In this document: piece after piece, positions 1-64,000 of the stretch
Numbering within the stretch: the stretch's first letter is position 1
Layout: each line of letters opens with the position of its first letter
Assembly (NCBI GenBank): GCA_900012615.1
Contig: LT009756.1
Coordinates: 1,638,567 to 1,702,566, forward strand
Direction: 5' to 3'
Origin: Agrobacterium genomosp. 13 str. CFBP 6927
Lineage (GTDB): Bacteria; Pseudomonadota; Alphaproteobacteria; Rhizobiales; Rhizobiaceae
Length of the DNA stretch: 64,000 bases
Program-made: the position numbers and the translations under genes
Notes under the pieces: model-generated
Told to the model about the DNA's origin: nothing
Database searches by the model: none
What the model saw: the letters and a program-made list of their open reading frames with translations, nothing else

Positions 1-147
1 CACCGAAACCGGCTCGGCCGAGGCAAAGACCAAGGCCTCGGTGATCCGCTCCGCTTCCTTCAGCTGCCGTTCGGAAAATACCGTGGGTTCGAATCCCACC
101 CCATCTGTCACGATCGCCGCTTCGCCGGTCTCGTCGTCATTCGTCAT
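1..147 (-). CDS. scpB: ScpB, segregation and condensation protein B (5' end, partial)
   Basis: This is the first 49 codons of a leftward gene that runs off the window. The ATG is at 145-147 and the reading begins MTNDDETGEAAIV, then reaches KEAERITEALVFASAEPVSV. That last stretch is the typical first winged-helix entry of ScpB (alpha helix, then a short loop before the next helix). The start overlaps the last 11 bases of scpA, so translation of the pair is probably coupled. ScpB works with ScpA and SMC in chromosome condensation and segregation in the cytoplasm. The identification rests on this short N-terminus plus the scpA neighbour. A positive-strand reading frame over the same bases is a shadow. 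Confidence 0.85.
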   Translation of the reverse strand, partial: MTNDDETGEAAIVTDGVGFEPTVFSERQLKEAERITEALVFASAEPVSV

Positions 148-985
148 TATCAGTCCTTTCGGCATTCACGGCGCGATCGTCTCTCTCGCTCCTGCGCATA
201 TAGATGGGCTGGAAGGCGCCCTCCTGACGAATTTGCAGCGACCCCTCGCGCACCAGTTCCAGCGAGGCGGCAAACGCGCTGGCAATCGCGGTCACCCGCA
301 TGGCGGGGTCGGGCACATATTGCAGCAGATAGTGATCGAGCACGGTCCATTCACCGACATCGCCGAGCAGATTGGTCAAGAGCTCCCGCGCCTCCACCAG
401 CGACCAGACCTGCCGTTTTTCAATCGTGACCTGGGTGATGGCCTGCCTTTGCCGCAGATTGGCGTAGGCGCTCAGGAGATCGTAGAGATTTGCCTCGTAA
501 GCGGAGCGGTTGATATGCGGAATATGCTCCGGCGCGCCGCGGGCGAAAACATCACGGCCGAGCTGGGCGCGGTTGACGAGGCGTTCCGCCGCCTCGCGCA
601 TCGCTTCCAGACGTTTCAGCCGGAAGGCCAGCGTCGCGGCCATTTCCTCGCCCGAGGGGCCGTCATCCTTGGATTGCTGCGGAATGAGCAGCTTGGATTT
701 GAGAAAGGCGAGCCAAGCCGCCATGACGAGATAATCGGCCGCAAGCTCGATGCGCACGCGGCGCGCGCTTTCCACGAATTGCAGATATTGTTCGGCAAGC
801 GCCAGCACCGAAATGCGCGACAGATCGACCTTCTGCGTGCGGGCAAGATGCAGTAGCAGATCGAGCGGGCCTTCGAAACCCGCGACATCGATGACCAGCC
901 CGGCCTCACCCGTCAGCCGCTCCGGCGTCACATCCTGCCAGAGCTTGTCCATCGGTGTTGAATTGCGAGACTTGTCTGCTGCCAT
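137..985 (-). CDS. scpA: ScpA, segregation and condensation protein A
   Basis: The protein has 282 aa and is the kleisin subunit of the SMC-ScpAB condensin. The family signature FEGPLDLLLHL sits at residues 37-47, followed by a helix-rich middle and a C-terminal winged helix. A preceding tail of about 30 residues is longer than in Firmicutes ScpA, which is usual in alphaproteobacteria. The gene lies 58 bases after nagZ and overlaps scpB, in the conserved rhizobial order argS-SPOR-nagZ-scpA-scpB (the tat genes normally follow, outside this window). The start at 985 is chosen because MAADKSRN is the first ATG. MDKLWQDV at residue 12 is an alternative. Confidence 0.93.
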   Translation of the reverse strand: MAADKSRNSTPMDKLWQDVTPERLTGEAGLVIDVAGFEGPLDLLLHLARTQKVDLSRISVLALAEQYLQFVESARRVRIELAADYLVMAAWLAFLKSKLLIPQQSKDDGPSGEEMAATLAFRLKRLEAMREAAERLVNRAQLGRDVFARGAPEHIPHINRSAYEANLYDLLSAYANLRQRQAITQVTIEKRQVWSLVEARELLTNLLGDVGEWTVLDHYLLQYVPDPAMRVTAIASAFAASLELVREGSLQIRQEGAFQPIYMRRSERDDRAVNAERTDNDE

Positions 986-1043
986 TGTTCCATCCGCCGG
1001 GCGTCCGGCCTGTCGTCCCGATTAACGGGCCGCCGCCCAACTG

Positions 1044-2060
1044 TCAGGAAACGGCCCACATGGCGTTGAATTCGGCTCTCAGTTCCGCTTCGTCGGAAGC
1101 GTCCGCAACGGGGAAACCCGCTTCCACGGCCCGCACCCGCTGCAGCGAACGGCCGGAAAGAACGGGAACCTCCTTCACGACCTCAAGCATTTCACCCATC
1201 ACGCCGTTGCAATGCAAGACTATATCGCAGCCACCAGCAACAATATTCGCAGCCCGTTCGCCAAGCGTGCCCTTCAGCGCATTCATGGAACTGTCGTCGG
1301 ACATCAGCAACCCGTCAAAGCCGATGCGACCGCGAATGATCTCTTCGATCACCTTCGGCGAGGTCGTTGCCGGTCTCTCGCGGTCGACGGCGTTGAAGAC
1401 CAGATGGGCGCTCATCGCCATCAGCTCGCGGTTCAGCGCCCGGAACGGTACGAAATCATGGGCATCCAGTTCATCGAGCGGCACATCGACAACAGGCAGT
1501 TCATGGTGCGAATCCACCATGCCACGGCCATGGCCCGGCATATGTTTCATGACAGGCAGCATGCCGCCCGCCTTCAGCCCGTCGGCCGCCGCCTGCCCCA
1601 TCTCGGCCACCATGGTCGGCGAGTAGCCATAGGCGCGGTTGCCGATGACGTTGCTTGCACCTTCCACCGGCACATCGAGTACCGGCAGGCAGTCGACATT
1701 GATGCCGAATTTCATGAGGTCGAAGGCATGCAGGCGCGACATCAGCCAGGCGGCGCGCAGACCCTGTTCACGATCGCGCTCGTAAATCTCACCGAGAATG
1801 CGCGCATTCGGATAGGCCTGCAGGATCGGCGGCTTGATGCGCTGTACGCGACCGCCCTCCTGATCGATCAGAACCGGAGCGTCCGGCCGCCCGACGGCAT
1901 CGCGCATGGCGGCGACGAGATCGGTGATCTGCTGCGGCTCGCCGATATTGCGCCCGAACAGGATGAAGCCCCAAGGCTGCTCATCGCGGTAAAGGGCAAT
2001 CTCGTCGGCAGTCAGCGAAAGCCCGCTGCATCCGAGGATCATAGCTTTGCAATCGGTCAT
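1044..2060 (-). CDS. nagZ: Beta-N-acetylhexosaminidase NagZ (GH3)
   Basis: The protein has 338 aa from the ATG at 2058-2060 (MTDCKAMILGCSG). A longer frame begins at 2084, but its first eight residues are outside the family. NagZ is cytoplasmic and removes N-acetylglucosamine from anhydromuropeptides in cell-wall recycling, which can feed AmpC induction. The GH3 NagZ motif KHMPGHGRG with the following DSHHELP loop, which carries the catalytic His-Asp pair, is present. The substrate-binding LIDQEGGRVQRI segment and a FLFGRNI-like strand (FILFGRNI) are also present. The gene is fourth in a leftward run from dgt, and a palindromic repeat separates it from the SPOR gene. Confidence 0.95.
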   Translation of the reverse strand: MTDCKAMILGCSGLSLTADEIALYRDEQPWGFILFGRNIGEPQQITDLVAAMRDAVGRPDAPVLIDQEGGRVQRIKPPILQAYPNARILGEIYERDREQGLRAAWLMSRLHAFDLMKFGINVDCLPVLDVPVEGASNVIGNRAYGYSPTMVAEMGQAAADGLKAGGMLPVMKHMPGHGRGMVDSHHELPVVDVPLDELDAHDFVPFRALNRELMAMSAHLVFNAVDRERPATTSPKVIEEIIRGRIGFDGLLMSDDSSMNALKGTLGERAANIVAGGCDIVLHCNGVMGEMLEVVKEVPVLSGRSLQRVRAVEAGFPVADASDEAELRAEFNAMWAVS

Positions 2061-2148
2061 GGTGTCACGCCTGTCTGAGAACAAAAGGGGTAAGGGAAGA
2101 ATGGCCTTTAGCCATCGAGACTGCGGAGAGGTGCGGTTAATTTCTCCG

Positions 2149-2220
2149 CGTCATCCTCGGGCTTGACCCGAGGATCCATTTCGGCGGCCGTGAATCCTCG
2201 GGTCAAGCCCGAGGATGACG
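2149..2220. repeat. RIME-like inverted repeat inside the SPOR-nagZ gap
   Basis: Two nearly perfect arms of 28 bases (2149-2176 and 2193-2220) are inverted around a 16-base loop. Each arm itself contains the smaller palindrome cctcgggcttgacccgagg. The element belongs to the rhizobial intergenic mosaic repeats also seen at 13086, 26442, 37984, 39136, 42939 and 62494. It lies within the leftward operon, so its transcript would fold into a long hairpin between two genes. Confidence 0.85.
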
Positions 2221-2299
2221 TAGAGTTTGCCGGAAGGTCCGAATATGCCAAGGGCTGCCCACGCGGCAGCCCCAATCTTCTACGCCGGATCAGCCGCTA

Positions 2300-5200
2300 T
2301 CAGCGTGCCACCAGGCAGCTGCCGCCGGCCGAGCGGAACTTTTCGCACAGCGCCACGGCTTCGTTCTTGTCACCGGCCGGGATGCGGACGCGGTAGAACG
2401 TGCCCTTGCCGGCGATTTCGGCGGCCTTGATGTCGACGCCACGCCCACCGATGACCGAGCCGAACTTGGCCGACATGCTCTGGTAGGACTTCTGGGCCTC
2501 CGCCTGGCTCGGCAGGGACGCGATCTGGATGTAATAACCACCGGCCGAAGGGGTGTTTGTCGCGGCCGGCGTCGCGGCGGCTGTCTGCTGCTGCGCAGCC
2601 GGCGGCTGAGCCGGAGCGGTAGCGGCGGGACGGACATTACCCTGATTGGTGACGGTTGCCACGACATTGGAAGGCTGCGAGGACGGACGCGCTGCAGGAA
2701 GCGGCGCCGCCGTCTGCGAGGCCGGTGCGGCAGGCGTATTGGCCTGAGGCTGCGCAGCCTGCTCCGGCGCGACCGGAACACGCGAAGCGGCGATGACGGC
2801 AGGAGCGCCCTCACCCGGCTTGGCGGTCTGGGGCGCGGCAAGCTCCGCGACCTTGTCGGCCTTCGGCGGCTGGGCTGCCGGTGCATCGACTTCCTGGGCG
2901 ACCAGCGTGCCATCCGGCTTGACGATCATCGTGCGGACCTTGCGCGGCGAAACACCGGTTGCACCGGCACCTTCGTTGTGCGCGGCCTTTTCTTCCGGCG
3001 AAAGCAGGCGCGGGTCTTCAGTTTCACCAACCGGCGTACCGGTTGCGGTTTCCATATCCCCGTCGTTTTCACCTTCCAGCGGCAATTGTTCGGGGATCAG
3101 CGTGCGCTGAACCACATCGACCGGCTGCTCGCTGCTGGAAATCAGGGCGGGCTGCTTCGGATCGGCAGCACTGCCGCCGGCCACGCGGTCATACACCGCC
3201 TTGTCCTGGTTGGGCACGACGCGACCGCCCGGATTTTCCGGCACGACCTTCATCGGATCATTATCGGCGGAAATGATGACCGGCGCGCCATTGGAGCCGG
3301 TGCTGGACGAACCGCCTGATATCAGCGCGTAGACACCGCCGCCGACAAGCACCAGACCGATTGCGGCTGCAACCGGCATGATCCAGCGGCGACCGCCGCG
3401 CTCATCCTCATCGCGATAAGCGGCCTGATGATCGACATAGGTGTTCTCGGCATCCCGTGCGTTGCCGCGGGAAGCTGCAGCCTCCTGCATGGAGCGACGG
3501 AAGTCCTCTTCCAGCGCCCGTTCGAATTCGTCGGCTTCTTCCGGAGCCTGAACGGCGGCACGCGCCTGCGGGGCGGCTGCGCGGTTTTCCGCATGTTTGT
3601 GACGATCAAGACCGCCGGCGACCGCAGGCGCAAACAGCGTCGCAAGTTCGGTGTCGATGTCGAGATCTTCTTCGTGACGGCGGGCAACCGGCTTGGGTTC
3701 GAAAACCCCGACCGGCAATTCCGGCACATCCATCTCCACAATGGTTTCCGGATGTTCTTCCGTCTCGCCGATCTGCGAAGGATCGAAAGGCAGGCTCTCC
3801 AGTGTCTGCGGCGCAACCGGCTGCGGCGCAGCGGCGGCGGGACGCGGCTGAACGGGCGCGGCTGCGGCAATCGGCGCGGATACCGGCGCGACGCGCGGCT
3901 GGGGCGTGGGCTGCTCCCTTACCGGCTGGGGTGCAGCGGCAGCGACCACAGGCGCAACCGGCTGCTGGCGAACGGGTTGCGGCACGGGCGCAGGTGCGAC
4001 CTCGGCTTCGGCAATTTCGGAAAGGTCGAGATCAAGATCGAGATCGTCGAGCGCAAGCTCAAAATCATCGTCGTTGAAGCCCGCAAAATCGCTGAAATCC
4101 GGTTCCTGAACGGGAGCCGCAGATGTTGCAGGGGCAACCGGGGCTGCCCGTACCGGTATCGCGGCAACTGGCGGCTCCACCTTCGCAACCTGAGCGACAG
4201 GTGCGGCCTGAACGACGGGCGCAGACTGGACGACGGGTTCTTCACCACGGCCGGGAATGGAATATTTCGCAACGTCGTAGATCAGCTCGTCCATCGGCGA
4301 CAGATCGGCCGCAACGGACGTCTGAACAACAGGAGATGTGACCGGCTGCGCAGCAGGCGTGAAGGTTTCAGCAGGCAGAGGCGTAAAGGCAGGCGCAGTC
4401 TCTTCCGCCTGAATGACGACGGGCGCCGGTGCAGGTTCGATCTGCGGCGCGATCCGGGCTGCCGGCTGCTGTTCGGACCTCGGCTCGACCCGTCGCGGAT
4501 CGACCGCCGAAACATCGCGACGCGCCCCGAAATTGGCAAGCGGCAGGCGCAGGCTGGAAAATTCCAGCGAAGAACGGCCGCCATGCGAAGGCGGGCGCAC
4601 GGAAACGGGTGCAGGCGCTTCCTCGGCAACCGCGATCTCCACCTCATCGGCAAGATCGAAGGCCTGCGGCTCCGGCGTGTAACCATGCGAAGACGGAATG
4701 TTGCTGGAAACATCGGCCGGAAGTTCCGGCATGGCGTGCCATTCGGGCTGGGCGGGCTCGATGGCCTGCGGCTCTTCCCATGCCAGTTGTTGGGCGGCCT
4801 GCTGGTAAACCACCGGCTCGGCAGCACGCGGCTGGCGCGAATGCACGTCGAAAACTTCGGCGACCGCACCGGCATCGTCGCGGAAATCCGCGCGAATGTC
4901 CTGTGTCGACGTTTCCACGTAATTGTGAATATAGGCGTTGTCGACTTCCGGAAGCGGCTCTTCCGTGAACTCGGGCGCCACCTCATAGGCCGGCGTCGGC
5001 TCCGGCGCATACCGGGCCTCGACCTGCGGCTCGGCCACGGGGGAGAGTTCCGGCTCGCGGCGGGCGAAAACCTGCTCGACACGCTGCATGAAGTCGTTGG
5101 GGTGGATGCCCGCACGGACATCGTTTGCCGGATCAAGAACGACCGGATCGGCGTGCGGTGCGTCGTAAACCTCGAATTCCCTCAGAAGCTCATCTTCGAG

Positions 5201-5380
5201 ATTGAATTCGGGTTCGCGGCGGGTCACCGATGGCGCAGCCTCGGAACTCGCATGCGAAGGACGATCTTCGAAGCCGACGATACGCGCCAGTTCTGCCAGA
5301 GGATCGTTGTCAGCGAACCCTTCGGACCGGGCGTCCCGGTTATACGCGACATTTTTTTCGACCATTACGTGTTCCACCAT
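2300..5380 (-). CDS. Large SPOR-domain inner-membrane protein
   Basis: The 1026-aa protein has a long acidic and Pro/Ala-rich cytoplasmic region (about residues 1-665). One membrane span follows near residues 668-690 (PVAAAIGLVLVGGGVYAL), then a low-complexity periplasmic linker and a C-terminal SPOR domain over the last 80 residues (GGYYIQIASLPSQAEAQ to SCLVAR). SPOR domains bind glycan strands stripped of stem peptides at division sites, so a role in septal or polar cell-wall work is likely. The N-terminal half contains repeated Pro/Val/Ala segments that are poorly conserved between species. The gene is 51 bases downstream of argS. The start could be the first ATG (MVEHVMVEKN) or the methionine at residue 6. 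Confidence 0.85.
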   Translation of the reverse strand: MVEHVMVEKNVAYNRDARSEGFADNDPLAELARIVGFEDRPSHASSEAAPSVTRREPEFNLEDELLREFEVYDAPHADPVVLDPANDVRAGIHPNDFMQRVEQVFARREPELSPVAEPQVEARYAPEPTPAYEVAPEFTEEPLPEVDNAYIHNYVETSTQDIRADFRDDAGAVAEVFDVHSRQPRAAEPVVYQQAAQQLAWEEPQAIEPAQPEWHAMPELPADVSSNIPSSHGYTPEPQAFDLADEVEIAVAEEAPAPVSVRPPSHGGRSSLEFSSLRLPLANFGARRDVSAVDPRRVEPRSEQQPAARIAPQIEPAPAPVVIQAEETAPAFTPLPAETFTPAAQPVTSPVVQTSVAADLSPMDELIYDVAKYSIPGRGEEPVVQSAPVVQAAPVAQVAKVEPPVAAIPVRAAPVAPATSAAPVQEPDFSDFAGFNDDDFELALDDLDLDLDLSEIAEAEVAPAPVPQPVRQQPVAPVVAAAAPQPVREQPTPQPRVAPVSAPIAAAAPVQPRPAAAAPQPVAPQTLESLPFDPSQIGETEEHPETIVEMDVPELPVGVFEPKPVARRHEEDLDIDTELATLFAPAVAGGLDRHKHAENRAAAPQARAAVQAPEEADEFERALEEDFRRSMQEAAASRGNARDAENTYVDHQAAYRDEDERGGRRWIMPVAAAIGLVLVGGGVYALISGGSSSTGSNGAPVIISADNDPMKVVPENPGGRVVPNQDKAVYDRVAGGSAADPKQPALISSSEQPVDVVQRTLIPEQLPLEGENDGDMETATGTPVGETEDPRLLSPEEKAAHNEGAGATGVSPRKVRTMIVKPDGTLVAQEVDAPAAQPPKADKVAELAAPQTAKPGEGAPAVIAASRVPVAPEQAAQPQANTPAAPASQTAAPLPAARPSSQPSNVVATVTNQGNVRPAATAPAQPPAAQQQTAAATPAATNTPSAGGYYIQIASLPSQAEAQKSYQSMSAKFGSVIGGRGVDIKAAEIAGKGTFYRVRIPAGDKNEAVALCEKFRSAGGSCLVAR

Positions 5381-5431
5381 CTACGCATTGCAGCTCTTGC
5401 CAGCGTATTGTGAGCAAATAATGGTGATATG

Positions 5432-7189
5432 TTATCGCATCTCGTCAGGCGCGTCCGCTCCTAAAAGAGCCAGGCCAGACTTCAAAACATTCGCGACAGC
5501 ATTCACCAGCCCAAGTCTGGCAATGCTCAATTCTCGGTTTTTATCGTTAATAAAACGTAATTCCTGATGGTCTTTACCCTTGTTCCAGTGTCCATGGAAG
5601 GAACTGGCGAGATCATAGAGGTAAAAAGCAAGCCGGTGCGGCTCATGCGAAAGGGCCGCAGATTCGATCAGGCGCGGATATTCAGCAAGCTTTGCAACCA
5701 GTTGCAACTCATTGATATCGCTAATCAAAGAGACAGATGCCGCCATCTCCTCAGCCGAAGGAGAAAGCCCCGGAAACGCCTCCTGCGCCTGCCGGAAGAT
5801 CGACATCGACCGGGCATGGGCATATTGCACGTAAAAGACCGGATTATCCTTCGATTGTTCGGTCACTTTTGCGAAATCGAAGTCCAGCGGCTCGGAATTC
5901 TTCCGATAAAGCATCATGAATCGCACCGGATCGCGACCCACTTCGTCCACAACATCGCGCAGTGTCACGAAGTCGCCGGAGCGCTTCGACATCTTCACCG
6001 GCTCGCCGTCGCGGTAGAGCTTGACGAGCTGGCACAGGAGCACCGTCAGTTTCGACTTGCCTTCGGAGACAGCGCGCGCAACCGCTTCCAGCCGCTTCAC
6101 GTAGCCGCCATGGTCAGCGCCGAGCACATAGATCATCTCGGAGAAACCACGGTCGAACTTGTTCTTGAAATAAGCGACATCGGCGGCGAAGTAGGTGTAG
6201 GAACCGTCCGACTTCATCAGCGCGCGGTCCATGTCGTCGCCCACTTCCGTGGAGCGGAACAGCGTCTGCTCGCGGTCTTCCCAGTCTTCCGGCAATTCGC
6301 CCTTCGGCGGCGGCAGGGTGCCCTTGTAGACATGGCCCTTGAAGGTCAGATCATTGATGGCCGAAAGGATCGGCCCGCCATTGCCCTCATGCAGCGTGCG
6401 CTCCGAGAAGAACACGTCATGCTTGACGTTCAGCGTCTCAAGATCCTCGCGTATCATCGCCATCATCGCAGCGATCGCCTTGTCCTTGACGATCGGCATC
6501 CACTTTTCCTCGGGCATGGCGCGCAGCTTGATGCCATATTCATCCGCCAGCGCCTGGCCAACGGGAACGAGGTAATCGCCGGGGTAGAAGCCCGATGGAA
6601 TGGCGCCGATGTCTTCGCCAAGCGCCTCGCGGTAACGCAGGAACACCGAACGGGCCAGCACGTCGATCTGCGAACCGGCATCGTTGATGTAATATTCCTT
6701 GGTGACGCCATAACCCGCAAAAGCAAGCAGGTTCGCCAGCGTGTCGCCCACCACGGCGCCACGGCAATGGCCGACATGCATCGGGCCGGTCGGATTGGCG
6801 GAGACATATTCGACGTTGATCTTCTGGCCCGCACCGATGGTCGAGCGGCCGAAATCGACGCCCTGCCCGATCATGTCGGCGAGAAGACGCTGCCAGTAAC
6901 CGACGGAGACCTTGAGATTGATGAAACCGGGACCGGCAACATTGACGCTGTCGACATCGCCATCCGCCTGAAGGGCGGGCACGATGAGTTCGGCAAGCGC
7001 GCGCGGATTGGTGCCGAGCGGCTTCGCCAGCACCATCGCCGCATTGGTTGCGACATCGCCATGGCTGAGATCGCGCGGGGATTCGACGGTAATTCGACTG
7101 AAATCGACCTTTTCGCGGTTCTCTTTCACGAGATCGAGGGTTTCGAGCGCGTTTTTGATCCTGGTATCGAAATCGGCAAAAATGTTCAT
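5432..7189 (-). CDS. argS: Arginyl-tRNA synthetase
   Basis: The protein has 585 aa from the ATG at 7187-7189 ([15 protein letters not shown]). The frame is open 43 codons further upstream, but that extension overlaps dgt and is not family-like. It charges tRNA-Arg in the cytoplasm. The class I signature appears as [14 protein letters not shown] (HIGH equivalent), with the degenerate second motif VKMSKRSG. The N-terminal Arg-tRNA-synthetase domain comes before the catalytic core and the DALR anticodon domain is at the C-terminus ([15 protein letters not shown] to the end). The gap to dgt is 76 bases, with no terminator visible, consistent with one operon. Confidence 0.96.
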
Positions 7190-7265
7190 CGTTCCAACCT
7201 GCGCGAAGGGCTTCTGTTTATGTCCGGCCATCATAACCGGGTTGGCTTCGCGATCGCCCGCTGCC

Positions 7266-8483
7266 CTATCGCAAATCGGGGGTGCGGTCAAACAGCCGCT
7301 GGTGGGCGCGCAGTGCATAACTATCCGTCATACCCGCCAGATAATCGCCCACGTGCCGGGCCTTTGCGGCCACGCTCATGCCGGAAATGCTGTCCACCCA
7401 GTAGTGGCTCTGCATCTCCGCCGGCGTTTCCATATAACGGTGGAAAAGATCGGTGACGATCTGTGTCGCGCCGGCGCGGATGCGCATGATCTCCGGGTGG
7501 CGGTAGATATGGCCGAACAGCAGCTTCTTGATCTGCCGGTCGGTCTCGGCCATTTCCGGCGAGAAGGTCGCAACGGTGAAATCGGCAGCACGGATATCCG
7601 CCGCACTCTTCGGCTTCAGACGGACCAGATTCTGCTGCGCAACCCCGATCACATCCTCCACCATATGGGTGATCTGCCGGCGCATGATCTCATTGGCGAA
7701 ACGCTCCTTGTCGAGTACGGGATATTTCGCCCGTACCTGCGCCATCAGGCCGCTGAGGAACGGCACCTCCTCGAGCATCTCGAAGGTGAGATAACCGGCG
7801 CGCAAACCGTCATCGATGTCATGGGTATTATAGGCGATGTCATCGGCAATCGCCGCCACCTGCGCCTCGAGGCTGGCATAGCTGCCGATTTCCAGATCCT
7901 GCAGCTCGCAATATTCGAGGATCGGCAGCGGAACCGGCCCCTTGATCCCCTCGCCCCTGGCATTCACCAGCGGGCCATTGTGCTTGACCAGCCCTTCGAG
8001 CGTCTCCCAGGTCAGGTTGATGCCGTCATACTCGGCGTAGCGGCGCTCCAGCTTGGTGACGATGCGCAGCGACTGGGCATTGTGATCGAAGCCGCCATAG
8101 GGCAACAGCACCGCGTCCAGTGCATCCTCGCCGGTATGGCCGAAAGGCGTGTGGCCGAAATCATGCACCAGCGCCACGCCCTCGGCCAGGTCCTCGTCGA
8201 GCTTAAGCGCGCGGGCGAGCGCCCGGGCGATCTGCGCCACCTCGATGGTGTGGGTGAGGCGCGTGCGATAATGGTCACCGTCGGGGCTGATGAACACCTG
8301 CGTCTTGTGCTTCAGGCGGCGGAAGGCTGTCGTGTGGACGATGCGGTCCCGGTCGCGCTGGAATTCCGACCGTGTCAGGCTACCCTCTTCGGCAAAAAGA
8401 CGCCCGCGCGTGGTCCACGGATCGGAGGCGAAAACCGCTCTCTCGCCACTTCCGAAACCCAATGCGCGCTGGTCTATGATCAT
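7266..8483 (-). CDS. dgt: dGTPase-like HD-domain triphosphohydrolase
   Basis: The protein has 405 aa from the ATG at 8481-8483 ([15 protein letters not shown]). Extension upstream to 8546 is possible but not supported by the family. It cleaves dGTP or other dNTPs to the nucleoside and triphosphate, helping to set dNTP pools. HD-domain metal ligands are visible as [25 protein letters not shown] and [12 protein letters not shown]. The length and the TPFGHTGE form match the type 2 deoxyguanosinetriphosphate triphosphohydrolase-like proteins of alphaproteobacteria. It is the first gene of the leftward operon and diverges from erpA across about 210 bases. Confidence 0.93.
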
Positions 8484-8697
8484 ATATCCACCTGTTGTCT
8501 TCTCTGGCCGCGACGTCCTTTTCGCCTTGGCCATTGACCTTTTCATTCACCCTTCATACCTATCGAAGAGGTCAGCGCAAAGCATCATCGCGGCGCAGGC
8601 GCCTTCACACAGGCTATAGACCGTTAATTTGACCGGTTTATAATAGTGACAATGAGATTATTGCTCTCCGGTTCTTGACCCCGGCACGAGGAACGAC

Positions 8698-9030
8698 ATG
8701 GAAAACAGCGACATTACACTTTCGGAAGCCGCAGCGAAGCGAATCGCCCAGATCGTCGCAGCGGATGCAGGCAAACAGGCACTGCGCGTTTCGGTGGAAG
8801 GCGGCGGCTGCTCGGGCTTCTCCTACAAGTTCGATCTGGCGGAAGACCCCGCCGATGACGACATCGTGATTGCGCGCGGCGACGCCAGAGTGCTGATCGA
8901 CAGCATGTCGGTCATCTACATGGCCGGCTCCGAAATCGACTTCGTCGACAACCTGCTCGGCCAGTCCTTCCAGATCAAGAACCCGAATGCGGTCGCAAGC
9001 TGCGGCTGCGGCACCAGCTTCTCGATCTGA
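8698..9030 (+). CDS. erpA: A-type iron-sulfur carrier ErpA/IscA
   Basis: The protein has 110 aa and carries the three conserved cysteines of A-type carriers: Cys in GGGCSGFSYKF near residue 39 and the CGC pair in SCGCGTSFSI at the C-terminus. It receives Fe-S clusters and passes them to apoproteins in the cytoplasm. The start follows gaggaacgac with a usable ribosome site. A TATAAT-like hexamer stands about 60 bases upstream (around 8638), but no clear regulator box was recognised. The gene is divergent from dgt, an arrangement common in rhizobia. It could equally be named iscA, because sequence alone does not separate these paralogues firmly. Confidence 0.9.
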   Translation: MENSDITLSEAAAKRIAQIVAADAGKQALRVSVEGGGCSGFSYKFDLAEDPADDDIVIARGDARVLIDSMSVIYMAGSEIDFVDNLLGQSFQIKNPNAVASCGCGTSFSI

Positions 9031-9127
9031 CGCCATTCTATCCACCACATCCTCACCAGCCGTTTCCAAAAACGGTGGCAATCGCTTTTGCATCGGGTAA
9101 AAGTACCCCCACAAAAGGGAAACTCCG

Positions 9128-9925
9128 ATGAAGATTGCCACCTGGAACATCAATGGCGTCAAGGCGCGTATCGAAAACCTCTGCCAGTGGCTGAAGGATT
9201 CATCGCCTGACATTGTCTGCCTTCAGGAAATCAAATCCGTCGATGAGGGCTTTCCCCGCCTTGAGATCGAGGCTCTCGGCTATCATGTCGAGACACATGG
9301 TCAGAAGGGCTTCAACGGCGTCGCCCTGCTCTCGAAGATGAAGCCGGACGAGATCAATCGCGGCCTGCCGGGAGACGATGCCGACGAACAGGCGCGTTTC
9401 ATCGAGGGCGTGTTTTCCGTCGATGGCGGCGCGATCCGGGTCTGCTCGCTTTACCTGCCGAACGGCAATCCGCCGGATGATCCGGTCAAATATCCCTACA
9501 AGCTTGCCTGGATGGAACGGCTGCGCCGCTTTGCCGAAGACCGCCTCGCGCTGGAGGAGCCGCTCATTCTGGCCGGTGACTACAACGTCATCCCCGAACC
9601 CTTCGATTGCCACGACCCACGCGTGTGGGAAGGTGACGCCCTGTTCCTGCCGCAGACCCGTTCGGCCTTCCGCAAGCTGGAAAATCTCGGCTTTACCGAT
9701 GCCGCGCGCGCAACGACGGATGAGCCCGGACTTTATTCCTTCTGGGATTATCAGGCCGGCGCATGGCCGAAAAACAACGGCATCCGCATCGATCACCTGA
9801 TGCTTTCGTCGGAAGCGGCGGACCGACTGCAATCGGTCAACATCGAAAAACATGTGCGGGCTTGGGAAAAACCGTCCGACCACGTACCGGTCTGCGGTTA
9901 CTTCGATTTCAGACCGGTCGGCTGA
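9128..9925 (+). CDS. xthA: Exodeoxyribonuclease III
   Basis: The 265-aa cytoplasmic AP endonuclease and 3'-5' exonuclease acts in base-excision repair. EEP-family motifs appear in order: MKIATWNINGVKAR with the first Asn, LQEIK with the metal-binding Glu, GFNGVALLSK, ILAGDYNVIPEP with the Asp/Asn pair, and RIDHLMLS and PSDHVPV with the C-terminal Asp-His pair. The length matches E. coli XthA (268 aa). The gene is 97 bases after erpA and convergent with exoR, and a short hairpin lies between the two. Confidence 0.95.
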   Translation: MKIATWNINGVKARIENLCQWLKDSSPDIVCLQEIKSVDEGFPRLEIEALGYHVETHGQKGFNGVALLSKMKPDEINRGLPGDDADEQARFIEGVFSVDGGAIRVCSLYLPNGNPPDDPVKYPYKLAWMERLRRFAEDRLALEEPLILAGDYNVIPEPFDCHDPRVWEGDALFLPQTRSAFRKLENLGFTDAARATTDEPGLYSFWDYQAGAWPKNNGIRIDHLMLSSEAADRLQSVNIEKHVRAWEKPSDHVPVCGYFDFRPVG

Positions 9926-9940
9926 CCGGCTCTCACCAAG

Positions 9941-9960
9941 GCGGCTGAAGCCTCAGCCGC
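9941..9960. terminator. Hairpin between convergent xthA and exoR
   Basis: Perfect arms of eight bases (gcggctga and tcagccgc) enclose the four-base loop agcc. The site lies 16 bases after xthA and 14 bases after exoR. No T-run follows on either strand, so it is a weak candidate for a shared transcription end. Confidence 0.4.
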
Positions 9961-9973
9961 GGGCGACATCAAT

Positions 9974-10768
9974 TCAATCCGGATCGTCGATCCGCATGTT
10001 CTGCGCCATTGCGATGGCCGCGCGGCGATCGTTTTCACCAGAGAGCGAAAACGCCTGTTCCTGAAGGCTCTGGATCCAGGTGCAATCCACCGCCGTGCAT
10101 TTGTCCAGCGCGGCCGTCATGAAGGCCAGTCCTTGCGTCGTCTGGCCTTCCTGGAAGAGCAGATTGCCGAAAATCGACATGGCGCCGGCATGACCGTGCT
10201 TGCGCGCCTGGTTAAGCCACTTCTTGGCCTGCTGCACGTCGGCCCGGCCACCCTCGCCGGCAAGGATCATCTCCGCCAGCCGGAACTGCGCTTCGGCCAC
10301 ACCAAAGGTGGAAGCCACCTGGAAATAAAGCTGGCGGGCCTGCGACAGGTCCATCTTCACCGGGCTTCCGGGAATACCGTGGCGGTAATAATCGGCAAGG
10401 GAAAGAAGCGCGTTGACGAAGAAACCGGTATCTTCCGAACCCGGCTCGACGCCCTGATTGGCGATTTCGCTGTAAATCTTGAAAGCTTCGAAGTCGTTCT
10501 TGGCGACGCCGTCGCCGAAGGCGTACATATTGGCAAGCGCCCAGCGCGAGCCTGTATGGCCCTTTTCAGCCGCGTAGCGATAGGCCTCGACAGCTTCACC
10601 CTTGTTGCCGTTCTTGTAGGCCTTGAAACCGAACTTGAACAGATCGAAGGGGCCGGATTCCTTGGTCACGCCCGCATTGATGTCAAAAGCCGCGGCAGGC
10701 ATTGCGAGCGACGCAAGCAACATGCCCATAAGGAGCGGCTTTAAAACGTTGGCTTCACATTTCAGCAT
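9974..10768 (-). CDS. exoR: ExoR, periplasmic Sel1-repeat repressor of exopolysaccharide synthesis
   Basis: The protein has 264 aa. A signal peptide ends near residue 28 (LASLAMPAAAF) and is followed by Sel1-type tetratricopeptide repeats, for example EAVEAYRYAAEKGHTGSRWA and AKKWLNQARKHGHAGAM. In Sinorhizobium and Agrobacterium, ExoR binds the sensor kinase ExoS/ChvG in the periplasm and holds it off, and acid-triggered proteolysis of ExoR releases the ChvG-ChvI response (succinoglycan, motility and virulence genes). Length, architecture and setting match ExoR. The repeat family is broad, so the name relies on overall resemblance. ChvG and ChvI are not in this window. Confidence 0.85.
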   Translation of the reverse strand: MLKCEANVLKPLLMGMLLASLAMPAAAFDINAGVTKESGPFDLFKFGFKAYKNGNKGEAVEAYRYAAEKGHTGSRWALANMYAFGDGVAKNDFEAFKIYSEIANQGVEPGSEDTGFFVNALLSLADYYRHGIPGSPVKMDLSQARQLYFQVASTFGVAEAQFRLAEMILAGEGGRADVQQAKKWLNQARKHGHAGAMSIFGNLLFQEGQTTQGLAFMTAALDKCTAVDCTWIQSLQEQAFSLSGENDRRAAIAMAQNMRIDDPD

Positions 10769-11274
10769 TTCAGCGAACTTCTCTCACTCTTCCCGGCATA
10801 TAGCCAATACTTGCGGAATACTGCAAAGCCGAACCCCGCCGGGTCGCGATTTTTCGAACACACTGCGTCTTTCCGGCAGCACTTTCCAGCGCACCGCCGG
10901 TGGTTTCATGCGGCAATTGCTCAAAATTTTCAGTGAGACAGATATAGGCATAATTTCCGGCAATATAACGGCGTTTCACCGCCTGCCGGTCAACGTCAAA
11001 CAAGAAAGCCGGACCAAATTCCCGTATTACTTGCTTAAACCCTGAATCCAAATCCGTTTTCACTTTCTGCAATTCCGCAGGCCCACATCAAACGCCTGCA
11101 TGTTCTTCCATTCCCGCGCCCATAAACATAAGCCAAGCACCCTGTTTGTGGCGGGAAATGGACAGATATGCCCACATTCCAACGCGGCTCCACGCTTGCA
11201 GAAAAGTGTTGCCAAATCGTCACAAAACTTTCGGCCTGGAAGATTTTATCGAGAAGGAATCATAGTCGGGCATG
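10769..11274. other. Gene-poor region upstream of exoR
   Basis: About 500 bases separate exoR from the fadL terminator. The region should carry the exoR promoter. A 100-codon leftward frame (10770-11072, TTG start) ends just before exoR, but it has no recognisable domain and no good ribosome site. No RNA gene was recognised. Confidence 0.5.
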
Positions 11275-11302
11275 AAAAAAGGCCCGGTTGGTAAACCGGA
11301 CC
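11275..11302 (-). terminator. Rho-independent terminator of the FadL-type gene
   Basis: Read on the minus strand, stem ggtccggtt/aaccgggcc with a short loop is followed directly by six T (complement of 11275-11280). It lies 30 bases past the stop of the outer-membrane protein gene. Confidence 0.85.
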
Positions 11303-11331
11303 TTTATTTTAGCATCAATGGAAGTATGGCG

Positions 11332-12621
11332 TCAGAACTTGACCTTCACACCCGTCGAAATGGCGGCCACAAGATCGTTGCCGAAGTCATAGCCAGCCTC
11401 GTTGCCGCACGTGAAGCCTGCCCCGCAGGGTCCGCCGTTGATCGAGGAGCTTCCCGAGGTCAACAGGCCAAGAGCACCGGCAATCTTGAATTCGATATTC
11501 TTGTTAGGCGAATAAACGATCTGCGTGCCGAGAGTCCAGGTGTCGGTCTGCGTGCCGATAATCGTGGACGTCCCGCGATCCCAAGTCACGCTGACAGCGC
11601 CGCTCCATTGTTCGTTAAACTTATGGCCGACACCGCCAGAGATAGTCCAGCCATCGCGATAATACAGGTCAAGCGTGTTCAACGTGTCTGTCCCGCTCGG
11701 AACACACGGCGATGTGCCGACGGCGCAGAAGGGAATAACCTGAATCTGACTCCAATCAGTCCATTTTACCGAGCCAAAGGCAAGCCAGTCAGGTGCAATG
11801 CCTGATTGGAATTTGAGCTCGATGCTGTCGGGCATAGAAATAGATCCATAGACCGGTACGAGCTTGCCGCCATACTTCGCCAACGTTGGAGATATGGACG
11901 GCGGTGTCTGCGGGATCGATCTAACGTCGGCAAAACCAGTCAGGTCGTGATCGACAGCGCTGTTGTAAACAAGGCTTGTGCGGAAAGCGATTTCAGGAAT
12001 TTCATAGGCCACGCCAGCACGCCAGCCCCAGCCATCACCTTCCATCTCCAGTTTGCCGACACCGCTGAAGCTGGACCATGCGGGGTTCAAGCCAAGAACG
12101 GCCGGTCCAAGCACTTGACGGTATTTATAACCGCTGATTTCCTGATAGAATCCACCGCCAATGATCGAGAAGTCACCCTTGCCAAGATCGAACTTCACGC
12201 GGCAGGTGGTGGCATAATTGTGCGACTTGACCTTGGTTTCGATATTGTAGCTCGATCCCTGCCAGATGCCGGGATTGAGATGCGCACCCCAGGGCTGCGA
12301 ATAATCGAACATGCAGTCGCCGAAATCGCCGATCGCTGCTTTGGCGCCGATACGGGTAGACCAGAAGTTCTCCGAATCGTCCGCGCTGGTAGACCACGAG
12401 GCAGGTAAGGGACCGCTCTTCAGCGGATTGTCACGCGCATTCTCGACCTTGCGCTGCGGTGCTACGAAAGTAGCGGAACTATCCAGAACATAGTCGGACG
12501 GGTCGAACAGCAGGTCGATATTATAACCACCGCGCTCAAGGCCACCCGCCAGTGAAGGCGTGACCGCCGCGATGCTGACTGCGAAACATACCGCGCCGCG
12601 AAAAATTGCAGTTTTTGCCAT
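11332..12621 (-). CDS. FadL-type (OmpP1/TodX) outer-membrane transport protein
   Basis: The 429-aa protein starts at the ATG at 12619-12621, with a strong ggggagaga ribosome site directly upstream. A TTG four codons earlier is unlikely. The signal peptide runs to about residue 26 (AAVTPSLAGG). The rest is rich in alternating aromatic and hydrophobic strands typical of a 14-strand barrel and ends in KVKF, an outer-membrane C-terminal signature. The FadL family imports long-chain fatty acids or other hydrophobic compounds across the outer membrane. The typical SFSGVGK and GWGWRAGVAYE segments of the family are seen. The substrate cannot be inferred. The gene has its own terminator and a long AT-rich leader. 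Confidence 0.82.
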   Translation of the reverse strand: MAKTAIFRGAVCFAVSIAAVTPSLAGGLERGGYNIDLLFDPSDYVLDSSATFVAPQRKVENARDNPLKSGPLPASWSTSADDSENFWSTRIGAKAAIGDFGDCMFDYSQPWGAHLNPGIWQGSSYNIETKVKSHNYATTCRVKFDLGKGDFSIIGGGFYQEISGYKYRQVLGPAVLGLNPAWSSFSGVGKLEMEGDGWGWRAGVAYEIPEIAFRTSLVYNSAVDHDLTGFADVRSIPQTPPSISPTLAKYGGKLVPVYGSISMPDSIELKFQSGIAPDWLAFGSVKWTDWSQIQVIPFCAVGTSPCVPSGTDTLNTLDLYYRDGWTISGGVGHKFNEQWSGAVSVTWDRGTSTIIGTQTDTWTLGTQIVYSPNKNIEFKIAGALGLLTSGSSSINGGPCGAGFTCGNEAGYDFGNDLVAAISTGVKVKF

Positions 12622-13022
12622 CTCTCTCCCCAATCAAGGCAATGTGATCGAGGATAGAGTGAAGTGCTGACGGGCAAATGACAATGTGCCGCAGCGCGGC
12701 GCGATCCTGCCCGCACAGCCATTTTTTTACGTAAGTTTTTTATGTATGCCCTCTTATATAATCATTTTAGGCTATTTTTCTAACCCGGCTGGAAAAACTG
12801 ATACAAAACGAAACAAATTCCCAACCGGAACGGGAAATGTCGCCAAATAACCACAGTTGGCGGTTTCCCGAACAAACCCGCTTATCAGGCCGTTTTCATT
12901 GGTTTTTTTCAGCTTTTCCAGGCGTTTTCGGCGACAATCCGGGTGAAATAATCGCACTGTCAGGCAAGTGCGATTCGCCAGTGCAACGCAGCAATGAAAA
13001 GAAATGAATTGTCACAACCGGC
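12622..13022. other. AT-rich leader region of the FadL-type gene
   Basis: About 400 bases hold no supported gene. Tracts such as catttttttacgtaag and cttatataatcatttta give good promoter material for leftward transcription of the outer-membrane protein gene, but no specific operator was identified. Confidence 0.45.
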
Positions 13023-13049
13023 AAAAAACGCCCGGCCTTGCGGGCGTTT
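13023..13049 (-). terminator. Terminator downstream of valS
   Basis: On the minus strand, stem aaacgcccg/cgggcgttt with a gcaaggc-type loop is followed by a T-run (complement of 13023-13028). It lies about 190 bases beyond valS, past a palindromic repeat, and is the first plausible stop for valS transcription. Confidence 0.75.
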
Positions 13050-13085
13050 CCGACGGTCGATGAAAGGTCGAAAATACTGGCGCTG

Positions 13086-13156
13086 TCGTCCTCGCCCGTG
13101 AGGCGAGGAACATCTTCGATCGAGGGCCCTTATCCCCGGGCCAAACCCGGGGATAT
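13086..13156. repeat. RIME-like double palindrome after valS
   Basis: Two short palindromes (cctcgcccgtgaggcgagg, and ttatccccgggccaaacccggggata) are separated by about 20 bases. The plan is the same as in the other mosaic repeats of the window, but the arms here are diverged from each other. Confidence 0.65.
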
Positions 13157-13239
13157 GCTTGTGTTCAAGGGGAGGACATCCACGATGGGCCTGCCCTCCT
13201 CATGGCCCGCTTTCAATATGCGGCGGCACGCTGCACGCC

Positions 13240-16083
13240 TTATCCCGCCTCGCTGACGCGTTGCAGGGCGGTTCTGAGGCTTGCCAGCTGAACGTCCAGC
13301 TCCGCCTTGCGCTCGCGCTCGGCGGCCACGACCTCAGGATCGGCATTGGCCACGAATTTTTCATTCGAGAGCTTCTTGTCGATGCGCTCCATTTCCGCAT
13401 CCACCTTGCCGATCGCCTTTTCGAGACGGGCCTTTTCAGCCCCAAGATCGACGAGGTTGCCAAGCGGCAGGCAGACCGTGGCTTCGCCGACGATGATCTG
13501 CGCGGAACCCTTCGGCGCAACATCGGCGCCACGGATTTCATCCGCCCGCGCCAGACGCCGGATCGCGGCGGCATGGCGGTCGAGCCGCGCCTCTGTCGAT
13601 GTGTTGGCGCCGACAACCACCAGCGATGCGGTGGCACCCGGCGGCACATTCATCTCGGCGCGTGTCGAGCGGATACCGGAGACCAGATCGATCAGCCAGT
13701 TGATTTCCGCAGCCGAGGCATCGTCACGGAACTCCGGCACCGGCCAGTCGGTCAGGCAGAGCAGATCGTTCCGCTCCTCGCCCTCACCCGCCGTGTGCGC
13801 CCACAGCTCTTCCGTCATGAACGGCATGAAGGGATGCAGAAGCTTGTAGATCTCGTCCAGAACATAGGCCGCGCAGGCCTGCGATTCCGACTTTGCCTTT
13901 TCGTCTTCGCCGCTGAAGACGGGCTTCAGCAGTTCCAGATACCAGTCGCAGAACTGGTTCCAGACGAAGCGGTAGAGAATGCCGGAGGCATCGTTGAAGC
14001 GGAAGTTTTCAAGCGCCGCCGTCACATCACGCGCCGTATTGGCAAGTTCGGTCAGGATCCAGCGGTTGATGGTCAGCGAAGCGGTTTCTGCAAGGAAATG
14101 CGGATCGCGCTTCACGCCGTTCATCTCGGCAAAACGGGTCGCATTCCAGAGCTTGGTTCCGAAGTTGCGATAACCGGCAATACGCGCCGGATCGAGCTTC
14201 ACGTCACGGCCCTGCGCCGCCATGATGGCAAGCGTGAAACGCAGCGCATCCGCACCATATTCGTCGATCAGCTCCAGCGGATCGATGACGTTGCCCTTGG
14301 ACTTCGACATCTTCTGGCCGTTCTTGTCACGAACCAGCGCGTGGATATAGACCGTGCTGAAGGGCTCGACCGGATTGCCGGCGTCGTCCTTCATGAAATG
14401 CAGGCCCATCTGCATCATCCGCACCACCCAGAACGGGATGATATCGAAGCCGGTGACCAGCACGTTGGTCGGATAATAACGCGCCAGTTCCGGCGTCTGC
14501 TCGGGCCAGCCGAGCGTCGAGAACGGCCAGAGCGCCGACGAGAACCAGGTATCGAGAACGTCTTCGTCGCGGGTCAGGATTTCGCCCGGCTTGAAGTTCT
14601 CAAGCTTCTCCTCGACCCAGGCCTTCCACGGGCCTTCATGGGCAATGTAATGCTGGATGGCCGCCTGAAGCGCCTCTTCCTCGGTCTTCTCAACGAAGAC
14701 CTGCCCGTCCGGACCGTACCATGCGGGGATCTGGTGTCCCCACCACAATTGCCGCGAAATGCACCAGGGCTGGATATTTTCCATCCACTGGAAGTAGGTG
14801 TTTTCCCAGTTCTTCGGCACGAAATTGGTGCGGCCTTCGCGCACCGAGGCAATGGCCGGCTGGGCCAGCGTCTTGTTGTCCACCCACCACTGGTCGGTCA
14901 AGCGCGGCTCGATCGGCACGCCGCCGCGGTCACCATGCGGCACCACGTGCTTGTGCGGCTCGATCTTGTCGAGCAGCCCGGCTTCCTCGAAGATTTCGAC
15001 GATAACCTTGCGGGCGAAGAAACGATCCTGTCCTTCCAGACGATCCCATGCGCCATGCAGCGCGGCGGGATGACTGAGGCCTTCGAGGAAATCCTCGTTC
15101 TCCTTGATCGAAATCGTTCCGTCGATATTCATGACGTTGATGGCGCGCAGGCCGCAACGCTTGCCGACTTCGAAATCGTTGAAGTCATGCGCAGGCGTGA
15201 TCTTGACCGCGCCCGTTCCTGCCGTCGGATCGGCATAATCGTCGGCGACGATCGGGATCTTGCGGCCGACGATCGGCAGAATGACGTGCTTGCCGACGAT
15301 GCCCTTATAGCGCTCGTCCTCCGGGTTCACCGCAACGCCCGTATCACCCAGCATGGTTTCCGGGCGCGTCGTGGCAACGACGATGTAATCGCGCGTCTCG
15401 AATTCCGTGGGTTTGCCTTCTTCGTCGAAAGCAACGGGGTATTGATAGGTGACGCCCTTTTCCAGCGGATAGCGCAGGTGCCACAGATTGCCCTTCATCT
15501 CGATTTGCTCGACTTCCATGTCGGAAATGGCGGTGAGCAGCTTCGGATCCCAGTTGACGAGGCGCTTGTCCTTATAGATCAGGCCCTGCTTGTAGAGCGT
15601 GACGAAAACCTCGAGAACGGCCTCGGAAAGACCCTCGTCCATGGTGAAGCGCTCGCGCGACCAGTCACAGGACGCACCGAGGCGTTTCAGCTGGTTAAAG
15701 ATCAAACCACCCGATTCAGCCTTCCACTCCCAGACCTTCTCCACGAAAGCCTCGCGGCCCATGTCGCGGCGGCCCGGAAGCTGGGCTTCCATCAGCTTGC
15801 GCTCGACGACCATCTGCGTGGCGATGCCCGCATGGTCCATGCCCGGCTGCCACAGCACATCCTTGCCGCGCATGCGCTCGAAGCGGACCAATATATCCTG
15901 CAGCGTGTTGTTGAGCGCATGGCCCATATGCAGGGAGCCCGTCACATTTGGCGGCGGGATGACGATGGTGAAGGTTTCCGCACCCGGCTTGGCATTGGCG
16001 CCGGCCCGGAAGGCGTTCGCCTCGTCCCAGGCTTTGGCGATCTTCGGTTCGACGGTTGCGGAATCGTAGGTCTTTTCGAGCAT
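13240..16083 (-). CDS. valS: Valyl-tRNA synthetase
   Basis: The 947-aa class I synthetase charges tRNA-Val. Motifs are the HIGH equivalent in GSLHMGHALNNT near residue 50, the editing (CP1) domain with TTRPETMLGDTGVAV near residue 260, the KMSKS sequence in GQKMSKSKGN near residue 590, and a C-terminal coiled coil (AEKARLEKAIGKVDAEMERI) typical of ValRS. Length matches the family. An aggaa ribosome site precedes the ATG. The gene is leftward after popZ with about 215 bases between. Confidence 0.97.
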   Translation of the reverse strand: MLEKTYDSATVEPKIAKAWDEANAFRAGANAKPGAETFTIVIPPPNVTGSLHMGHALNNTLQDILVRFERMRGKDVLWQPGMDHAGIATQMVVERKLMEAQLPGRRDMGREAFVEKVWEWKAESGGLIFNQLKRLGASCDWSRERFTMDEGLSEAVLEVFVTLYKQGLIYKDKRLVNWDPKLLTAISDMEVEQIEMKGNLWHLRYPLEKGVTYQYPVAFDEEGKPTEFETRDYIVVATTRPETMLGDTGVAVNPEDERYKGIVGKHVILPIVGRKIPIVADDYADPTAGTGAVKITPAHDFNDFEVGKRCGLRAINVMNIDGTISIKENEDFLEGLSHPAALHGAWDRLEGQDRFFARKVIVEIFEEAGLLDKIEPHKHVVPHGDRGGVPIEPRLTDQWWVDNKTLAQPAIASVREGRTNFVPKNWENTYFQWMENIQPWCISRQLWWGHQIPAWYGPDGQVFVEKTEEEALQAAIQHYIAHEGPWKAWVEEKLENFKPGEILTRDEDVLDTWFSSALWPFSTLGWPEQTPELARYYPTNVLVTGFDIIPFWVVRMMQMGLHFMKDDAGNPVEPFSTVYIHALVRDKNGQKMSKSKGNVIDPLELIDEYGADALRFTLAIMAAQGRDVKLDPARIAGYRNFGTKLWNATRFAEMNGVKRDPHFLAETASLTINRWILTELANTARDVTAALENFRFNDASGILYRFVWNQFCDWYLELLKPVFSGEDEKAKSESQACAAYVLDEIYKLLHPFMPFMTEELWAHTAGEGEERNDLLCLTDWPVPEFRDDASAAEINWLIDLVSGIRSTRAEMNVPPGATASLVVVGANTSTEARLDRHAAAIRRLARADEIRGADVAPKGSAQIIVGEATVCLPLGNLVDLGAEKARLEKAIGKVDAEMERIDKKLSNEKFVANADPEVVAAERERKAELDVQLASLRTALQRVSEAG

Positions 16084-16224
16084 TTCCTGACCTGAATTTT
16101 AGAGTTCTTGTGTGGATTTTTTAAATAAGGATGGACGGTCGAGAGTCAACAGAAACCAGCCCGCGAGCGACCCATTGAGAGGTTACACCTGCGACTATGA
16201 CCCGATAACGCCTTCATCTTCAAC

Positions 16225-16253
16225 AAAAAAGCCGCCCCGGTGCCGGAGCGGCC
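16225..16253 (-). terminator. Rho-independent terminator of popZ
   Basis: On the minus strand, stem gccgctccgg/ccggggcggc with a four-base loop is followed by six T (complement of 16225-16230). It lies 47 bases after the popZ stop and separates it from valS. Confidence 0.85.
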
Positions 16254-16299
16254 TCTGTTTCGTCACGCTCGTCGCATTGCAACAGGCGACCGGGGGGAT

Positions 16300-17259
16300 T
16301 TAGCGGCGCGAACCGCGCGCCACGCGTTCGATTTCCTCACGCACGAGACGCTCCACCAGGGTCGGTAGATTGTCCTCCAGCCAGTCCTGCAGCATCGGAC
16401 GCAGCATGTCGGCGGCCATGTCCTCGATCGAACGGCGCTCGACACCATCAAAAACCTCCGCAAGCTCGCTGAAGGAGCGCGCGATCTGCGCACCGGCGGC
16501 GGCGGAAATAAGGTTGAGCGACAGCCCGCCCTCTTCCTGAGGCTCGGCCAGATCGAATGTCGGCATCTCGACGGCAGGTTCCTGCACGGAAATCTCGAAG
16601 CGCTCCTCGGCGGCAGGCGTCTCGATGGCACCACGCAGCGTCAGCTGATCGAAGCGGTTCCCGGCAAAAGGCGCATTTTCGACGGCGGCAGCGGCGGCGC
16701 GATCCTCTGCGGCAAAAGACGCCGGCTGTTCGCTGATGCTTGCGGCAGCGGCTGCCAGCAACGGGCGCACATCGGTCGGGCGCTGCGGCGCGGCGCGTTC
16801 AACCGGCTGTGCGGCCGAAGGCTGAGCTACGCCTGAAGACTGGGCAGCGGGAGCCGCTTGTGCGGGCTCACGCTGTGCCTGTGCGGCGAATGCCTGCGGC
16901 CCCATGGCGGCGTTGCGGTCGGCAGCGGCACGCACGCGCGCTGCGACATCGGCAAGCGACATGGTCTTGTCAGCGCTGTCCTGCTGTTCAGGCGCCGGCT
17001 TTTCGGAGACCGGAGAGAAATCCTGCACCGGCCTTGCGCCATAGGCCTGGTTTGCGGCGGGGGGAACGCGGGCCGGCGGGCTGGCAGGCTCCGCCACGAA
17101 GGCCGCTTCGCTCGCAGCGTCGTCTTCATCATCATAGACAGGCGGCAACTGTCCGGAAAACGCACCGGCAGGGCCGGTCTCGTTGCTTTCGATGATCCGG
17201 CGTATGGACGCCAGAATTTCTTCCATGGACGGTTCACGCGCTACGCTTGGCTGAGCCAT
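16300..17259 (-). CDS. popZ: PopZ, polar organising protein (DUF2497)
   Basis: The 319-aa protein has the PopZ layout. A short conserved N-terminal helix (PSMEEILASIRRIIES, residues about 10-25) precedes a long Pro/Ala/Gln/Glu-rich disordered middle. A conserved C-terminal oligomerisation region follows (IARSFSELAEVF, then ADMLRPMLQDWLEDNLPTLV). PopZ self-assembles at the cell pole and anchors chromosome-segregation and cell-cycle factors. In Agrobacterium it marks the growing pole. Its place next to valS and a pcm-like gene is the usual rhizobial setting. The start is the first ATG (MAQPSVAREPSM). Confidence 0.9.
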   Translation of the reverse strand: MAQPSVAREPSMEEILASIRRIIESNETGPAGAFSGQLPPVYDDEDDAASEAAFVAEPASPPARVPPAANQAYGARPVQDFSPVSEKPAPEQQDSADKTMSLADVAARVRAAADRNAAMGPQAFAAQAQREPAQAAPAAQSSGVAQPSAAQPVERAAPQRPTDVRPLLAAAAASISEQPASFAAEDRAAAAAVENAPFAGNRFDQLTLRGAIETPAAEERFEISVQEPAVEMPTFDLAEPQEEGGLSLNLISAAAGAQIARSFSELAEVFDGVERRSIEDMAADMLRPMLQDWLEDNLPTLVERLVREEIERVARGSRR

Positions 17260-17607
17260 ATCAATCCCCGGTTTCCACTCTCGAGCGTCCCCGCCGCATC
17301 GCTTCGGATGCCGGACAGGGCGCTTCGCACCTGTTCAATTCCTGCATCGCGTTCACGACAATCGAGCCCGATCGCCGCGCCGATGCTCTGAAACATTTTT
17401 GGTCAAAACCGCCGAGCGTCTTTGCCGTCCCTGTCGCAGGTTCATGCGGGGCAGAAATACGCACACCCCGAATCACCCTTAGTTTAGGGCAGCATACTCA
17501 GGAACTAAATCACTGATTCGACAACTTTCGTGGTGATGCACAGCTTTGTGAGAATGGCCTTTTCGGCAATACCGAGGATGAGCGGGGGCACATGGCGGCC
17601 CTGCCCC
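17260..17607. other. popZ upstream region, no supported gene
   Basis: About 350 bases separate the popZ start from the pcm terminator. A 71-codon leftward frame (17261-17476) has no recognisable features. From memory, a tolC-type outer-membrane channel gene often sits at this position in related rhizobia. None is present, and no tolC fragment was recognised. Confidence 0.5.
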
Positions 17608-17646
17608 CAAAAAACAAACGCCGGGGTGAAAACTTCACCCCGGCGT
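17608..17646 (-). terminator. Rho-independent terminator of the pcm-like gene
   Basis: A perfect 13-base stem, acgccggggtgaa/ttcaccccggcgt, encloses a three-base loop. It is followed on the minus strand by tttgtttttt. It lies 28 bases after the pcm-like stop codon. Confidence 0.9.
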
Positions 17647-17673
17647 CCGGAACAGAATGATCGCTTCCTGGGA

Positions 17674-18345
17674 TCAGAAAACGAATTCGGCCGCCTTGGC
17701 GAAACCCGGCAGGGGCTTGACCGAAGCGTTGAAGGAGGTCACGGCCGATGTGCTGTTGCCGTCGCGGCGATAGACGGTGGCCTTTGCCGCATTGCCATAT
17801 CCGACAACGACAACCAGACGTCCGCCGTCACGCAGCTGGTCGGTCAGCGCCGCCGGCACTTCCTCGACGGAACCGTTGACGAAAACGAGATCATAGGGCG
17901 CTTCGCCCGCATAACCCTTTTCGAGATCGCCGGTGACAACAGCAACATTGTCATATCCGAGCGAAGCCAGCGTCTCGGTGGCCTGTGCCGCCAGAGCCTC
18001 ATCGCTTTCGAGCGAAACCACCGAACCGGCGATCTGCGAAAGGATCGCGGCCGCATAACCGGCGCCACCGCCAACTTCCAGCACGACGTCTTCCTTGGAC
18101 ACGGCAGCAAGCTGAAGAAGCTTTGCCAGCGGCGAAGCCTTCATCACGTAACGGGCCGGGAGGCCGTCCCGGGCGGGACAGATCTGCAGATCTTCGTCCG
18201 CATAGGCAATCTGCCGTACGCCTGCCGGCACGAAAGCCTCGCGCGGCACGCTCAAAAATGCCTTCAGCACCGAATGTGACGTCACGTCGGTCGTGCGCAA
18301 CTGGCTATCGACCATATTGGCGCGTGCGGTTTCGAAATCCATCAT
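17674..18345 (-). CDS. Protein-L-isoaspartate O-methyltransferase-family protein
   Basis: The protein has 223 aa. It opens with the family N-terminal helix (ANMVDSQLRTTDV) and PREAFVP, then a SAM-binding motif VLEVGGGAGYAAAIL near residue 90 and VSLESDEALAA after it. PCMT proteins methylate isoaspartyl residues for repair. Here the glycine-rich loop reads GGGAGY rather than the usual GTGSGY, and the substrate loop is atypical. Like other members beside popZ and valS in rhizobia, it may therefore have another substrate. Two adjacent ATG codons (18345 and 18342) could serve as start. It has its own terminator. Confidence 0.85.
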   Translation of the reverse strand: MMDFETARANMVDSQLRTTDVTSHSVLKAFLSVPREAFVPAGVRQIAYADEDLQICPARDGLPARYVMKASPLAKLLQLAAVSKEDVVLEVGGGAGYAAAILSQIAGSVVSLESDEALAAQATETLASLGYDNVAVVTGDLEKGYAGEAPYDLVFVNGSVEEVPAALTDQLRDGGRLVVVVGYGNAAKATVYRRDGNSTSAVTSFNASVKPLPGFAKAAEFVF

Positions 18346-18673
18346 ATCGTTATCGCCTCAATTTCGCGGATGCCGGTCGGGAAGCCTCGGCTCCAAAAGC
18401 TCAAAACGGCACGGGTCTCCCCTCGCCTTTGGATAACCTCATAATTGCCCAAGCCTGCGCTTTCAAGCGCGGTGAGCGGGATGTGCGGGAAAAAGCGAAG
18501 TTGCGGGGATTTTTAGGACAGCAAGAACGGAAATGGCCGCAACTAAGATGCGACACGGTCAAGACAACAGGTTCTGCTGGTGAGAGTTTGGGAGGCTAAA
18601 CCCGAAATTCGAAAAATCGGCCTTCATACCAGCTGCCGAATCCGAGGCGTCCAAGATGCGTTCGGCAGGCATT
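18346..18673. other. Intergenic region upstream of the pcm-like gene
   Basis: About 330 bases contain no supported gene. A weak partial resemblance to the 3' end of tRNA-Cys (ggaggc, cccg and aatt blocks at about 18591-18608) was noted as a possible decayed attachment site, but it is not convincing alone. Confidence 0.35.
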
Positions 18674-18814
18674 TTACCGTCCGCCGGTTTCTTTGTCCTT
18701 CTTCGCTTGATCGTGATGCCACTTTATGGCGAAGAACATGCCCGTGCCCAGGACGATAACCTTGAGCGGAAAGACGACTATGGGGAACAAGTCTACCCAA
18801 TCCAAATCCATCAT
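18674..18814 (-). CDS. Small single-span membrane protein (46 aa)
   Basis: The frame reads MMDLDWVDLFPIVVFPLKVI, then a hydrophobic run and the charged tail WHHDQAKKDKETGGR. The topology is one membrane helix with a basic, Lys-rich cytoplasmic tail. Two adjacent ATGs (18814 and 18811) follow ggaaatattcgaa, which supplies a ribosome site about ten bases upstream. It is too short for ordinary gene callers, and overlapping plus-strand frames are much less protein-like. It lies between the pcm-like gene and the degraded island. The function is unknown. Confidence 0.6.
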   Translation of the reverse strand: MMDLDWVDLFPIVVFPLKVIVLGTGMFFAIKWHHDQAKKDKETGGR

Positions 18815-19351
18815 TTCGAATATTTCCAAGCTGTTACGCGACACTACCGATATGATGAGCGCTACCTCAAAACGGATGCTTCAACAACTTCAATTCAGGC
18901 GCTCATGCAGTGCCTTTTTGACGCAGCCCCAATCGGCTCGTTTCGTCTGGAGCTCGTGTTCATGCTACAGCGAGACGAATTGTTGCCGTCGTGGAAACAA
19001 TACGGCCGATACCTTCGATTCTGCTGCGGCACGCCTCAGCCCGTGTCGCAAGGCTTCGTCGTGGGCAAAGGAGACTGTCCGAAAACCAGCGGCGTGTGCC
19101 TATCGGAAAAATCAGGGACGATTTGAACTCTTGAACCGGAGAATGAGAACCTGCACCCATTACCAAGAGAACCGGAAGCCGATCCGGTGGACCACATCAT
19201 TGCATGGCACGATGGCGATATCGTAACTCCACCTAGCGCCACTTCGGATCCGATCCTCATCGACCCGCCAAGTGGCCCCGAAGATTGCTGTCGGTCCCCT
19301 CTGGAGCGGACTGTACAAATCTAGTTACCGGCTTTACCGATTCTGAACAGC
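18815..19351. other. Degraded DNA left of the tRNA-Cys island genes
   Basis: Several overlapping frames run here (18656-19126 and 18726-19226 on plus), none with a convincing start or domain. A plus-strand stretch near 19128-19322 reads LEPENENLHPLPREPEADPV and continues acidic and Pro-rich until a stop near 19324. It has the look of a decayed coding remnant. Base use is less GC-rich than in the neighbouring genes. Confidence 0.4.
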
Positions 19352-19672
19352 TTGCAGGTGTATATTCATGAAGCTCAACTGCACCTATCATCGGCGCTGC
19401 ATCGGGGATACGATTTGGGAGACTGGTTTCGAAAATGGGCAGCGATCGTGGGCCTTTCCCTCCTCGGTCCTGTCTTTCTGACCTTCTCCATCACGTGTTT
19501 TCTTTATGAAGAGCTACCCGGCAGACGCGGTTCGCCCATCACAAGTGTGGATGACCCCATCCTCTTCTATCCCCTTTCCCTAGCTCTGGTGTGCACTTCG
19601 GCATTTATGTCATACTTGAGTGTTATGTTTGTTATTGGGTATGTTCGCGGGCGACCACAACGCGAGAAGTAA
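19352..19672 (+). CDS. Hypothetical small membrane protein, possible island cargo
   Basis: The frame encodes up to 106 aa. Two hydrophobic segments are visible: WAAIVGLSLLGPVFLTFSIT near residues 29-48 and FYPLSLALVCTSAFMSYLSV further on, with a basic end (RGRPQREK). Initiation would use TTG at 19352 or GTG at 19358, and the ribosome site is weak. The family is not recognised. Codon use is less GC-biased than in the flanking core genes, consistent with the island remnant next to tRNA-Cys. It could be a non-coding coincidence. Confidence 0.4.
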   Translation: MQVYIHEAQLHLSSALHRGYDLGDWFRKWAAIVGLSLLGPVFLTFSITCFLYEELPGRRGSPITSVDDPILFYPLSLALVCTSAFMSYLSVMFVIGYVRGRPQREK

Positions 19673-19844
19673 AAATGTACGAATGGCGCGTTGTTGCCAT
19701 CTCCGTCGCGTCTGCAGTTTCGAACGGCACAATCCGTTGTCGTCAGGATGTGAGGCGTTGCTCTGTTGGGCGATAAGCCCGCATACGTGTTGCCAACACA
19801 GATCAGCCGACCTAATCTCCCGCAAGTTGCGATAGGGGGATCAA

Positions 19845-20177
19845 TTGCGCGTTCTGTCAAAAGTTATTCTTGCAATGATTACCTTGGGCCTGACATCGTG
19901 CCAGCTATACGAGGAAAACTACAGGCCGTTCCAAGCGAACACCAAAACACTTTATGGCTGCAGTTCTGCTCTGCAAAAGTTCAGGAATGACCGAGAAAAA
20001 TACACTGGATACGGTCACATTGCGTTCGCTAAAGGCCCTGCACTAACCGAGACCGGCATGAGGGGATGCGGTTGGGCGTCATTTCACAAGACCCAAGCTC
20101 AAGCAGACACGGAAGCACTGGCCCAGTGTAGAAAAGGCGCCGCGAACCCATCCCGCTGCGTCATCATCGAGCGTTAA
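19845..20177 (+). CDS. Small lipoprotein, DUF4189-like tail
   Basis: The protein has 110 aa and starts at TTG, with a strong aggggga site seven bases upstream. A lipoprotein signal is clear (MRVLSKVILAMITLGLTSC, lipobox LTSC with Cys19). The mature part holds several cysteines and a GCGWASFHKTQAQADTEALA segment, resembling the repeated Cys-containing motifs of DUF4189-type secreted proteins. A role cannot be given. It ends just before a recombinase fragment and is probably cargo of the degraded island. Confidence 0.6.
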   Translation: MRVLSKVILAMITLGLTSCQLYEENYRPFQANTKTLYGCSSALQKFRNDREKYTGYGHIAFAKGPALTETGMRGCGWASFHKTQAQADTEALAQCRKGAANPSRCVIIER

Positions 20178-20213
20178 AAAAAGCGCCGGGCTCAACCACG
20201 TCGGGAACCCGGC

Positions 20214-20414
20214 GAGCTAGCCACCGACGTGGCGCACAACGAAGCGACAGACTGCATGCTCGACGCTATGTTCGGATGGAAGGACGGCAAGATGTCGAAA
20301 ATCTACAACCGAAATGCTGAACGGGCGCGACTCGTGAGGCAGACAGAGGAGAGAATTAATTGGGATGGAATCGGCTCAAAGCTGCTGCCGGCCGATGATT
20401 TGAAGCCGGGATGA
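20214..20414 (+). pseudogene. Tyrosine recombinase (integrase) C-terminal fragment
   Basis: Only about 65 codons remain. They read TDVAHNEATDCMLDAMFGWK and then KMSKIYNRNAERARLVRQ, which is the end of the catalytic domain of a phage-type integrase. This end has the (L)LGH-like FGWK box and the nucleophile tyrosine in KIYNRN. The N-terminal arm, the first catalytic Arg and the middle of the protein are missing. It lies 117 bases from the 3' end of tRNA-Cys, where an integrase gene is expected when an element integrates into that tRNA. This supports the idea that the DNA to the left is the residue of an integrated island. Confidence 0.7.
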
Positions 20415-20531
20415 AATAGTCACAGACTGCCACACCGCGCTTGAGCGTGGCGGAACGGTTCAAGCCCATATTGCCACACCTAGAAAATAATCAAGGAAAA
20501 TCATTATTTGCTTCCGGTGAAGAAGCTGATT

Positions 20532-20605
20532 GGAGGCCTCGCCCGGAATTGAACCGGGGTACAAGGATTTGCAGTCCTCTGCGTCACCACTCCGCCACGA
20601 GGCCT
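20532..20605 (-). tRNA. tRNA-Cys (anticodon GCA)
   Basis: On the minus strand the 74-nt sequence folds as a tRNA. The acceptor stem is GGCCTCG/CGAGGCC, U73 is the discriminator typical of tRNA-Cys, and an encoded CCA end is present. The anticodon loop is CTGCAAA with GCA at its centre, and the T-arm is CCCCGGTTCAATTCCGGG. The 3' end faces the recombinase fragment. Confidence 0.97.
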
Positions 20606-20782
20606 CACACGCTCTTTAATCTGAGCGATGGCGGGCATTTAGAACGAATCCATTTTGGGCGCAAGAGGGTTCGCTGCGAATGTGGTGTTTTTTCGGGCCT
20701 GATGGAGCAGGCTCCGTCCGCTGCGCTCTAAGCCATTCGAATTCCGTGTTTTTTTGTATCTTCCTCAAATTGCGGAAGAAAC

Positions 20783-20821
20783 AACGCCCGCATTCGGCGC
20801 ATTTGCGTCGGTGCGGGCGTT
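20783..20821 (-). terminator. Hairpin downstream of the DUF3309 gene
   Basis: Stem aacgcccgca/tgcgggcgtt encloses a GC-rich inner hairpin. It lies about 25 bases past the DUF3309 stop on the minus strand, and the exit side is only mildly T-rich. Confidence 0.65.
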
Positions 20822-20844
20822 TGCTGCATCTTCAATGCCGTCGG

Positions 20845-20997
20845 TCAAATACGCCCAAGCAAAACAAGGATCAGGACGATGACCAGAACCAGCCCGAGGC
20901 CACCCGACGGACCATAGCCGTAATTGTGGTAACCCCAGCTTGGCAGAGCGCCGATCAGGAAAAGAATGAGCAGGATAACGAGGATGGTGCCGATCAT
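20845..20997 (-). CDS. DUF3309 small membrane protein
   Basis: The 50-aa protein starts with MIGTILVILLILFLIGALP and then has the WGYHNYGYGPSGGLG loop and a second hydrophobic helix. That is the whole DUF3309 domain. The first 19 codons of a longer open frame (to 21054) are outside the family. The protein is probably an inner-membrane hairpin with a Tyr/Gly-rich turn. DUF3309 genes are common as orphans in Rhizobiales and of unknown function. Confidence 0.85.
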   Translation of the reverse strand: MIGTILVILLILFLIGALPSWGYHNYGYGPSGGLGLVLVIVLILVLLGRI

Positions 20998-21544
20998 GTA
21001 TAATCCTCCACTATTGGCATGTGTTCTGACTGCTTTAATGGCGCAGGAGGCCAAAAGGTTCCCTTTGCTTTGCCCGCGGCAGCATGGATCAAAACGGGCA
21101 TCCCCTTCCGTTTCAACGGCTTAAAGCGTTATTGCGGAACGCCTGATCCCATCGCGGCGAAATGATTTGCCGGATAAGAAGACCGGACACGAGGGTCACG
21201 GCGCTGCGGCGCGGCGCGCCACGCGCGGAGCCGGTCCGGCGTTCGACCATGGTAGCTATTTATTCGAGGTAATTTCTCGGTCTATGTATATTAGCAATCA
21301 CTCGTCATAATTGTTGAAGTCACCCGACCCCTGAAACTGGCGGGAGGACGGAGAGGCCTGGTATCACTGGCAGTGCGCCAGGCCTCCCCCCGCAGACTTT
21401 CACTCCCCCGGCATTCACTCCTCTGCCGATGGTCGTTTCCCCAACAGGCACACGGACATTTTACCGACGGCGCCGCCGGCAGCTCTTGCCTTGGCTCTTT
21501 CTCTCCGGCTAGACCCCGGACCGGGAGGAAGAAACGAGAATCAC
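20998..21544. other. Intergenic region with a strong hairpin
   Basis: About 550 bases carry no supported protein gene. A stem-loop at 21353-21386 has arms gaggcctgg/ccaggcctc and an inner cact/agtg stem. It is the only structured element seen. It could be part of a small RNA or of the leader of the following 34-aa gene. No T-run follows. Confidence 0.45.
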
Positions 21545-21649
21545 ATGTCCGGTTTTGCGAACCTCATCCCGCTTTTCATCTTCGGCCTCCTCGTCTACTT
21601 TTTCTTTCGCTGGGTCGCGCGCGACATTCAGGATCCGAAGAGCAAATAA
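21545..21649 (+). CDS. Very small membrane protein (34 aa)
   Basis: The frame reads MSGFANLIPLFIFGLLVYFF, then FRWVARDIQDPKSK. It has one hydrophobic helix followed by a short charged tail. A gggaggaag sequence lies about 14-18 bases before the ATG, slightly far for a ribosome site. The amphipathic end with DIQDPKSK looks like real coding sequence. The family is not recognised. It lies in a rightward run with the following lipoprotein gene. Confidence 0.6.
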   Translation: MSGFANLIPLFIFGLLVYFFFRWVARDIQDPKSK

Positions 21650-21735
21650 TCGGAGAAAAATAATCTCCGTCCCCTTGCCCGCCGGGAACCGCCGCGCCTC
21701 CACATCGTTTTCACAGACGCACTTCGGAGGACAGG

Positions 21736-22041
21736 ATGAAGACGCTCGTATCATCGGCCACTATCGCGCTCGCACTGGCACTTACCGGATGCACCACAGC
21801 CGGACCGGGGGGCTATGTCGGCCCCGCGCCCTATGTCGAACCCATCCCCGGCAGCATCATCTACCGAGGCCAGCCACGCACCAAGCTGACCAAGTCGCCG
21901 ATCGGCAGCACGTTCAGCCATGAATTCCGTATCGACGGCAGCACAAGGGCGGTGGAAACCTACCGCATCGCGCCGGATCGCTCGCTGGAACTCATCGACC
22001 GGCGCATCATTCGCGACTGGCTGTTCGGGCGCGACGACTGA
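21736..22041 (+). CDS. Small lipoprotein, unknown function
   Basis: The 101-aa protein has a lipoprotein signal MKTLVSSATIALALALTGC with lipobox LTGC at Cys19. A Gly/Pro/Tyr-rich segment follows (GGYVGPAPYVEPIPG). The folded part is short (STFSHEFRIDGSTRAVETYR, then RIIRDWLFGRDD). A ggaggacagg site precedes the ATG. The outer face of the inner membrane or the outer membrane is the likely location (inference). The family is a conserved rhizobial hypothetical. Confidence 0.8.
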   Translation: MKTLVSSATIALALALTGCTTAGPGGYVGPAPYVEPIPGSIIYRGQPRTKLTKSPIGSTFSHEFRIDGSTRAVETYRIAPDRSLELIDRRIIRDWLFGRDD

Positions 22042-22135
22042 CCGCACCGCAACGGTGAGAAACCGCCCTGCAACGGGATTGCACATCCTGACCGCTTCGT
22101 TTAGAGCCGGGCGCAACAACCAATACGGATAAGCG

Positions 22136-22381
22136 ATGAACACGCGCTGGCAAAAACCCGTCCTGATCGCGTTCGAAACGCCGGGCGATTATACGAGCAT
22201 CGAAACCACACAGGCGGCTTCCTGGGCGCTGATCGAGGATTGGCCGATAGAGGATGGCGATGCGCTGGACAAGGCGCTGCTGGTCTGCGCCGCCGTCGAC
22301 GCCGGCAAGAAAAAGCCGGAAGATGCGCGCAAGGCCTTCATCGCCGCCGCAATCGAGGCAGGCCTCGATTTCAAGGGGTGA
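22136..22381 (+). CDS. DUF982 domain protein
   Basis: The 81-aa protein fits the DUF982 family, which is largely restricted to Rhizobiales and often multicopy: KPVLIAFETPGDYTSIETT, AASWALIEDWP, DALDKALLVCAAVDAGKKK, then ARKAFIAAAIEAG. It is a small cytoplasmic protein of unknown function. The start follows ggataagcg. Confidence 0.85.
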   Translation: MNTRWQKPVLIAFETPGDYTSIETTQAASWALIEDWPIEDGDALDKALLVCAAVDAGKKKPEDARKAFIAAAIEAGLDFKG

Positions 22382-22467
22382 CGATGCGAGAATCGTTTAA
22401 CCGCAAGGTGACAAACGTGTCGCGCCACGCGAAAATTCAAAATAACGGATTTGATGGGTCAAAATAG

Positions 22468-22575
22468 ATGGAAGCTTCCGGAAACATGAAAAAAGCCCTG
22501 TTCATCTTTCTTCTGTCCTGCCTGGCAATCGGCCTTCTCGGCCACCTCGTCGTGGCCTTCGTCGTCACCGGCTGA
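22468..22575 (+). CDS. Possible very small membrane protein (29-35 aa)
   Basis: The open frame from ATG at 22468 reads MEASGNMKKALFIFLLSCLA and then a second half GLLGHLVVAFVVTG. The ATG at 22486 would give a cleaner 29-aa single-span peptide starting MKKALFIF. The ribosome site is poor for the first start and only ggaaac for the second. Hydrophobicity and the Lys-Lys start favour a real membrane peptide, but this is uncertain. Confidence 0.5.
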   Translation: MEASGNMKKALFIFLLSCLAIGLLGHLVVAFVVTG

Positions 22576-22703
22576 AGCCGCCAATGAGCGCCCGTCGCCA
22601 CGCGCAAGGACGGCGTGTTAAAAATTCCTAAATTTCATTCTTCTGTTATGGAACCGCGATAACTCTTTTCCGTTCTCTTTTCGATCAAACAAGGAGGATT
22701 GAA

Positions 22704-22793
22704 ATGCGTGACGGATTGAATGGTTTTCTCGAAATCTCGATGCTCGGCTTCGTGGTCGCAACCTGCCTTTTCATGGTCAACCTGCCGATCTGA
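22704..22793 (+). CDS. Very small membrane protein (29 aa)
   Basis: The peptide reads MRDGLNGFLEISMLGFVVAT and ends CLFMVNLPI. It has one hydrophobic helix. A textbook aaggagg ribosome site lies six bases before the ATG, which is the strongest evidence that it is translated. It is followed by a bidirectional terminator at 22848. It is not in any family I recognise. Confidence 0.65.
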   Translation: MRDGLNGFLEISMLGFVVATCLFMVNLPI

Positions 22794-22847
22794 CACGGCT
22801 TACCAATCATGTCCCTGAAGGACCGGCGGCTTGAATGCCGGGACAAG

Positions 22848-22880
22848 AAAATGCGGCCTTTCGGGCCGCATTTCTTTTTT
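22848..22880. terminator. Bidirectional terminator between wrbA and the 29-aa gene
   Basis: Stem aaatgcggcc/gggccgcattt has a short loop. On the plus strand it is followed by ctttttt, and on the minus strand by ttttcttg. It lies 55 bases past the plus-strand small gene and 15 bases past the wrbA stop. Confidence 0.85.
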
Positions 22881-22894
22881 CCAGCAAGTCAGGC

Positions 22895-23494
22895 TCAGGC
22901 CGAAAGCTTGGCGGCGAGCTTGGCGACATGTGCGCCCTGGAAGCGCGCACCTTCGAGTTCGATCTGCGAAGGCTGGCGCGATCCGTCACCATCGGTGATG
23001 GTGGAGGCGCCATAGGGCGAACCGCCCTTGATTTCATCGACACCCATCTGGCCCTGGAAAGCATAGGGCAGACCGGCAACGGCCATGCCGTGGTGCAGGA
23101 AGGTGGGAAGGAAACCGAGGATGGTGGATTCCTGGCCGCCATGCTGCGTGGCGGACGAGGTAAAGGCGGCGCCCACCTTGCCGACCAGCTTTCCACTGAA
23201 CCACAAGCCGCCCGTCTGATCCCAGAAATTGCGCATCTGCGAGGCGACCGTGCCGAAACGCGTGCCGGCGCCAACGATGATGGCATCATAATCGGCCAGC
23301 TCGTCGACCGTTGCGATCGGGGCTGCCTGATCCAGCTTGAAATGGGAGGACTTGGCGACTTCTTCCGGCACCAGTTCCGGAACGCGCTTGACGACGACGT
23401 CAGCGCCTGTCGATTTCGCGCCTTCCGCGACAGCATAGGCCATTGTCTCGATATGACCGTAAGAAGAATAATAGAGTACCAGAACCTTCGTCAT
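22895..23494 (-). CDS. wrbA: NAD(P)H:quinone oxidoreductase WrbA
   Basis: The 199-aa protein starts at the ATG at 23492-23494 ([14 protein letters not shown]). A longer frame to 23647 lacks family residues. It is a flavodoxin-like, FMN-dependent, tetrameric enzyme that reduces quinones by two electrons and protects against redox stress. Motifs are [14 protein letters not shown] for FMN phosphate binding, [20 protein letters not shown] near residue 75, and [12 protein letters not shown]. The gene is leftward and convergent with the tiny-gene run, with a terminator between. Confidence 0.95.
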
Positions 23495-23648
23495 TCTCTT
23501 CGTTTCCCTTGTTGGAACTGCCTCCGGCGTACCGGCTATAAGTTTCTTTAAAAACTCGATGATCATCGGCTTTGACCCGTCAAATGTGTGTGGAGAAAAG
23601 GTAGCCGATGGGCCTCTCTCCCACCAGTCGGGGATTGGCATACGCACT

Positions 23649-23665
23649 GTTCACCATGAGTGAAC
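23649..23665. promoter_or_regulatory. Possible operator between wrbA and the cinA-like gene
   Basis: A perfect 6-bp palindrome, GTTCAC/GTGAAC, is separated by five bases (CATGA). It lies about 155 bases upstream of wrbA and 93 bases upstream of the cinA-like gene. Its regulator is unknown. It could be chance. Confidence 0.35.
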
Positions 23666-23757
23666 GCAAACTGGCATCGTCAACCATTTCCCGTTTTGCG
23701 TTTATTCAAAACCGCTTTGCATTCACGCTGACGCGGCGTTAACGTCGGGCGAAACAG

Positions 23758-24564
23758 ATGATGAGTGCAACCATGTCCAATCCCTCCTCCTCCCAATCCG
23801 TCGTCACCGCCGCCATGCTCGCCATTGGCGACGAATTGCTGTCGGGCCGCACCAAGGACAAGAATATCGGCCATCTCGCGGATGTCCTCACCATGTCGGG
23901 AATTGACCTCAAGGAAGTGCGCATCGTCGCCGATGAGGAGGAGGCAATCGTCGAGGCGCTGAACGCGCTGCGCAGCCGTTATGATTATGTCTTCACGTCG
24001 GGCGGCATCGGCCCGACCCATGATGACATCACCGCGGACGCCGTCTCAGTCGCATTCGGCCTGCCCTGCGAACACGATGCCGAAGCGCTTCGCCTCCTCG
24101 GCGAAATGTACCGCGTCCGCGAAATGGAATTCACCGAAGCGCGCAAGCGCATGGCGCGCATGCCGAGGGGCGCTGCGCACATTGCCAATCCGGTTTCCGT
24201 CGCGCCGGGCTTCGTCATCGGTAATGTCCATGTCATGGCCGGCGTTCCGCAGGTATTCCAGGCCATGCTCGACAATGTCATGCCAACGCTGCGCACTGGC
24301 GCGAAGGTCATGTCGCAGGCGGTCCGTTCGCCCTATGGCGAAGGCGATATCGGTACACCGCTGACGGCCATCCAGAAGGCGTACCCCGAAACCAGCATCG
24401 GCTCCTATCCCAAATATGACGGGCAGCGTTTCTCGACGGAAATCGTCGTGCGCGCCCGCGACGCCGCCGTTCTGAAGGCGGCGGCGGAGGCGGTTGCGGC
24501 AATGATCGACACCATCGGCGAGGAAAAAAGGCTGGCCGCCAGCAAGGGTGATGCAACCGCTTGA
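23758..24564 (+). CDS. CinA-type competence/damage-inducible protein, MoCF-biosynthesis domain
   Basis: The 268-aa protein carries the MoaB/MogA-like molybdopterin-binding fold: AAMLAIGDELLSGRTKDKN, then SGGIGPTHDDITADAVS with the Asp/Thr cluster. A CinA-type C-terminal segment follows, but no full deamidase (PncC) domain, so it is the short form. Short CinA-like proteins hydrolyse ADP-ribose or related nucleotides in some species. The role here is unknown. Internal methionines at residues 2 and 6 are alternative starts. It runs rightward from the shared region with wrbA. Confidence 0.85.
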   Translation: MMSATMSNPSSSQSVVTAAMLAIGDELLSGRTKDKNIGHLADVLTMSGIDLKEVRIVADEEEAIVEALNALRSRYDYVFTSGGIGPTHDDITADAVSVAFGLPCEHDAEALRLLGEMYRVREMEFTEARKRMARMPRGAAHIANPVSVAPGFVIGNVHVMAGVPQVFQAMLDNVMPTLRTGAKVMSQAVRSPYGEGDIGTPLTAIQKAYPETSIGSYPKYDGQRFSTEIVVRARDAAVLKAAAEAVAAMIDTIGEEKRLAASKGDATA

Positions 24565-24641
24565 GACAGAAAAGGCTTGAGACGAAGAGAGTTTGACCAA
24601 AATCAAGGTGGCGGCCCGCAAAGGCGGCCACTCTCCCCCCT

Positions 24642-24700
24642 AGAGCATTTCCAGGAAAAGCGGGGCCGCTTTTCCGTCCGGACAATGCGTAAAACAAAGA
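24642..24700. repeat. Short rhizobial intergenic repeat before the stress-protein gene
   Basis: The block begins tagagcatttccaggaaaag, includes gcggccgc-like arms around 24660-24672 and ends in atgcgtaaaacaaagactta. The same gagcatttcc...atgcgtaaaac pattern is widespread in Agrobacterium and Rhizobium intergenic regions (recollection). A diverged relative occurs at about 52226-52280. Confidence 0.5.
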
Positions 24701-24771
24701 CTTAGATCGTTCTGGCGATTCGAATAGAGGCCGGAAATATCTGAAAACGAGATGTCACCGAGGAGAGAGAA

Positions 24772-25617
24772 ATGGGTTACAAAACGATACTGACAGTGGT
24801 CGACAATGTTGCGAACACGCAAAAGCTCGGCGAATTCGTGGTGAGCCTTGCCGACCAGTTTTCCTCGCATGTGATCGGCCTGCATATGGAAACGCTGGCC
24901 GCCGTTCCGCTGGTCGCACCGATGGAAATTCCCGACCCCGCCACCGTGCAGGCGCTGCAGGACGTGGCGCACAAGGAAACCACCGATGTCGGGACACTTT
25001 TCGAGCGCACGCTCTCGGCCAATGGCATCTCGCATGAATGGCGCAGCTTCATCACCTCGGTTGGTTACGCCTCCGCATCGGCGATCGACAGCGCCCGCTG
25101 CGCCGATCTCATCGTCGCCCGCCAGAGCAGTTCCTCGGCCCTGTCCGACAGCCGCTCGGACATTGACGGTTTTCTCTATGAAAGCGGCCGCCCCGTTCTT
25201 CTCGTTCCACACGTGCTGACCGTCGCAAAACCGATCAAACGGGTGCTCATCGCCTGGAACGGCTCGCGCGAGGCGACACGCGCTACCTTCGATGCCCTGC
25301 CCTTCCTGATTGCGGCCGAAAGCGTCGAGATCTTCTCCGTCGATCAGGCCGAAAGCGAAACGCAATCGTCCGGCCTTGCCGGCGCGGAACTGGCCGCCAC
25401 GCTTGCCCGCCACGGCGTCAACGTCACGGTCACCTCGCAGGAAAAGATCGCCGGCGTCTCGCCGCAGGCGGCCATCGAAAACCGCCTGTCCGACCACAGC
25501 ATCGACCTTCTGGTCATGGGCGCCTATGGCCATTCCCGCTGGTGGGAACTGCTATTTGGCGGCGTGACCCGCACCCTGCTGGATTCCATGACGGCGCTGA
25601 CGCTGCTGTCGCGTTAA
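24772..25617 (+). CDS. Tandem universal stress protein (UspA family)
   Basis: The 281-aa protein has two Usp domains. The first (residues about 1-145, MGYKTILTVVDNVANT) is degenerate. The second starts at KRVLIAWNGSREATRA near residue 158 and keeps the nucleotide-binding tail GAYGHSRWWELLFGGVTRTL. UspA proteins are cytoplasmic and support survival in stress and stationary phase. The gene stands alone between a repeat (24642) and another repeat (25676), with a ribosome site gagagaga just before the ATG. Confidence 0.92.
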   Translation: MGYKTILTVVDNVANTQKLGEFVVSLADQFSSHVIGLHMETLAAVPLVAPMEIPDPATVQALQDVAHKETTDVGTLFERTLSANGISHEWRSFITSVGYASASAIDSARCADLIVARQSSSSALSDSRSDIDGFLYESGRPVLLVPHVLTVAKPIKRVLIAWNGSREATRATFDALPFLIAAESVEIFSVDQAESETQSSGLAGAELAATLARHGVNVTVTSQEKIAGVSPQAAIENRLSDHSIDLLVMGAYGHSRWWELLFGGVTRTLLDSMTALTLLSR

Positions 25618-25675
25618 AAACAGGCTCCGTAAGCTCTCTCGGCATTACGCACGAAGCGAGCGGTTCCCGCATATT

Positions 25676-25794
25676 TCTTCTCCCCGCCGGGGAGAAGTCC
25701 GCGGCAGCGGGATGAGGGGGCAAGGGTCGTGAGTTACGGCAACGTTCCCCTCATCCGACCTTTCGGGCCACCTTCTCCCCGACGGGGAGAAGAA
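25676..25794. repeat. Inverted intergenic repeat, ttcttctcccc type
   Basis: The ends tttcttctccccgccgggga and the inverted cttctccccgacggggagaa enclose the internal complementary blocks gatgagggg and cccctcatc. The whole could form a long hairpin. It is different from the RIME-like repeats and of a kind common in rhizobial chromosomes (recollection). Confidence 0.8.
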
Positions 25795-25915
25795 ACGAGC
25801 CGCAATCTCTTAGTCGTATACAATTGCCCGTCTTCTACGCGCAAAGCTTGCCTTTTTGCCGGTCTTGCGGCTATTAGCCAAAGCCATCGACAATTTTGAC
25901 CAGATGGTAGACGAC

Positions 25916-26413
25916 ATGTCCCTTCCCGATAAAGCCTTTCCCGTATCCTGGGATCAGTTCCACCGCGACGCCCGCGCGCTTGCCTGGCGTCTTGCCGGTC
26001 TCGACAAAGAGTTCCGGGCAATCGTCTGTATCACCCGCGGCGGCCTCGTGCCGGCGGCGATCATTTCCCGCGAACTGAACATCCGCATGATCGATACGGT
26101 CTGCATCGCCACCCGTCACGACTATGTCAACCAGGGCGACACGGTTCTCCTGAAGGGCGTGGCGCCTGAACTGATGGCCGATAGCGGCGAAGGCGTGCTT
26201 GTGGTGGACGATTTGACCGATACCGGCAAGACGGCGCTGGAAGTGCGCGAAATGTTGCCGAAGGCGCATTTCGCCTGTGTGTACGCCAAGCCGAAGGGCG
26301 TGCCGACCATCGACACTTTTGTCACCGAAGTCAGCCAGGACACCTGGATTTATTTTCCCTGGGACATGGGCTTCACCTATCAGGAGCCGATCGCCAAGGG
26401 ATCGCGCGGCTGA
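25916..26413 (+). CDS. gpt: Xanthine phosphoribosyltransferase
   Basis: The 165-aa protein starts at the ATG at 25916 ([16 protein letters not shown]). The upstream in-frame extension to 25856 is outside the family. It converts xanthine or guanine and PRPP to XMP or GMP in purine salvage. The motifs match E. coli Gpt closely: [16 protein letters not shown] with the PRPP loop upstream, [18 protein letters not shown] as the PRPP-binding loop, and [11 protein letters not shown] at the end. It is membrane-associated in E. coli. A RIME-like repeat follows downstream. Confidence 0.95.
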
Positions 26414-26441
26414 TTGCCCACAGAGGAACCCATTTCTCATC

Positions 26442-26555
26442 CGTCATTCCGGCCCTGAGCCGGAATCCAGCCACGGCGCGTCTGCGCCGTGAGAAGAGTC
26501 TCTTGCGATCAAGGACTTGATCGCGCTGGACCCCGGATCAAGTCCGGGGTGACGG
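26442..26555. repeat. RIME-like mosaic repeat after gpt
   Basis: The 114-base unit begins cgtcattccggccctgagcc and ends ccccggatcaagtccggggt plus gacgg. Internal blocks ccacggcgcgtctgcgccgtg and gatcaaggacttgatcgc are shared almost exactly with the units at 42939 and 62494. The middle contains a small palindrome, gcgatcaaggacttgatcgc. Confidence 0.9.
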
Positions 26556-26824
26556 AGTGCGGATGCACCAACCGCGCAAAACTTCCCCCAGCAATATCCA
26601 CTCTTTCGCGGTCCCGCCGGGGCGGCTTTTTTGTGGAGAAATGCCTTTTTGACGACGACAGAAAAACACGGAAAAACCGCAGTGTCGCCTTTATGCCTCA
26701 CCCCGGAAATGCGCGGTTTTTGCATTCCGCTGCGGAAACCAGCCTCGCACAAGCTTCAAATTCTCTCGCCAAGTCACTGATTTTTTTGAACGCTTTTGCT
26801 TTCCCCGTTTTCCACAGGCAGTTC

Positions 26825-26840
26825 ACACAATATCTTGTGG
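26825..26840. promoter_or_regulatory. NrdR-box-like palindrome, distal
   Basis: The sequence acacaatatcttgtgg has five-base inverted arms CACAA/TTGTG around TATC. It matches the NrdR consensus, which is roughly acaCwAtaTaTwGtgt. It lies about 410 bases upstream of nrdJ and could bind the ATP-cone repressor NrdR that controls ribonucleotide reductases. Confidence 0.6.
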
Positions 26841-27072
26841 TTAAAAATGCGTTTCAATCTATGGCTTGACGAATCTATGCCGCGAGAGGAAAGTGACAAT
26901 TATGTTGCGGCGGCAACGGACCGGAAAGTAACGAGGCCGGCTCCTTTCAATCTCAGCTCGCTAATCCAGACGCGGCGTCCCGGCCATCAGGGGGCGGTTT
27001 GCCGGTGGGTTTCTGCGCGCCTTCGGGAACCGCCAAAAACATGACGCGGGGACTGGCGGCAGGAAGCTGTTG

Positions 27073-27088
27073 ATACTATATTTAGTAT
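27073..27088. promoter_or_regulatory. NrdR-box-like palindrome, proximal
   Basis: The sequence atactatatttagtat has perfect six-base arms (ATACTA/TAGTAT) around TATT. It fits the NrdR consensus and lies 165 bases upstream of the nrdJ ATG. Paired boxes are usual for NrdR targets, though the spacing to the distal copy (about 250 bases) is much wider than the typical two to three helical turns. Confidence 0.6.
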
Positions 27089-27252
27089 TACACACGATGC
27101 TTGCAGCCGAATAAGCCACGAGATACAGGGATCACATCCAAGGATGAACATCCCTTTCAGAACGGCAACAACCGGCTGCGCGCAAAGACCGCACGGCTGG
27201 ACCGGATTTTTGCGCCCTTGACCGGGCGCCCAATGGACGAGGACAGGAAACC

Positions 27253-30200
27253 ATGCGCATTGAACGCCGCTTCACGAAGCCCGGCCAATCGCCTTACGCG
27301 GAAATCGACTTCCGCAAGGCCGTCAGTGAGATCAAGAACCCTGATGGTTCCATCGTGTTCCGTCTGGCGGATATCGACGTTCCCGCGCAGTTCAGCCAGG
27401 TTGCCACCGACGTTCTGGCGCAGAAATATTTCCGCAAGGCCGGCGTGCCGAAGTTCCTGAAAAAGGTTGAGGAAAACGACGTTCCTTCCTTCCTGTGGCG
27501 CTCGGTTGCCGATGAGAAAGCCCTGAAGGACGTGCCCGAGGCCGAACGTTTTGGCTCCGAGACCGATGCGCGCCAGGTTTTCGACCGTCTGGCCGGCACC
27601 TGGGCCTATTGGGGTTGGAAGGGCAAATATTTCTCCACCGAAGAAGATGCGCTCGCCTTCCGCGACGAGCTTGCCTATATGCTCGCCACCCAGCGCGTTG
27701 CGCCGAACAGCCCGCAATGGTTCAACACCGGCCTGCACTGGGCCTATGGCATTGATGGTCCGGGCCAGGGCCATTTCTATGTCGACCCCTTCACCGGCAA
27801 GCTGACCAAGTCCAAATCCGCTTACGAACATCCGCAGCCGCATGCCTGCTTCATCCAGTCCGTCGAAGACGATCTGGTCAATGAAGGCGGCATCATGGAC
27901 CTGTGGGTGCGTGAAGCGCGCCTGTTCAAATACGGCTCCGGCACCGGCTCCAACTTCTCCTACCTGCGTGGCGAAGGCGAAAAGCTTTCGGGCGGCGGCA
28001 AGTCCTCCGGCCTGATGAGCTTCCTCAAGATCGGTGACCGTGCAGCGGGCGCCATCAAGTCCGGCGGCACCACCCGCCGTGCAGCGAAGATGGTCGTCGT
28101 TGATGCCGATCACCCTGATATCGAAGCCTATATCGACTGGAAGGTGAACGAGGAGCAGAAGGTTGCCGCGCTGGTTACCGGCTCCAAGATCGTCGCCAAG
28201 CACCTGAAGGCGATCATGAAGGCCTGCGTCAATTGCGAGGCTGACAATGGCGATTGCTTCGACCCGGCCAAGAACCCCGCCCTGAAGCGCGAAATCCGCG
28301 CTGCCAAGAAGGACATGGTGCCGGAAAACTACATCAAGCGCGTCATCCAGTTCGCCGAACAGGGTTACAAGGACATCCAGTTCAAGACTTATGACACGGA
28401 CTGGGATTCCGAAGCCTATCTCACGGTTTCCGGGCAGAACTCCAACAACTCCGTCTCGCTGAAGGACGACTTCCTGCGCGCTGTCGAAAATGACGGCGAC
28501 TGGAACCTCACCGCCCGCAAGGACGGCAAGGTCATGAAGACGCTGAAGGCCCGTGACCTCTGGGAAAAGATTTCCCACGCCGCCTGGGCATCGGCCGATC
28601 CGGGCCTGCACTTCAACACCACCATGAACGACTGGCACACCTCGCCGGCCGAAGGCCCGATCCGCGCCTCGAACCCGTGCTCGGAATATATGTTCCTTGA
28701 TGACACGGCCTGCAATCTCGCCTCGCTGAACCTTCTGCAGTTCAAGGATCAGGCAACGAAGCGCATCGACATCGCCGATTACGAACATGCCGTGCGCCTG
28801 TGGACCGTCGTGCTCGAAGTCTCCGTGATGATGGCGCAGTTCCCCTCGCGCCAGATTGCCGAACGCTCCTACGAATACCGCACGCTCGGCCTCGGTTACG
28901 CCAATATTGGCGGCCTGCTGATGTCCTCCGGCATTCCCTATGACAGCGACGAAGGCCGCGCCATTGCCGGTGCGTTGACCGCGATCATGACGGGCATTTC
29001 CTACGCCACCTCGGCTGAAATGGCCGGCGAGCTTGGCCCCTTCCCGAGCTTTGCGCCGAACCGCGACAACATGCTGCGCGTCATTCGCAACCACCGCCGC
29101 GCCGCTCATGGCCTGTCGGATGGTTATGAGGGCCTGTCGGTCAACCCGGTTGCGCTCATCCATGCCGATTGCACGGATCAGGACCTTATCACCCACGCCA
29201 CCGCCGCCTGGGACAAGGCGCTGGAGCTTGGCGAAAAGCACGGCTACCGCAACGCCCAGACCACCGTTATCGCGCCGACCGGCACGATCGGCCTCGTGAT
29301 GGATTGCGACACGACCGGCATCGAGCCCGACTTCGCGCTGGTGAAATTCAAGAAGCTCGCCGGCGGCGGTTACTTCAAGATCATCAACCGCGCGGTTCCA
29401 GATGCGCTGCGTTCGCTCGGTTATTCCGAAAGCCAGATCGCCGAGATCGAGGCCTATGCCGTCGGCCATGGCAATCTCAACCAGGCGCCGGCCATCAACC
29501 CTTCCACGCTGAAGGCCAAGGGCTTCACCGATGAGAAGATCGAAGCCGTCAATGGCGCGCTGAAGAGCGCCTTCGACATCAAGTTCGTCTTCAACCAGTG
29601 GACGCTCGGCGCCGACTTCCTCAAGGAAACGCTGAAAGTTTCCGACGAGCAGCTCTCCGACATGAGCTTCAACCTGCTCGAGCACCTCGGCTTCGGCAAG
29701 AAGGACATCGAAGCGGCCAATGTTCACGTCTGCGGCGCGATGACGCTGGAAGGCGCACCGTTCCTGAAAAACGAGCACCTGGCCGTCTTCGATTGCGCCA
29801 ACCCCTGCGGCAAGATCGGCAAGCGTTACCTCTCGGTCGAATCCCATATCCGCATGATGGCGGCGGCACAGCCCTTCATCTCGGGTGCGATCTCCAAGAC
29901 GATCAACATGCCGAACGATGCGACGGTTGAGGATTGCGGCGCAGCTTACATGCTCTCCTGGAAGCTGGCGCTGAAGGCCAACGCCCTTTACCGCGATGGC
30001 TCCAAGCTTTCCCAGCCGCTCAACGCCTCGCTGGTGGAAGACGAGGACGAAGAAGATTTCGTCGAAGAACTGGTCCAGCAGCCGCTCGCCCAGCAGGCCG
30101 TGACGATCACCGAAAAGATCGTCGAACGCGTCATCGAGCGTGTCTCGCGCGAGCGTGAAAAGCTGCCGAACCGCCGTCAGGGTTACACCCAGAAGGCAAC

Positions 30201-31071
30201 CGTCGGGGGTCACAAGGTCTATCTGCGCACCGGCGAATTCGGCGATGGCCGCATCGGCGAAATCTTCATCGACATGCACAAGGAAGGCGCCGCCTTCCGT
30301 GCGATGATGAACAACTTCGCCATCGCCATTTCGCTCGGCCTGCAATATGGCGTGCCGCTGGAAGAATATGTGGAGGCCTTCACCTTCACCAAGTTCGAAC
30401 CGGCCGGCATGGTGCAGGGCAACGACGCGATCAAGAACGCCACGTCGATCCTCGACTACGTGTTCCGCGAACTCGCCGTCTCCTATCTTGGCCGCCACGA
30501 TCTGGCCCATGTCGATACGTCCGACTTCTCCAACACCGCACTCGGCAAGGGTATCCAGGAAGGCAAGACCAACCTCGTTTCCACCGGCTGGACCCGCGGT
30601 TACAAGCCGACGCTGGTTTCCAGCAATGGCGGCGAACGGTCGTCTTCCGAGCCGAAGGGCTCGGCAACGGCAGCCCCTGCCCGCGGCTCCGCCAACGTCA
30701 CCTCCTTTGCCGGCTCCGCCGCCCGCAAGCTGGAACCGACGGTCGCCATCGCAACCTCCGAAATCGTCTCCTTCAAGCGGGACTATGAAGAGCGCGCCAA
30801 GGAACTGGCCGAAGAGATCGCCGAAGAAGTGATCGACGAGGTGGTTCAGGAATCCCAGCAGACCGCCACCGCCCTCTTCTCCGACAAGGCCGCCGCAGAC
30901 GCCGCATCGGCCAAGGCGGAAGCCAAGAAGGTGGAAAACGAACGCCGCATGCGCTCGATTGCACAGGGCTATACGGGCAACATGTGCTCGGAATGCCAGA
31001 ACTTCACGATGGTGCGGAACGGCACCTGCGAGAAGTGCGATACTTGTGGTGCGACGAGCGGTTGCTCTTGA
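27253..31071 (+). CDS. nrdJ: Vitamin B12-dependent (class II) ribonucleotide reductase
   Basis: The 1272-aa adenosylcobalamin-dependent reductase makes dNTPs with or without oxygen. The N-terminal part includes [12 protein letters not shown] and [16 protein letters not shown] for substrate binding. The central barrel has [17 protein letters not shown] with the catalytic Cys and Glu region, then [13 protein letters not shown] [17 protein letters not shown] long C-terminal extension ends in a Cys-rich redox or zinc motif (CSECQNFTM, then [13 protein letters not shown]). Length is typical of the alphaproteobacterial form. The start follows aggaaacc. NrdR-like palindromes lie upstream and a strong terminator lies directly downstream. 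Confidence 0.97.
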
Positions 31072-31105
31072 TGCTTACTGATAAACAAATTTAGAAAATT
31101 CCCAG

Positions 31106-31136
31106 CGCCGAGTTCGAACACGAACTCGGCGTTTTT
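31106..31136 (+). terminator. Rho-independent terminator of nrdJ
   Basis: The 11-base stem cgccgagttcg/cgaactcggcg, with a short loop, is followed by five T. It lies 35 bases after the nrdJ stop codon and marks the left boundary of the AT-rich insert. Confidence 0.92.
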
Positions 31137-31151
31137 CATGTGAGACCAAAG

Positions 31152-32146
31152 ATGTTCACTATCTATCCCGACTACTCAAAAAAAGAGTTTCAAAGGCAGG
31201 TAACGCCGTACGAGAAGGCATAGAAAAACAAGAGGATATTGACGTAATTGAAAACTGGCGCGCTGCACATAACTATGTCCTAAATACATTTCAAGCGACA
31301 CTCCGACGTCACGCGCGCGGAAAAGAAATAACAGTAGCGCAGCGGCTGAAACGACGTCTCACAATCTACGATAAGCTGAAACGGCAGCCAGACATGCAAC
31401 TCGCTAGAATGCATGATATCGCTGGATGTAGGTTAATATTTGAGGATATTTTTTCGCTGAACGAGACACGGCGGCAAATAATTGGATCAAAATTTAAACA
31501 TAAACTACGAAACTCTCTTGGAGATTACGACTACATAGCTACACCTAAAAACACGGGATATCGGGGTGTTCACGACGTATATGAATATGTCTCCTATTCT
31601 GGAAGCGCAGAAAAATGGAACGGATTGCAAATAGAATTGCAATACAGAACTAAAACGCAGCATGCTTGGGCTACTGCCGTCGAAATTGTTGGCTCACTCA
31701 CAGGTAACGAGTCAAAGTTTGATCGGGGAGACAAAGATCATCAACAATTCTTTCGCCTTAGTAGCGAGTTGCTAGCGAGACGTCATGAAGACAAAAAATC
31801 CTGCCTCCCTGATTTAACAGACCGAGAAATCGTCAGTAAAATCATAGAGATAGAGAGAAAAATTGGCGTCATAAGGCTACTAGAAGGAATTCACGTTTCT
31901 GCCGAACAACTAAAAGACGCGAGAAATCTTATCCTACGCATGGGTCCCAAGGGAGTTCTGACTGTCTATGGTTTTACAAAGACCAAGACGGCTCTCGAAA
32001 GATATTTTGAGCTTGAAGAGGAGGAGGGTGAAGACGACATCGTATTTGTCAGAGGGGACACCAATGACGGAATTCGTAGTGCTTTCCGAAATTATTTCTC
32101 TGATGCTAGAGATTTCACATCATTAATTCATACGGCCTTGCGTTAA
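31152..32146 (+). CDS. RelA/SpoT-domain (p)ppGpp-synthetase-like protein, 5' end frameshifted
   Basis: An uninterrupted frame from ATG 31394 (250 aa) contains the synthetase motifs DIAGCRLIF, DYDYIATPKNTGYRGVH and QIELQYRTKTQHAWA, so the fold looks intact. Conserved family sequence continues upstream in the same frame with no ATG (ENWRAAHNYVLNTFQATL, AQRLKRRLTIYDKLKRQPDM). It joins MFTIYPDYSKK, which starts at ATG 31152 in another frame. The shift falls exactly at a run of seven A (31178-31184). Reading minus one there gives YSKKRVSKAGNAVREG and a 331-aa protein of normal family length. It may be a pseudogene, a sequence error, or rescued by slippage at A-AAA-AAA-G. The segment is AT-rich, unlike its neighbours, suggesting transfer. 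Relatives include phage-defence and toxic alarmone synthetases as well as housekeeping-like ones. Confidence 0.75.
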
Positions 32147-32295
32147 CAACACAACGGTAATCGGCGCCTTGCGAAATCATTGGGAATAGGGCCGCAGCGA
32201 ACCGGACCAGCCTGCCCGCGCCTATCTGAAGGCCATCGCTGTCGATCCCGAGGGAACAGCGGCCGCGCTCCGTAAAGGCGCGGCCTGACCTTCCC
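32147..32295. other. Right border of the AT-rich insert with a coding remnant
   Basis: The base composition returns to GC-rich at about 32160. A plus-strand fragment near 32195-32286 reads PARAYLKAIAVDPEGTAAAL and then RKGAA before TGA. It has the look of the 3' end of a gene whose 5' part is absent. Its family is not recognised. Confidence 0.4.
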
Positions 32296-33621
32296 TCACC
32301 CCATAAAATCCACCAGCAGCTTCACATTCAGCGCCGCAATCACCACCGCTATCAGCCACGCAAAAGCCGAGAGCCAGAGCGGCGCTTTCAGTGCGCCCAT
32401 CTTGGCCTTGTCGGAGGTGAACATGACGAGCGGGAAGACGGCGAAGGAGAGTTGCAGGCTGAGCACCACCTGCGTCAGAATCAGCAGCTCGGCCGTGCCA
32501 CTGTCGCCATAGAAGATGGTGACGCCGGCGGCCGGGACGATGGCGATAGCGCGGGTGATGAGGCGGCGCAGCCAGGGGGCGAGCTGCATCTTCAGGAAAC
32601 CCTCCATCACGATCTGGCCCGCAAGCGTCGCCGTGACGGTGGAGTTGATGCCGCAGCACAGGAGCGCCACGCCGAACAGCGTCGGCGCAATGGCAAGGCC
32701 GAGCAGCGGCGCGAGCAGATTATGCGCCTCCCCCAGTTCCGAGACATTCGTCTGCCCGGTTTTATTGAAAGTCGCCGCCGCCAGAATGAGGATCGAGGCG
32801 TTGATGAGCAGCGCGAACATCAGGGCGATGGTGGAATCGAGCGTCGCGAATTTGAGCGCCTCACGCTTCTCGGGCAGCGTCTCACCGATGGCACGGGTCT
32901 GTATGATGCCCGAATGCAGGTAGAGATTATGCGGCATCACCGTCGCCCCCAGAATGCCGAGCGCCAGATAAAGCATGTCCGGATTGGTGACGATATCAGT
33001 CGTCGGCGCGAACCCAAGGATCACCTGCCCCCAGTCTGGATCGGCAAGCGCCACCTGAATGGCGAAACACACGGCGATGACGCCAAGCAGCGTGATGACC
33101 AGCGCCTCCACCCAGCGGAAGCCGAGCTTTTGCAGATAAAGGATCAGGAACACATCAAGCGCGGTGATGAGGACGCCAAGCTCAAGCGGAATGCCGAAGA
33201 TCAGGTTGAGGCCGATGGCCGTGCCGATGACCTCGGCGATGTCAGTCGCAATGATGGCGATTTCGGCGAGCAGCCACAGCACCATCGCCACCGGTTTCGG
33301 ATAGGCATCGCGGCAGGCCTGGGCGAGATCGCGCCCGGAAGCAATCGCCAGACGCGCGCAGAGCGATTGCAGGACAATGGCCATGATGTTCGACACCAGC
33401 GCGACTGTCAGCAGCGTGTAGCCGAATCTGGAACCACCGGCGAGCGAGGTCGCCCAGTTTCCGGGATCCATATAACCAACCGCGACGAGATATCCGGGTC
33501 CGAAAAAGGCCATGGCCCGGCGAAACGTGCCGGCATTCGGCTTGACCCTGATCGTGCTGTGAACGTCGGAGAGCGAAAGGTCGTCGCCATTCCGCCGCCA
33601 TCCAAAGACAGGCTTGTCCAT
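32296..33621 (-). CDS. mntH: Nramp-type manganese transporter MntH
   Basis: The protein has 441 aa from the ATG at 33619-33621 ([12 protein letters not shown]). A TTG five codons upstream is less likely. It is a proton-coupled Mn(II) importer of the inner membrane, with 11 predicted spans. Family motifs are [20 protein letters not shown] in helix 1 and [15 protein letters not shown] in helix 6, which carry the metal ligands Asp, Asn and Met. A TGCAAA-type inverted repeat lies about 37 bases upstream of the start and could be the Mur/Fur operator expected for mntH in rhizobia. The gene is leftward with a short gap to the AT-rich insert. Confidence 0.95.
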
Positions 33622-33657
33622 CTTGCGAACTTTCAAATGGAATTTTATTAATGCAAT

Positions 33658-33672
33658 TGCAAATCATTCGCA
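33658..33672. promoter_or_regulatory. Possible Mur (Fur-family) operator upstream of mntH
   Basis: TGCAAATCATTCGCA has arms TGCAAA and TTCGCA, inverted with one mismatch. It lies 36-51 bases upstream of the mntH start. Rhizobial mntH genes are repressed by Mur in high manganese through TGCAAA-type palindromes (recollection of the family), which is the basis for the call. Confidence 0.5.
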
Positions 33673-33935
33673 TAAACGGGATTGACTGGCAAGCGGGCTT
33701 TTGACCTCTTTTTGATGCGGGAGATTGTCGGTCATTTTGCCGGCGGTTATCCCGGCACGGGAAGCCTCTGCTCCGGCATCGCCGCGTGACATCAGGGCCG
33801 TTAAATGCGCCCGGAGCAGCGGCTTTTTGTCACCGCATGGGGGACTATTTTGTTTGGCGATTGACAGCCGGGATGTCGTTCCGTGTACACAGACGGTCGA
33901 TACATTTACGGCACTATTTCAGAAGGAACAGCGAA
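33673..33935. other. Divergent region between mntH and the VOC gene
   Basis: About 260 bases contain no supported gene. The region must hold the promoters of mntH (leftward) and of the VOC gene (rightward). A longer frame upstream of the VOC gene exists but lacks family sequence. Confidence 0.5.
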
Positions 33936-34301
33936 GTGAACCTGATTGCCCACGTCGAAATTCCGGTCCTTGATCTTGAAAGGGCAATGCGTTTCTACAC
34001 CGCCGTTTTTGATGTGAACTTCGAAGAGATCGTCACGATCCACGATAACCGGATGGCCTATTTCCCCTTTGAGGAGGGAAAGGACGGAGCGAGCGGCGCG
34101 CTCGCCGAGGGCGACACCTATGTTCCGACGAAAGACGGGGCGATTATCTATCTTGGCGTCCAGAATATCGATGATGTTCTTGCCAGAGCCGTTCAGCATG
34201 GCAGCGAAATCCTGTTTCCGAAAACGCCGGTCAACGAGAATCTCTTCGTCGCCGAAATCGCTGACAGCGAGGGAAATCGCATCGCCATCCAATCCGCCTG
34301 A
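33936..34301 (+). CDS. VOC-family (glyoxalase-like) protein
   Basis: The protein has 121 aa. The start is taken as GTG at 33936, preceded by agaaggaa, because the family begins NLIAHVEIPVLDLERAMRFY. Features are the beta-alpha-beta-beta-beta half-barrel with VEIPVLDLERAMRFYTAVF, a metal-site Glu/His type pattern that is not clear, and NLFVAEIADSEGNRIAIQS at the end. VOC proteins include glyoxalases, dioxygenases and resistance proteins. The substrate cannot be read from sequence. An upstream open frame to 33786 is not needed. Confidence 0.85.
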   Translation: MNLIAHVEIPVLDLERAMRFYTAVFDVNFEEIVTIHDNRMAYFPFEEGKDGASGALAEGDTYVPTKDGAIIYLGVQNIDDVLARAVQHGSEILFPKTPVNENLFVAEIADSEGNRIAIQSA

Positions 34302-34443
34302 GGCGGATTCCGCGGCAAAATAACGTTGGCGATGGCCGGGCGTCCCTCACGGCCTTGTCATCGCCCCTGCCCCGTCATTGCGGAACAGCGGCTTGCGCGC
34401 CTGCGTTGATCTTTCACGAAGCAACGATATTCCGGGGAAGCTC

Positions 34444-34671
34444 ATGCGATACGGCGATAAATTCAGTGTGGTGCATCATCCGAGCCAATGGCCGAAATAT
34501 ATCATGGCGCATCGAAGACCGCGTGACTGGCTGATGACGATCAGCGGCATGGTACTGCTGTTCATCGTCGCCGCCACGGTCGCCATGGGTTATCTCGTAA
34601 CCAGCCATCCCGGCAAACCGGAGCCGAACCCCGGCATCGTCGAGGAGCAGGCTACGGAAAACGGGGCCTAA
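34444..34671 (+). CDS. Small single-span membrane protein, unknown
   Basis: The 75-aa protein starts at the ATG at 34444 (MRYGDKFSVVHHPSQWP), preceded by ggggaag. An upstream extension to 34378 is possible. A basic N-terminal half (MAHRRPRDWL) precedes one membrane helix (TISGMVLLFIVAATVAMGYL). A Pro/Glu-rich tail follows (GKPEPNPGIVEEQATENGA). It stands between the VOC gene and the convergent ABC gene. No domain recognised. Confidence 0.65.
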   Translation: MRYGDKFSVVHHPSQWPKYIMAHRRPRDWLMTISGMVLLFIVAATVAMGYLVTSHPGKPEPNPGIVEEQATENGA

Positions 34672-34716
34672 AGCAGCGCTAGCGGCACAAAGCCTCCGGC
34701 AGCAGGCGCCGTGGAC

Positions 34717-36444
34717 TCAGGCAGGAAGATGCGCGCTGAACTGCGCCTCATGCAGGCGGCTGTAATGGCCCTTCGCGGCCAGAAGCTCGGCATGGGCGCC
34801 GGTTTCGGCAATGCCGGTCTGGTCCACCACCACGATGCGCGAGGCATCGCGGATCGTCGCCAGCCGGTGGGCGATGACGAGCGTGGTGCGGCCTTTGGCA
34901 AGCTCCGTCAGCGATTGCTGGATGGCCCGTTCGGTCTCGGTATCGAGCGCCGACGTCGCCTCATCGAGAATGAGGATCGGCGGGTTCTTGAGGAACATGC
35001 GGGCAATGGCAAGACGCTGTTTCTGGCCGCCGGACAGCTTGACGCCGCGCTCGCCGATAACGGTGTCGAGCCCGAGCGGCATCGCCTCGATGACGCCATC
35101 GAGACGCGCGCGCCGTGCCGCATCCATGATTTCCTCATCCGATGCACCGAGCCGGCCATATTCGATATTCTCGCGAATCGTGCCGCCGAACAGGAAGACA
35201 TCCTGCTGCACGATGCCGATCTGGTTACGCAGCGACGTAAGCTTCATCCTGCGGATATCGACGCCGTCAATGGTGATAGCGCCGCTGGTGACGTCGTAAA
35301 AGCGCGGCAGAAGCGAACAGAGCGTTGTCTTGCCCGCCCCCGAAGGGCCAACGAAGGCCACCGTCTCGCCGGCGCTGATCTTCAGGTCGATATTGGTAAG
35401 AACGGTCTTGCCCTCGGCATAACCGAAACCGACATGACGATATTCAATATCGCCGCGCAGCAGCGGCGCTTCCACCGCATCCGGCGCATCAACGATATCA
35501 GGCGCCGTGTCCAGCAGCTCGGTGAAGCGGCGGAAACCGGCAATGCCCTTGGGATAGGTCTCGATGACCGAATTGATCTTTTCCACCGGCCGGAAAAACA
35601 CGCCCACCAGCAGCAGGAAGCCGACAAAGCCGCCTTCGGTCAGGCTGCCCGTCAGCACAAACCAGGCGCCGCAGATCATCACGATCATCTGCGTCAGGCG
35701 CATGCTCATATAGCTGAGCGAGGTGCTGGCGGCCATGATCTTGTAGGCGTCGAGCTTGGTGCGGCGGTATTTCTGGTTGTCCTTCTCGAACAGCGCGCGC
35801 TCGTGGTCCTCATTGGCGAAGGCCTGCACCACCCGCATGCCGCCGACATTTTCCTCGATACGGGCGTTGAAGTCGCCGACACGACCGTAGAGTGCGCGAA
35901 AATTCTGCGTCATTCGGCCGCCGTAACGACTGGTCACCCAGGCGGTGACGGGTACGACGGCGGCAGTGATGAACGCCAGCTGGACATTGACCGACAGCAT
36001 CAAAAGGAAAGCGCCGATGAAGGTCATGATGGCGATGAACAGATCCTCAGGGCCGTGATGGGCCACCTCGCCGATCTCCTCCAGATCCTTCGTCAGCCGC
36101 CCGACAAGATGGCCGGTCTTCTGATTGTCGAAATAACGGAAGGAAAGCTTCTGCAGATGATCGAAGGCCAGACGCCGCATGTCGGTCTCGATATTGATGC
36201 CGAGCATATGTCCCCAATAGGTGACGGTCGCCATCAGCCCGGTATTCAGCACGTAAATGACGAGAAGACCCACCGACGCTGCAAGGATGATCGCCCATTC
36301 ACCGCCCGGCAGCAGCACGTCGACAAAGGCCTTCACCGCCATGGGAAAGCCGAGTTCGAGCACGCCCGACAAAACCGCGCAGGAGAAATCGAGAATGAAC
36401 AGACCGCGATAGGGACGGTAATAGGAAAAGAAACGGCGGAGCAT
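34717..36444 (-). CDS. ABC transporter with fused permease and ATPase (MsbA-like)
   Basis: The 575-aa half-transporter has six N-terminal membrane helices (residues about 15-300) followed by an ATPase. The ATPase has Walker A GPSGAGKTTLC, the signature LSGGQKQRLAIARM, and Walker B ILILDEATSALD with the catalytic Glu. It resembles lipid, peptide or drug exporters of the MsbA/LmrA class, which act as homodimers at the inner membrane. The substrate is unknown. The gene stands alone, and the next gene to the right diverges from it. Confidence 0.93.
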   Translation of the reverse strand: MLRRFFSYYRPYRGLFILDFSCAVLSGVLELGFPMAVKAFVDVLLPGGEWAIILAASVGLLVIYVLNTGLMATVTYWGHMLGINIETDMRRLAFDHLQKLSFRYFDNQKTGHLVGRLTKDLEEIGEVAHHGPEDLFIAIMTFIGAFLLMLSVNVQLAFITAAVVPVTAWVTSRYGGRMTQNFRALYGRVGDFNARIEENVGGMRVVQAFANEDHERALFEKDNQKYRRTKLDAYKIMAASTSLSYMSMRLTQMIVMICGAWFVLTGSLTEGGFVGFLLLVGVFFRPVEKINSVIETYPKGIAGFRRFTELLDTAPDIVDAPDAVEAPLLRGDIEYRHVGFGYAEGKTVLTNIDLKISAGETVAFVGPSGAGKTTLCSLLPRFYDVTSGAITIDGVDIRRMKLTSLRNQIGIVQQDVFLFGGTIRENIEYGRLGASDEEIMDAARRARLDGVIEAMPLGLDTVIGERGVKLSGGQKQRLAIARMFLKNPPILILDEATSALDTETERAIQQSLTELAKGRTTLVIAHRLATIRDASRIVVVDQTGIAETGAHAELLAAKGHYSRLHEAQFSAHLPA

Positions 36445-36673
36445 GGCATGACCTGGAGATCGGACGCGGCAACCTTACGCCGCAAGAAAAACGGAGTTCA
36501 ATTGTCATATTTCAATGCGCGAGCCAAGACCGATGTTCTATTTTTACCAAAATCGTTCAATAGGCTAGGCAATAAACACACAACGGTAATGTGATCCGAT
36601 TATATTGCACTTATATGTATCGGTGTGACAGAGTGAATGCACCCTTCGGGGAGAATGCGAGAAAGAGCCTGCC

Positions 36674-37912
36674 GTGAGTAATATTGACAGCCGTAAGCCC
36701 AGTGGCGAACCGAGATGGCTTGGTCCCGCCAGCCCGACGCGGATCGCCCTGATCCCGCCCATCTCGGCTGCGCGCTGGCTGCTCGTTCTCGTCGCCCTTG
36801 CCGGCATTTATTTCTTCCACGGCTTTCTCGTCCCCGTTCTCGCCGCCCTCGTCATCGGTTTTGCCAGCTGGCCGGTCTATACACGGCTGTTGCGGCAGGT
36901 GGGCGGCAACACCACACTTGGCGCCACCATCGCCATCATCCTCATCCTCGCCTTCCTCGTCGTGCCGATTTTCATCGCCGCCTCCTACACGGCCAGCGAA
37001 ATTCGCGAATGGTTCGGCTGGGCCGTTCATGTCAACAAGACGGGCGCTCCCGTACCGGACTGGATCGCCGCACTTCCCGGCGTCGGCCCCTGGTTCGGCG
37101 AGCAATGGGTGAAATATATCGGCACGCCGGGCGCCATCGGCGAAGTCATCCAGCTCGTCAGCGGCGCCAATATCGGCAATATCTACCGGGCGATCCTTGC
37201 CGCCGGCAATGGCGCTTTCCACCTCGTGCTGACGCTGCTGTTCATGCTGATCGCGCTGTTCTTCGTCTACCGCAACGGCGCCGGCTTCACCCGCCAGGTC
37301 GACCTTGTGGGCGAACGCATCCTGCCGACACGGTGGGAACGCATCTCCCGCGTCGTGCCCGCCACCATCAGCTCCACCGTTACGGGCATGACGCTGATCG
37401 CCATCGGTGAAGGCATCATCCTCGGCATCGCCTACTGGATCGCCGGCGTGCCCTCGCCCGTCACGCTCGGTGTTCTCACCGGCGTCATGGCCCTCATTCC
37501 GGGCGGCGCGCCGCTCTCCTTTACGCTGGTCTCGATCTATCTGGTCGCCAGCGGTTCCCCGGCCTACGGGCTGGCGCTGTTCGTCTGGGGCTCGGTCGAG
37601 CTTTTCATCGTCGACAAGACTATCCGCCCCAAGCTGGTCGGCGGCCCGATCAAACTGCCCTTCCTGCCGACCTTTTTCGGCCTCGTTGGCGGCGTCAAGA
37701 CCATGGGCTTCCTCGGTCTCTTTATCGGCCCTGTGCTGATGGCGCTTCTGGTAGCGATCTGGCGCGAATGGGTGCGCGAAGTGGAACTCTCGGGCGCCGT
37801 CAGCGCCGAGCTTCCGCCCTCACCGCCCACGCAGGACGATCCCGTTGATGAGGTCACTGCGCTAGAAGACGATAACGAGGAAACAACGGCATTTCGGAAA
37901 GCCGCTTTCTGA
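36674..37912 (+). CDS. AI-2E family transporter (PerM-like membrane protein)
   Basis: The 412-aa inner-membrane protein has about eight spans. N-terminal helices include WLLVLVALAGIYFFHGFLVP. The hallmark block GEGIILGIAYWIAGVPSPVT and the VDKTIRPKLVGGPIKLPFLP segment are in the C-terminal half. A short acidic tail follows. The start is GTG at 36674. AI-2E family proteins are proposed to export small molecules, and the actual substrate is unknown. It is divergent from the ABC gene, with a 230-base gap that should hold both promoters. Confidence 0.9.
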   Translation: MSNIDSRKPSGEPRWLGPASPTRIALIPPISAARWLLVLVALAGIYFFHGFLVPVLAALVIGFASWPVYTRLLRQVGGNTTLGATIAIILILAFLVVPIFIAASYTASEIREWFGWAVHVNKTGAPVPDWIAALPGVGPWFGEQWVKYIGTPGAIGEVIQLVSGANIGNIYRAILAAGNGAFHLVLTLLFMLIALFFVYRNGAGFTRQVDLVGERILPTRWERISRVVPATISSTVTGMTLIAIGEGIILGIAYWIAGVPSPVTLGVLTGVMALIPGGAPLSFTLVSIYLVASGSPAYGLALFVWGSVELFIVDKTIRPKLVGGPIKLPFLPTFFGLVGGVKTMGFLGLFIGPVLMALLVAIWREWVREVELSGAVSAELPPSPPTQDDPVDEVTALEDDNEETTAFRKAAF

Positions 37913-37983
37913 TTGCTGATGCCTGCAGTGAAGGGCTTGCTCTAACGCGGCTCAGCTAGGGAAAAATCCCCGAACCCCGCCTC

Positions 37984-38070
37984 CGTCATGCTCGGGCCTG
38001 CCCCGAGCATCTGCGACCGATTGATTTCACGCTAGGTGGTTGGATCCTCGGCACCAGGCCGAGGATGACG
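37984..38070. repeat. RIME-like double palindrome
   Basis: The two inverted units are cgtcatgctcgggcctgccc...gagcat at the left and atcctcggcaccaggccgag...gatgacg at the right, about 40 bases apart. The middle is unrelated to other copies (a mosaic). Confidence 0.8.
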
Positions 38071-38113
38071 TCGAGTGTGCGGCGCGGCCTGCCGGCAAAC
38101 GCGCGCAGCAGGC

Positions 38114-38569
38114 TTAAAGCGCCTTCTCCATGAACAGGCTGAGCGGATCAGGCCTGTAGGGCGCGAAGGCTTCGATCTCCACAAACCCCGCCTTGCGATA
38201 AAGACCGATCGCTTCCGGCTGGCTGATGCCGGTTTCGAGCCGGATGACGGAAAGCCCTAGTTCGACGCCACGCGCAACAAGCGTATCCATGATCAGCTTG
38301 CCGATCCGCAATCCCCGCGCTTCGGGATCGACGAACATGCGCTTGACCTCCGCCGTGCCGTCGCCGGCTTCCACCAGCGCACCGCAGCCGACCACGCTGC
38401 CATCATGCCGCACGACGAAAAAGGAGACATTGTCCTTTTCCAGCTGGCCGATATCGACAAGGTGATTGCTCTCGGCGGGATAAAGCGATGCCATATAGGC
38501 GTTAGAAAGATCGATGAGGCGCAGAACCGCTTCCTGCCGGGGCGTTTCAAGCTTGATTTCCGTGGCCAA
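38114..38569 (-). CDS. GNAT-family N-acetyltransferase
   Basis: The protein has 151 aa. The acetyl-CoA binding signature appears as VKRMFVDPEARGLRIGKLIM (motif A, R/Q-x-x-G-x-G/A in ARGLRIG), and motif B follows with VIRLETGISQPEAIGLYRKA. It is cytoplasmic. The substrate is unknown. The start MATEIKLETPRQ is the first ATG, with adequate spacing. The gene is leftward and lies between a repeat and the following rightward hypothetical. Confidence 0.92.
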   Translation of the reverse strand: MATEIKLETPRQEAVLRLIDLSNAYMASLYPAESNHLVDIGQLEKDNVSFFVVRHDGSVVGCGALVEAGDGTAEVKRMFVDPEARGLRIGKLIMDTLVARGVELGLSVIRLETGISQPEAIGLYRKAGFVEIEAFAPYRPDPLSLFMEKAL

Positions 38570-38675
38570 TGCGATGCCTGCTTTCTCTATAAAAATGCGT
38601 ATTTCGTCGTAATGTCACTGCAATCCCGATAGATGAGTTTCTAGAGCATAATTCCTGACAGAGGCAACACACATC

Positions 38676-39110
38676 ATGAAAACAGCCCTCGTCCTCATGA
38701 CCTTTCTAGGCTGCGACGATAGCGCCACCGATTGCCATTACATCGCCACATCGCAGCAGCGCTGGACGAGCATCGAACTCTGCGACGCCGTTTCCGAGAA
38801 GGAGCTGGAGCGTTACGCCAATGCGTCATATCCGGTCGTCGTGGCGGTGTGCCAGACACCCGGCGAAGAGACGCCCCAGACGGCGGGCAACACCCCTGGC
38901 ACCCAGCCTCCGGCCGCCGCAGCACCGGCCGGGACGCAGCACGCGACGGAACAGGTGACGCAGAAGGAAGAAGAGAGCCTGACAAAGCAGGCGATCAGTC
39001 GCGTCAGCCGCATCCTGCCCTCCACCGAAGGCGTGAAGCACCTGCTCGGAACGCCGGTCAGAATGGTGGAAGACAGCTATTCTTGGATCGCCAAGCGGTT
39101 CGAGAAGTGA
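38676..39110 (+). CDS. Conserved rhizobial hypothetical protein
   Basis: The protein has 144 aa. It begins MKTALVLMTFLGCDDSATDC, which is a short hydrophobic start with several cysteines, then YIATSQQRWTSIELCDAVSE. A Pro/Ala-rich linker (TPGTQPPAAAAPAGTQ) and a basic, helical C-terminus (QAISRVSRILPSTEGVKHLL) follow. The cysteine pattern suggests a secreted or periplasmic protein with disulfides. The function is unknown. Confidence 0.75.
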   Translation: MKTALVLMTFLGCDDSATDCHYIATSQQRWTSIELCDAVSEKELERYANASYPVVVAVCQTPGEETPQTAGNTPGTQPPAAAAPAGTQHATEQVTQKEEESLTKQAISRVSRILPSTEGVKHLLGTPVRMVEDSYSWIAKRFEK

Positions 39111-39135
39111 AGTAATTCCGGGAAATGAACCCTCC

Positions 39136-39250
39136 CTCATTCCTGTGCCTGTCACAGGAATCCAGTCGACGCACGTCTGTGCGGCGGGAAGAGCCTTTTC
39201 AGCCCAAGGACTTGGGCTGGCTGGATTCCTGTGACAGGCACAGGAATGAG
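39136..39250. repeat. Perfect 30-base inverted repeat (RIME-like)
   Basis: The outer arms 39136-39165 and 39221-39250 are exact reverse complements over all 30 bases (ctcattcctgtgcctgtcac... against the opposite). The inner part carries gcccaaggacttgggc. The identity of the arms suggests a recent or conserved structure, and the transcript would form a long hairpin. Confidence 0.95.
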
Positions 39251-39324
39251 GTAGGTGTGGATGCGCTGGTTCGAAAACATCGCGGCGTTCAGTGGATTCC
39301 GATCTCGCCGGAAATGACCAGACC

Positions 39325-40461
39325 TCAGGCCGCCTCGACCGTCAGCGCTTCCGCATAATACCGCGCCTTCTGCCGCTCCTCGGCAATGGCGAGCTTGCGC
39401 ACGGCGTGCAGCAGTTCGAAAAGCGTTTCGGAACCATTGGCGTTACGGAAATGCGCCAGCAACTCGGCCGATACGGAGGCCGCCGCCTCTGAAAGATGCG
39501 AGCGCGCGGCGCGGCGCCACATCAGCGTCGCTTCCGTGAAGACATCGATGACATCACCAAGAAGACCGACGGATTTGAACAGCGCCTTCAGCGCATGTGG
39601 CCGTCCGGTGGCAAGAATGGCGCGTACCTTACGGTCGTCGAGGCCCGAGAGATTGACCATCGCCGCCGTGAAGAATTCCAGCTTGCCCGAACAGACAGCG
39701 TGGATGAGAAGCGCCGGCGTCAATTCCAGCCTCTGCCGCAGATGCTCCACCAGCGCGGGCAATTCAGGCGACGAAACGCTGCCGGCAATAAGGATGGTGG
39801 CGCAATCCTCCGCTTCGCGGAAAATGCTGTCGGCGCGACTTTGCGCAATCAGGCCATGAACCAGTGCTGAACCCGCCAGAGCCTCGCTGACGCGGCCCAT
39901 CAGAAGGTGACGCGCATCGGCCGGCAGCGCCTCGCGGCGAAGCAGAAGATCGCGAATATCGGCATCCGAACCATGGCGCTCGGCAATGCGCCGCAGGGAA
40001 AACGGCGTGATGAAGGCATCGTCGTTCTCGAGAAGAATGATCGTTTCCGGCAAATCGCCGACTTCGGCAAGTGCTGCGCAGACCCCGCGCGGCAGGGCCG
40101 GCCTTGCCGCGATGAGGGCACGGGTAACACTTTCGCCGCGCCCGGCAAGATCGACCAGATCGGCCTCTCCGAGAACGGGCGAACGGGCAATCACCGTGCA
40201 GGCGATTTCCGGCTGGTCTTCGGCAAGCGAAACGAGAATGGCGCGGGGAGCATCAAGGTCATCCGCCAGCGCCTCGGCAAGCGCCAGCCTGACACGCGGC
40301 GAAGGATCGTCGAGAAGATAGGTCATCGCCATATAGGCGGCATCGCGGTTCTCCCGCGCCATGTCGGAATGCAGATAGGCGCGACCGAGAGCATTGGCGG
40401 CTTTCGCCCGCTCGGTCGATCCAGCCTTTTCAGACCAGCGAAGAAATGCCTGTACGATCAC
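39325..40461 (-). CDS. DUF2336 domain protein
   Basis: The protein has about 378 aa from GTG at 40461, where gagg lies six bases upstream. TTG at 40488 or ATG at 40479 would extend it slightly. It is helix-rich with repeated Ala/Leu motifs (RVRLALAEALADDLDAP, ILLENDDAFITPFSLRRIAE). That matches the DUF2336 fold, an alpha-helical repeat protein found in alphaproteobacteria, some members of which sit near flagellar or cell-cycle genes. The function is unknown. It is leftward and stands alone. Confidence 0.85.
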   Translation of the reverse strand: MIVQAFLRWSEKAGSTERAKAANALGRAYLHSDMARENRDAAYMAMTYLLDDPSPRVRLALAEALADDLDAPRAILVSLAEDQPEIACTVIARSPVLGEADLVDLAGRGESVTRALIAARPALPRGVCAALAEVGDLPETIILLENDDAFITPFSLRRIAERHGSDADIRDLLLRREALPADARHLLMGRVSEALAGSALVHGLIAQSRADSIFREAEDCATILIAGSVSSPELPALVEHLRQRLELTPALLIHAVCSGKLEFFTAAMVNLSGLDDRKVRAILATGRPHALKALFKSVGLLGDVIDVFTEATLMWRRAARSHLSEAAASVSAELLAHFRNANGSETLFELLHAVRKLAIAEERQKARYYAEALTVEAA

Positions 40462-40585
40462 CTGAGCCTCGAAACACATTCGCAACAATGAGTAACGGCA
40501 TCATCGCCGCCACCATGTATAAAACTCTAGGCGCAAATGGTTTACGTTTGGTTCACCATAAAATTTAACCGTTGCCGGCGAAGAA

Positions 40586-41202
40586 CTATATTGATGGCGC
40601 AGTAGAAGGCCGCCGCAGCTGGAATACATCGCTGCCGCCGTCGCAATAATCCATATAGCCCATGCGCGCCACGGGACGTGCCAGCCCCATATCGATACGG
40701 CCGTCGCGAATGATCGTCTCATCGATATGGATCGCCATGACCTGTCCGATGACCATCCACGAATCCGCCGGATTGCCATCGATGTCCATGAGCTGCTGTA
40801 TCTGCGTCACCCGGCATTCCAGCACGGCCAGCGCCTCGCCCACGAAAGGTGCATCCACGACCCGACCGTCAACGGCGGTCAGACCCGCAAGGGCGAATTC
40901 ATCGACATCATAGGCGACGGGCGCTGAAGACGCATTCATCCCGTCGACCAGGTGGCGGCTGACGAGGTTGGCGGTGAAAACGCCGGTCTCCTCCACATTG
41001 CGCAGACTGTCCTTACGCCCGCTGGAGGAAAACATAACGAGCTTCGGCCGGTCGGAAATCGCATTGAAGAAGGAATAGGGCGAGAGGTTGAGAGAACCGT
41101 CCCTCCCCTTCGAGCCGATCCAGCCGATCGGCCGCGGCGCAACGATCGCCTTGAAAGGATCGTGCGGCAGACCGTGCTGGTTGGTATCGGTGGTGTAGAA
41201 CA

Positions 41203-41203
<1 letters not shown>
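40586..41203 (-). CDS. Flavin reductase-like domain protein
   Basis: The protein has 205 aa from the ATG at 41201-41203 (MFYTTDTNQHGLPHDPFK). The longer frame to 41449 is the overlap with the nitroreductase and is not real. The flavin-reductase-like fold is shown by IVAPRPIGWIGSKGRDGSLN, then SPYSFFNAISDRPKLVMFSS, with FMN binding. It likely reduces or binds FMN, perhaps as the partner of an oxygenase (inference). Its ATG overlaps the stop of the nitroreductase gene as TGATG, so the two are translationally coupled. Confidence 0.9.
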
Positions 41204-41808
<605 letters not shown>

Positions 41809-41894
41809 TCATCGCGAAATTATGGGCCTTGAAATAGCCACGGCATTGGTTTTGAAGTGATCCGGGAAAATCAAGAAGTCAATCGGTATCGAAA

Positions 41895-42887
41895 ATGTCG
41901 GCAATCAAATTCGTGGCCAAATTCGCGACACGTCTGGCCATTGCGTTCGCCGCGATCGGCATTTTATCACAGGCAGCTTTTTCGCAGGACGCGTTTAAAG
42001 ACTTCAAGCAGCTTGGCGGCACGCCGAAAATGCCGAAACTCAATGCTTTCACCGCCCCGACTGCGCCCAATGCCCCGACAAGCACCGCCCGCGACATCGC
42101 CATGGAAGCCAAGCTGACGAGCGAAGGCGAAGCGGTGAAGGAAGGCCTGTCCTGGCGCGTTTTCAGCCCCATCCCGGGTGCTGACGGCAAATTGCCGATG
42201 CTGGCAAGCTCCGAGGGCGGCTCGGCACATTTTAATCTGGTGCCCGGAGAATATTTCGTCAACGTCGCCTTCGGCCGCGCCGGCGTTACCAAGAAACTCA
42301 ATATTCCAACATCAGGCAACGTTCAGAAACAGGTGCTGATTCTCGATGCCGGCGGTTTCGTGCTGAACGCGGTCGCAGGTTCCGACAAGCAGATCTCCGG
42401 CACCCAGCTGAAATTCTCCGTCTATTCGTCGGACGCCCGCCCGGATGGCGAGCGCGGCCTCGTCATGTCCGATATCAAGCCCAACACCATCGTCCGCCTC
42501 AATGCCGGCACGTACCACGTGGTTTCCGAATATGGCAACGTCAATGCGGTGGTGCGCGCCGATATCCAGGTGGAAGCCGGCAAGCTGACGGAAGCAACGC
42601 TCCAGCATCAGGCCGCCCAGATCACCCTCAAGCTCGTCTCCGAAGAAGGCGGCGAGGCCATTGCCGATACGGCCTGGTCGGTGCTGAACGGCGGCGGCGA
42701 CGTGGTCAACGAAAGCGTCAGCGCCTTTTCGACCATGGTTCTGGCGGAAGGTGAATATACCGCCATCGCCCGCAACAAGGACAAGGTTTTCCAGCGCAAC
42801 TTCAAGGTCACGTCCGGCCGGGATTCGGATGTGGAAGTGCTGATGAAGGACCAGGCGCCGGAAGATATGACCGGGGATTTCGAGTAG
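41895..42887 (+). CDS. Secreted or periplasmic protein with repeated beta domains, unknown
   Basis: The protein has 330 aa. A signal peptide (residues about 1-30, RLAIAFAAIGILSQAAFSQD) is followed by a Pro/Thr-rich linker and three similar segments of about 85 residues: WRVFSPIPGADG, FSVYSSDARPDG and WSVLNGGGDVVN. Each segment holds a strand, a loop and a GEYxVxxx or GTYxVxxx strand (PGEYFVNVAFG, AGTYHVVSEYG, EGEYTAIARNK). The repeats suggest an Ig- or carboxypeptidase-regulatory-like beta fold. The family is a conserved rhizobial hypothetical. No enzyme motif seen. Confidence 0.8.
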   Translation: MSAIKFVAKFATRLAIAFAAIGILSQAAFSQDAFKDFKQLGGTPKMPKLNAFTAPTAPNAPTSTARDIAMEAKLTSEGEAVKEGLSWRVFSPIPGADGKLPMLASSEGGSAHFNLVPGEYFVNVAFGRAGVTKKLNIPTSGNVQKQVLILDAGGFVLNAVAGSDKQISGTQLKFSVYSSDARPDGERGLVMSDIKPNTIVRLNAGTYHVVSEYGNVNAVVRADIQVEAGKLTEATLQHQAAQITLKLVSEEGGEAIADTAWSVLNGGGDVVNESVSAFSTMVLAEGEYTAIARNKDKVFQRNFKVTSGRDSDVEVLMKDQAPEDMTGDFE

Positions 42888-42938
42888 GTTCGATTGAACT
42901 AATCTCGAGGCCAGCGGTATGCCCCAAAAACCTTTCCT

Positions 42939-43055
42939 CCGTCATGCCGGACTTGATCCGGCATCCAGCCACGGCGCGTCTGCGCGGTGAGAAACGAGTC
43001 TTTCGCGATCAAGGACTTGATCGCACTGGACCCCGGATCTAGTCCGGGGTGACGG
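42939..43055. repeat. RIME-like mosaic repeat
   Basis: The unit starts ccgtcatgccggacttgatccggc and ends ccccggatctagtccggggt plus gacgg. Its middle (ccagccacggcgcgtctgcgcggtgag) is nearly identical to the copies at 26442 and 62494. The region between the two genes holds nothing else. Confidence 0.92.
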
Positions 43056-43096
43056 AGTGCGGATGCCCCGCCTTCTGCCAGCACATCCCCACAAAC

Positions 43097-43119
43097 AAAA
43101 CGGCCCCCGAAGGGGCCGT
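43097..43119 (-). terminator. Rho-independent terminator of thrS
   Basis: On the minus strand, stem acggcccc/ggggccgt with a cttcg-type loop is followed by ttttgttt. It lies 10-30 bases after the thrS stop codon. Confidence 0.88.
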
Positions 43120-43128
43120 CGTCATTTC

Positions 43129-45132
43129 TCAAGCAACCTGCTTCTTCGCCGCAAGCTTGCGCTTCACATCCGGCGGCGTCGCCTCGTCCACAAGGCTCGT
43201 AATCGCATCTTCGAGCGACATCGGCGTCTGGTTCTGCGAACCGAGGCGGCGGATGTTGACGGTGCGCTCTTCCGCTTCCTTGCGGCCGCAGACGATGATG
43301 ACCGGAACCTTGGTCACCGAATGCTCGCGGATCTTGTAGTTGATCTTCTCGTTGCGGAAATCGGTCTCGACCGCCATGCCGGCCTCGCGCAGCGCTTCGG
43401 CAACCTCGCGTCCGTAATCATCCGCATCCGAGGTGATCGTCGCGACCACGACCTGAAGCGGCGCAAACCACAGCGGCATATGGCCGGCAAAGTTCTCGAT
43501 GAGAATGCCGAGGAAGCGCTCCATGGAGCCGCAGATGGCGCGATGGATCATCACCGGCTGCGTCTTTTCGGAGTTCTGGTCGATATAGAAGGCGCCGAAA
43601 CGTTCCGGCAGGTTGAAGTCCACCTGCGTCGTGCCGCATTGCCATTCACGGCCGATGGCGTCCTTCAGCGTATATTCGAACTTCGGCCCGTAGAACGCAC
43701 CCTCGCCCGGCAGGATGCCGGTCTTGATGCGACCTTCGGACTGCTCCTCGATGGTCTTCAGAACATCCATCATCACGCTTTCGGCGCGATCCCAGAGATC
43801 GTCGGAACCGACGCGCTTTTCCGGACGCGTGGAGAGCTTGACGACGACTTCGCTGAAACCGAAATCCTCATATACGGACAGGATGAGATCGTTGATGCGC
43901 AGGCATTCCGCCGCCATCTGCTCTTCGGTGCAGAAGACATGCGCATCGTCCTGCGTGAAACCGCGAACGCGCATCAGGCCGTGCAGCGCGCCGGAAGCCT
44001 CGTAACGATGCACGGTGCCGAATTCCGCAAGGCGGACGGGCATTTCGCGGTAAGACTTCAAGCCATGCTTGAAGATCTGCACGTGACCCGGGCAGTTCAT
44101 CGGCTTCAATGCGAAGACGCGCTGATCAGCTTCCTCGTCATCGGGATGGGTGAAGGCATGGGCGGATTTCACCGCGAACATGTTTTCCTGATACCAGCCC
44201 CAGTGACCGGAGGTTTCCCACAGCGACTTGTCCAGCACCTGCGGTGCATTGACTTCCTGATAGGTATTGGCGAGCCGGCGGCGCATATAGGCCGTCAGCG
44301 TCTGGAACATCCGCCAGCCCTTGCCGTGCCAGAACACGACGCCCGGGCCTTCTTCCTGGAAATGGAACAGGTCCATTTCGCGGCCGAGGCGGCGGTGGTC
44401 GCGCTTTTCGGCTTCGGCCAGCACGTGCAGATAATTGTCCAGCTCTTCCTGCGTCGCCCAGGCGGTGCCGTAGATGCGCGACAGCATCGCATTGTTGCTG
44501 TCACCGCGCCAATAGGCGCCGGCCACCTTCATCAGCTTGAAGGCCGTACCGATCTGCCCCGTGGAGGCCATATGCGGGCCACGGCAAAGATCGAACCAGT
44601 CGCCCTGGTAATAGATCTTCAGGTCCTGACCTGCCGGAATGGCGTCGACCAGCTCGACCTTGTAGTTCTCGCCCTTGGCGGCGAACACTTCCTTGGCCTT
44701 TTCGCGCGACCAGACCTCGCGGGTGAACGGCTTGTTGCGCAGAATGATTTCCTTCATGCGCTTTTCGATCTTCGGCAGATCTTCCGGCGTGAAAGGTTCG
44801 TTCTTGGCAAAGTCGTAATAAAAGCCGTTCTCGATCACAGGGCCAATCGTCACCTGCGTGCCGGGCCACAGTTCCTGCACGGCTTCGGCCATGACGTGGG
44901 CGGCATCGTGGCGGATGAGCTCCAGCGCACGCCCGTCTTCACGCGTGACGATCTCGATTTTGCCATCGGTGATGGTCTCGGACAAATCGCGCACGGTGCC
45001 GTCAAGCGCAATGGCGACAGCCTTCTTGGCAAGCGATTTGGAAATGGATTCGGCGACCTCGCGGCCGGTCGTACCGGCGGGGTAGCTGCGCACGGATCCA
45101 TCGGGAAATGTAAGGGAAACAGCTTCAGACAT
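43129..45132 (-). CDS. thrS: Threonyl-tRNA synthetase
   Basis: The 667-aa class II synthetase begins with an N-terminal TGS domain (residues about 1-65). The editing domain follows, with [16 protein letters not shown] and the CRGPH motif in [13 protein letters not shown]. The catalytic core has the zinc ligands typical of the family ([10 protein letters not shown]) and motif 2 in [19 protein letters not shown]. The anticodon-binding domain is at the end. Length matches the family. A terminator follows it, and the next gene leftward starts after the repeat. Confidence 0.97.
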
Positions 45133-45258
45133 TGTCTAACTCTCCTGTCCAGTCCCGCCAACGAATGCGGGTGGTGTTGGAATAATAATCGCCCGACTAG
45201 TAATGGGCAGGCAGGCTGATAAAGAATTTTGCCGTTCCAGTCAAAGGTGAACGGCGTT

Positions 45259-45780
45259 TCACCGGAGCATTTCAGCGAGTCCGTTGACGGTATTGACGTT
45301 GCGGGTCGTCCCGACCCCAAGCCTCTTGGTGGTCAATACCGATAAAAGCCGGCTTTCGCTTGGCTTGCCGCCAAAATCGATCCAGAGGTCGCCGCCGACA
45401 AGGGTGATCTTTTCATCCCGGCGATATGTCTCCAGAAATCCGAGAACGTCGCTGCCGAGTGGTTCCCGCATCACCCGCACGCAGACGTCCGGTGGATGAC
45501 CGTCAGTAAACGGGTTCTCGGCGGTCAATCTCAGCCAGTCAGGGGCTGAACGAACGAGAATATCGACGTGTTTGCCGAACCGTTTCTCGAAGGCGCGTTC
45601 AAGCCTGTCCTCGATGTCGTAAACAGGAGCAGCCTGCGCGTGAAAGACAAGATTTCCAGTCGCGACCAGCGTTCTGCAATCGCCAAAGCCGAGCTCCTGC
45701 GCCATTTCACGCAGATCGGCCATGAGGAGCCGCCTGCCCGCACCAAGCACGATACTGTGCAGCAGAGCCACATAGGTCAT
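45259..45780 (-). CDS. DUF1697 domain protein
   Basis: The protein has 173 aa from the ATG at 45778-45780 (MTYVALLHSIVLGAGRRLLM). The family layout is present: an initial YVALLHSIVLG strand, MADLREMAQELGFGDCRTLVATGNLVF, and a C-terminal TTKRLGVGTTRNVNTVNGLA. DUF1697 proteins are small cytoplasmic proteins of unknown function. Its start overlaps the end of yidD by four bases (ATGA), indicating translational coupling. Confidence 0.9.
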   Translation of the reverse strand: MTYVALLHSIVLGAGRRLLMADLREMAQELGFGDCRTLVATGNLVFHAQAAPVYDIEDRLERAFEKRFGKHVDILVRSAPDWLRLTAENPFTDGHPPDVCVRVMREPLGSDVLGFLETYRRDEKITLVGGDLWIDFGGKPSESRLLSVLTTKRLGVGTTRNVNTVNGLAEMLR

Positions 45781-46136
45781 CGGCGCAGCTTCCAGTAACG
45801 CCAGGGCGCCCACCAGCGCCTGTTGCCGCCGAGCGTTTCCGGCACCGGGTCAAGCCCGCTGGTGCCGCCCGGTCCGCAGCGCGCGACGCGAAACAGCGTC
45901 ATCCATCCCCCCGCCCAAAGCCCGTGACGGGCAATGGCCTCATAACCATATTCGGAACAGGTGGGGATGTGGCGGCAGGAGTTTCCGATGAAGCCGGAAA
46001 GCGTCAGCTGATAAAGCCGGATGAAACCGACGCCCAGAAGCCGCCCCGGCGTTTTGGCAAAGGCGCCGCCCCAGTTGCGGGATCGCCCGGCCTTTACCGC
46101 CGTCTCATTATGCCGGCAGCCCGGTTCGCCGCACAT
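45777..46136 (-). CDS. yidD: Membrane protein insertion efficiency factor YidD
   Basis: The protein has 119 aa. The YidD core is clear: YQLTLSGFIGNSCRHIPTCS, then EYGYEAIARHGLWAGGWMTL and RCGPGGTSGLDPVP. It is a small amphipathic protein at the inner membrane that assists YidC-dependent insertion. The N-terminal 35 residues (MCGEPGCRHNETAVK and on) are longer than usual, and the true start may be internal. It lies three bases after the IscU-like gene, with the DUF1697 gene overlapping its end, so the three form one unit. It is unlinked to rpmH or rnpA, as is usual in rhizobia. Confidence 0.92.
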   Translation of the reverse strand: MCGEPGCRHNETAVKAGRSRNWGGAFAKTPGRLLGVGFIRLYQLTLSGFIGNSCRHIPTCSEYGYEAIARHGLWAGGWMTLFRVARCGPGGTSGLDPVPETLGGNRRWWAPWRYWKLRR

Positions 46137-46139
46137 CGC

Positions 46140-46586
46140 CTAACCCGCAGCGTTCAGAACCGGCCGGCTCTCGATCTGGTCGAGCGCATCGATCACCGCT
46201 TCGAAAGTCAGCATGGTCGAGGCGTGGCGGGCCTTGAAGTCCCGTACCGGTGAAAGCACGCGCATATCCACAAAACGCCCCGTCGGCCCCTCGCCGTCCT
46301 GTTTCAGCATGGCAAGCATGTCTTCGCGCGCCTGCCGAAGCTCTGCACTGGAAGCACCGACGATATGATGCGCCATGATGGAGGCGGAGGCCTGCCCCAA
46401 TGCGCAGGCGCGAACCTCATGCGAAAATGCCGTGACGATGCCGCCTTCGAGCTTCAGATAGACCTTGAGTTTCGAGCCGCACAGCCGCGAGTGTTTCTCG
46501 GCGCTGGCATCGGCATCCTCAAGAACACCGATCAGCGGAATATTCCCGGCAAATTCCAGAATGCGATTATTGTAGATATCGTCCAT
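46140..46586 (-). CDS. IscU/SufU-like iron-sulfur cluster scaffold
   Basis: The protein has 148 aa from the ATG at 46584-46586 (MDDIYNNRILEFAGNIP). The scaffold fold is seen, with the first two ligand cysteines CGSKLKVYLKLEGG and ACALGQASASIMA in the expected spacing. The third cysteine, usually in a C-terminal HC or KC box, is not clear: DFKARHASTMLTFEAVIDAL has only His. It could be a partial or specialised scaffold. It is divergent from folE and starts a unit with yidD and DUF1697. Confidence 0.82.
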   Translation of the reverse strand: MDDIYNNRILEFAGNIPLIGVLEDADASAEKHSRLCGSKLKVYLKLEGGIVTAFSHEVRACALGQASASIMAHHIVGASSAELRQAREDMLAMLKQDGEGPTGRFVDMRVLSPVRDFKARHASTMLTFEAVIDALDQIESRPVLNAAG

Positions 46587-46872
46587 CGTCAGGTGTCCGG
46601 CGCGCTCAAGAATGCCCAAAAACAGGACAGGTCAAATTTTTCAAACACAGCGTTTCTCGCGGTGAAGCTTTCCTGCCCTTCATTCTCATTATATGCTAAC
46701 GAGCTTTCTGGACATCAAGCTGCGATGAAATTAACGGCTCTGATACCGAAATATCAGCATCGGTCTTGCCAAAATGCTGTAAAACAACCAGATAGCAGCA
46801 ACAGCGGACAGAAGTCCGCTTTTAAAAAAACGAAGTTCAGGTGCGGCCTTGACCCGCATCGGGAGAGACGGA

Positions 46873-47499
46873 ATGGATGCGATCGTGAAGAATTTCCCCG
46901 GCGCTGGCGCAAAACCCGATGTGGCCGAGGCTCGCCCAAGCCAGGCGGAAGCGGAAGAAGCAGTACGCGTTCTTCTGCGCTGGGCAGGAGAAAACCCCGC
47001 CCGCGAAGGTCTCCTGGATACGCCCAAGCGCGTCGCCAAGGCCTACCGCGAACTCTTCGCCGGTTATGAGCTGAACGTTCAGGACGTGCTCGGCACGACC
47101 TTCGAGGAAGTCGGCGGTTATGATGATGTGGTGCTGGTGCGCGACATCCCCTTCTTCTCCCATTGCGAACACCATATGGTGCCGATCGTCGGCAAGGCGC
47201 ATGTCGCCTATCTTCCGGCCGGACGCGTGCTCGGCCTGTCGAAGATCGCCCGCGTCGTCGAAATCTTCGGCCGCCGCCTGCAGACGCAGGAAAACATGAC
47301 CGCGCAGATTGCGAGATCCATCGAGGAAACGCTGAAACCGCGCGGCGTGGCCGTCATGATCGACGCCGAACATATGTGCATGTCCATGCGCGGCGTAAAC
47401 AAGCAGGGGTCCACGACCCTCACCACCAGCTTCACCGGCACGTTCAAGAACGATCCGGCCGAGCAGGTGCGCTTCATGACCATGGTGCGGAACCGCTAA
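46873..47499 (+). CDS. folE: GTP cyclohydrolase I
   Basis: The protein has 208 aa from the ATG at 46873 ([15 protein letters not shown]). An upstream ATG eight codons earlier (46849) is possible. It makes dihydroneopterin triphosphate from GTP, the first step in folate synthesis. Motifs are [20 protein letters not shown] with the zinc ligands, [20 protein letters not shown], and [17 protein letters not shown] with the remaining zinc cysteine. It is a homodecamer in the cytoplasm. It is followed by hisI after 26 bases, so the two are probably co-transcribed. Confidence 0.97.
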
Positions 47500-47525
47500 G
47501 GTTCCGCTTTTCCTCCGGGGTAGCA

Positions 47526-47978
47526 ATGTCCATATCGTTTCCGTCCGCGCCTGCGGACAAGGAAGTGCTCGAAAACGCAGGCCTTTTTTCACCGCGATTC
47601 GATGCCAACGGCCTCGTCACCGCCGTGGTCACGGATGCGCATGACGGCGAATTGCTGATGGTCGCCCATATGAATGCGGAAGCCTTGGCTCTGACGCTGG
47701 AGACCGGCATTGCCCACTATTACAGCCGCTCGCGCGACAGGATCTGGAAGAAGGGCGAAACATCAGGCAATCTGCAGACGGTGAAGGAGTTCCGCACCGA
47801 TTGCGATCAGGACGCCGTCTGGCTGAAGGTCTGCGTCGCCGGTCATGATGCCACCTGCCATACCGGTCGCCGCTCGTGCTTCTACCGCACGGTCGAGTTG
47901 GCCGACGGCAATGCCGTCACCAGAATCACCGACGATACCCGCCATTTCGACCCGGCCAGCGTCTATTCGGACAAGTGA
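47526..47978 (+). CDS. hisI: Phosphoribosyl-AMP cyclohydrolase
   Basis: The 150-aa protein starts at the ATG at 47526 ([15 protein letters not shown]), preceded by tccggggtagca. It opens the adenine ring of PR-AMP in histidine biosynthesis. Motifs are [36 protein letters not shown], and [13 protein letters not shown] with the metal and catalytic Cys, plus [11 protein letters not shown] at the end. It lacks the HisE domain, as is usual in alphaproteobacteria. It directly follows folE. Confidence 0.96.
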
Positions 47979-48072
47979 AGCTCGATCTTCCATCGGCCGC
48001 ACCAATTTGCTACCAATATAGCGGGCTCCGGGGATAAGGGCGGAGTCCGTCGAACTGGCAGGGAGTGCGGTC

Positions 48073-49011
48073 ATGTTGGGATGGGGTAATCGTCACAATC
48101 CTCTTGCGGTTGGAAATCCCGAAAACATCGGCAACGAGCCGCCCGTCACCGAGATTGTCGACACACGCCGCATCGCGCTGGCGCTCGGCGGCGGCGCAGC
48201 ACGCGGCTGGGCCCATATCGGCGTCTTGCGGGCACTGGACGAGGCCGGGGTGAAGATCGGCATGATTGCCGGAACCTCGATCGGAGCGCTGGTGGGCGGT
48301 TGTTATCTCGCCGGCAAGCTCGATGAGCTGGAGGAATTCGCCCGCTCGCTGACGATGCGCCGCATTGCCGGCCTTCTCGACCTCACAATCGGCGGCGGCG
48401 GCCTCTTCGGCGGCATGCGGCTGACCAAGCGCATGCAGGAGCATCTGGAAGGCCTGCGTGTCGAAAACCTCGATCATCCCTTCATCGCCGTCGCGACGGA
48501 ATTGCGCACGGGCCACGAGGTCTGGATCCATCAGGGCGATCTCGTCACGGCGCTGCGCTCATCCTATGCACTGCCGGGAATTTTTGAGCCAGTGCAATGC
48601 AATGGCCGTACGCTGATCGATGGCGCACTGGTCAATCCCGTACCGGTTTCGGTCTGCCGGGCCTATGAGCAGGCGCTCGTCGTCGCCGTCAACCTCAATT
48701 ATGATCTGTTCGGCCGCTCCGCCGTGGTCAAACATGCGGCTTCATCAGCCGGCGGCGGCGCTGCCCCCGTGGAAAGCCCCCCGCGCCCCGGCCTGCCGGG
48801 TGTGATGGTACAGGCTTTCAACATCATTCAGGACCGGATTTCGCGCTCGCGTCTGGCGGGCGATCCGCCCGACCTCATGCTGCACCCCCGCATCAACGAT
48901 ATCGGCCTGTCGGAATTCCACCGCGCCAGCGAAGCCATCGACAGGGGATATGAGGAAACGCGCGCCCGCATTCCTGAACTGGAGCGCATGCAACAGGCGT
49001 TCCGCCGCTGA
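48073..49011 (+). CDS. Patatin-like phospholipase / serine hydrolase
   Basis: The 312-aa protein has the patatin catalytic features: LALGGGAARGWAHIGVLRAL (oxyanion-hole glycine region), GTSIGALVGG (nucleophile Ser in G-x-S-x-G), and DGALVNPVP (catalytic Asp). RssA- and NTE-type patatins act as lipases or regulate membrane phospholipid turnover. The protein may be membrane-associated through hydrophobic surfaces. No signal peptide. The start MLGWGNRHNPLAV is the first ATG and follows gcagggag. It stands alone. Confidence 0.93.
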   Translation: MLGWGNRHNPLAVGNPENIGNEPPVTEIVDTRRIALALGGGAARGWAHIGVLRALDEAGVKIGMIAGTSIGALVGGCYLAGKLDELEEFARSLTMRRIAGLLDLTIGGGGLFGGMRLTKRMQEHLEGLRVENLDHPFIAVATELRTGHEVWIHQGDLVTALRSSYALPGIFEPVQCNGRTLIDGALVNPVPVSVCRAYEQALVVAVNLNYDLFGRSAVVKHAASSAGGGAAPVESPPRPGLPGVMVQAFNIIQDRISRSRLAGDPPDLMLHPRINDIGLSEFHRASEAIDRGYEETRARIPELERMQQAFRR

Positions 49012-49182
49012 TGCAGGACGCGTAGGGTTAGATTTTAGCGCCGAGCATTTCGAGCTAGAGAGAAAACGCGCGCTCCCGCGCCCTCCTGCCTGTGCTCGTC
49101 ACAGGAAGGAGCGTGTCGGGGCACTCGGTCAAAACCTTACGGAATGCCCCGCTGGAACTACCGCTAGCCAAGGCGCGAAACC

Positions 49183-49617
49183 TCAGCCGGCGATATAGGC
49201 CTTGATATGTTCGGCCTCCAACTCGATCTCGCCGATCCGCGCCTTCACCACGTCACCGATGGAGATGATGCCGGCAAGACGGCCATTTTCCTCGACCGGA
49301 ATATGGCGGAAGCGTCCGCCTGTCATGATCTCCATCAACTCGTCGGTGGTGGAGTTGTGATGACAGCGGATGACGTTCCTGGTCATGGCCGCCGAGACCA
49401 GTTGCTGGAGGGAAGCGGCGCCCTGGCCTGCCACGGCTTTCACCAGATCGCGTTCCGTGAAAATGCCGAGAACGACACCGTCGGCATCGGTCACGACGAG
49501 AGCGCCGATCTTGTGCGCATGCAGCGTTCCCGCCGCTTCGCCGATGGTCACGCCCGGACCGACAGTCACGACATCCCGGCCCTTGCGGTCGAGAAGATCT
49601 TTTACGAATGTTGCCAT
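49183..49617 (-). CDS. Two-CBS-domain protein
   Basis: The 144-aa protein has two CBS domains in tandem (about residues 10-70 and 75-140). Features include GPGVTIGEAAGTLHAHKIGA, VVTDADGVVLGIFTERDLVK, and FRHIPVEENGRLAGIISIGD. Such short proteins sense adenosyl nucleotides and often regulate channels or enzymes. The target is unknown. It is leftward and downstream of the rhomboid gene, with about 155 bases between. Confidence 0.93.
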   Translation of the reverse strand: MATFVKDLLDRKGRDVVTVGPGVTIGEAAGTLHAHKIGALVVTDADGVVLGIFTERDLVKAVAGQGAASLQQLVSAAMTRNVIRCHHNSTTDELMEIMTGGRFRHIPVEENGRLAGIISIGDVVKARIGEIELEAEHIKAYIAG

Positions 49618-49773
49618 GCCTTCCTCCTCTTTTCAGCAATCCGCAACGCGCCGCAGTCTCCCCCGACGGTTGCAAATCATGGAACATGGTGCGCTGAGGC
49701 CCGCGTGAATGCAATCCCGGATGGGACGCGCGCAAGCAAATTTGCGCCACGGCCGTCAAGGAGCGTGATCGCT

Positions 49774-50511
49774 TTAGCGCAGCGGACGATCGAACAGGCC
49801 GAAGAAAAGAAACCCAAGCAGGAAGCCGAAAATATGCGCATCCCAGGCGATTGCACCGCCGACATCGCCGAACAGCGGAACCCCGACCGCAATCAGCACA
49901 TTGCCGAAAAGCCACATCAGGGTGAAGACGAGCACGGTTCTGTTCGAAAGCGCCGCCAGAATGCTCTGCCGGGGCATCAGATGCCCGAAAGAAGCGCTGT
50001 AGCCGCCGCGAGCGGGGAAAGCGAAACGGCAGGCGGCCCCCATCAGCGCCGAGACCACACCTGACGCGCCGATCAGGACCGTGACGTCGCCCCAGTTCAG
50101 CGCCGCATGGCCAAAGGCCGAAACGGCGGCGGAAATGCACCACAACAACACGAATCGGAGTGTGCCGATCCGGCGCAGAACCGGCGCGCCGAAGGCCATC
50201 AGCCACAATCCGTTAAAGAGAATATGTTCGATGCCGCCATGCAGAAAAGAATAGGTGACCGGCGTCCAGAGCCATTCCATTCCCTGCTGGGAAAAAGACA
50301 TGGCATAACGCAGCGGAATGAAGCCGAAGGTGAAAATATACCAGGCGGTGCCATCCTCCGACAGAAAATAGGCCGGAAGCACATAGGCCAGGAGCAATGC
50401 AGCCAATAGACCGACCAGAAACGGCGGCAGGTTGAAGACGGGATTGTTCGTGTCGTCTTTCGGTTCCGGCGTTTCCGAAACCGGCGGCTGCTCGCCGTCG
50501 CCATAGGACAT
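49774..50511 (-). CDS. Rhomboid-family intramembrane serine protease
   Basis: The 245-aa protein has six or so membrane helices. The catalytic serine appears in GASGVVSALMGA (G-x-S-G), and the histidine lies in the last helix in WDAHIFGFLLGFLFF. The N-terminal ELRNP-like loop (EWLWTPVTYSFLHGGIEHILFN) is typical. It cleaves membrane-bound substrates, none known here. It is the first of a leftward pair with the CBS gene. The start MSYGDGEQPPVSET follows a good ggtatcatgtc context. Confidence 0.9.
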   Translation of the reverse strand: MSYGDGEQPPVSETPEPKDDTNNPVFNLPPFLVGLLAALLLAYVLPAYFLSEDGTAWYIFTFGFIPLRYAMSFSQQGMEWLWTPVTYSFLHGGIEHILFNGLWLMAFGAPVLRRIGTLRFVLLWCISAAVSAFGHAALNWGDVTVLIGASGVVSALMGAACRFAFPARGGYSASFGHLMPRQSILAALSNRTVLVFTLMWLFGNVLIAVGVPLFGDVGGAIAWDAHIFGFLLGFLFFGLFDRPLR

Positions 50512-50761
50512 GATACCATCCCTGTCTTTTTAGAAATTTACGTCTCCGAGCAATATAGGAAGCCCGGACGAAAAAAAAGCCGTCCCGCCTTTGATGCACC
50601 TGACGCGAAAACCCTATCGGTCCAAGCGCCGGGATCAAGAACAGTCCGGCTTGAGACAGCGCCCTGAAAGTCTCGGGCGGAGCCATCAATTGTGCTGACG
50701 GACGTTACCCCGACATGGCTGCACCGATGCCACGGCTCTTGTTATCGCGCAATCTCAACCA
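50512..50761. other. Divergent region, rhomboid to PAS gene
   Basis: The 340-base gap up to 50851 has no supported gene. The region shown, before the palindrome at 50762, should include the rhomboid promoter. The last 90 bases hold a palindrome and a sigma54-like promoter listed separately. Confidence 0.5.
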
Positions 50762-50779
50762 TTTGTTAACCTTAACAAA
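50762..50779. promoter_or_regulatory. Perfect 18-base palindrome upstream of the PAS gene
   Basis: TTTGTTAA and TTAACAAA are exactly inverted around CC. It lies seven bases upstream of a sigma54-like promoter and 72 bases before the PAS_5 gene. It resembles TTAA-rich boxes used by several alphaproteobacterial regulators, but the factor is unknown. Confidence 0.5.
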
Positions 50780-50785
50780 ATCGAC

Positions 50786-50801
50786 TGGCACGAAATTCGC
50801 T
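50786..50801 (+). promoter_or_regulatory. Sigma54-like promoter of the PAS_5 gene
   Basis: tggcacgaaattcgct matches the consensus TGGCAC-N5-TTGCW at every position but one. It has the required GG (50787-50788) and GC (50799-50800) separated by ten bases. It lies about 50 bases upstream of the ATG, an apt distance. RpoN-dependent promoters need an activator, which is not identified. Confidence 0.5.
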
Positions 50802-50851
50802 ACACCTCTCCATACAGACGTTCGAAAGGACATGATGTCCCAAAAACGAAC

Positions 50852-51424
50852 ATGGAGAACGATGCTATGAAAAGCATGGGCGGACTGGACATATACAATT
50901 ATTGGGACGAGTTACGCGGCAACAAGCCCGCGCCCCGTCGCGAAGACATAGATCCCGCAAGGCTCAAACATCATCTGGGCGATCTCTTCATCCTGACGGA
51001 CAAGGGAGAACACTCGCCATTCTTCCGCCTGGCCGGTACACGTCTTTGCGATCTGTTCGGCCGGGAATTGCGGGATCGTCCGTTTTCGGAACTGTGGTCG
51101 GCGGAAAAAGCCGTTTTCCCCTGCCGCGTCGCGCGTGGCATCCTGCAGCATCGGTTACCCGTCGTGTTCGACGTGGAGGTTGAGGATAATCATGGCGCGG
51201 CACCGCTGGCATTCGAGATGCTGCTGTTGCCGCTGCGCACCGACGAAGGCACGGCCCCGCGGTTGCTCGGAGCGCTGCTTCCGGAACGGCCGCGTCACGA
51301 ATTCGACGCGCCCGTCAATTGCCTTGTTATGAAGGGCAGCCGCCTGCTGCACCTGGACATCGCCTCAGCAAATTATGCGGCGAATGCGGGAGCGGCCGTC
51401 ACACCGCGCACGGGAAACTGTTGA
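50852..51424 (+). CDS. PAS_5 (MopJ-like) domain protein
   Basis: The 190-aa protein matches the PAS_5 family: LDIYNYWDELRGNKPAPRRE, then DPARLKHHLGDLFILTDKG and FRLAGTRLCDLFGRELRDR. One family member, MopJ of Caulobacter, controls cell-cycle progression. No kinase or other output domain is present, so it would act by protein contact. The start is the ATG at 50852 (MENDAMKSMGG), with an in-frame ATG at 50867 as alternative. A sigma54-like promoter and palindrome lie upstream. Confidence 0.85.
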   Translation: MENDAMKSMGGLDIYNYWDELRGNKPAPRREDIDPARLKHHLGDLFILTDKGEHSPFFRLAGTRLCDLFGRELRDRPFSELWSAEKAVFPCRVARGILQHRLPVVFDVEVEDNHGAAPLAFEMLLLPLRTDEGTAPRLLGALLPERPRHEFDAPVNCLVMKGSRLLHLDIASANYAANAGAAVTPRTGNC

Positions 51425-51607
51425 AGACTGATCCACCTGCCCCGGTGCGGGCAGATGGCACGCAGCCATCCCGGAATTTCGCGTAAAAAACGTCATATGT
51501 GTAACGATTATTGCCATTTGGAAAAATTGTAGAGATCAAACAATACAGTCTGTTAACCCGGGCAAGGTAGAGATTTGTGATCATTATCCGTCACAATTGC
51601 GCTGTCC

Positions 51608-52225
51608 ATGTTTTCATCTCGCTCGGCCAACACCGCCCAAATTCTGCGTCCCGTTGAAGAGGCGCCCCTCGACGACGCCGTTCGCGTGTCGTTCAGCGGC
51701 CGTCTCATGTTGCCCGACCATCAGGAATATGATTGCACAGCGACCGAGATGACCGCCGAGAAAGCACAGTTCAGCTGCTCCGGCATCGCCCGCAACGGCG
51801 ACCGCGTCATCGCCTATCTCCAGCACATCGGCCGCATCGAAGGAACGGTGACATCGCTCACCGCCTCCGGCTTTGTCATCGCCATCAATGCGCCAGAGCG
51901 CAAGCGTGAAAAGCTTGCCGCCCAGCTGGCATGGATCGCCAAGCGCCAATTGCTTGGCCTGCCGGAAGACCGCCGCCACGACCGCCTGACGCCGCGCAAT
52001 GCCAAGGCCCAGCTGGTTCTGGAAGACGGCGTGCTTGTCACCTGCCGGCTCATCGACCTTTCCCTGTCCGGCGCTGCAATCGAAATCGAAAACCGGCCGC
52101 CGCTCGGCAGCCGCGTCCAGCTCGGCAAGGCCATGAGCGGCAAGATCGTACGTCACTTCATGGAAGGCGTGGCGGTCGAGTTCGACCGCGTCCAGTCTCC
52201 CGACGCCCTGATCGAGTTTCTCTAG
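51608..52225 (+). CDS. PilZ-domain protein
   Basis: The 205-aa protein has a degenerate N-terminal beta domain (residues about 20-95). A C-terminal PilZ domain follows, with the c-di-GMP motif RRHDRLTPR (RxxxR, about residues 121-129) and CRLIDLSLSGAAIEIENRP (D/N-x-S-x-x-G). It probably binds cyclic di-GMP and changes motility or surface behaviour. The first half resembles YcgR-like partners. It is rightward and stands alone after the PAS gene. Confidence 0.9.
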   Translation: MFSSRSANTAQILRPVEEAPLDDAVRVSFSGRLMLPDHQEYDCTATEMTAEKAQFSCSGIARNGDRVIAYLQHIGRIEGTVTSLTASGFVIAINAPERKREKLAAQLAWIAKRQLLGLPEDRRHDRLTPRNAKAQLVLEDGVLVTCRLIDLSLSGAAIEIENRPPLGSRVQLGKAMSGKIVRHFMEGVAVEFDRVQSPDALIEFL

Positions 52226-53014
52226 ACATTTCCAGTGGAAGTCTTGGAGTAGTTTTACGCACAGAATGCGTAAAGCTGGGGGTGAGAAATGCTCCGACAA
52301 ATTCAATCCATGGAACGTGAAGCAGGCTTGATGCGGGCGCAGCATTTTGGTGCGCGCCAGAACCGGTCAAGAATACTGCTTGCCGTTATGACGGCCTCGA
52401 GCCGGATCCAGTAAGCTCAAGTCCCTAGTTCAGAACAAACATGCCACCGCGCGGACGCGCATCGACGCGATTCCCGCAAAACCGGAATGGCGGCGGCGGA
52501 GATTGAGTTTTGAACGGCACTTCCTGCACCGCCTATTCCGCTTAACCCAGATGCCACATGGCCGGTCACGGCGCGTAACCTAGCGCCACTGCGGGCAGTT
52601 TCCTGCACTTGGACCCTCAGGAAAACGCCCGTTCCAAAACTTTTTCCAAGAAAAAAGCAGTTTTTTCGAAGTTTTTTTCGCTGACTTTTCGTGCTGTCCC
52701 GACCTGAAACAGCCATCCCAAAACGGGAAATCCATGTCCCTGCGCTGCGCCACCAGATGACTTCACGCGGCCGTGAAAACAGCCCAACTCAAAAAAATCG
52801 CTGTCAATACAGTGGAATAAATGGCTACCAAAAGACTAAGGGCGGGATGCGTAAAATTCTAATAAAATTTATCTCGAACACGCATAAAAACTCACTCAAA
52901 TACAGTTCAAAATAGCGGCTAATTTGCTGAAATTTAAGCTCAAATTGCCCCACCTAAATTTCCGGCGGGTCAAAATATACCTGCGAATGTCTTCTCAACA
53001 CGGGGAGACAAGCA
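52226..53014. other. Gene-free region between the PilZ and cysteine-peptidase genes
   Basis: About 790 bases contain no supported gene. The start includes a block (atttccagt...atgcgtaaag) resembling the repeat at 24642. The middle has tracts of A and T (cagttttttcgaagtttttttcg). The last 200 bases are AT-rich and probably hold the promoter of the peptidase gene. Frames at 52417-52716 and 52691-52915 look like noise. Confidence 0.5.
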
Positions 53015-53620
53015 ATGAACAACAACCGTATCGTTTTCGTCCTGATCGCATTGATCGTCAGCGCCTTCGCAAGCCAGGCAAGCGCATCGCCGGCCGCCGT
53101 CATGCGTGTGATCGGCAAGGCCAACCCGCCGATCGGCCACTATGAATTCTGCCAGACCTATCAGAGCGAATGCCAGCCGACCTCGCTGGATACCGGTCCG
53201 ATGAAGCTGACCGAAGAGCGCTGGAAGACGATGCTGGACGTCAACTACACCGTCAACACGACGATCACGCCGATGACCGATATGGAAATCTACGGCGTTG
53301 AGGAACGCTGGGCCTATCCGACCACGGTCGGCGATTGCGAAGACTTCGTGCTTCTGAAGCGCAAGATGCTGATGAACAAGGGCTTCTCCGCCTCCAACCT
53401 GCTGATCACGGTGGTTCTGCAGCCGAATGGCGAAGGCCATGCTGTCCTCACCGTTCGCACCGATCGCGGCGATTTCATCCTCGACAACATGCGTAACAAG
53501 GTCATGAACTGGTCTGAGACCGAATATACCTACCTGAAGCGCCAGGACACCGCCAATCCCGGCCGCTGGATGAAAATTCAAGATGGCCGCGCCACCAACG
53601 CCGTCGGCGGCATCAACTAA
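53015..53620 (+). CDS. Transglutaminase-like cysteine peptidase (BTLCP family)
   Basis: The 201-aa protein has a signal peptide (residues about 1-24, ALIVSAFASQASA). The BTLCP (pfam06035) fold follows, with the catalytic Cys in VGDCEDFVLLKR, the His in GEGHAVLTVRT and the Asp in FILDNMRNKV. It is periplasmic. The family includes LapG-type proteases that cleave surface adhesins under c-di-GMP control, but it also has many uncharacterised members. This one lacks any LapD partner nearby. A strong terminator follows. Confidence 0.88.
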   Translation: MNNNRIVFVLIALIVSAFASQASASPAAVMRVIGKANPPIGHYEFCQTYQSECQPTSLDTGPMKLTEERWKTMLDVNYTVNTTITPMTDMEIYGVEERWAYPTTVGDCEDFVLLKRKMLMNKGFSASNLLITVVLQPNGEGHAVLTVRTDRGDFILDNMRNKVMNWSETEYTYLKRQDTANPGRWMKIQDGRATNAVGGIN

Positions 53621-53656
53621 AGCTGTTCAAACGACAGCAATACCGTCTCCCCAAAC

Positions 53657-53692
53657 GAAAAAGCCGGCTCCGCAAGGAAGCCGGCTTTTTCG
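53657..53692 (+). terminator. Terminator of the cysteine-peptidase gene
   Basis: Stem aaaagccggct/agccggctttt, with loop ccgcaagga, is followed by ttcgtttt. It lies 37 bases after the stop codon. The A-rich left side makes it bidirectional, so it can also serve the convergent DUF1489 gene. Confidence 0.9.
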
Positions 53693-53714
53693 TTTTCATG
53701 CAATTCGCTGAGCG

Positions 53715-54152
53715 TCAGAGCAGGCCAAGCTCGGCCAGCTCCCGGCGCAGATCGGAAGGCATATCCTCACCGCCCGCACCGCCGCCGCCGAGATCGCGCG
53801 GCGCCTCGTCGTCCTTGAGATAACGCCAGCCCTGAAACGGCCGCTTCGGCGCTGGCGAGGTTTCGATCACCTCTGGGCCGAGAATGAGATCGCAGCGGGT
53901 AATACCGTCGTCGCCCTTGAAGGAGCGGAGGTCGAGAAGCTTCTGCCGCGCCTGCACCTGCCCCTTGATGACCCAATAGAGCGAGCCGCCTTCCAGCAGC
54001 TCCTCAACTCTCTTGGGGATCATCCGGGTCGTGTGCACGCTATGCGGCTCAAGGCCGGCGGCAATCGCGGTCAGCGAGCGATGCGCGACCCAGTCTCTCA
54101 AATCCTGGAGTGAATCCGCGCCGACGCAAAGTTTTATCAGATGTAGAGGCAT
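53715..54152 (-). CDS. DUF1489 family protein
   Basis: The 145-aa protein is a member of DUF1489, a short alphaproteobacterial family: MPLHLIKLCVGADSLQDLRD, TTRMIPKRVEELLEGGSLYW, then KRPFQGWRYLKDDEAPRDLG. No catalytic motif is known. It is leftward, downstream of sdaA by 65 bases, and may be co-transcribed. The segment GGGGAGGEDMPSDLRRELAE forms the C-terminal tail. Confidence 0.92.
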   Translation of the reverse strand: MPLHLIKLCVGADSLQDLRDWVAHRSLTAIAAGLEPHSVHTTRMIPKRVEELLEGGSLYWVIKGQVQARQKLLDLRSFKGDDGITRCDLILGPEVIETSPAPKRPFQGWRYLKDDEAPRDLGGGGAGGEDMPSDLRRELAELGLL

Positions 54153-54217
54153 GGCCCTATCAATGCCTTTTTGCGGCGGGCGTCAAGCATCTGGACAATG
54201 CCCGCCGCCCTGCCCGC

Positions 54218-55621
54218 TCAGCACTCCACAACGTTGACGGCCAGGCCGCCGGTGGAGGTTTCCTTGTATTTCTCGCTCATGTCGTTGCCGGTCTGACGCA
54301 TGGTTTCGATACAGGCGTCGAGCGGCACGAAATGCTGGCCGTCACCCTTCAGCGCCAGCGACGCCGCCGTCACCGCTTTCACGGCACCCAGCGCGTTGCG
54401 CTCGATACAGGGCACCTGCACCAGCCCGGCAATCGGATCGCAGGTCATGCCGAGATGATGCTCCAGCGCAATTTCAGCGGCATTTTCGATCTGTTCCGGC
54501 GACCCGCCCATAACCGCGGCAAGACCCGCGGCCGCCATGGCCGCCGCCGAGCCGACTTCGCCCTGACAGCCCACCTCAGCGCCTGAAATGGAAGCATTGT
54601 GCTTGATGATACCGCCGATTGCGGCAGCCGTCAGCAGGAAGTCCCGCACGTCGTCAACAGTCGCATCCTCATGGAAATGCCGGAAATATCTGACCGTGGC
54701 CGGAACGACGCCTGCCGCACCATTGGTCGGCGCGGTGACCACCCGGCCGCCGGCGGCGTTTTCTTCATTCACGGCCATGGCATAGACACTGAGCCAGTCA
54801 TTCGCCAGCACCGGGTTCATCCGGTTGCTGCGCCACTCCTCATTCAGCTTCTCATAGATGGAACGCGCGCGGCGGCGCACCTTCAGGCCGCCCGGCATGA
54901 TGCCATCGACCTTAAGGCCCCGCTCGATACAGCCATTCATCGCTTCCCAGATCTGGTCGAGACGTTCGTTCAACTCCTCGCGGGAAACCACCGTTTCCTC
55001 GTTCGCACGTTTCATCTGCGCGATGGTTCGGCCTGAACGACCCGCCATATCCAGCATTTCCCGCGCGGTGGCGAAAGGATAAGGCACGCGTGGACCGTTA
55101 TCGATGGTCTTGCCACGCTGCTTGATCGCCTCCAGTTCCGTATCGGTCACGACGAAACCGCCGCCAACGGAATAATAGATGCGCTTGATCAGCAACCGGC
55201 CCTGATTGTCGAAGGCGGAGAAGGTCATGCCGTTGGCATGGCCCGGCAGCGGGTTCTTCTTGTCGAAGACCAGATCTTCAGCCGGTCGGAACTCATAGGA
55301 CGGATGGCCGGGCGGCGACACGGTGCCGGCCTTTTCCACCTTTTCGATAATAGCGTCCATCGCATCGGGATCGACAAGGTCCGGCCGCTCGCCGGTGAGA
55401 CCGAGAATGACCGCGCGCCCGGTGCCATGACCAATGCCGGTAAAGGCAAGAGAGCCATGCAGGCTGACCTTCAGACGCGAAACGGACGCACCCGCCGGAC
55501 GCGGCCACTCATCCGAGAGGATCAGGGCGAGAAAGCGGTTCGCCGCCGTCATTGGCCCCATCGTATGCGAACTGGAAGGACCGATGCCGATCTTGAAGAC
55601 GTCGAAGACCGAAAGAAACAT
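54218..55621 (-). CDS. sdaA: L-serine ammonia-lyase (Fe-S type)
   Basis: The 467-aa enzyme deaminates serine to pyruvate, using a 4Fe-4S cluster. The N-terminal beta domain has [20 protein letters not shown]. The C-terminal alpha domain has [20 protein letters not shown], the [20 protein letters not shown] region and the last Cys at NVVEC. Cysteines in GCQGE, MTCDP and VPCIE are the cluster ligands. Length fits the single-chain form. The start is [14 protein letters not shown]. It is leftward and followed by DUF1489. It provides pyruvate and ammonia from serine. Confidence 0.96.
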
Positions 55622-55800
55622 GAGGTTTGTCCTGAATAAAAATGGATTCCGCCACCATCATATCCAAAGCCGCGACGGATCGCCACAAAAGAGCGTCAGC
55701 GGTTTGCACAGCTGCGACATATCGGCCGCCCATACGAAAACAGCACGGTTTCCAGAGGAAAACCGCGCCGTTTCAAAACCCGTCAATTCAGGAGAAGTGC
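55622..55800. other. sdaA upstream region
   Basis: This region of about 180 bases holds the sdaA promoter and a run toward the small membrane protein gene at 55801. A plus-strand frame (55434-55868) here overlaps sdaA and is not supported. Confidence 0.45.
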
Positions 55801-55902
55801 TTATGGGCTGCCAAAAATGTACGTCAATGCGAGAAAAGCGGCAAAGCCTGCAAGTGCGCGCAACGTGACGCCCCAGCAGGATTTCTGAGCGGTTTCTTCC
55901 AT
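55801..55902 (-). CDS. Small single-span membrane protein (33 aa)
   Basis: The peptide reads MEETAQKSCWGVTLRALAGF and ends AAFLALTYIFGSP. One membrane helix follows a short charged start. A ctggag ribosome site lies about seven bases upstream of the ATG. The antisense plus-strand frame has no such site. It is too short for typical gene prediction. It is upstream of sdaA in the same direction. The function is unknown. Confidence 0.6.
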   Translation of the reverse strand: MEETAQKSCWGVTLRALAGFAAFLALTYIFGSP

Positions 55903-56277
55903 GATTACTCCAGCTATTCACTCTCCGGGGGATCTTCAAGACCCGGCCCGTGGATGAAGCATTTATTAAAATCCGGCGGGGAACGCAAATGCAAAAAGCG
56001 GCTAAATGAAGGCGTTTTTGACAGGCTGCCATTCGCCCATTGCATAGGTATAAGAAAAAACAAAGCCTTAGAGGCAGGCTGTCGACAAAGCCATTTTCAC
56101 CCATCGCCTCAATTTGAACCAAAGTGTAACCGGTTTATGAAGGTTTCGCACAAACGCCTGTTGAAAACCGCGTCCACCGGCACGTTAAAGTCGAATTTCC
56201 GCGGTCAGACTGTTGCGCCTTGAAAGCCTGCGACCACTGCTCTATCGACAGACAACGGCAACGGGACACATCATTTC
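55903..56277. other. Gene-poor region before a rightward hypothetical gene
   Basis: About 375 bases with no supported gene or structured RNA. The DNA is slightly AT-rich. The right end precedes the 116-aa hypothetical at 56278, whose promoter should lie here. Confidence 0.4.
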
Positions 56278-56628
56278 ATGCAGCAGGCATCATCCTTTCC
56301 CGATCGCGAAACGGTCGCATCGAAACTGGCTTCGCTTGCGAGCGAGGACAAGGCCTGGGTGCTGCTGTTGATGGAAAACGCCTTGCAGGATGAAAACCTG
56401 CTGGCCGGCCTCAGTCTCTATCTCGACAGGCAGGCCAATGCGCCCTTCCTTAACAGCCTGAGGCTGGAGGCGGCAGGCGAATGGCTTGGCAGAAACGCCC
56501 CGGCCCGCCTGCAGATCCGCCTGATGGAAGCCGCAAAGGCCAGCCAGCATCCGACCTACCTCTCCTTTCGTCAGGGGCTGACGGCGTCGGGCGGCCTGGA
56601 AAAAGCCTATCCCAAGGCCCCGATCTGA
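56278..56628 (+). CDS. Hypothetical helical protein
   Basis: The protein has 116 aa. It is helix-rich and polar, with segments VASKLASLASEDKAWVLLLM, ENALQDENLLAGLSLYLDRQ and RNAPARLQIRLMEAAKASQ. No signal peptide and no known motif were found. It is probably a conserved rhizobial hypothetical. It is convergent with the DUF2233 gene, with only nine bases between the two stops. Confidence 0.7.
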   Translation: MQQASSFPDRETVASKLASLASEDKAWVLLLMENALQDENLLAGLSLYLDRQANAPFLNSLRLEAAGEWLGRNAPARLQIRLMEAAKASQHPTYLSFRQGLTASGGLEKAYPKAPI

Positions 56629-56637
56629 TTTTTCGGC

Positions 56638-57390
56638 TTAATCGGGCACTTTCTCGACGACCGCGATGATCGGCCCCATGGGAAACAGCGAATCCCGCCT
56701 TTTCATCGCGGGAATGTCGACGCTGGAAATCGTGCCGTCGAGATAGAGCGCGTTCGGCGCATCCAGCACGTCGCGGAACAGCGTCGCGAAATCGTAGAAC
56801 CGCACGGTCGTTTCCGAAATCGCGAAATGCACCCTGCCATCGCGGGACACGCCGACGCCGTTGCGGCGTTTCAGGCTGTCGCTGTCGGGCAGAAATCGTG
56901 GATGCAGCTTTCCGTCTATCACCAGCATCGGCCCGGACTGTGTGGCGAAATCCGGCTTAACACCTGCCGCCAGATAGGCCTGCGTTTCGAGAACGCCCGC
57001 CGTGGTCCCCTTCAGATAAAAGACGCCATTCGGCAGAAGATGAAAATTGCCCCAGCCGCCACCCGTGCTGATCGGCGAGGTCTCGACACCATTTTCGATA
57101 AAGAGACCGACCGGTGAATAGTCCGAATGATACATGCCGCCATTCATGGCGAAGATGCTGAACATGTGCTGCCGCCAGAGCGCGGAGGAAAGATCGGAAA
57201 AAGACCGATATCCCTCACCCGAGACATGGTCGCGGTCATAAATCCGGATCGTGCTTTTTTCCGGATCGAAACTGCAGACGGTATAGCGGCCGCCCGCATG
57301 GTCCATGATCCTGCAGAAATCCGTCTGTCCACCTGCCTGCGCCGAAATCGGCAGCAAGAATGGCAGCAGAAACCTCATCAGTCTTTTCAT
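56638..57390 (-). CDS. Phosphodiester glycosidase-like protein (DUF2233)
   Basis: The protein has about 250 aa, with start at the ATG at 57388-57390 (MKRLMRFLLPFLLPISAQAG), which gives a clean signal peptide ending near residue 20. MNGRS before it is an alternative start. The NAGPA/DUF2233 domain is seen in FAMNGGMYHSDYSPVGLFIE, ISTGGGWGNFHLLPNGVFYL and GPMLVIDGKLHPRF. RNGVGVSRDGRVHFAISE and ALYLDGTISSVDI follow. It is likely periplasmic. The family removes terminal phosphodiester sugars, but the substrate here is unknown. Confidence 0.85.
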   Translation of the reverse strand: MKRLMRFLLPFLLPISAQAGGQTDFCRIMDHAGGRYTVCSFDPEKSTIRIYDRDHVSGEGYRSFSDLSSALWRQHMFSIFAMNGGMYHSDYSPVGLFIENGVETSPISTGGGWGNFHLLPNGVFYLKGTTAGVLETQAYLAAGVKPDFATQSGPMLVIDGKLHPRFLPDSDSLKRRNGVGVSRDGRVHFAISETTVRFYDFATLFRDVLDAPNALYLDGTISSVDIPAMKRRDSLFPMGPIIAVVEKVPD

Positions 57391-57471
57391 CGATCGTCCG
57401 TTCACGCCGTTTCGCGCACATGCTGGCGCGATTCTTACAGCATGAATCGTGACCGTGAAATCAGGTCAAAG

Positions 57472-57502
57472 AAAAGGCGCCAGCCGGAGTTCGGATGGCG
57501 CC
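57472..57502 (-). terminator. Terminator of the entericidin-like gene
   Basis: On the minus strand, stem ggcgccatccg/cggctggcgcc with loop aactc is followed by ttttctttg. It lies about 20 bases after the stop of the entericidin-like gene. Confidence 0.8.
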
Positions 57503-57522
57503 ATGCTTCCTGGGGGAGTTTT

Positions 57523-57684
57523 TTAGCGGCGAGCGGCGCGGTCGACGCTGCGGCCGGCGTCCTGCGTCGCATCAACGGCATTCGCCGTATCCCGGCCCAT
57601 GCCACGAATGGTATTGCCGCATGAACTCAAGGTCACGACGGTCAACAGAGCCACGAAGACGGTCGAAAGAATACGTGTGATCAT
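57523..57684 (-). CDS. Entericidin A/B-family lipoprotein (53 aa)
   Basis: The protein starts MITRILSTVFVALLTVVTLS with lipobox LSSC at Cys22. A short helical body follows (GRDTANAVDATQDAGRSVDR). It is too short for routine detection. A ggggag ribosome site lies eight bases before the ATG. Entericidins are small envelope lipoproteins. In E. coli, EcnA and EcnB form an antidote/toxin pair, but in rhizobia most are lone genes of unknown use. A good terminator follows. Confidence 0.85.
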   Translation of the reverse strand: MITRILSTVFVALLTVVTLSSCGNTIRGMGRDTANAVDATQDAGRSVDRAARR

Positions 57685-57853
57685 TTGAAAACTCCCCTAT
57701 GACTTGCGTCCAAAAGCAAGCGCCAATGTGATATGCGTCACATTAACGTGAGCCGCAAAAATCGGTTCCACCGGCGTTTTAAAAAATCACGTCGATGAAA
57801 ATTAACATGGTTTTCAAGTTCGTAACGGAAACTCGCGCCCGAGGAAAAATCGT

Positions 57854-58639
57854 GTGAGTGACATGACTGATATCAACAATCGGCTTCTGGTAATGACGGC
57901 AGGCGGCCTGAACCCCAATGTCATGATCAATGCGCTGGCCGCCCGTTTCCCCGACATCCACGTCTTCGTGGAACAGCCGGAAAGCAAATCGGCGATTCTC
58001 AAGCGGCGCGCGCGCCGGCTCGGCTGGATCGCTGCCGCAGGCCAGATGGCAACCATGGTCGCTTCGAGGCTTGGCAAACGCTTCACGCTCAAAAGAACAC
58101 GGGAGATCATTGCCGAACATGGGCTGCTTCCTGATCTCCATCATGCGGTTCCCGTCACGCAGTTTTCCTCACTGAACGACGAGGAATGCCACAGGGCCGC
58201 CAACACGTTACAGCCAGCCGCGATCTTCACCATTTCCTGTCGTCTTTTATCACCCGCCACTCTCCGGTCATTGCAATGCCCGGTCATCAATTTCCATGCC
58301 GGCATCAATCCGGCCTATCGCGGCCAGATGGGCGGTTACTGGGCGCTGGTGGAAAAGGACCGGGGCAATTTTGGCGCGACCGTGCATCTGGTCGACAAGG
58401 GCGTGGATACCGGCGCGACGCTCTATGAAAAACGCCTGAAACCCTCGCCTTCCGACACGATCGCCACCTACCCGCTGCTTTTGACCGCCGGTTCGGTTGA
58501 TATTGCCGTCAGCGCCATTGAGGATGCCCTTTCCGGCAGCCTGTCACCAAAGCCGCCCTCGCCCGGAAAATCCGTGCTGCGGTTTCCGCCGCCTATCTGG
58601 ACATGGCTGTGGAACGGGCTGACGAAGCGGGTCTGGTAG
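57854..58639 (+). CDS. Formyltransferase-like protein (methionyl-tRNA/GAR-type domain)
   Basis: The protein has 261 aa. The formyltransferase catalytic set is present: INFHAGINPAYRG (Asn and His) and GVDTGATLYEKR (Asp), as in GART, Fmt and related enzymes. The N-terminal part (LVMTAGGLNPNVMINALAAR) replaces the usual fold start. The linker VASRLGKRFTLKRTREIIAE is basic and helical. It may transfer or hydrolyse a formyl group from formyl-THF, probably on an amine or sugar. The start is taken at GTG (57854). It is next to an MTHFR-like gene, which supports a one-carbon role. Confidence 0.78.
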   Translation: MSDMTDINNRLLVMTAGGLNPNVMINALAARFPDIHVFVEQPESKSAILKRRARRLGWIAAAGQMATMVASRLGKRFTLKRTREIIAEHGLLPDLHHAVPVTQFSSLNDEECHRAANTLQPAAIFTISCRLLSPATLRSLQCPVINFHAGINPAYRGQMGGYWALVEKDRGNFGATVHLVDKGVDTGATLYEKRLKPSPSDTIATYPLLLTAGSVDIAVSAIEDALSGSLSPKPPSPGKSVLRFPPPIWTWLWNGLTKRVW

Positions 58640-58752
58640 GCAGGCTCATTATCCGGCCATATGAGGCCAAGCTTCGTCGCAGATGCAGGCCTGTCTTGCC
58701 GCAACAGGCAAAGACTTGGGTGAAAAACCGGTGCATGATAATAAAAAGGACC

Positions 58753-59664
58753 ATGCACAAATTGCCCGATATCACCACCTCTTCCATTATCCCTGCTTCC
58801 ATTGAGGCCTCGCCCGCACAGGTGCTTGGCCCGGCAAGTCTTGCCGGCCTGTTCCCGCAAGGGGTGCGCGTCTACCTGACCGACACGGGAGCGGCCTCGC
58901 AGGGCAGGCTCGTGGATGCCGCCAGACATCTTCGTGAACTCGGCTACAATCCCGTGCCGCATCTCGCCGCGCGGCGCATATCCTCCCGCGCGGACTTTGA
59001 GGAACAGGTGAAGCGGCTTGCGGGCGAAGCGGGTGTGTCGGATGTGCTGGCGGTCGGCGGCGGCGTCGACAGGCCGGCGGGTCCCTTCGCATCCAGCATG
59101 GACATGCTCTCGACCGGCATCTTCGATCGCTGCGGCATAAAGCATATCGCCATCGCCGGCCACCCCGAAGGCAGCCCCGACTTCAGCGAGGAGACGGCAA
59201 TGGCCGCGCTCAGGCTGAAACGCGATTTTGGCGAAAGAACCGGTGCGACGATGCGTATCGTCACGCAATTCGGCTTCGATCCCGCGCGCTTCATCGCCTG
59301 GGCGGAAGGGCTTGCGGCATCAGGCGTAGACCTACCGGTGCATATCGGCGTTTCCGGCCCGGCGAAGATCACAACGCTATTGAAATATGCCGCTCTCTGC
59401 GGCGTCGGCAACTCCATCGCCTATCTGAAGAAAAACGCGCTATCCCTGACAACGCTGGCGAAGGGCCACTCGCCGGAAAGCATCGTCGGACCGATTGAAC
59501 GGCACTGGCAGGCCAATCCCTCAGGACCGATCCGGCAAATCCACGTTTTCCCCTTTGGCGGACTGCAGAATTCGGCCGACTGGCTGGTCGGCCGTGGAAG
59601 CTGGCAATCCAATGAAGAGAAAAACGAGGGCCGTTCGGCATCGCCGGGCTCGGTTGCGGTCTAG
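58753..59664 (+). CDS. Methylenetetrahydrofolate reductase-family protein
   Basis: The protein has 303 aa from the ATG at 58753, with a good aaagga site. It is a diverged MetF-type TIM barrel. The N-terminus TTSSIIPASIEASPAQVLGP corresponds to the MTHFR opening. LVDAARHLRELGYNPVPHLA and VSDVLAVGGG-type strands follow, and folate or FAD contact segments such as AIAGHPEGSP and RIVTQFGFDPARFIAW are kept. Such proteins occur in rhizobial clusters for methylated-compound or one-carbon use. It probably works with the formyltransferase-like protein upstream. It is not the metF of methionine synthesis by setting. Confidence 0.8.
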   Translation: MHKLPDITTSSIIPASIEASPAQVLGPASLAGLFPQGVRVYLTDTGAASQGRLVDAARHLRELGYNPVPHLAARRISSRADFEEQVKRLAGEAGVSDVLAVGGGVDRPAGPFASSMDMLSTGIFDRCGIKHIAIAGHPEGSPDFSEETAMAALRLKRDFGERTGATMRIVTQFGFDPARFIAWAEGLAASGVDLPVHIGVSGPAKITTLLKYAALCGVGNSIAYLKKNALSLTTLAKGHSPESIVGPIERHWQANPSGPIRQIHVFPFGGLQNSADWLVGRGSWQSNEEKNEGRSASPGSVAV

Positions 59665-59728
59665 GACGCTATCTGCGGCGCGACGGACAGCGCCGCCGCG
59701 CAAGCACCCGAGTTATTCGCACCGCGCC

Positions 59729-60625
59729 TCAAGCCGCCTTGGCAACCTCGACAAACGCATTGCGGATGCTTTCCGCCACCGCGAGGATGGGACGCGAGGG
59801 CTTTTCGGCCGTGATCAGACGAATATCGAAACAGCCAAGTTCCGGCAGACCTTCCTTGTCGCCGAGAATGACCATGTCGTTTAACACATAGGATCGCGGC
59901 AGGGGTGCGATGGCAAGATCGGCGGCAATCGCCGCGCGCTGCGCCATCGTGTGACCGCTGAGATAGGCCACGCGGAAATTGCGCCCGCGCTTTTCAAGCG
60001 AATTGATCGCCTCCGAACGCCAGATACAGCCCTCTTCCCAAATCGAGATCGGTAGCGGATCGCGCAGATAGGCCGTGCCGCATTTTGCCCCCGCCCAGAC
60101 GAGGCGCTCGCGCATCAGCACCTCGCCGGTATCTCGCAGCGGATGCGAGGCACAGTTGACCAGCGCCAGATCAAGCCGCCGTTCGTCCATGCGCTTGTAG
60201 AGATTGGAGCTGGAATCAATGGTGACATCGATCATGATGCCGGGAAACGCCTCGGCAAAACGCTTGAGGATGCCCGGCAGCAGACCGCGCTCGCCAATAT
60301 CCTCGGGCGCGCCGAGACGGACCACGCCTGACAGTTCGGGCATGACAAAACGCGACACGGCCTCGTTGGACAGCGCGATCATCCGGCGCGCATAGGTCAG
60401 AAGCGTCTCGCCATGCGCCGTCAATGTCACCGAGCGGGCATCGCGCAGGAACAATGTCGTCTTTAACTGCTCCTCGAGCTTTTTGATCTGCATGGAAACG
60501 GCCGAGGGCGTTCTGAACACCACCTCGGCGGCGGTGGAGAAGTTTCCCGTTTCCGCAATAGCGACGAAGGTTCTCAATATGTCGTTATCCAGCAACGGCA
60601 GGGGTTGGCGGAAAGTCACGGTCAT
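59729..60625 (-). CDS. LysR-family regulator, LsrB/VtlR-like
   Basis: The protein has 298 aa from the ATG at 60623-60625 (MTVTFRQPLPLLDNDIL). A longer frame to 60976 lacks family sequence. The winged helix-turn-helix is at residues 12-70 (ILRTFVAIAETGNFSTAAEV, then TPSAVSMQIKKLEEQL). The LysR substrate-binding domain follows. It resembles LsrB of Sinorhizobium and VtlR of Brucella, which control DUF1127 genes and sRNAs in symbiosis and virulence. A DUF1127 gene lies directly upstream in the opposite direction, which fits. Confidence 0.88.
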   Translation of the reverse strand: MTVTFRQPLPLLDNDILRTFVAIAETGNFSTAAEVVFRTPSAVSMQIKKLEEQLKTTLFLRDARSVTLTAHGETLLTYARRMIALSNEAVSRFVMPELSGVVRLGAPEDIGERGLLPGILKRFAEAFPGIMIDVTIDSSSNLYKRMDERRLDLALVNCASHPLRDTGEVLMRERLVWAGAKCGTAYLRDPLPISIWEEGCIWRSEAINSLEKRGRNFRVAYLSGHTMAQRAAIAADLAIAPLPRSYVLNDMVILGDKEGLPELGCFDIRLITAEKPSRPILAVAESIRNAFVEVAKAA

Positions 60626-60907
60626 GGCACGCACCTTCAAATATTTTGATTTATAGATGGATATCATTTCGTTTGATTGAATGTCAACAAGGGCGCACCA
60701 TCCGGGACATCGAATGACAGGGCCGGACACGGCCTCTTCGGAGCCGGGCACCCATCGTGCAAGGCAGGCATAGAAGCCGGCAGGCTCCGCTGGCCAGTCA
60801 TTCAAAACATTGATGAGTGATATAAAATTCATTCTCTTGTTTGATGAAATATGCAGGCGCATACCGAATTCGCAAACAGGATCGTGGTTCAGGAAAGGAT
60901 CAAGACA
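60626..60907. other. Divergent promoter region of the LysR and DUF1127 genes
   Basis: The 282-base gap is AT-rich in two parts: tgatttatagatggatatca near the LysR side and gagtgatataaaattcattc on the DUF1127 side. These are candidate LysR operators (T-N11-A) and promoters. No gene is supported. Confidence 0.5.
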
Positions 60908-61123
60908 ATGACCATGATACATTATCTCCCAACGGTGACACGCTCTCCGCATCGTCCTCCGTCCAGCTGGCTGCATCGCGTGTCGGGCTATGTTTCCGGA
61001 CTGTATCAGTCATGGCAGCGTGCAAGAATGCTGCGTGCGCTGGAAGGATTGCCCCCTGAAACATTGAAGGACATTGGATGGCCGACGACGGACAACAACC
61101 GCATGCGCATCGTCCGCAGATAA
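60908..61123 (+). CDS. DUF1127 (YjiS-like) protein
   Basis: The protein has 71 aa from the ATG at 60908 (MTMIHYLPTVTRSPHRPPSS), preceded by aaggatcaagac. The typical end is WQRARMLRALEGLPPETLKD followed by IGWPTTDNNRMRIVRR. That is the Arg-rich DUF1127 domain, a small basic protein found in many copies in Rhizobiales. In Agrobacterium, some members affect growth, and in others RNA turnover or phosphate, with no firm function. The LsrB-like regulator upstream is a likely controller. A strong hairpin follows it. Confidence 0.92.
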   Translation: MTMIHYLPTVTRSPHRPPSSWLHRVSGYVSGLYQSWQRARMLRALEGLPPETLKDIGWPTTDNNRMRIVRR

Positions 61124-61132
61124 ATCGAGACC

Positions 61133-61168
61133 GGTGGTTCGCAATCGCCTTGAGACTTGCGAACCACC
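61133..61168. terminator. Strong hairpin after the DUF1127 gene
   Basis: Perfect 12-base arms (ggtggttcgcaa/ttgcgaaccacc) enclose a 12-base loop. It lies 10 bases after the DUF1127 stop. No T-run follows, so it may be a stability element rather than a classical terminator. Confidence 0.55.
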
Positions 61169-61393
61169 CCGCCAGGCCATAAAAACAACGGCAACGGCGT
61201 AAAATGACCTGCCTGTTTTACATGCGACACAACGCCTTTTAAAAAGGCTCAAGGCAAATTTTGCATATTTCAAAAGCGTTTTTTTGACAGCCCCGATTCC
61301 ACGGCGTATTTTTCGCTAAAGATGTCGTAAACAGGACATCCAGAAGACCAATTCCAAGAGAGGAATTGCGTATTCGCAACGGAGCACGGGCAA

Positions 61394-62434
61394 ATGAGCA
61401 AGAACTCCCAGAAGAAACGCTCAATCGTCTTTTTTCTCATTCCGCAATTTACCATGCTGCCCTTCGCTGCAGCGGTTGAAACGCTGCGCATCGCCAACCG
61501 AATGCTGGGCTATCAGGCCTATGAATGGCGCATCGCCTCGCTCGACGGCCAGAAGGTCATGTCATCCAGCGGCATCTGTCTTGAGGCCGATACCTGTCTT
61601 GCCGACGAACGGCGATACGTCAGCGGCGAAAACCGCCCGGAAATGGCGATCATCTGTTCGGGCATCGATGTCGACCAGCACATCAACAAATCCGTCAACG
61701 CCTGGCTGCGCGAAGCTTATAATCGCGGCATCGCCATCGGCAGCCTCTGTACCGCCGCCCATATTCTGGCGCAGGCGGGCCTGTTGAACGGCAAGCGCTG
61801 TGCGATCCACTGGGAAAACCTCCCGGGCTTTTCCGAAGCCTTTCCGCAGGTGGAAGTCTATGCCGACCTCTTCGAAGTCGACAGCAACATCTATACCTGC
61901 GCCGGCGGCACGGCATCGCTCGACATGATGCTGAGCCTGATCGGCCAGGATTTCGGCGAAAACCTCGTCAACCGGGTCTGCGAACAGCAATTGACCGACC
62001 GGGTGCGCAGCCCCAATGACCGCCAGCGCCTGCCGCTACGCGCCCGCCTCGGCGTGCAGAACAGCAAGGTCCTGTCGATCATCGAATTGATGGAAGGCAA
62101 TCTGGCCGAACCGCTGTCGCTGCTCGATATAGCCGATGCCGCCGATCTGTCGCGTCGGCAGGTGGAGCGCCTCTTCCGCCAGGAGATGGGCCGCTCCCCG
62201 GCCCGCTATTACCTCGAAATCCGCCTCGACCGCGCGCGTCATCTGCTCGTTCAATCGGCCATGCCGGTAGTCGAGGTTGCCGTCGCCTGCGGTTTCGTCT
62301 CGGCCTCGCATTTTTCCAAATGTTATCGCGAAATCTACAATCGCACGCCGCAGCAGGAACGCGCCGAACGCAAGCTACTGATCAGCGCATCGCGAATGGC
62401 GATGGCAAGCCAGGCAGGCAAGGCTGCGCATTGA
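61394..62434 (+). CDS. GlxA-family transcriptional regulator (DJ-1/PfpI plus AraC)
   Basis: The 346-aa regulator has an N-terminal class I glutamine-amidotransferase-like domain (residues about 10-180), including GIAIGSLCTAAHILAQAGLL and IHWENLPGFSEAFP. The C-terminal part is two AraC helix-turn-helix units: PLSLLDIADAADLSRRQVER and VVEVAVACGFVSASHFSKCY. The domain order matches GlxA, GbdR and CdhR. Close relatives control choline, carnitine, betaine or arginine use. The ligand is unknown. It is rightward, downstream of a one-carbon cluster, which may be what it controls (inference). Confidence 0.9.
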   Translation: MSKNSQKKRSIVFFLIPQFTMLPFAAAVETLRIANRMLGYQAYEWRIASLDGQKVMSSSGICLEADTCLADERRYVSGENRPEMAIICSGIDVDQHINKSVNAWLREAYNRGIAIGSLCTAAHILAQAGLLNGKRCAIHWENLPGFSEAFPQVEVYADLFEVDSNIYTCAGGTASLDMMLSLIGQDFGENLVNRVCEQQLTDRVRSPNDRQRLPLRARLGVQNSKVLSIIELMEGNLAEPLSLLDIADAADLSRRQVERLFRQEMGRSPARYYLEIRLDRARHLLVQSAMPVVEVAVACGFVSASHFSKCYREIYNRTPQQERAERKLLISASRMAMASQAGKAAH

Positions 62435-62493
62435 ATGCTGGATTGAATGCCTCAAACGCGACGGAACTTGTTTCCGGGTTAAAAACCTCTCCT

Positions 62494-62628
62494 CCGTCAT
62501 GCCGGACTTGATCCGGCATCCAGCCACGGCGCGTCCGCGCCGTGAAAAGACTCTCTCGCGATCAAGGACTTGATCGCACTGGACCCCCGATCATCCTCGG
62601 GCTTGTTCCGGGGACCGGGGTGACGGAG
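62494..62628. repeat. RIME-like mosaic repeat, composite
   Basis: The unit starts tcatgccggacttgatccgg and includes ccagccacggcgcgtccgcg, like the copies at 26442 and 42939. Its right part is altered: an extra block (tcatcctcgggcttgttccg) lies before ccggggtgacgg. This suggests that pieces of two repeat types were joined. Confidence 0.85.
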
Positions 62629-62709
62629 TGCGGATGATGGAACTGTGCAAAAACCACCGGATCAGCGAGCGGTCGGCAGCCAGCAAACAGCGAACACAAT
62701 CAGGCTAAC

Positions 62710-64000
62710 TCACCCAAACGGCCGAACCGCATGGGACAAATCCTCCGCCGTCATGCCGGCTCCTGCCCTCTTGCCCGCCTCCCCATGCAGCCAGACACCG
62801 GCCGCAGCCGCTTCAAAGGCGGGGGTTCCCTGCGCCAGCAGCGCGCCGATGATGCCGGCCAGCACATCACCTGATCCGGCCGTCGCAAGGCTCGCAGGCG
62901 CATTCGTGTTGACCAGCGCCCGGCCGTCCGGCCCGGCAATCACCGTATCCGCGCCCTTATAGACCAGCACCGCGCCGCTGCGCGCCGAGGCGGCCTGCGC
63001 CCTCTCGATCTTGCTCAATCCGGAATCCTTAACAAGATCGGGAAACAGCCGCGCAAATTCTCCCTCATGCGGTGTCAGCACGAATTTTCCCGTGCCGGAT
63101 GTGACGCGCTCGAACAGGGTCTCCGGGCGATCCCTGAAAGCGGTGATCGCATCTGCATCCAGAACCACGGCCTTGTCGCCAAGCAGGGACACGAACTGTC
63201 GCGCCTTTTCAAGATCGCCGAAACCGGGTCCGAGAACGAATGCGCCATGGCGTTTATCGTCCAGCCAGTGCCGCAAATCCTCGACATCATCCAGACCGGC
63301 ACTCATCACCGCCGTCAGCGTCACCGAAAGCACGTCGAGCGCTTCTCTGGGGGCAGCGATCGTGACGATGCCAGCCCCCGCCTTCAACGCCGAAAGCGCC
63401 GTCATCCGGCTTGCCCCGGTCGCATGCGGCGGGCCGGAAAAGACGGTCAGGTGCCCGCGCCGGAATTTATGGGTCTCCATATCGGCATGCGGCAAGGCAT
63501 CCCGCCAGATCAGCGGATCATTTTCCGCCACCGATCCCGCATGGGCAACAAGAATGCGGGAGGGAATGCCGATATCGAAAACCTCCAGCGCCCCGCATAA
63601 TTCCCGGCCGGGCAGGAGCAGATGACCGGGCTTGCGCACCATGAACGTCACCGTGCTCTGCGCTTTGAACGAGGCACCGAGCGGCACGCCCCGGCGGCCG
63701 CAGAGACCCGACGGCAGATCGACGGCAAGAACCGGCACAGCCGCCTCTGTCACCGCATCGACCACCCGGCTGAGTTCCGGCGGAATATCACGCGACAATC
63801 CAGCCCCGAAAACTGCATCGATCACCACGTCACCGTCGAGCGGCACATAGTCGCCAAGCGGCAATGGTGTGATCCCGATTCGCTCGAAAGCCGTCCGCGC
63901 ATCACCCTTGAGCGCTCCGACATCGCCAAGATGATGAACGGCAACCGCCGCCCCGCTTTGCAAGAGTACACGCGCCGCCACATAACCGTCGCCGCCATTG
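62710..64000 (-). CDS. nnr: Bifunctional NAD(P)H-hydrate epimerase/dehydratase (partial)
   Basis: The C-terminal 430 codons are in the window. The frame runs on past the edge and reads NGGDGYVAARVLLQSG there, which is the NnrE (YjeF_N) epimerase motif. Later, GHLTVFSGPPHATGASRMTA and ATAGSGDVLAGIIGALLAQG mark the NnrD ADP-dependent dehydratase of ribokinase type, with the Asp in GSGD as catalytic base. The protein repairs hydrated NADH and NADPH. The GTG at 63979-63981 is inside the gene and is not its start. In rhizobia this gene is followed by glnB and glnA upstream (recollection). Confidence 0.95.
   Translation of the reverse strand, partial: NGGDGYVAARVLLQSGAAVAVHHLGDVGALKGDARTAFERIGITPLPLGDYVPLDGDVVIDAVFGAGLSRDIPPELSRVVDAVTEAAVPVLAVDLPSGLCGRRGVPLGASFKAQSTVTFMVRKPGHLLLPGRELCGALEVFDIGIPSRILVAHAGSVAENDPLIWRDALPHADMETHKFRRGHLTVFSGPPHATGASRMTALSALKAGAGIVTIAAPREALDVLSVTLTAVMSAGLDDVEDLRHWLDDKRHGAFVLGPGFGDLEKARQFVSLLGDKAVVLDADAITAFRDRPETLFERVTSGTGKFVLTPHEGEFARLFPDLVKDSGLSKIERAQAASARSGAVLVYKGADTVIAGPDGRALVNTNAPASLATAGSGDVLAGIIGALLAQGTPAFEAAAAGVWLHGEAGKRAGAGMTAEDLSHAVRPFG

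Follow-up and report, generated by a model that had tools for sequence, protein, structure and literature searches.

A gene with a RelA/SpoT domain in Agrobacterium genomosp. 13 str. CFBP 6927 is spread over two reading frames that meet at a run of seven A (A7). This raises the question of what the joined frames would encode, and whether the interruption is a form of gene control, a recent accident or a fault of the assembly. The locus lies on a 2.93 Mb contig of a two-contig, 5.16 Mb genome, and was analysed within a window of 64,000 nucleotides; "window" here means that whole stretch of DNA, to which the coordinates below refer.

Two reading frames at a run of seven A

The features of the locus are as follows.

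27253..31071, + strand: nrdJ, a B12-dependent (class II) ribonucleotide reductase, which bounds the variable site on the left (Pfam Ribonuc_red_lgC 3.6e-123, Ribonuc_red_2_N 2.4e-43; 3′ end present in 39 of 39 genus genomes)
31104..31133, + strand: terminator-like hairpin in the gap from nrdJ to the CapRel-like gene; its stem has 13 bp and a T run comes next
31152..31223, + strand: leader frame (23 aa), carrying the family N-terminus MFTIYPDYSKK and then running off-frame to a stop
31178..31184, + strand: seven-A run, junction of the two frames
31187..32146, + strand: body of the CapRel-like (PDC-S33) protein, 319 open codons plus stop; a toxSYNTH-like domain, then a predicted C-terminal self-blocking domain with an FRNY motif
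31394..32146, + strand: 250-aa ORF, the sole listed body-frame ORF of at least 50 aa with a usual start
32160..32288, + strand: 3′ end of a brnA-like antitoxin remnant, residues 70-110 of 110 plus stop (86% identity, E 3.8e-18)
32296..33636, − strand: mntH, manganese transporter of the Nramp family, which bounds the variable site on the right (Pfam Nramp 5e-132)

The frame is split in two at A7. The preliminary description of this DNA had located the split between an ATG at 31152 and a frame running to 32146, with the junction at 31178-31184, and these positions are correct. It had also noted family sequence 5′ of the first ATG with no start codon of its own; indeed the body frame is open from 5′ of the A run to its stop at 32144-32146, and contains no ATG, GTG or TTG upstream of 31394. 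The N-terminus that it placed in a separate frame matches the start of an intact relative. This protein, from Agrobacterium sp. P15N1-A, is the best relative among the matches listed (120 of 4595); it has 331 aa, is 90% identical to the 319-residue piece over the whole length of the piece, and begins MFTIYPDYSKKRVSKAG. Its first eleven residues correspond to the small frame and the remainder to the large frame. The split is more than a chance arrangement of frames, because the 319-residue piece has Pfam, PADLOC and full-length relative matches. At the junction, the leader frame reads A_AAA_AAA and then G (31178-31185), which is a slippery heptamer whose phase suits −1 slippage.

One earlier claim, that the 250-aa ORF keeps all synthetase motifs, does not survive inspection. 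The first codon of this ORF corresponds to residue 70 of the 319-residue piece. R53, the aligned counterpart of the ATP-coordinating R79 of CapRel-SJ46, is therefore missing from it, as are the initial 18 residues of the Pfam match, which starts at residue 52.

A CapRel-type fused toxin-antitoxin

The encoded protein is a CapRel-type fused toxin-antitoxin, a new member of a known defence family. The 319-residue piece matches the Pfam RelA_SpoT domain (PF04607) at 2.1e-13 and a single PADLOC family, PDC-S33, at 8.5e-101 over profile positions 13-341 of 349. PDC-S33 is a single-gene candidate defence family for which a PADLOC description is absent, and its label was not found in a full-text literature search. 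The PDC-S33 model also matches CapRel-SJ46 itself (7e-87), and the candidate family and CapRel therefore form one group at that level. CapRel-SJ46, from Salmonella phage SJ46, is likewise a two-domain single protein with the same fold and the same PADLOC family (7ztb, 9erv; PMC9712102). Its structures are the PDB sequences closest to the intact relative P0003 (7ztb 2.6e-34, 9erv 2.5e-34; P0003 residues 7-260), and an hmmsearch of the PDB with a 51-sequence profile recovers both at 1e-50 over positions 6-332 of 336. The predicted model of the 319-residue piece (mean pLDDT 83.5, pTM 0.78, residues 291-299 under 50) returns 9erv and 7ztb at Foldseek ranks 1-3, with E values of 1e-20 and 7.7e-20, TM scores of 0.76-0.78 by query length and an rmsd of 4.8-5.6. 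Identity between CapRel-SJ46 and P0003 is 31% over 355 columns. Unlike CapRel-SJ46, the Agrobacterium copy is chromosomal and frame-broken.

Other proteins with a synthetase domain are more distant. The small alarmone synthetases (YjbM, YwaC, RelP; 5dec, 5f2v, 6fgk, 6ewz) share this domain at profile E values of 8.7e-12 to 1.6e-9, but the match covers about the synthetase domain only, and they are without the C-terminal self-blocking domain. The long stringent factors RelA, Rel and SpoT have the PF04607 domain in common with the 319-residue piece, matching residues 21-162 or less of it, and the NCBIfam models for these factors score far below cut-off. NCBIfam alarmone synthetase models likewise give the piece scores far under their cut-offs.

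The passages of the CapRel-SJ46 study that name residues (PMC9712102) assign R79 and R116 to the adenine site and Y155 to the G-loop, give Y352/Y355 as the YXXY motif that blocks the active site, and list A77, V338, L339, A341 and A351 as interface positions. In a global alignment, the 319-residue piece has the same residue as CapRel-SJ46 at seven of the ten (A77, R79, R116, Y155, V338, A351, Y355); the toxSYNTH active-site equivalents are R53 (R79), R82 (R116) and Y125 (Y155). The three changes are Y352 to F, L339 to F and A341 to R, the alignment of L339 and A341 being less sure because the C-terminal part is of low identity. CapRel-SJ46 and the Agrobacterium copy share adenine-site and G-loop residues. 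At the aligned place of the C-terminal YXXY motif, the former reads YPNY and the latter FRNY, a candidate motif of the same type, and the C-terminal part of the latter is also shorter. In FRNY the second Y is kept and the first is F, and the predicted model is least certain just before it, at residues 291-299. The N and the second Y are invariant in 51 of 51 aligned sequences. By alignment, the protein has both its toxin part and its putative blocking part, with the first tyrosine of the motif changed.

By analogy with the CapRel papers, the N-terminal toxSYNTH domain of an intact protein would pyrophosphorylate tRNA ends and stop translation, the C-terminal domain would block toxSYNTH through the [FY]xNY motif, and a phage protein would release the block. 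We infer tRNA modification and release by a phage protein from the relevant passages on CapRel-SJ46 and CapRel-Ebc (PMC9712102, PMC13423816). A CapRel-like protein is expected to act on tRNA rather than chiefly to make alarmone. The preliminary description had called the product an alarmone synthetase; the RelA/SpoT domain is there, whereas a mainly alarmone-making role is not what would be expected of a CapRel-type protein, for which the CapRel-SJ46 precedent suggests a tRNA substrate.

Origin of the frame break

There are several possible explanations for the split, and the list offered in the preliminary description (a one-base deletion, a homopolymer sequencing error, or programmed frameshifting or transcriptional slippage) was the right one. 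In fifteen full-length relatives (P0003-P0017, 68-90% identity), one unbroken protein continues from the family N-terminus, although the protein database consists of predicted ORFs and is biased to intact relatives. Intact copies of the CapRel-like family, and close ones with an uninterrupted frame such as the preliminary description had named as evidence against its proposal, are therefore present. Two further proteins are incomplete: P0018 (254 aa) starts internally and P0103 (226 aa) ends early. At the DNA level, the equivalent point is passed in one frame in all 24 loci inspected (L001, L002, L039, L084-L100, L103, L104, L123 and L124, with L004-L008, L040-L042 and L101 left out), a set that is without the nearest relatives P0003-P0011 and contains near-duplicates as judged by their ends (L085 and L096; L091 and L100). 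Comparison of the A run across relatives does not reveal a shared tract: none of the 21 correctly oriented loci that were scored for runs has A7 at the equivalent point, and L002 has six A there with its frame uninterrupted. Among P0003-P0017 and the 24 DNA loci compared, the break is specific to the source-genome copy. As a separate observation, L093, on a viral contig, is also frame-broken at another place, in an A-rich stretch at about 3640-3740 of that locus, close to where the synthetase part gives way to the C-terminal part, so breaks in CapRel-like genes may be frequent, or may not always put the gene out of action.

The accuracy of the assembly was gauged against a genome of the same species, G026. 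When 204 kb of the assembly were compared with 200 kb of G026, a match of at least 75% identity was obtained for 130 of 167 reference ORFs, 127 of which were complete in a single frame. Of the remaining three, one sits at the end of the stretch and the other two are broken in their first 30-40 residues; from the alignments, these two are probably over-extended ORFs with non-coding starts. The reverse comparison matched 131 of 173 ORFs, 127 in full and 4 otherwise. Homopolymer runs of at least six bases with unique 14-base anchors had the same length as in G026 in 37 of 41 cases for all bases, 33 of 34 for A/T and 2 of 2 for A7, counts that leave out 67 further runs without a unique anchor. The full-length ORFs and matching runs argue that the assembly is not error-ridden, though a single wrong call is possible.

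The age of the break can be approached through the conservation of the body frame. At 110 sites conserved in at least 80% of sequences, the 319-residue piece has no departures. Its 33 differences from P0003 divide into 11 on its own branch (none at the 110 sites), 15 on that of P0003 (one at such a site) and 7 that are ambiguous; had all 11 own-branch changes post-dated inactivation, this pattern would have P = 0.0095. Judged by these substitutions, the gene is one that was under constraint for most of its branch. With all 110 conserved sites intact, the break is recent, or an error, or the gene is still used, and decay does not separate these three.

We consider it probable that the locus records a recent inactivation of a horizontally acquired CapRel-family (PDC-S33) gene at the variable nrdJ-mntH defence site; this and the likelihoods of the other readings are judgements, not computed values. 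In the source genome, the one-base offset at the A run would break the frame at codon 11. Ribosomes beginning at the family start would then make a 23-aa peptide, and initiation at 31394 would give a product without part of the ATP site, so that the CapRel-like system is most likely off in this genome. A recent date for the lesion is suggested by the presence of every conserved residue downstream of it. The alternative that the frame offset reflects a homopolymer sequencing or assembly error, with the gene intact and the strain in possession of a working CapRel-like system, is unlikely but deserves to be taken seriously. Homopolymers are where sequencing errors fall, and the 319 codons show no decay, both of which speak for an error; the agreement of ORFs and anchored runs with the same-species genome speaks against it. 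In the part of a survey of prokaryotic frame breaks that concerns unclustered (singleton) cases, such breaks are said to be likely indel mutations or sequencing errors (PMC3711429), which lends support to an error.

Slippage at A7 is the other family of explanations. That −1 frameshifting is conserved and built into the CapRel-like family is barely credible: the heptamer is in the right phase, but the relatives at 68-90% identity are encoded as single proteins and the DNA loci read through in one frame, and as a family feature programmed frameshifting is ruled out by these uninterrupted frames for the relatives examined. The earlier proposal of programmed recoding is not supported: neither A7 nor the split is common to the relatives examined, and no downstream structure rises above shuffled sequence; the 90 nt after A7 fold no better than shuffles in a pseudoknot-free calculation (z 0.52; 139 of 200 at least as good). 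Also improbable, though less so, is a leaky or phase-variable supply of a little full-length protein, whether through slippage of the polymerase or the ribosome at A7 or through slipped-strand mutation between generations; such a supply may suffice if a self-blocked toxin acts at low dose. The sections of PMC4066793 on heptamer tests place V_VV.A_AA.R heptamers, A_AAA_AAA included, in an efficient class in E. coli, attribute 72% of the heptamers of frameshifting IS elements to A_AAA_AAG and A_AAA_AAA, and report AAAAAAA to be depleted in E. coli genes whatever the frame, with slippage as a possible cause. Most of the branch also seems to have been under purifying selection. Against leaky expression stand the lack of downstream structure, the absence by eye of a Shine-Dalgarno-like stretch before A7, the rate that the same sections give for E. 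coli when stimulators are absent, about 0.3% with the three best heptamers (PMC4066793), and the confinement of A7 to the source genome among the loci scored. There is a small chance that A7 serves as a dose limiter or bet-hedging switch, with rare slippage or slipped-strand reversion giving a trickle of full-length protein, and it is similarly doubtful that a costly self-blocked tRNA toxin is in this way kept mostly off yet remains selectable under phage attack. If A7 were a working switch, it would be a way to ration a toxic immune protein. In the literature on CapRel and frameshifting that was searched, the frameshift is in a phage gene, and a search on phase variation in defence, with limited wordings, gave no title on CapRel tract variation among the matches listed. 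Finally, the 250-aa product as a deliberate separate protein, a free antitoxin-like half, has hardly any likelihood. It would keep the FRNY motif, and P0018, among the database matches listed, begins near the same residue, but most of the synthetase domain would still be inside, which is not a clean domain cut, and P0018, encoded on a contig of 1673 bases, might itself be a broken copy.

Recent inactivation remains our preferred reading, and the frame break has the look of a commonplace recent lesion rather than of a new mode of gene control. As a probably routine loss, it fits the idea that costly abortive defence genes turn over fast.

A variable site between nrdJ and mntH

Horizontal acquisition of the CapRel-family gene is suggested by its low GC content (0.43 versus 0.59 for the window) and by its distribution. 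No close copy was found in the 38 other genus genomes, one of them of the same species, and weak matches (31-38% identity) occur in 5 of the 38. Plasmid records gave no match to the gene in a DNA-level search; at the protein level, 98 of 72,556 records matched, the best place being under 60% identity in all 98. Three of 50,697 phage records matched at the protein level, two of them SJ46. The genome collection contributed two loci, both from Sphingomonadales (45% and 43% identity), and viral contigs contributed 18, the best at 54%. Matches were present in 3 of 393 other genomes of the family sample (E <= 1e-30), and in 2 of 396 others of the order sample and 2 of 384 others of the class sample (E <= 1e-80). 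DNA from a close relative was not among the matches in any of these collections.

The gene sits between two chromosomal borders, nrdJ and mntH, and the site occupies 31072-32295 of the window. The two best named relatives of MntH are from Agrobacterium (94% and 90%), followed by one from Rhizobium (88%). Where the two borders were located near each other on one contig, the interval measures from about 0.6 to about 51 kb; in species further removed, the stretch examined after nrdJ showed no mntH. The interval, or several kb after nrdJ, was taken from 37 of the 38 other genomes, G031 being represented only as locus L036. A full brnT-brnA pair is at the site in 9 of the 38, and a whole or partial brnA alone in 8; BrnT was named by Pfam PF04365 (4.5e-27), and BrnA by its position behind brnT together with a helix-turn-helix match. 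In the source genome, the rest of brnTA was not found in the window, the only other match being at 23161-23229 with E 0.47. A brnTA module may have been replaced by the CapRel-like import or by an earlier event, leaving the brnA remnant. The same-species genome G026 has no brnA match at the site and carries a different 377-aa gene instead, so the displaced brnTA is deduced from other species.

The cargo of the site was surveyed by a PADLOC scan of 30 selected proteins, drawn from 21 of the 38 other genomes, in which the greedy ORF choice took some spurious antisense frames and the family scan covered chosen ORFs only. Matches at 1e-10 or better were obtained in 10 of the 21: CBASS-type cyclases (G012, G019), the Pycsar-type PycC (G021, G029, G032), an AbiU-like protein (G016), PDC-M53 (G020), PDC-M34 (G035), a PD-T7-4-like protein (G033) and a DEDDh exonuclease (G036), the weakest defence call. 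In the other 11, matches were weaker (capP at 4.7e-10 in G017, a caspase at 3.1e-4 in G030, and matches in G001 and G003) or absent among the chosen ORFs (G002, G005, G006, G007, G022, G025, G026). The site after nrdJ has the appearance of a spot where small modules for defence or of the toxin-antitoxin kind are exchanged. The gene places a CapRel-type protein in Agrobacterium where such modules differ between species, and the nrdJ-mntH interval is a useful place to seek new defence genes. A literature search on Agrobacterium defence hotspots, with limited wordings, gave no title on a hotspot of this genus among the matches listed.

Signals around the gene are less distinctive. The hairpin scan found 2 such sites in the region versus a mean of 1.8 in shuffles, which is weak as a scan result. 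The exact 31-base hairpin sequence is present in 1 of 39 genus genomes, the source genome only; it was considered as a genus-wide nrdJ terminator and rejected on this ground, and it may have come with the import. A promoter scan gave 2 sites against a shuffle mean of 1.6, none of them upstream of the gene on its strand.

Several other genes at the site may merit attention. The 377-aa gene of G026 (L055 566-1699, + strand) has no Pfam or PADLOC match at E 0.01 and is a candidate defence gene. Similar-looking genes of 222-250 aa, with FGFSAFLR in their N-terminal part, occur at the site in G001, G005, G010 and G038 (L043 1076-1750, L045 1087-1755, L070 1050-1724, L082 1109-1861, counted with nrdJ first, L043 and L082 being reversed); PADLOC gives a weak PDC-M24B match for that of G001 (0.0035; no Pfam match) and none for that of G005. 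In L073, nrdJ is followed by four genes, for a 517-aa PycC-matching protein, an E2-like protein, a 2TM effector and a 232-aa PycC-like cyclase. The E2-like gene here stands between two cyclase-like ones, perhaps an unusual Pycsar/CBASS mix. L079, for which the PADLOC scan covered the first ORF only, has the same ORF order.
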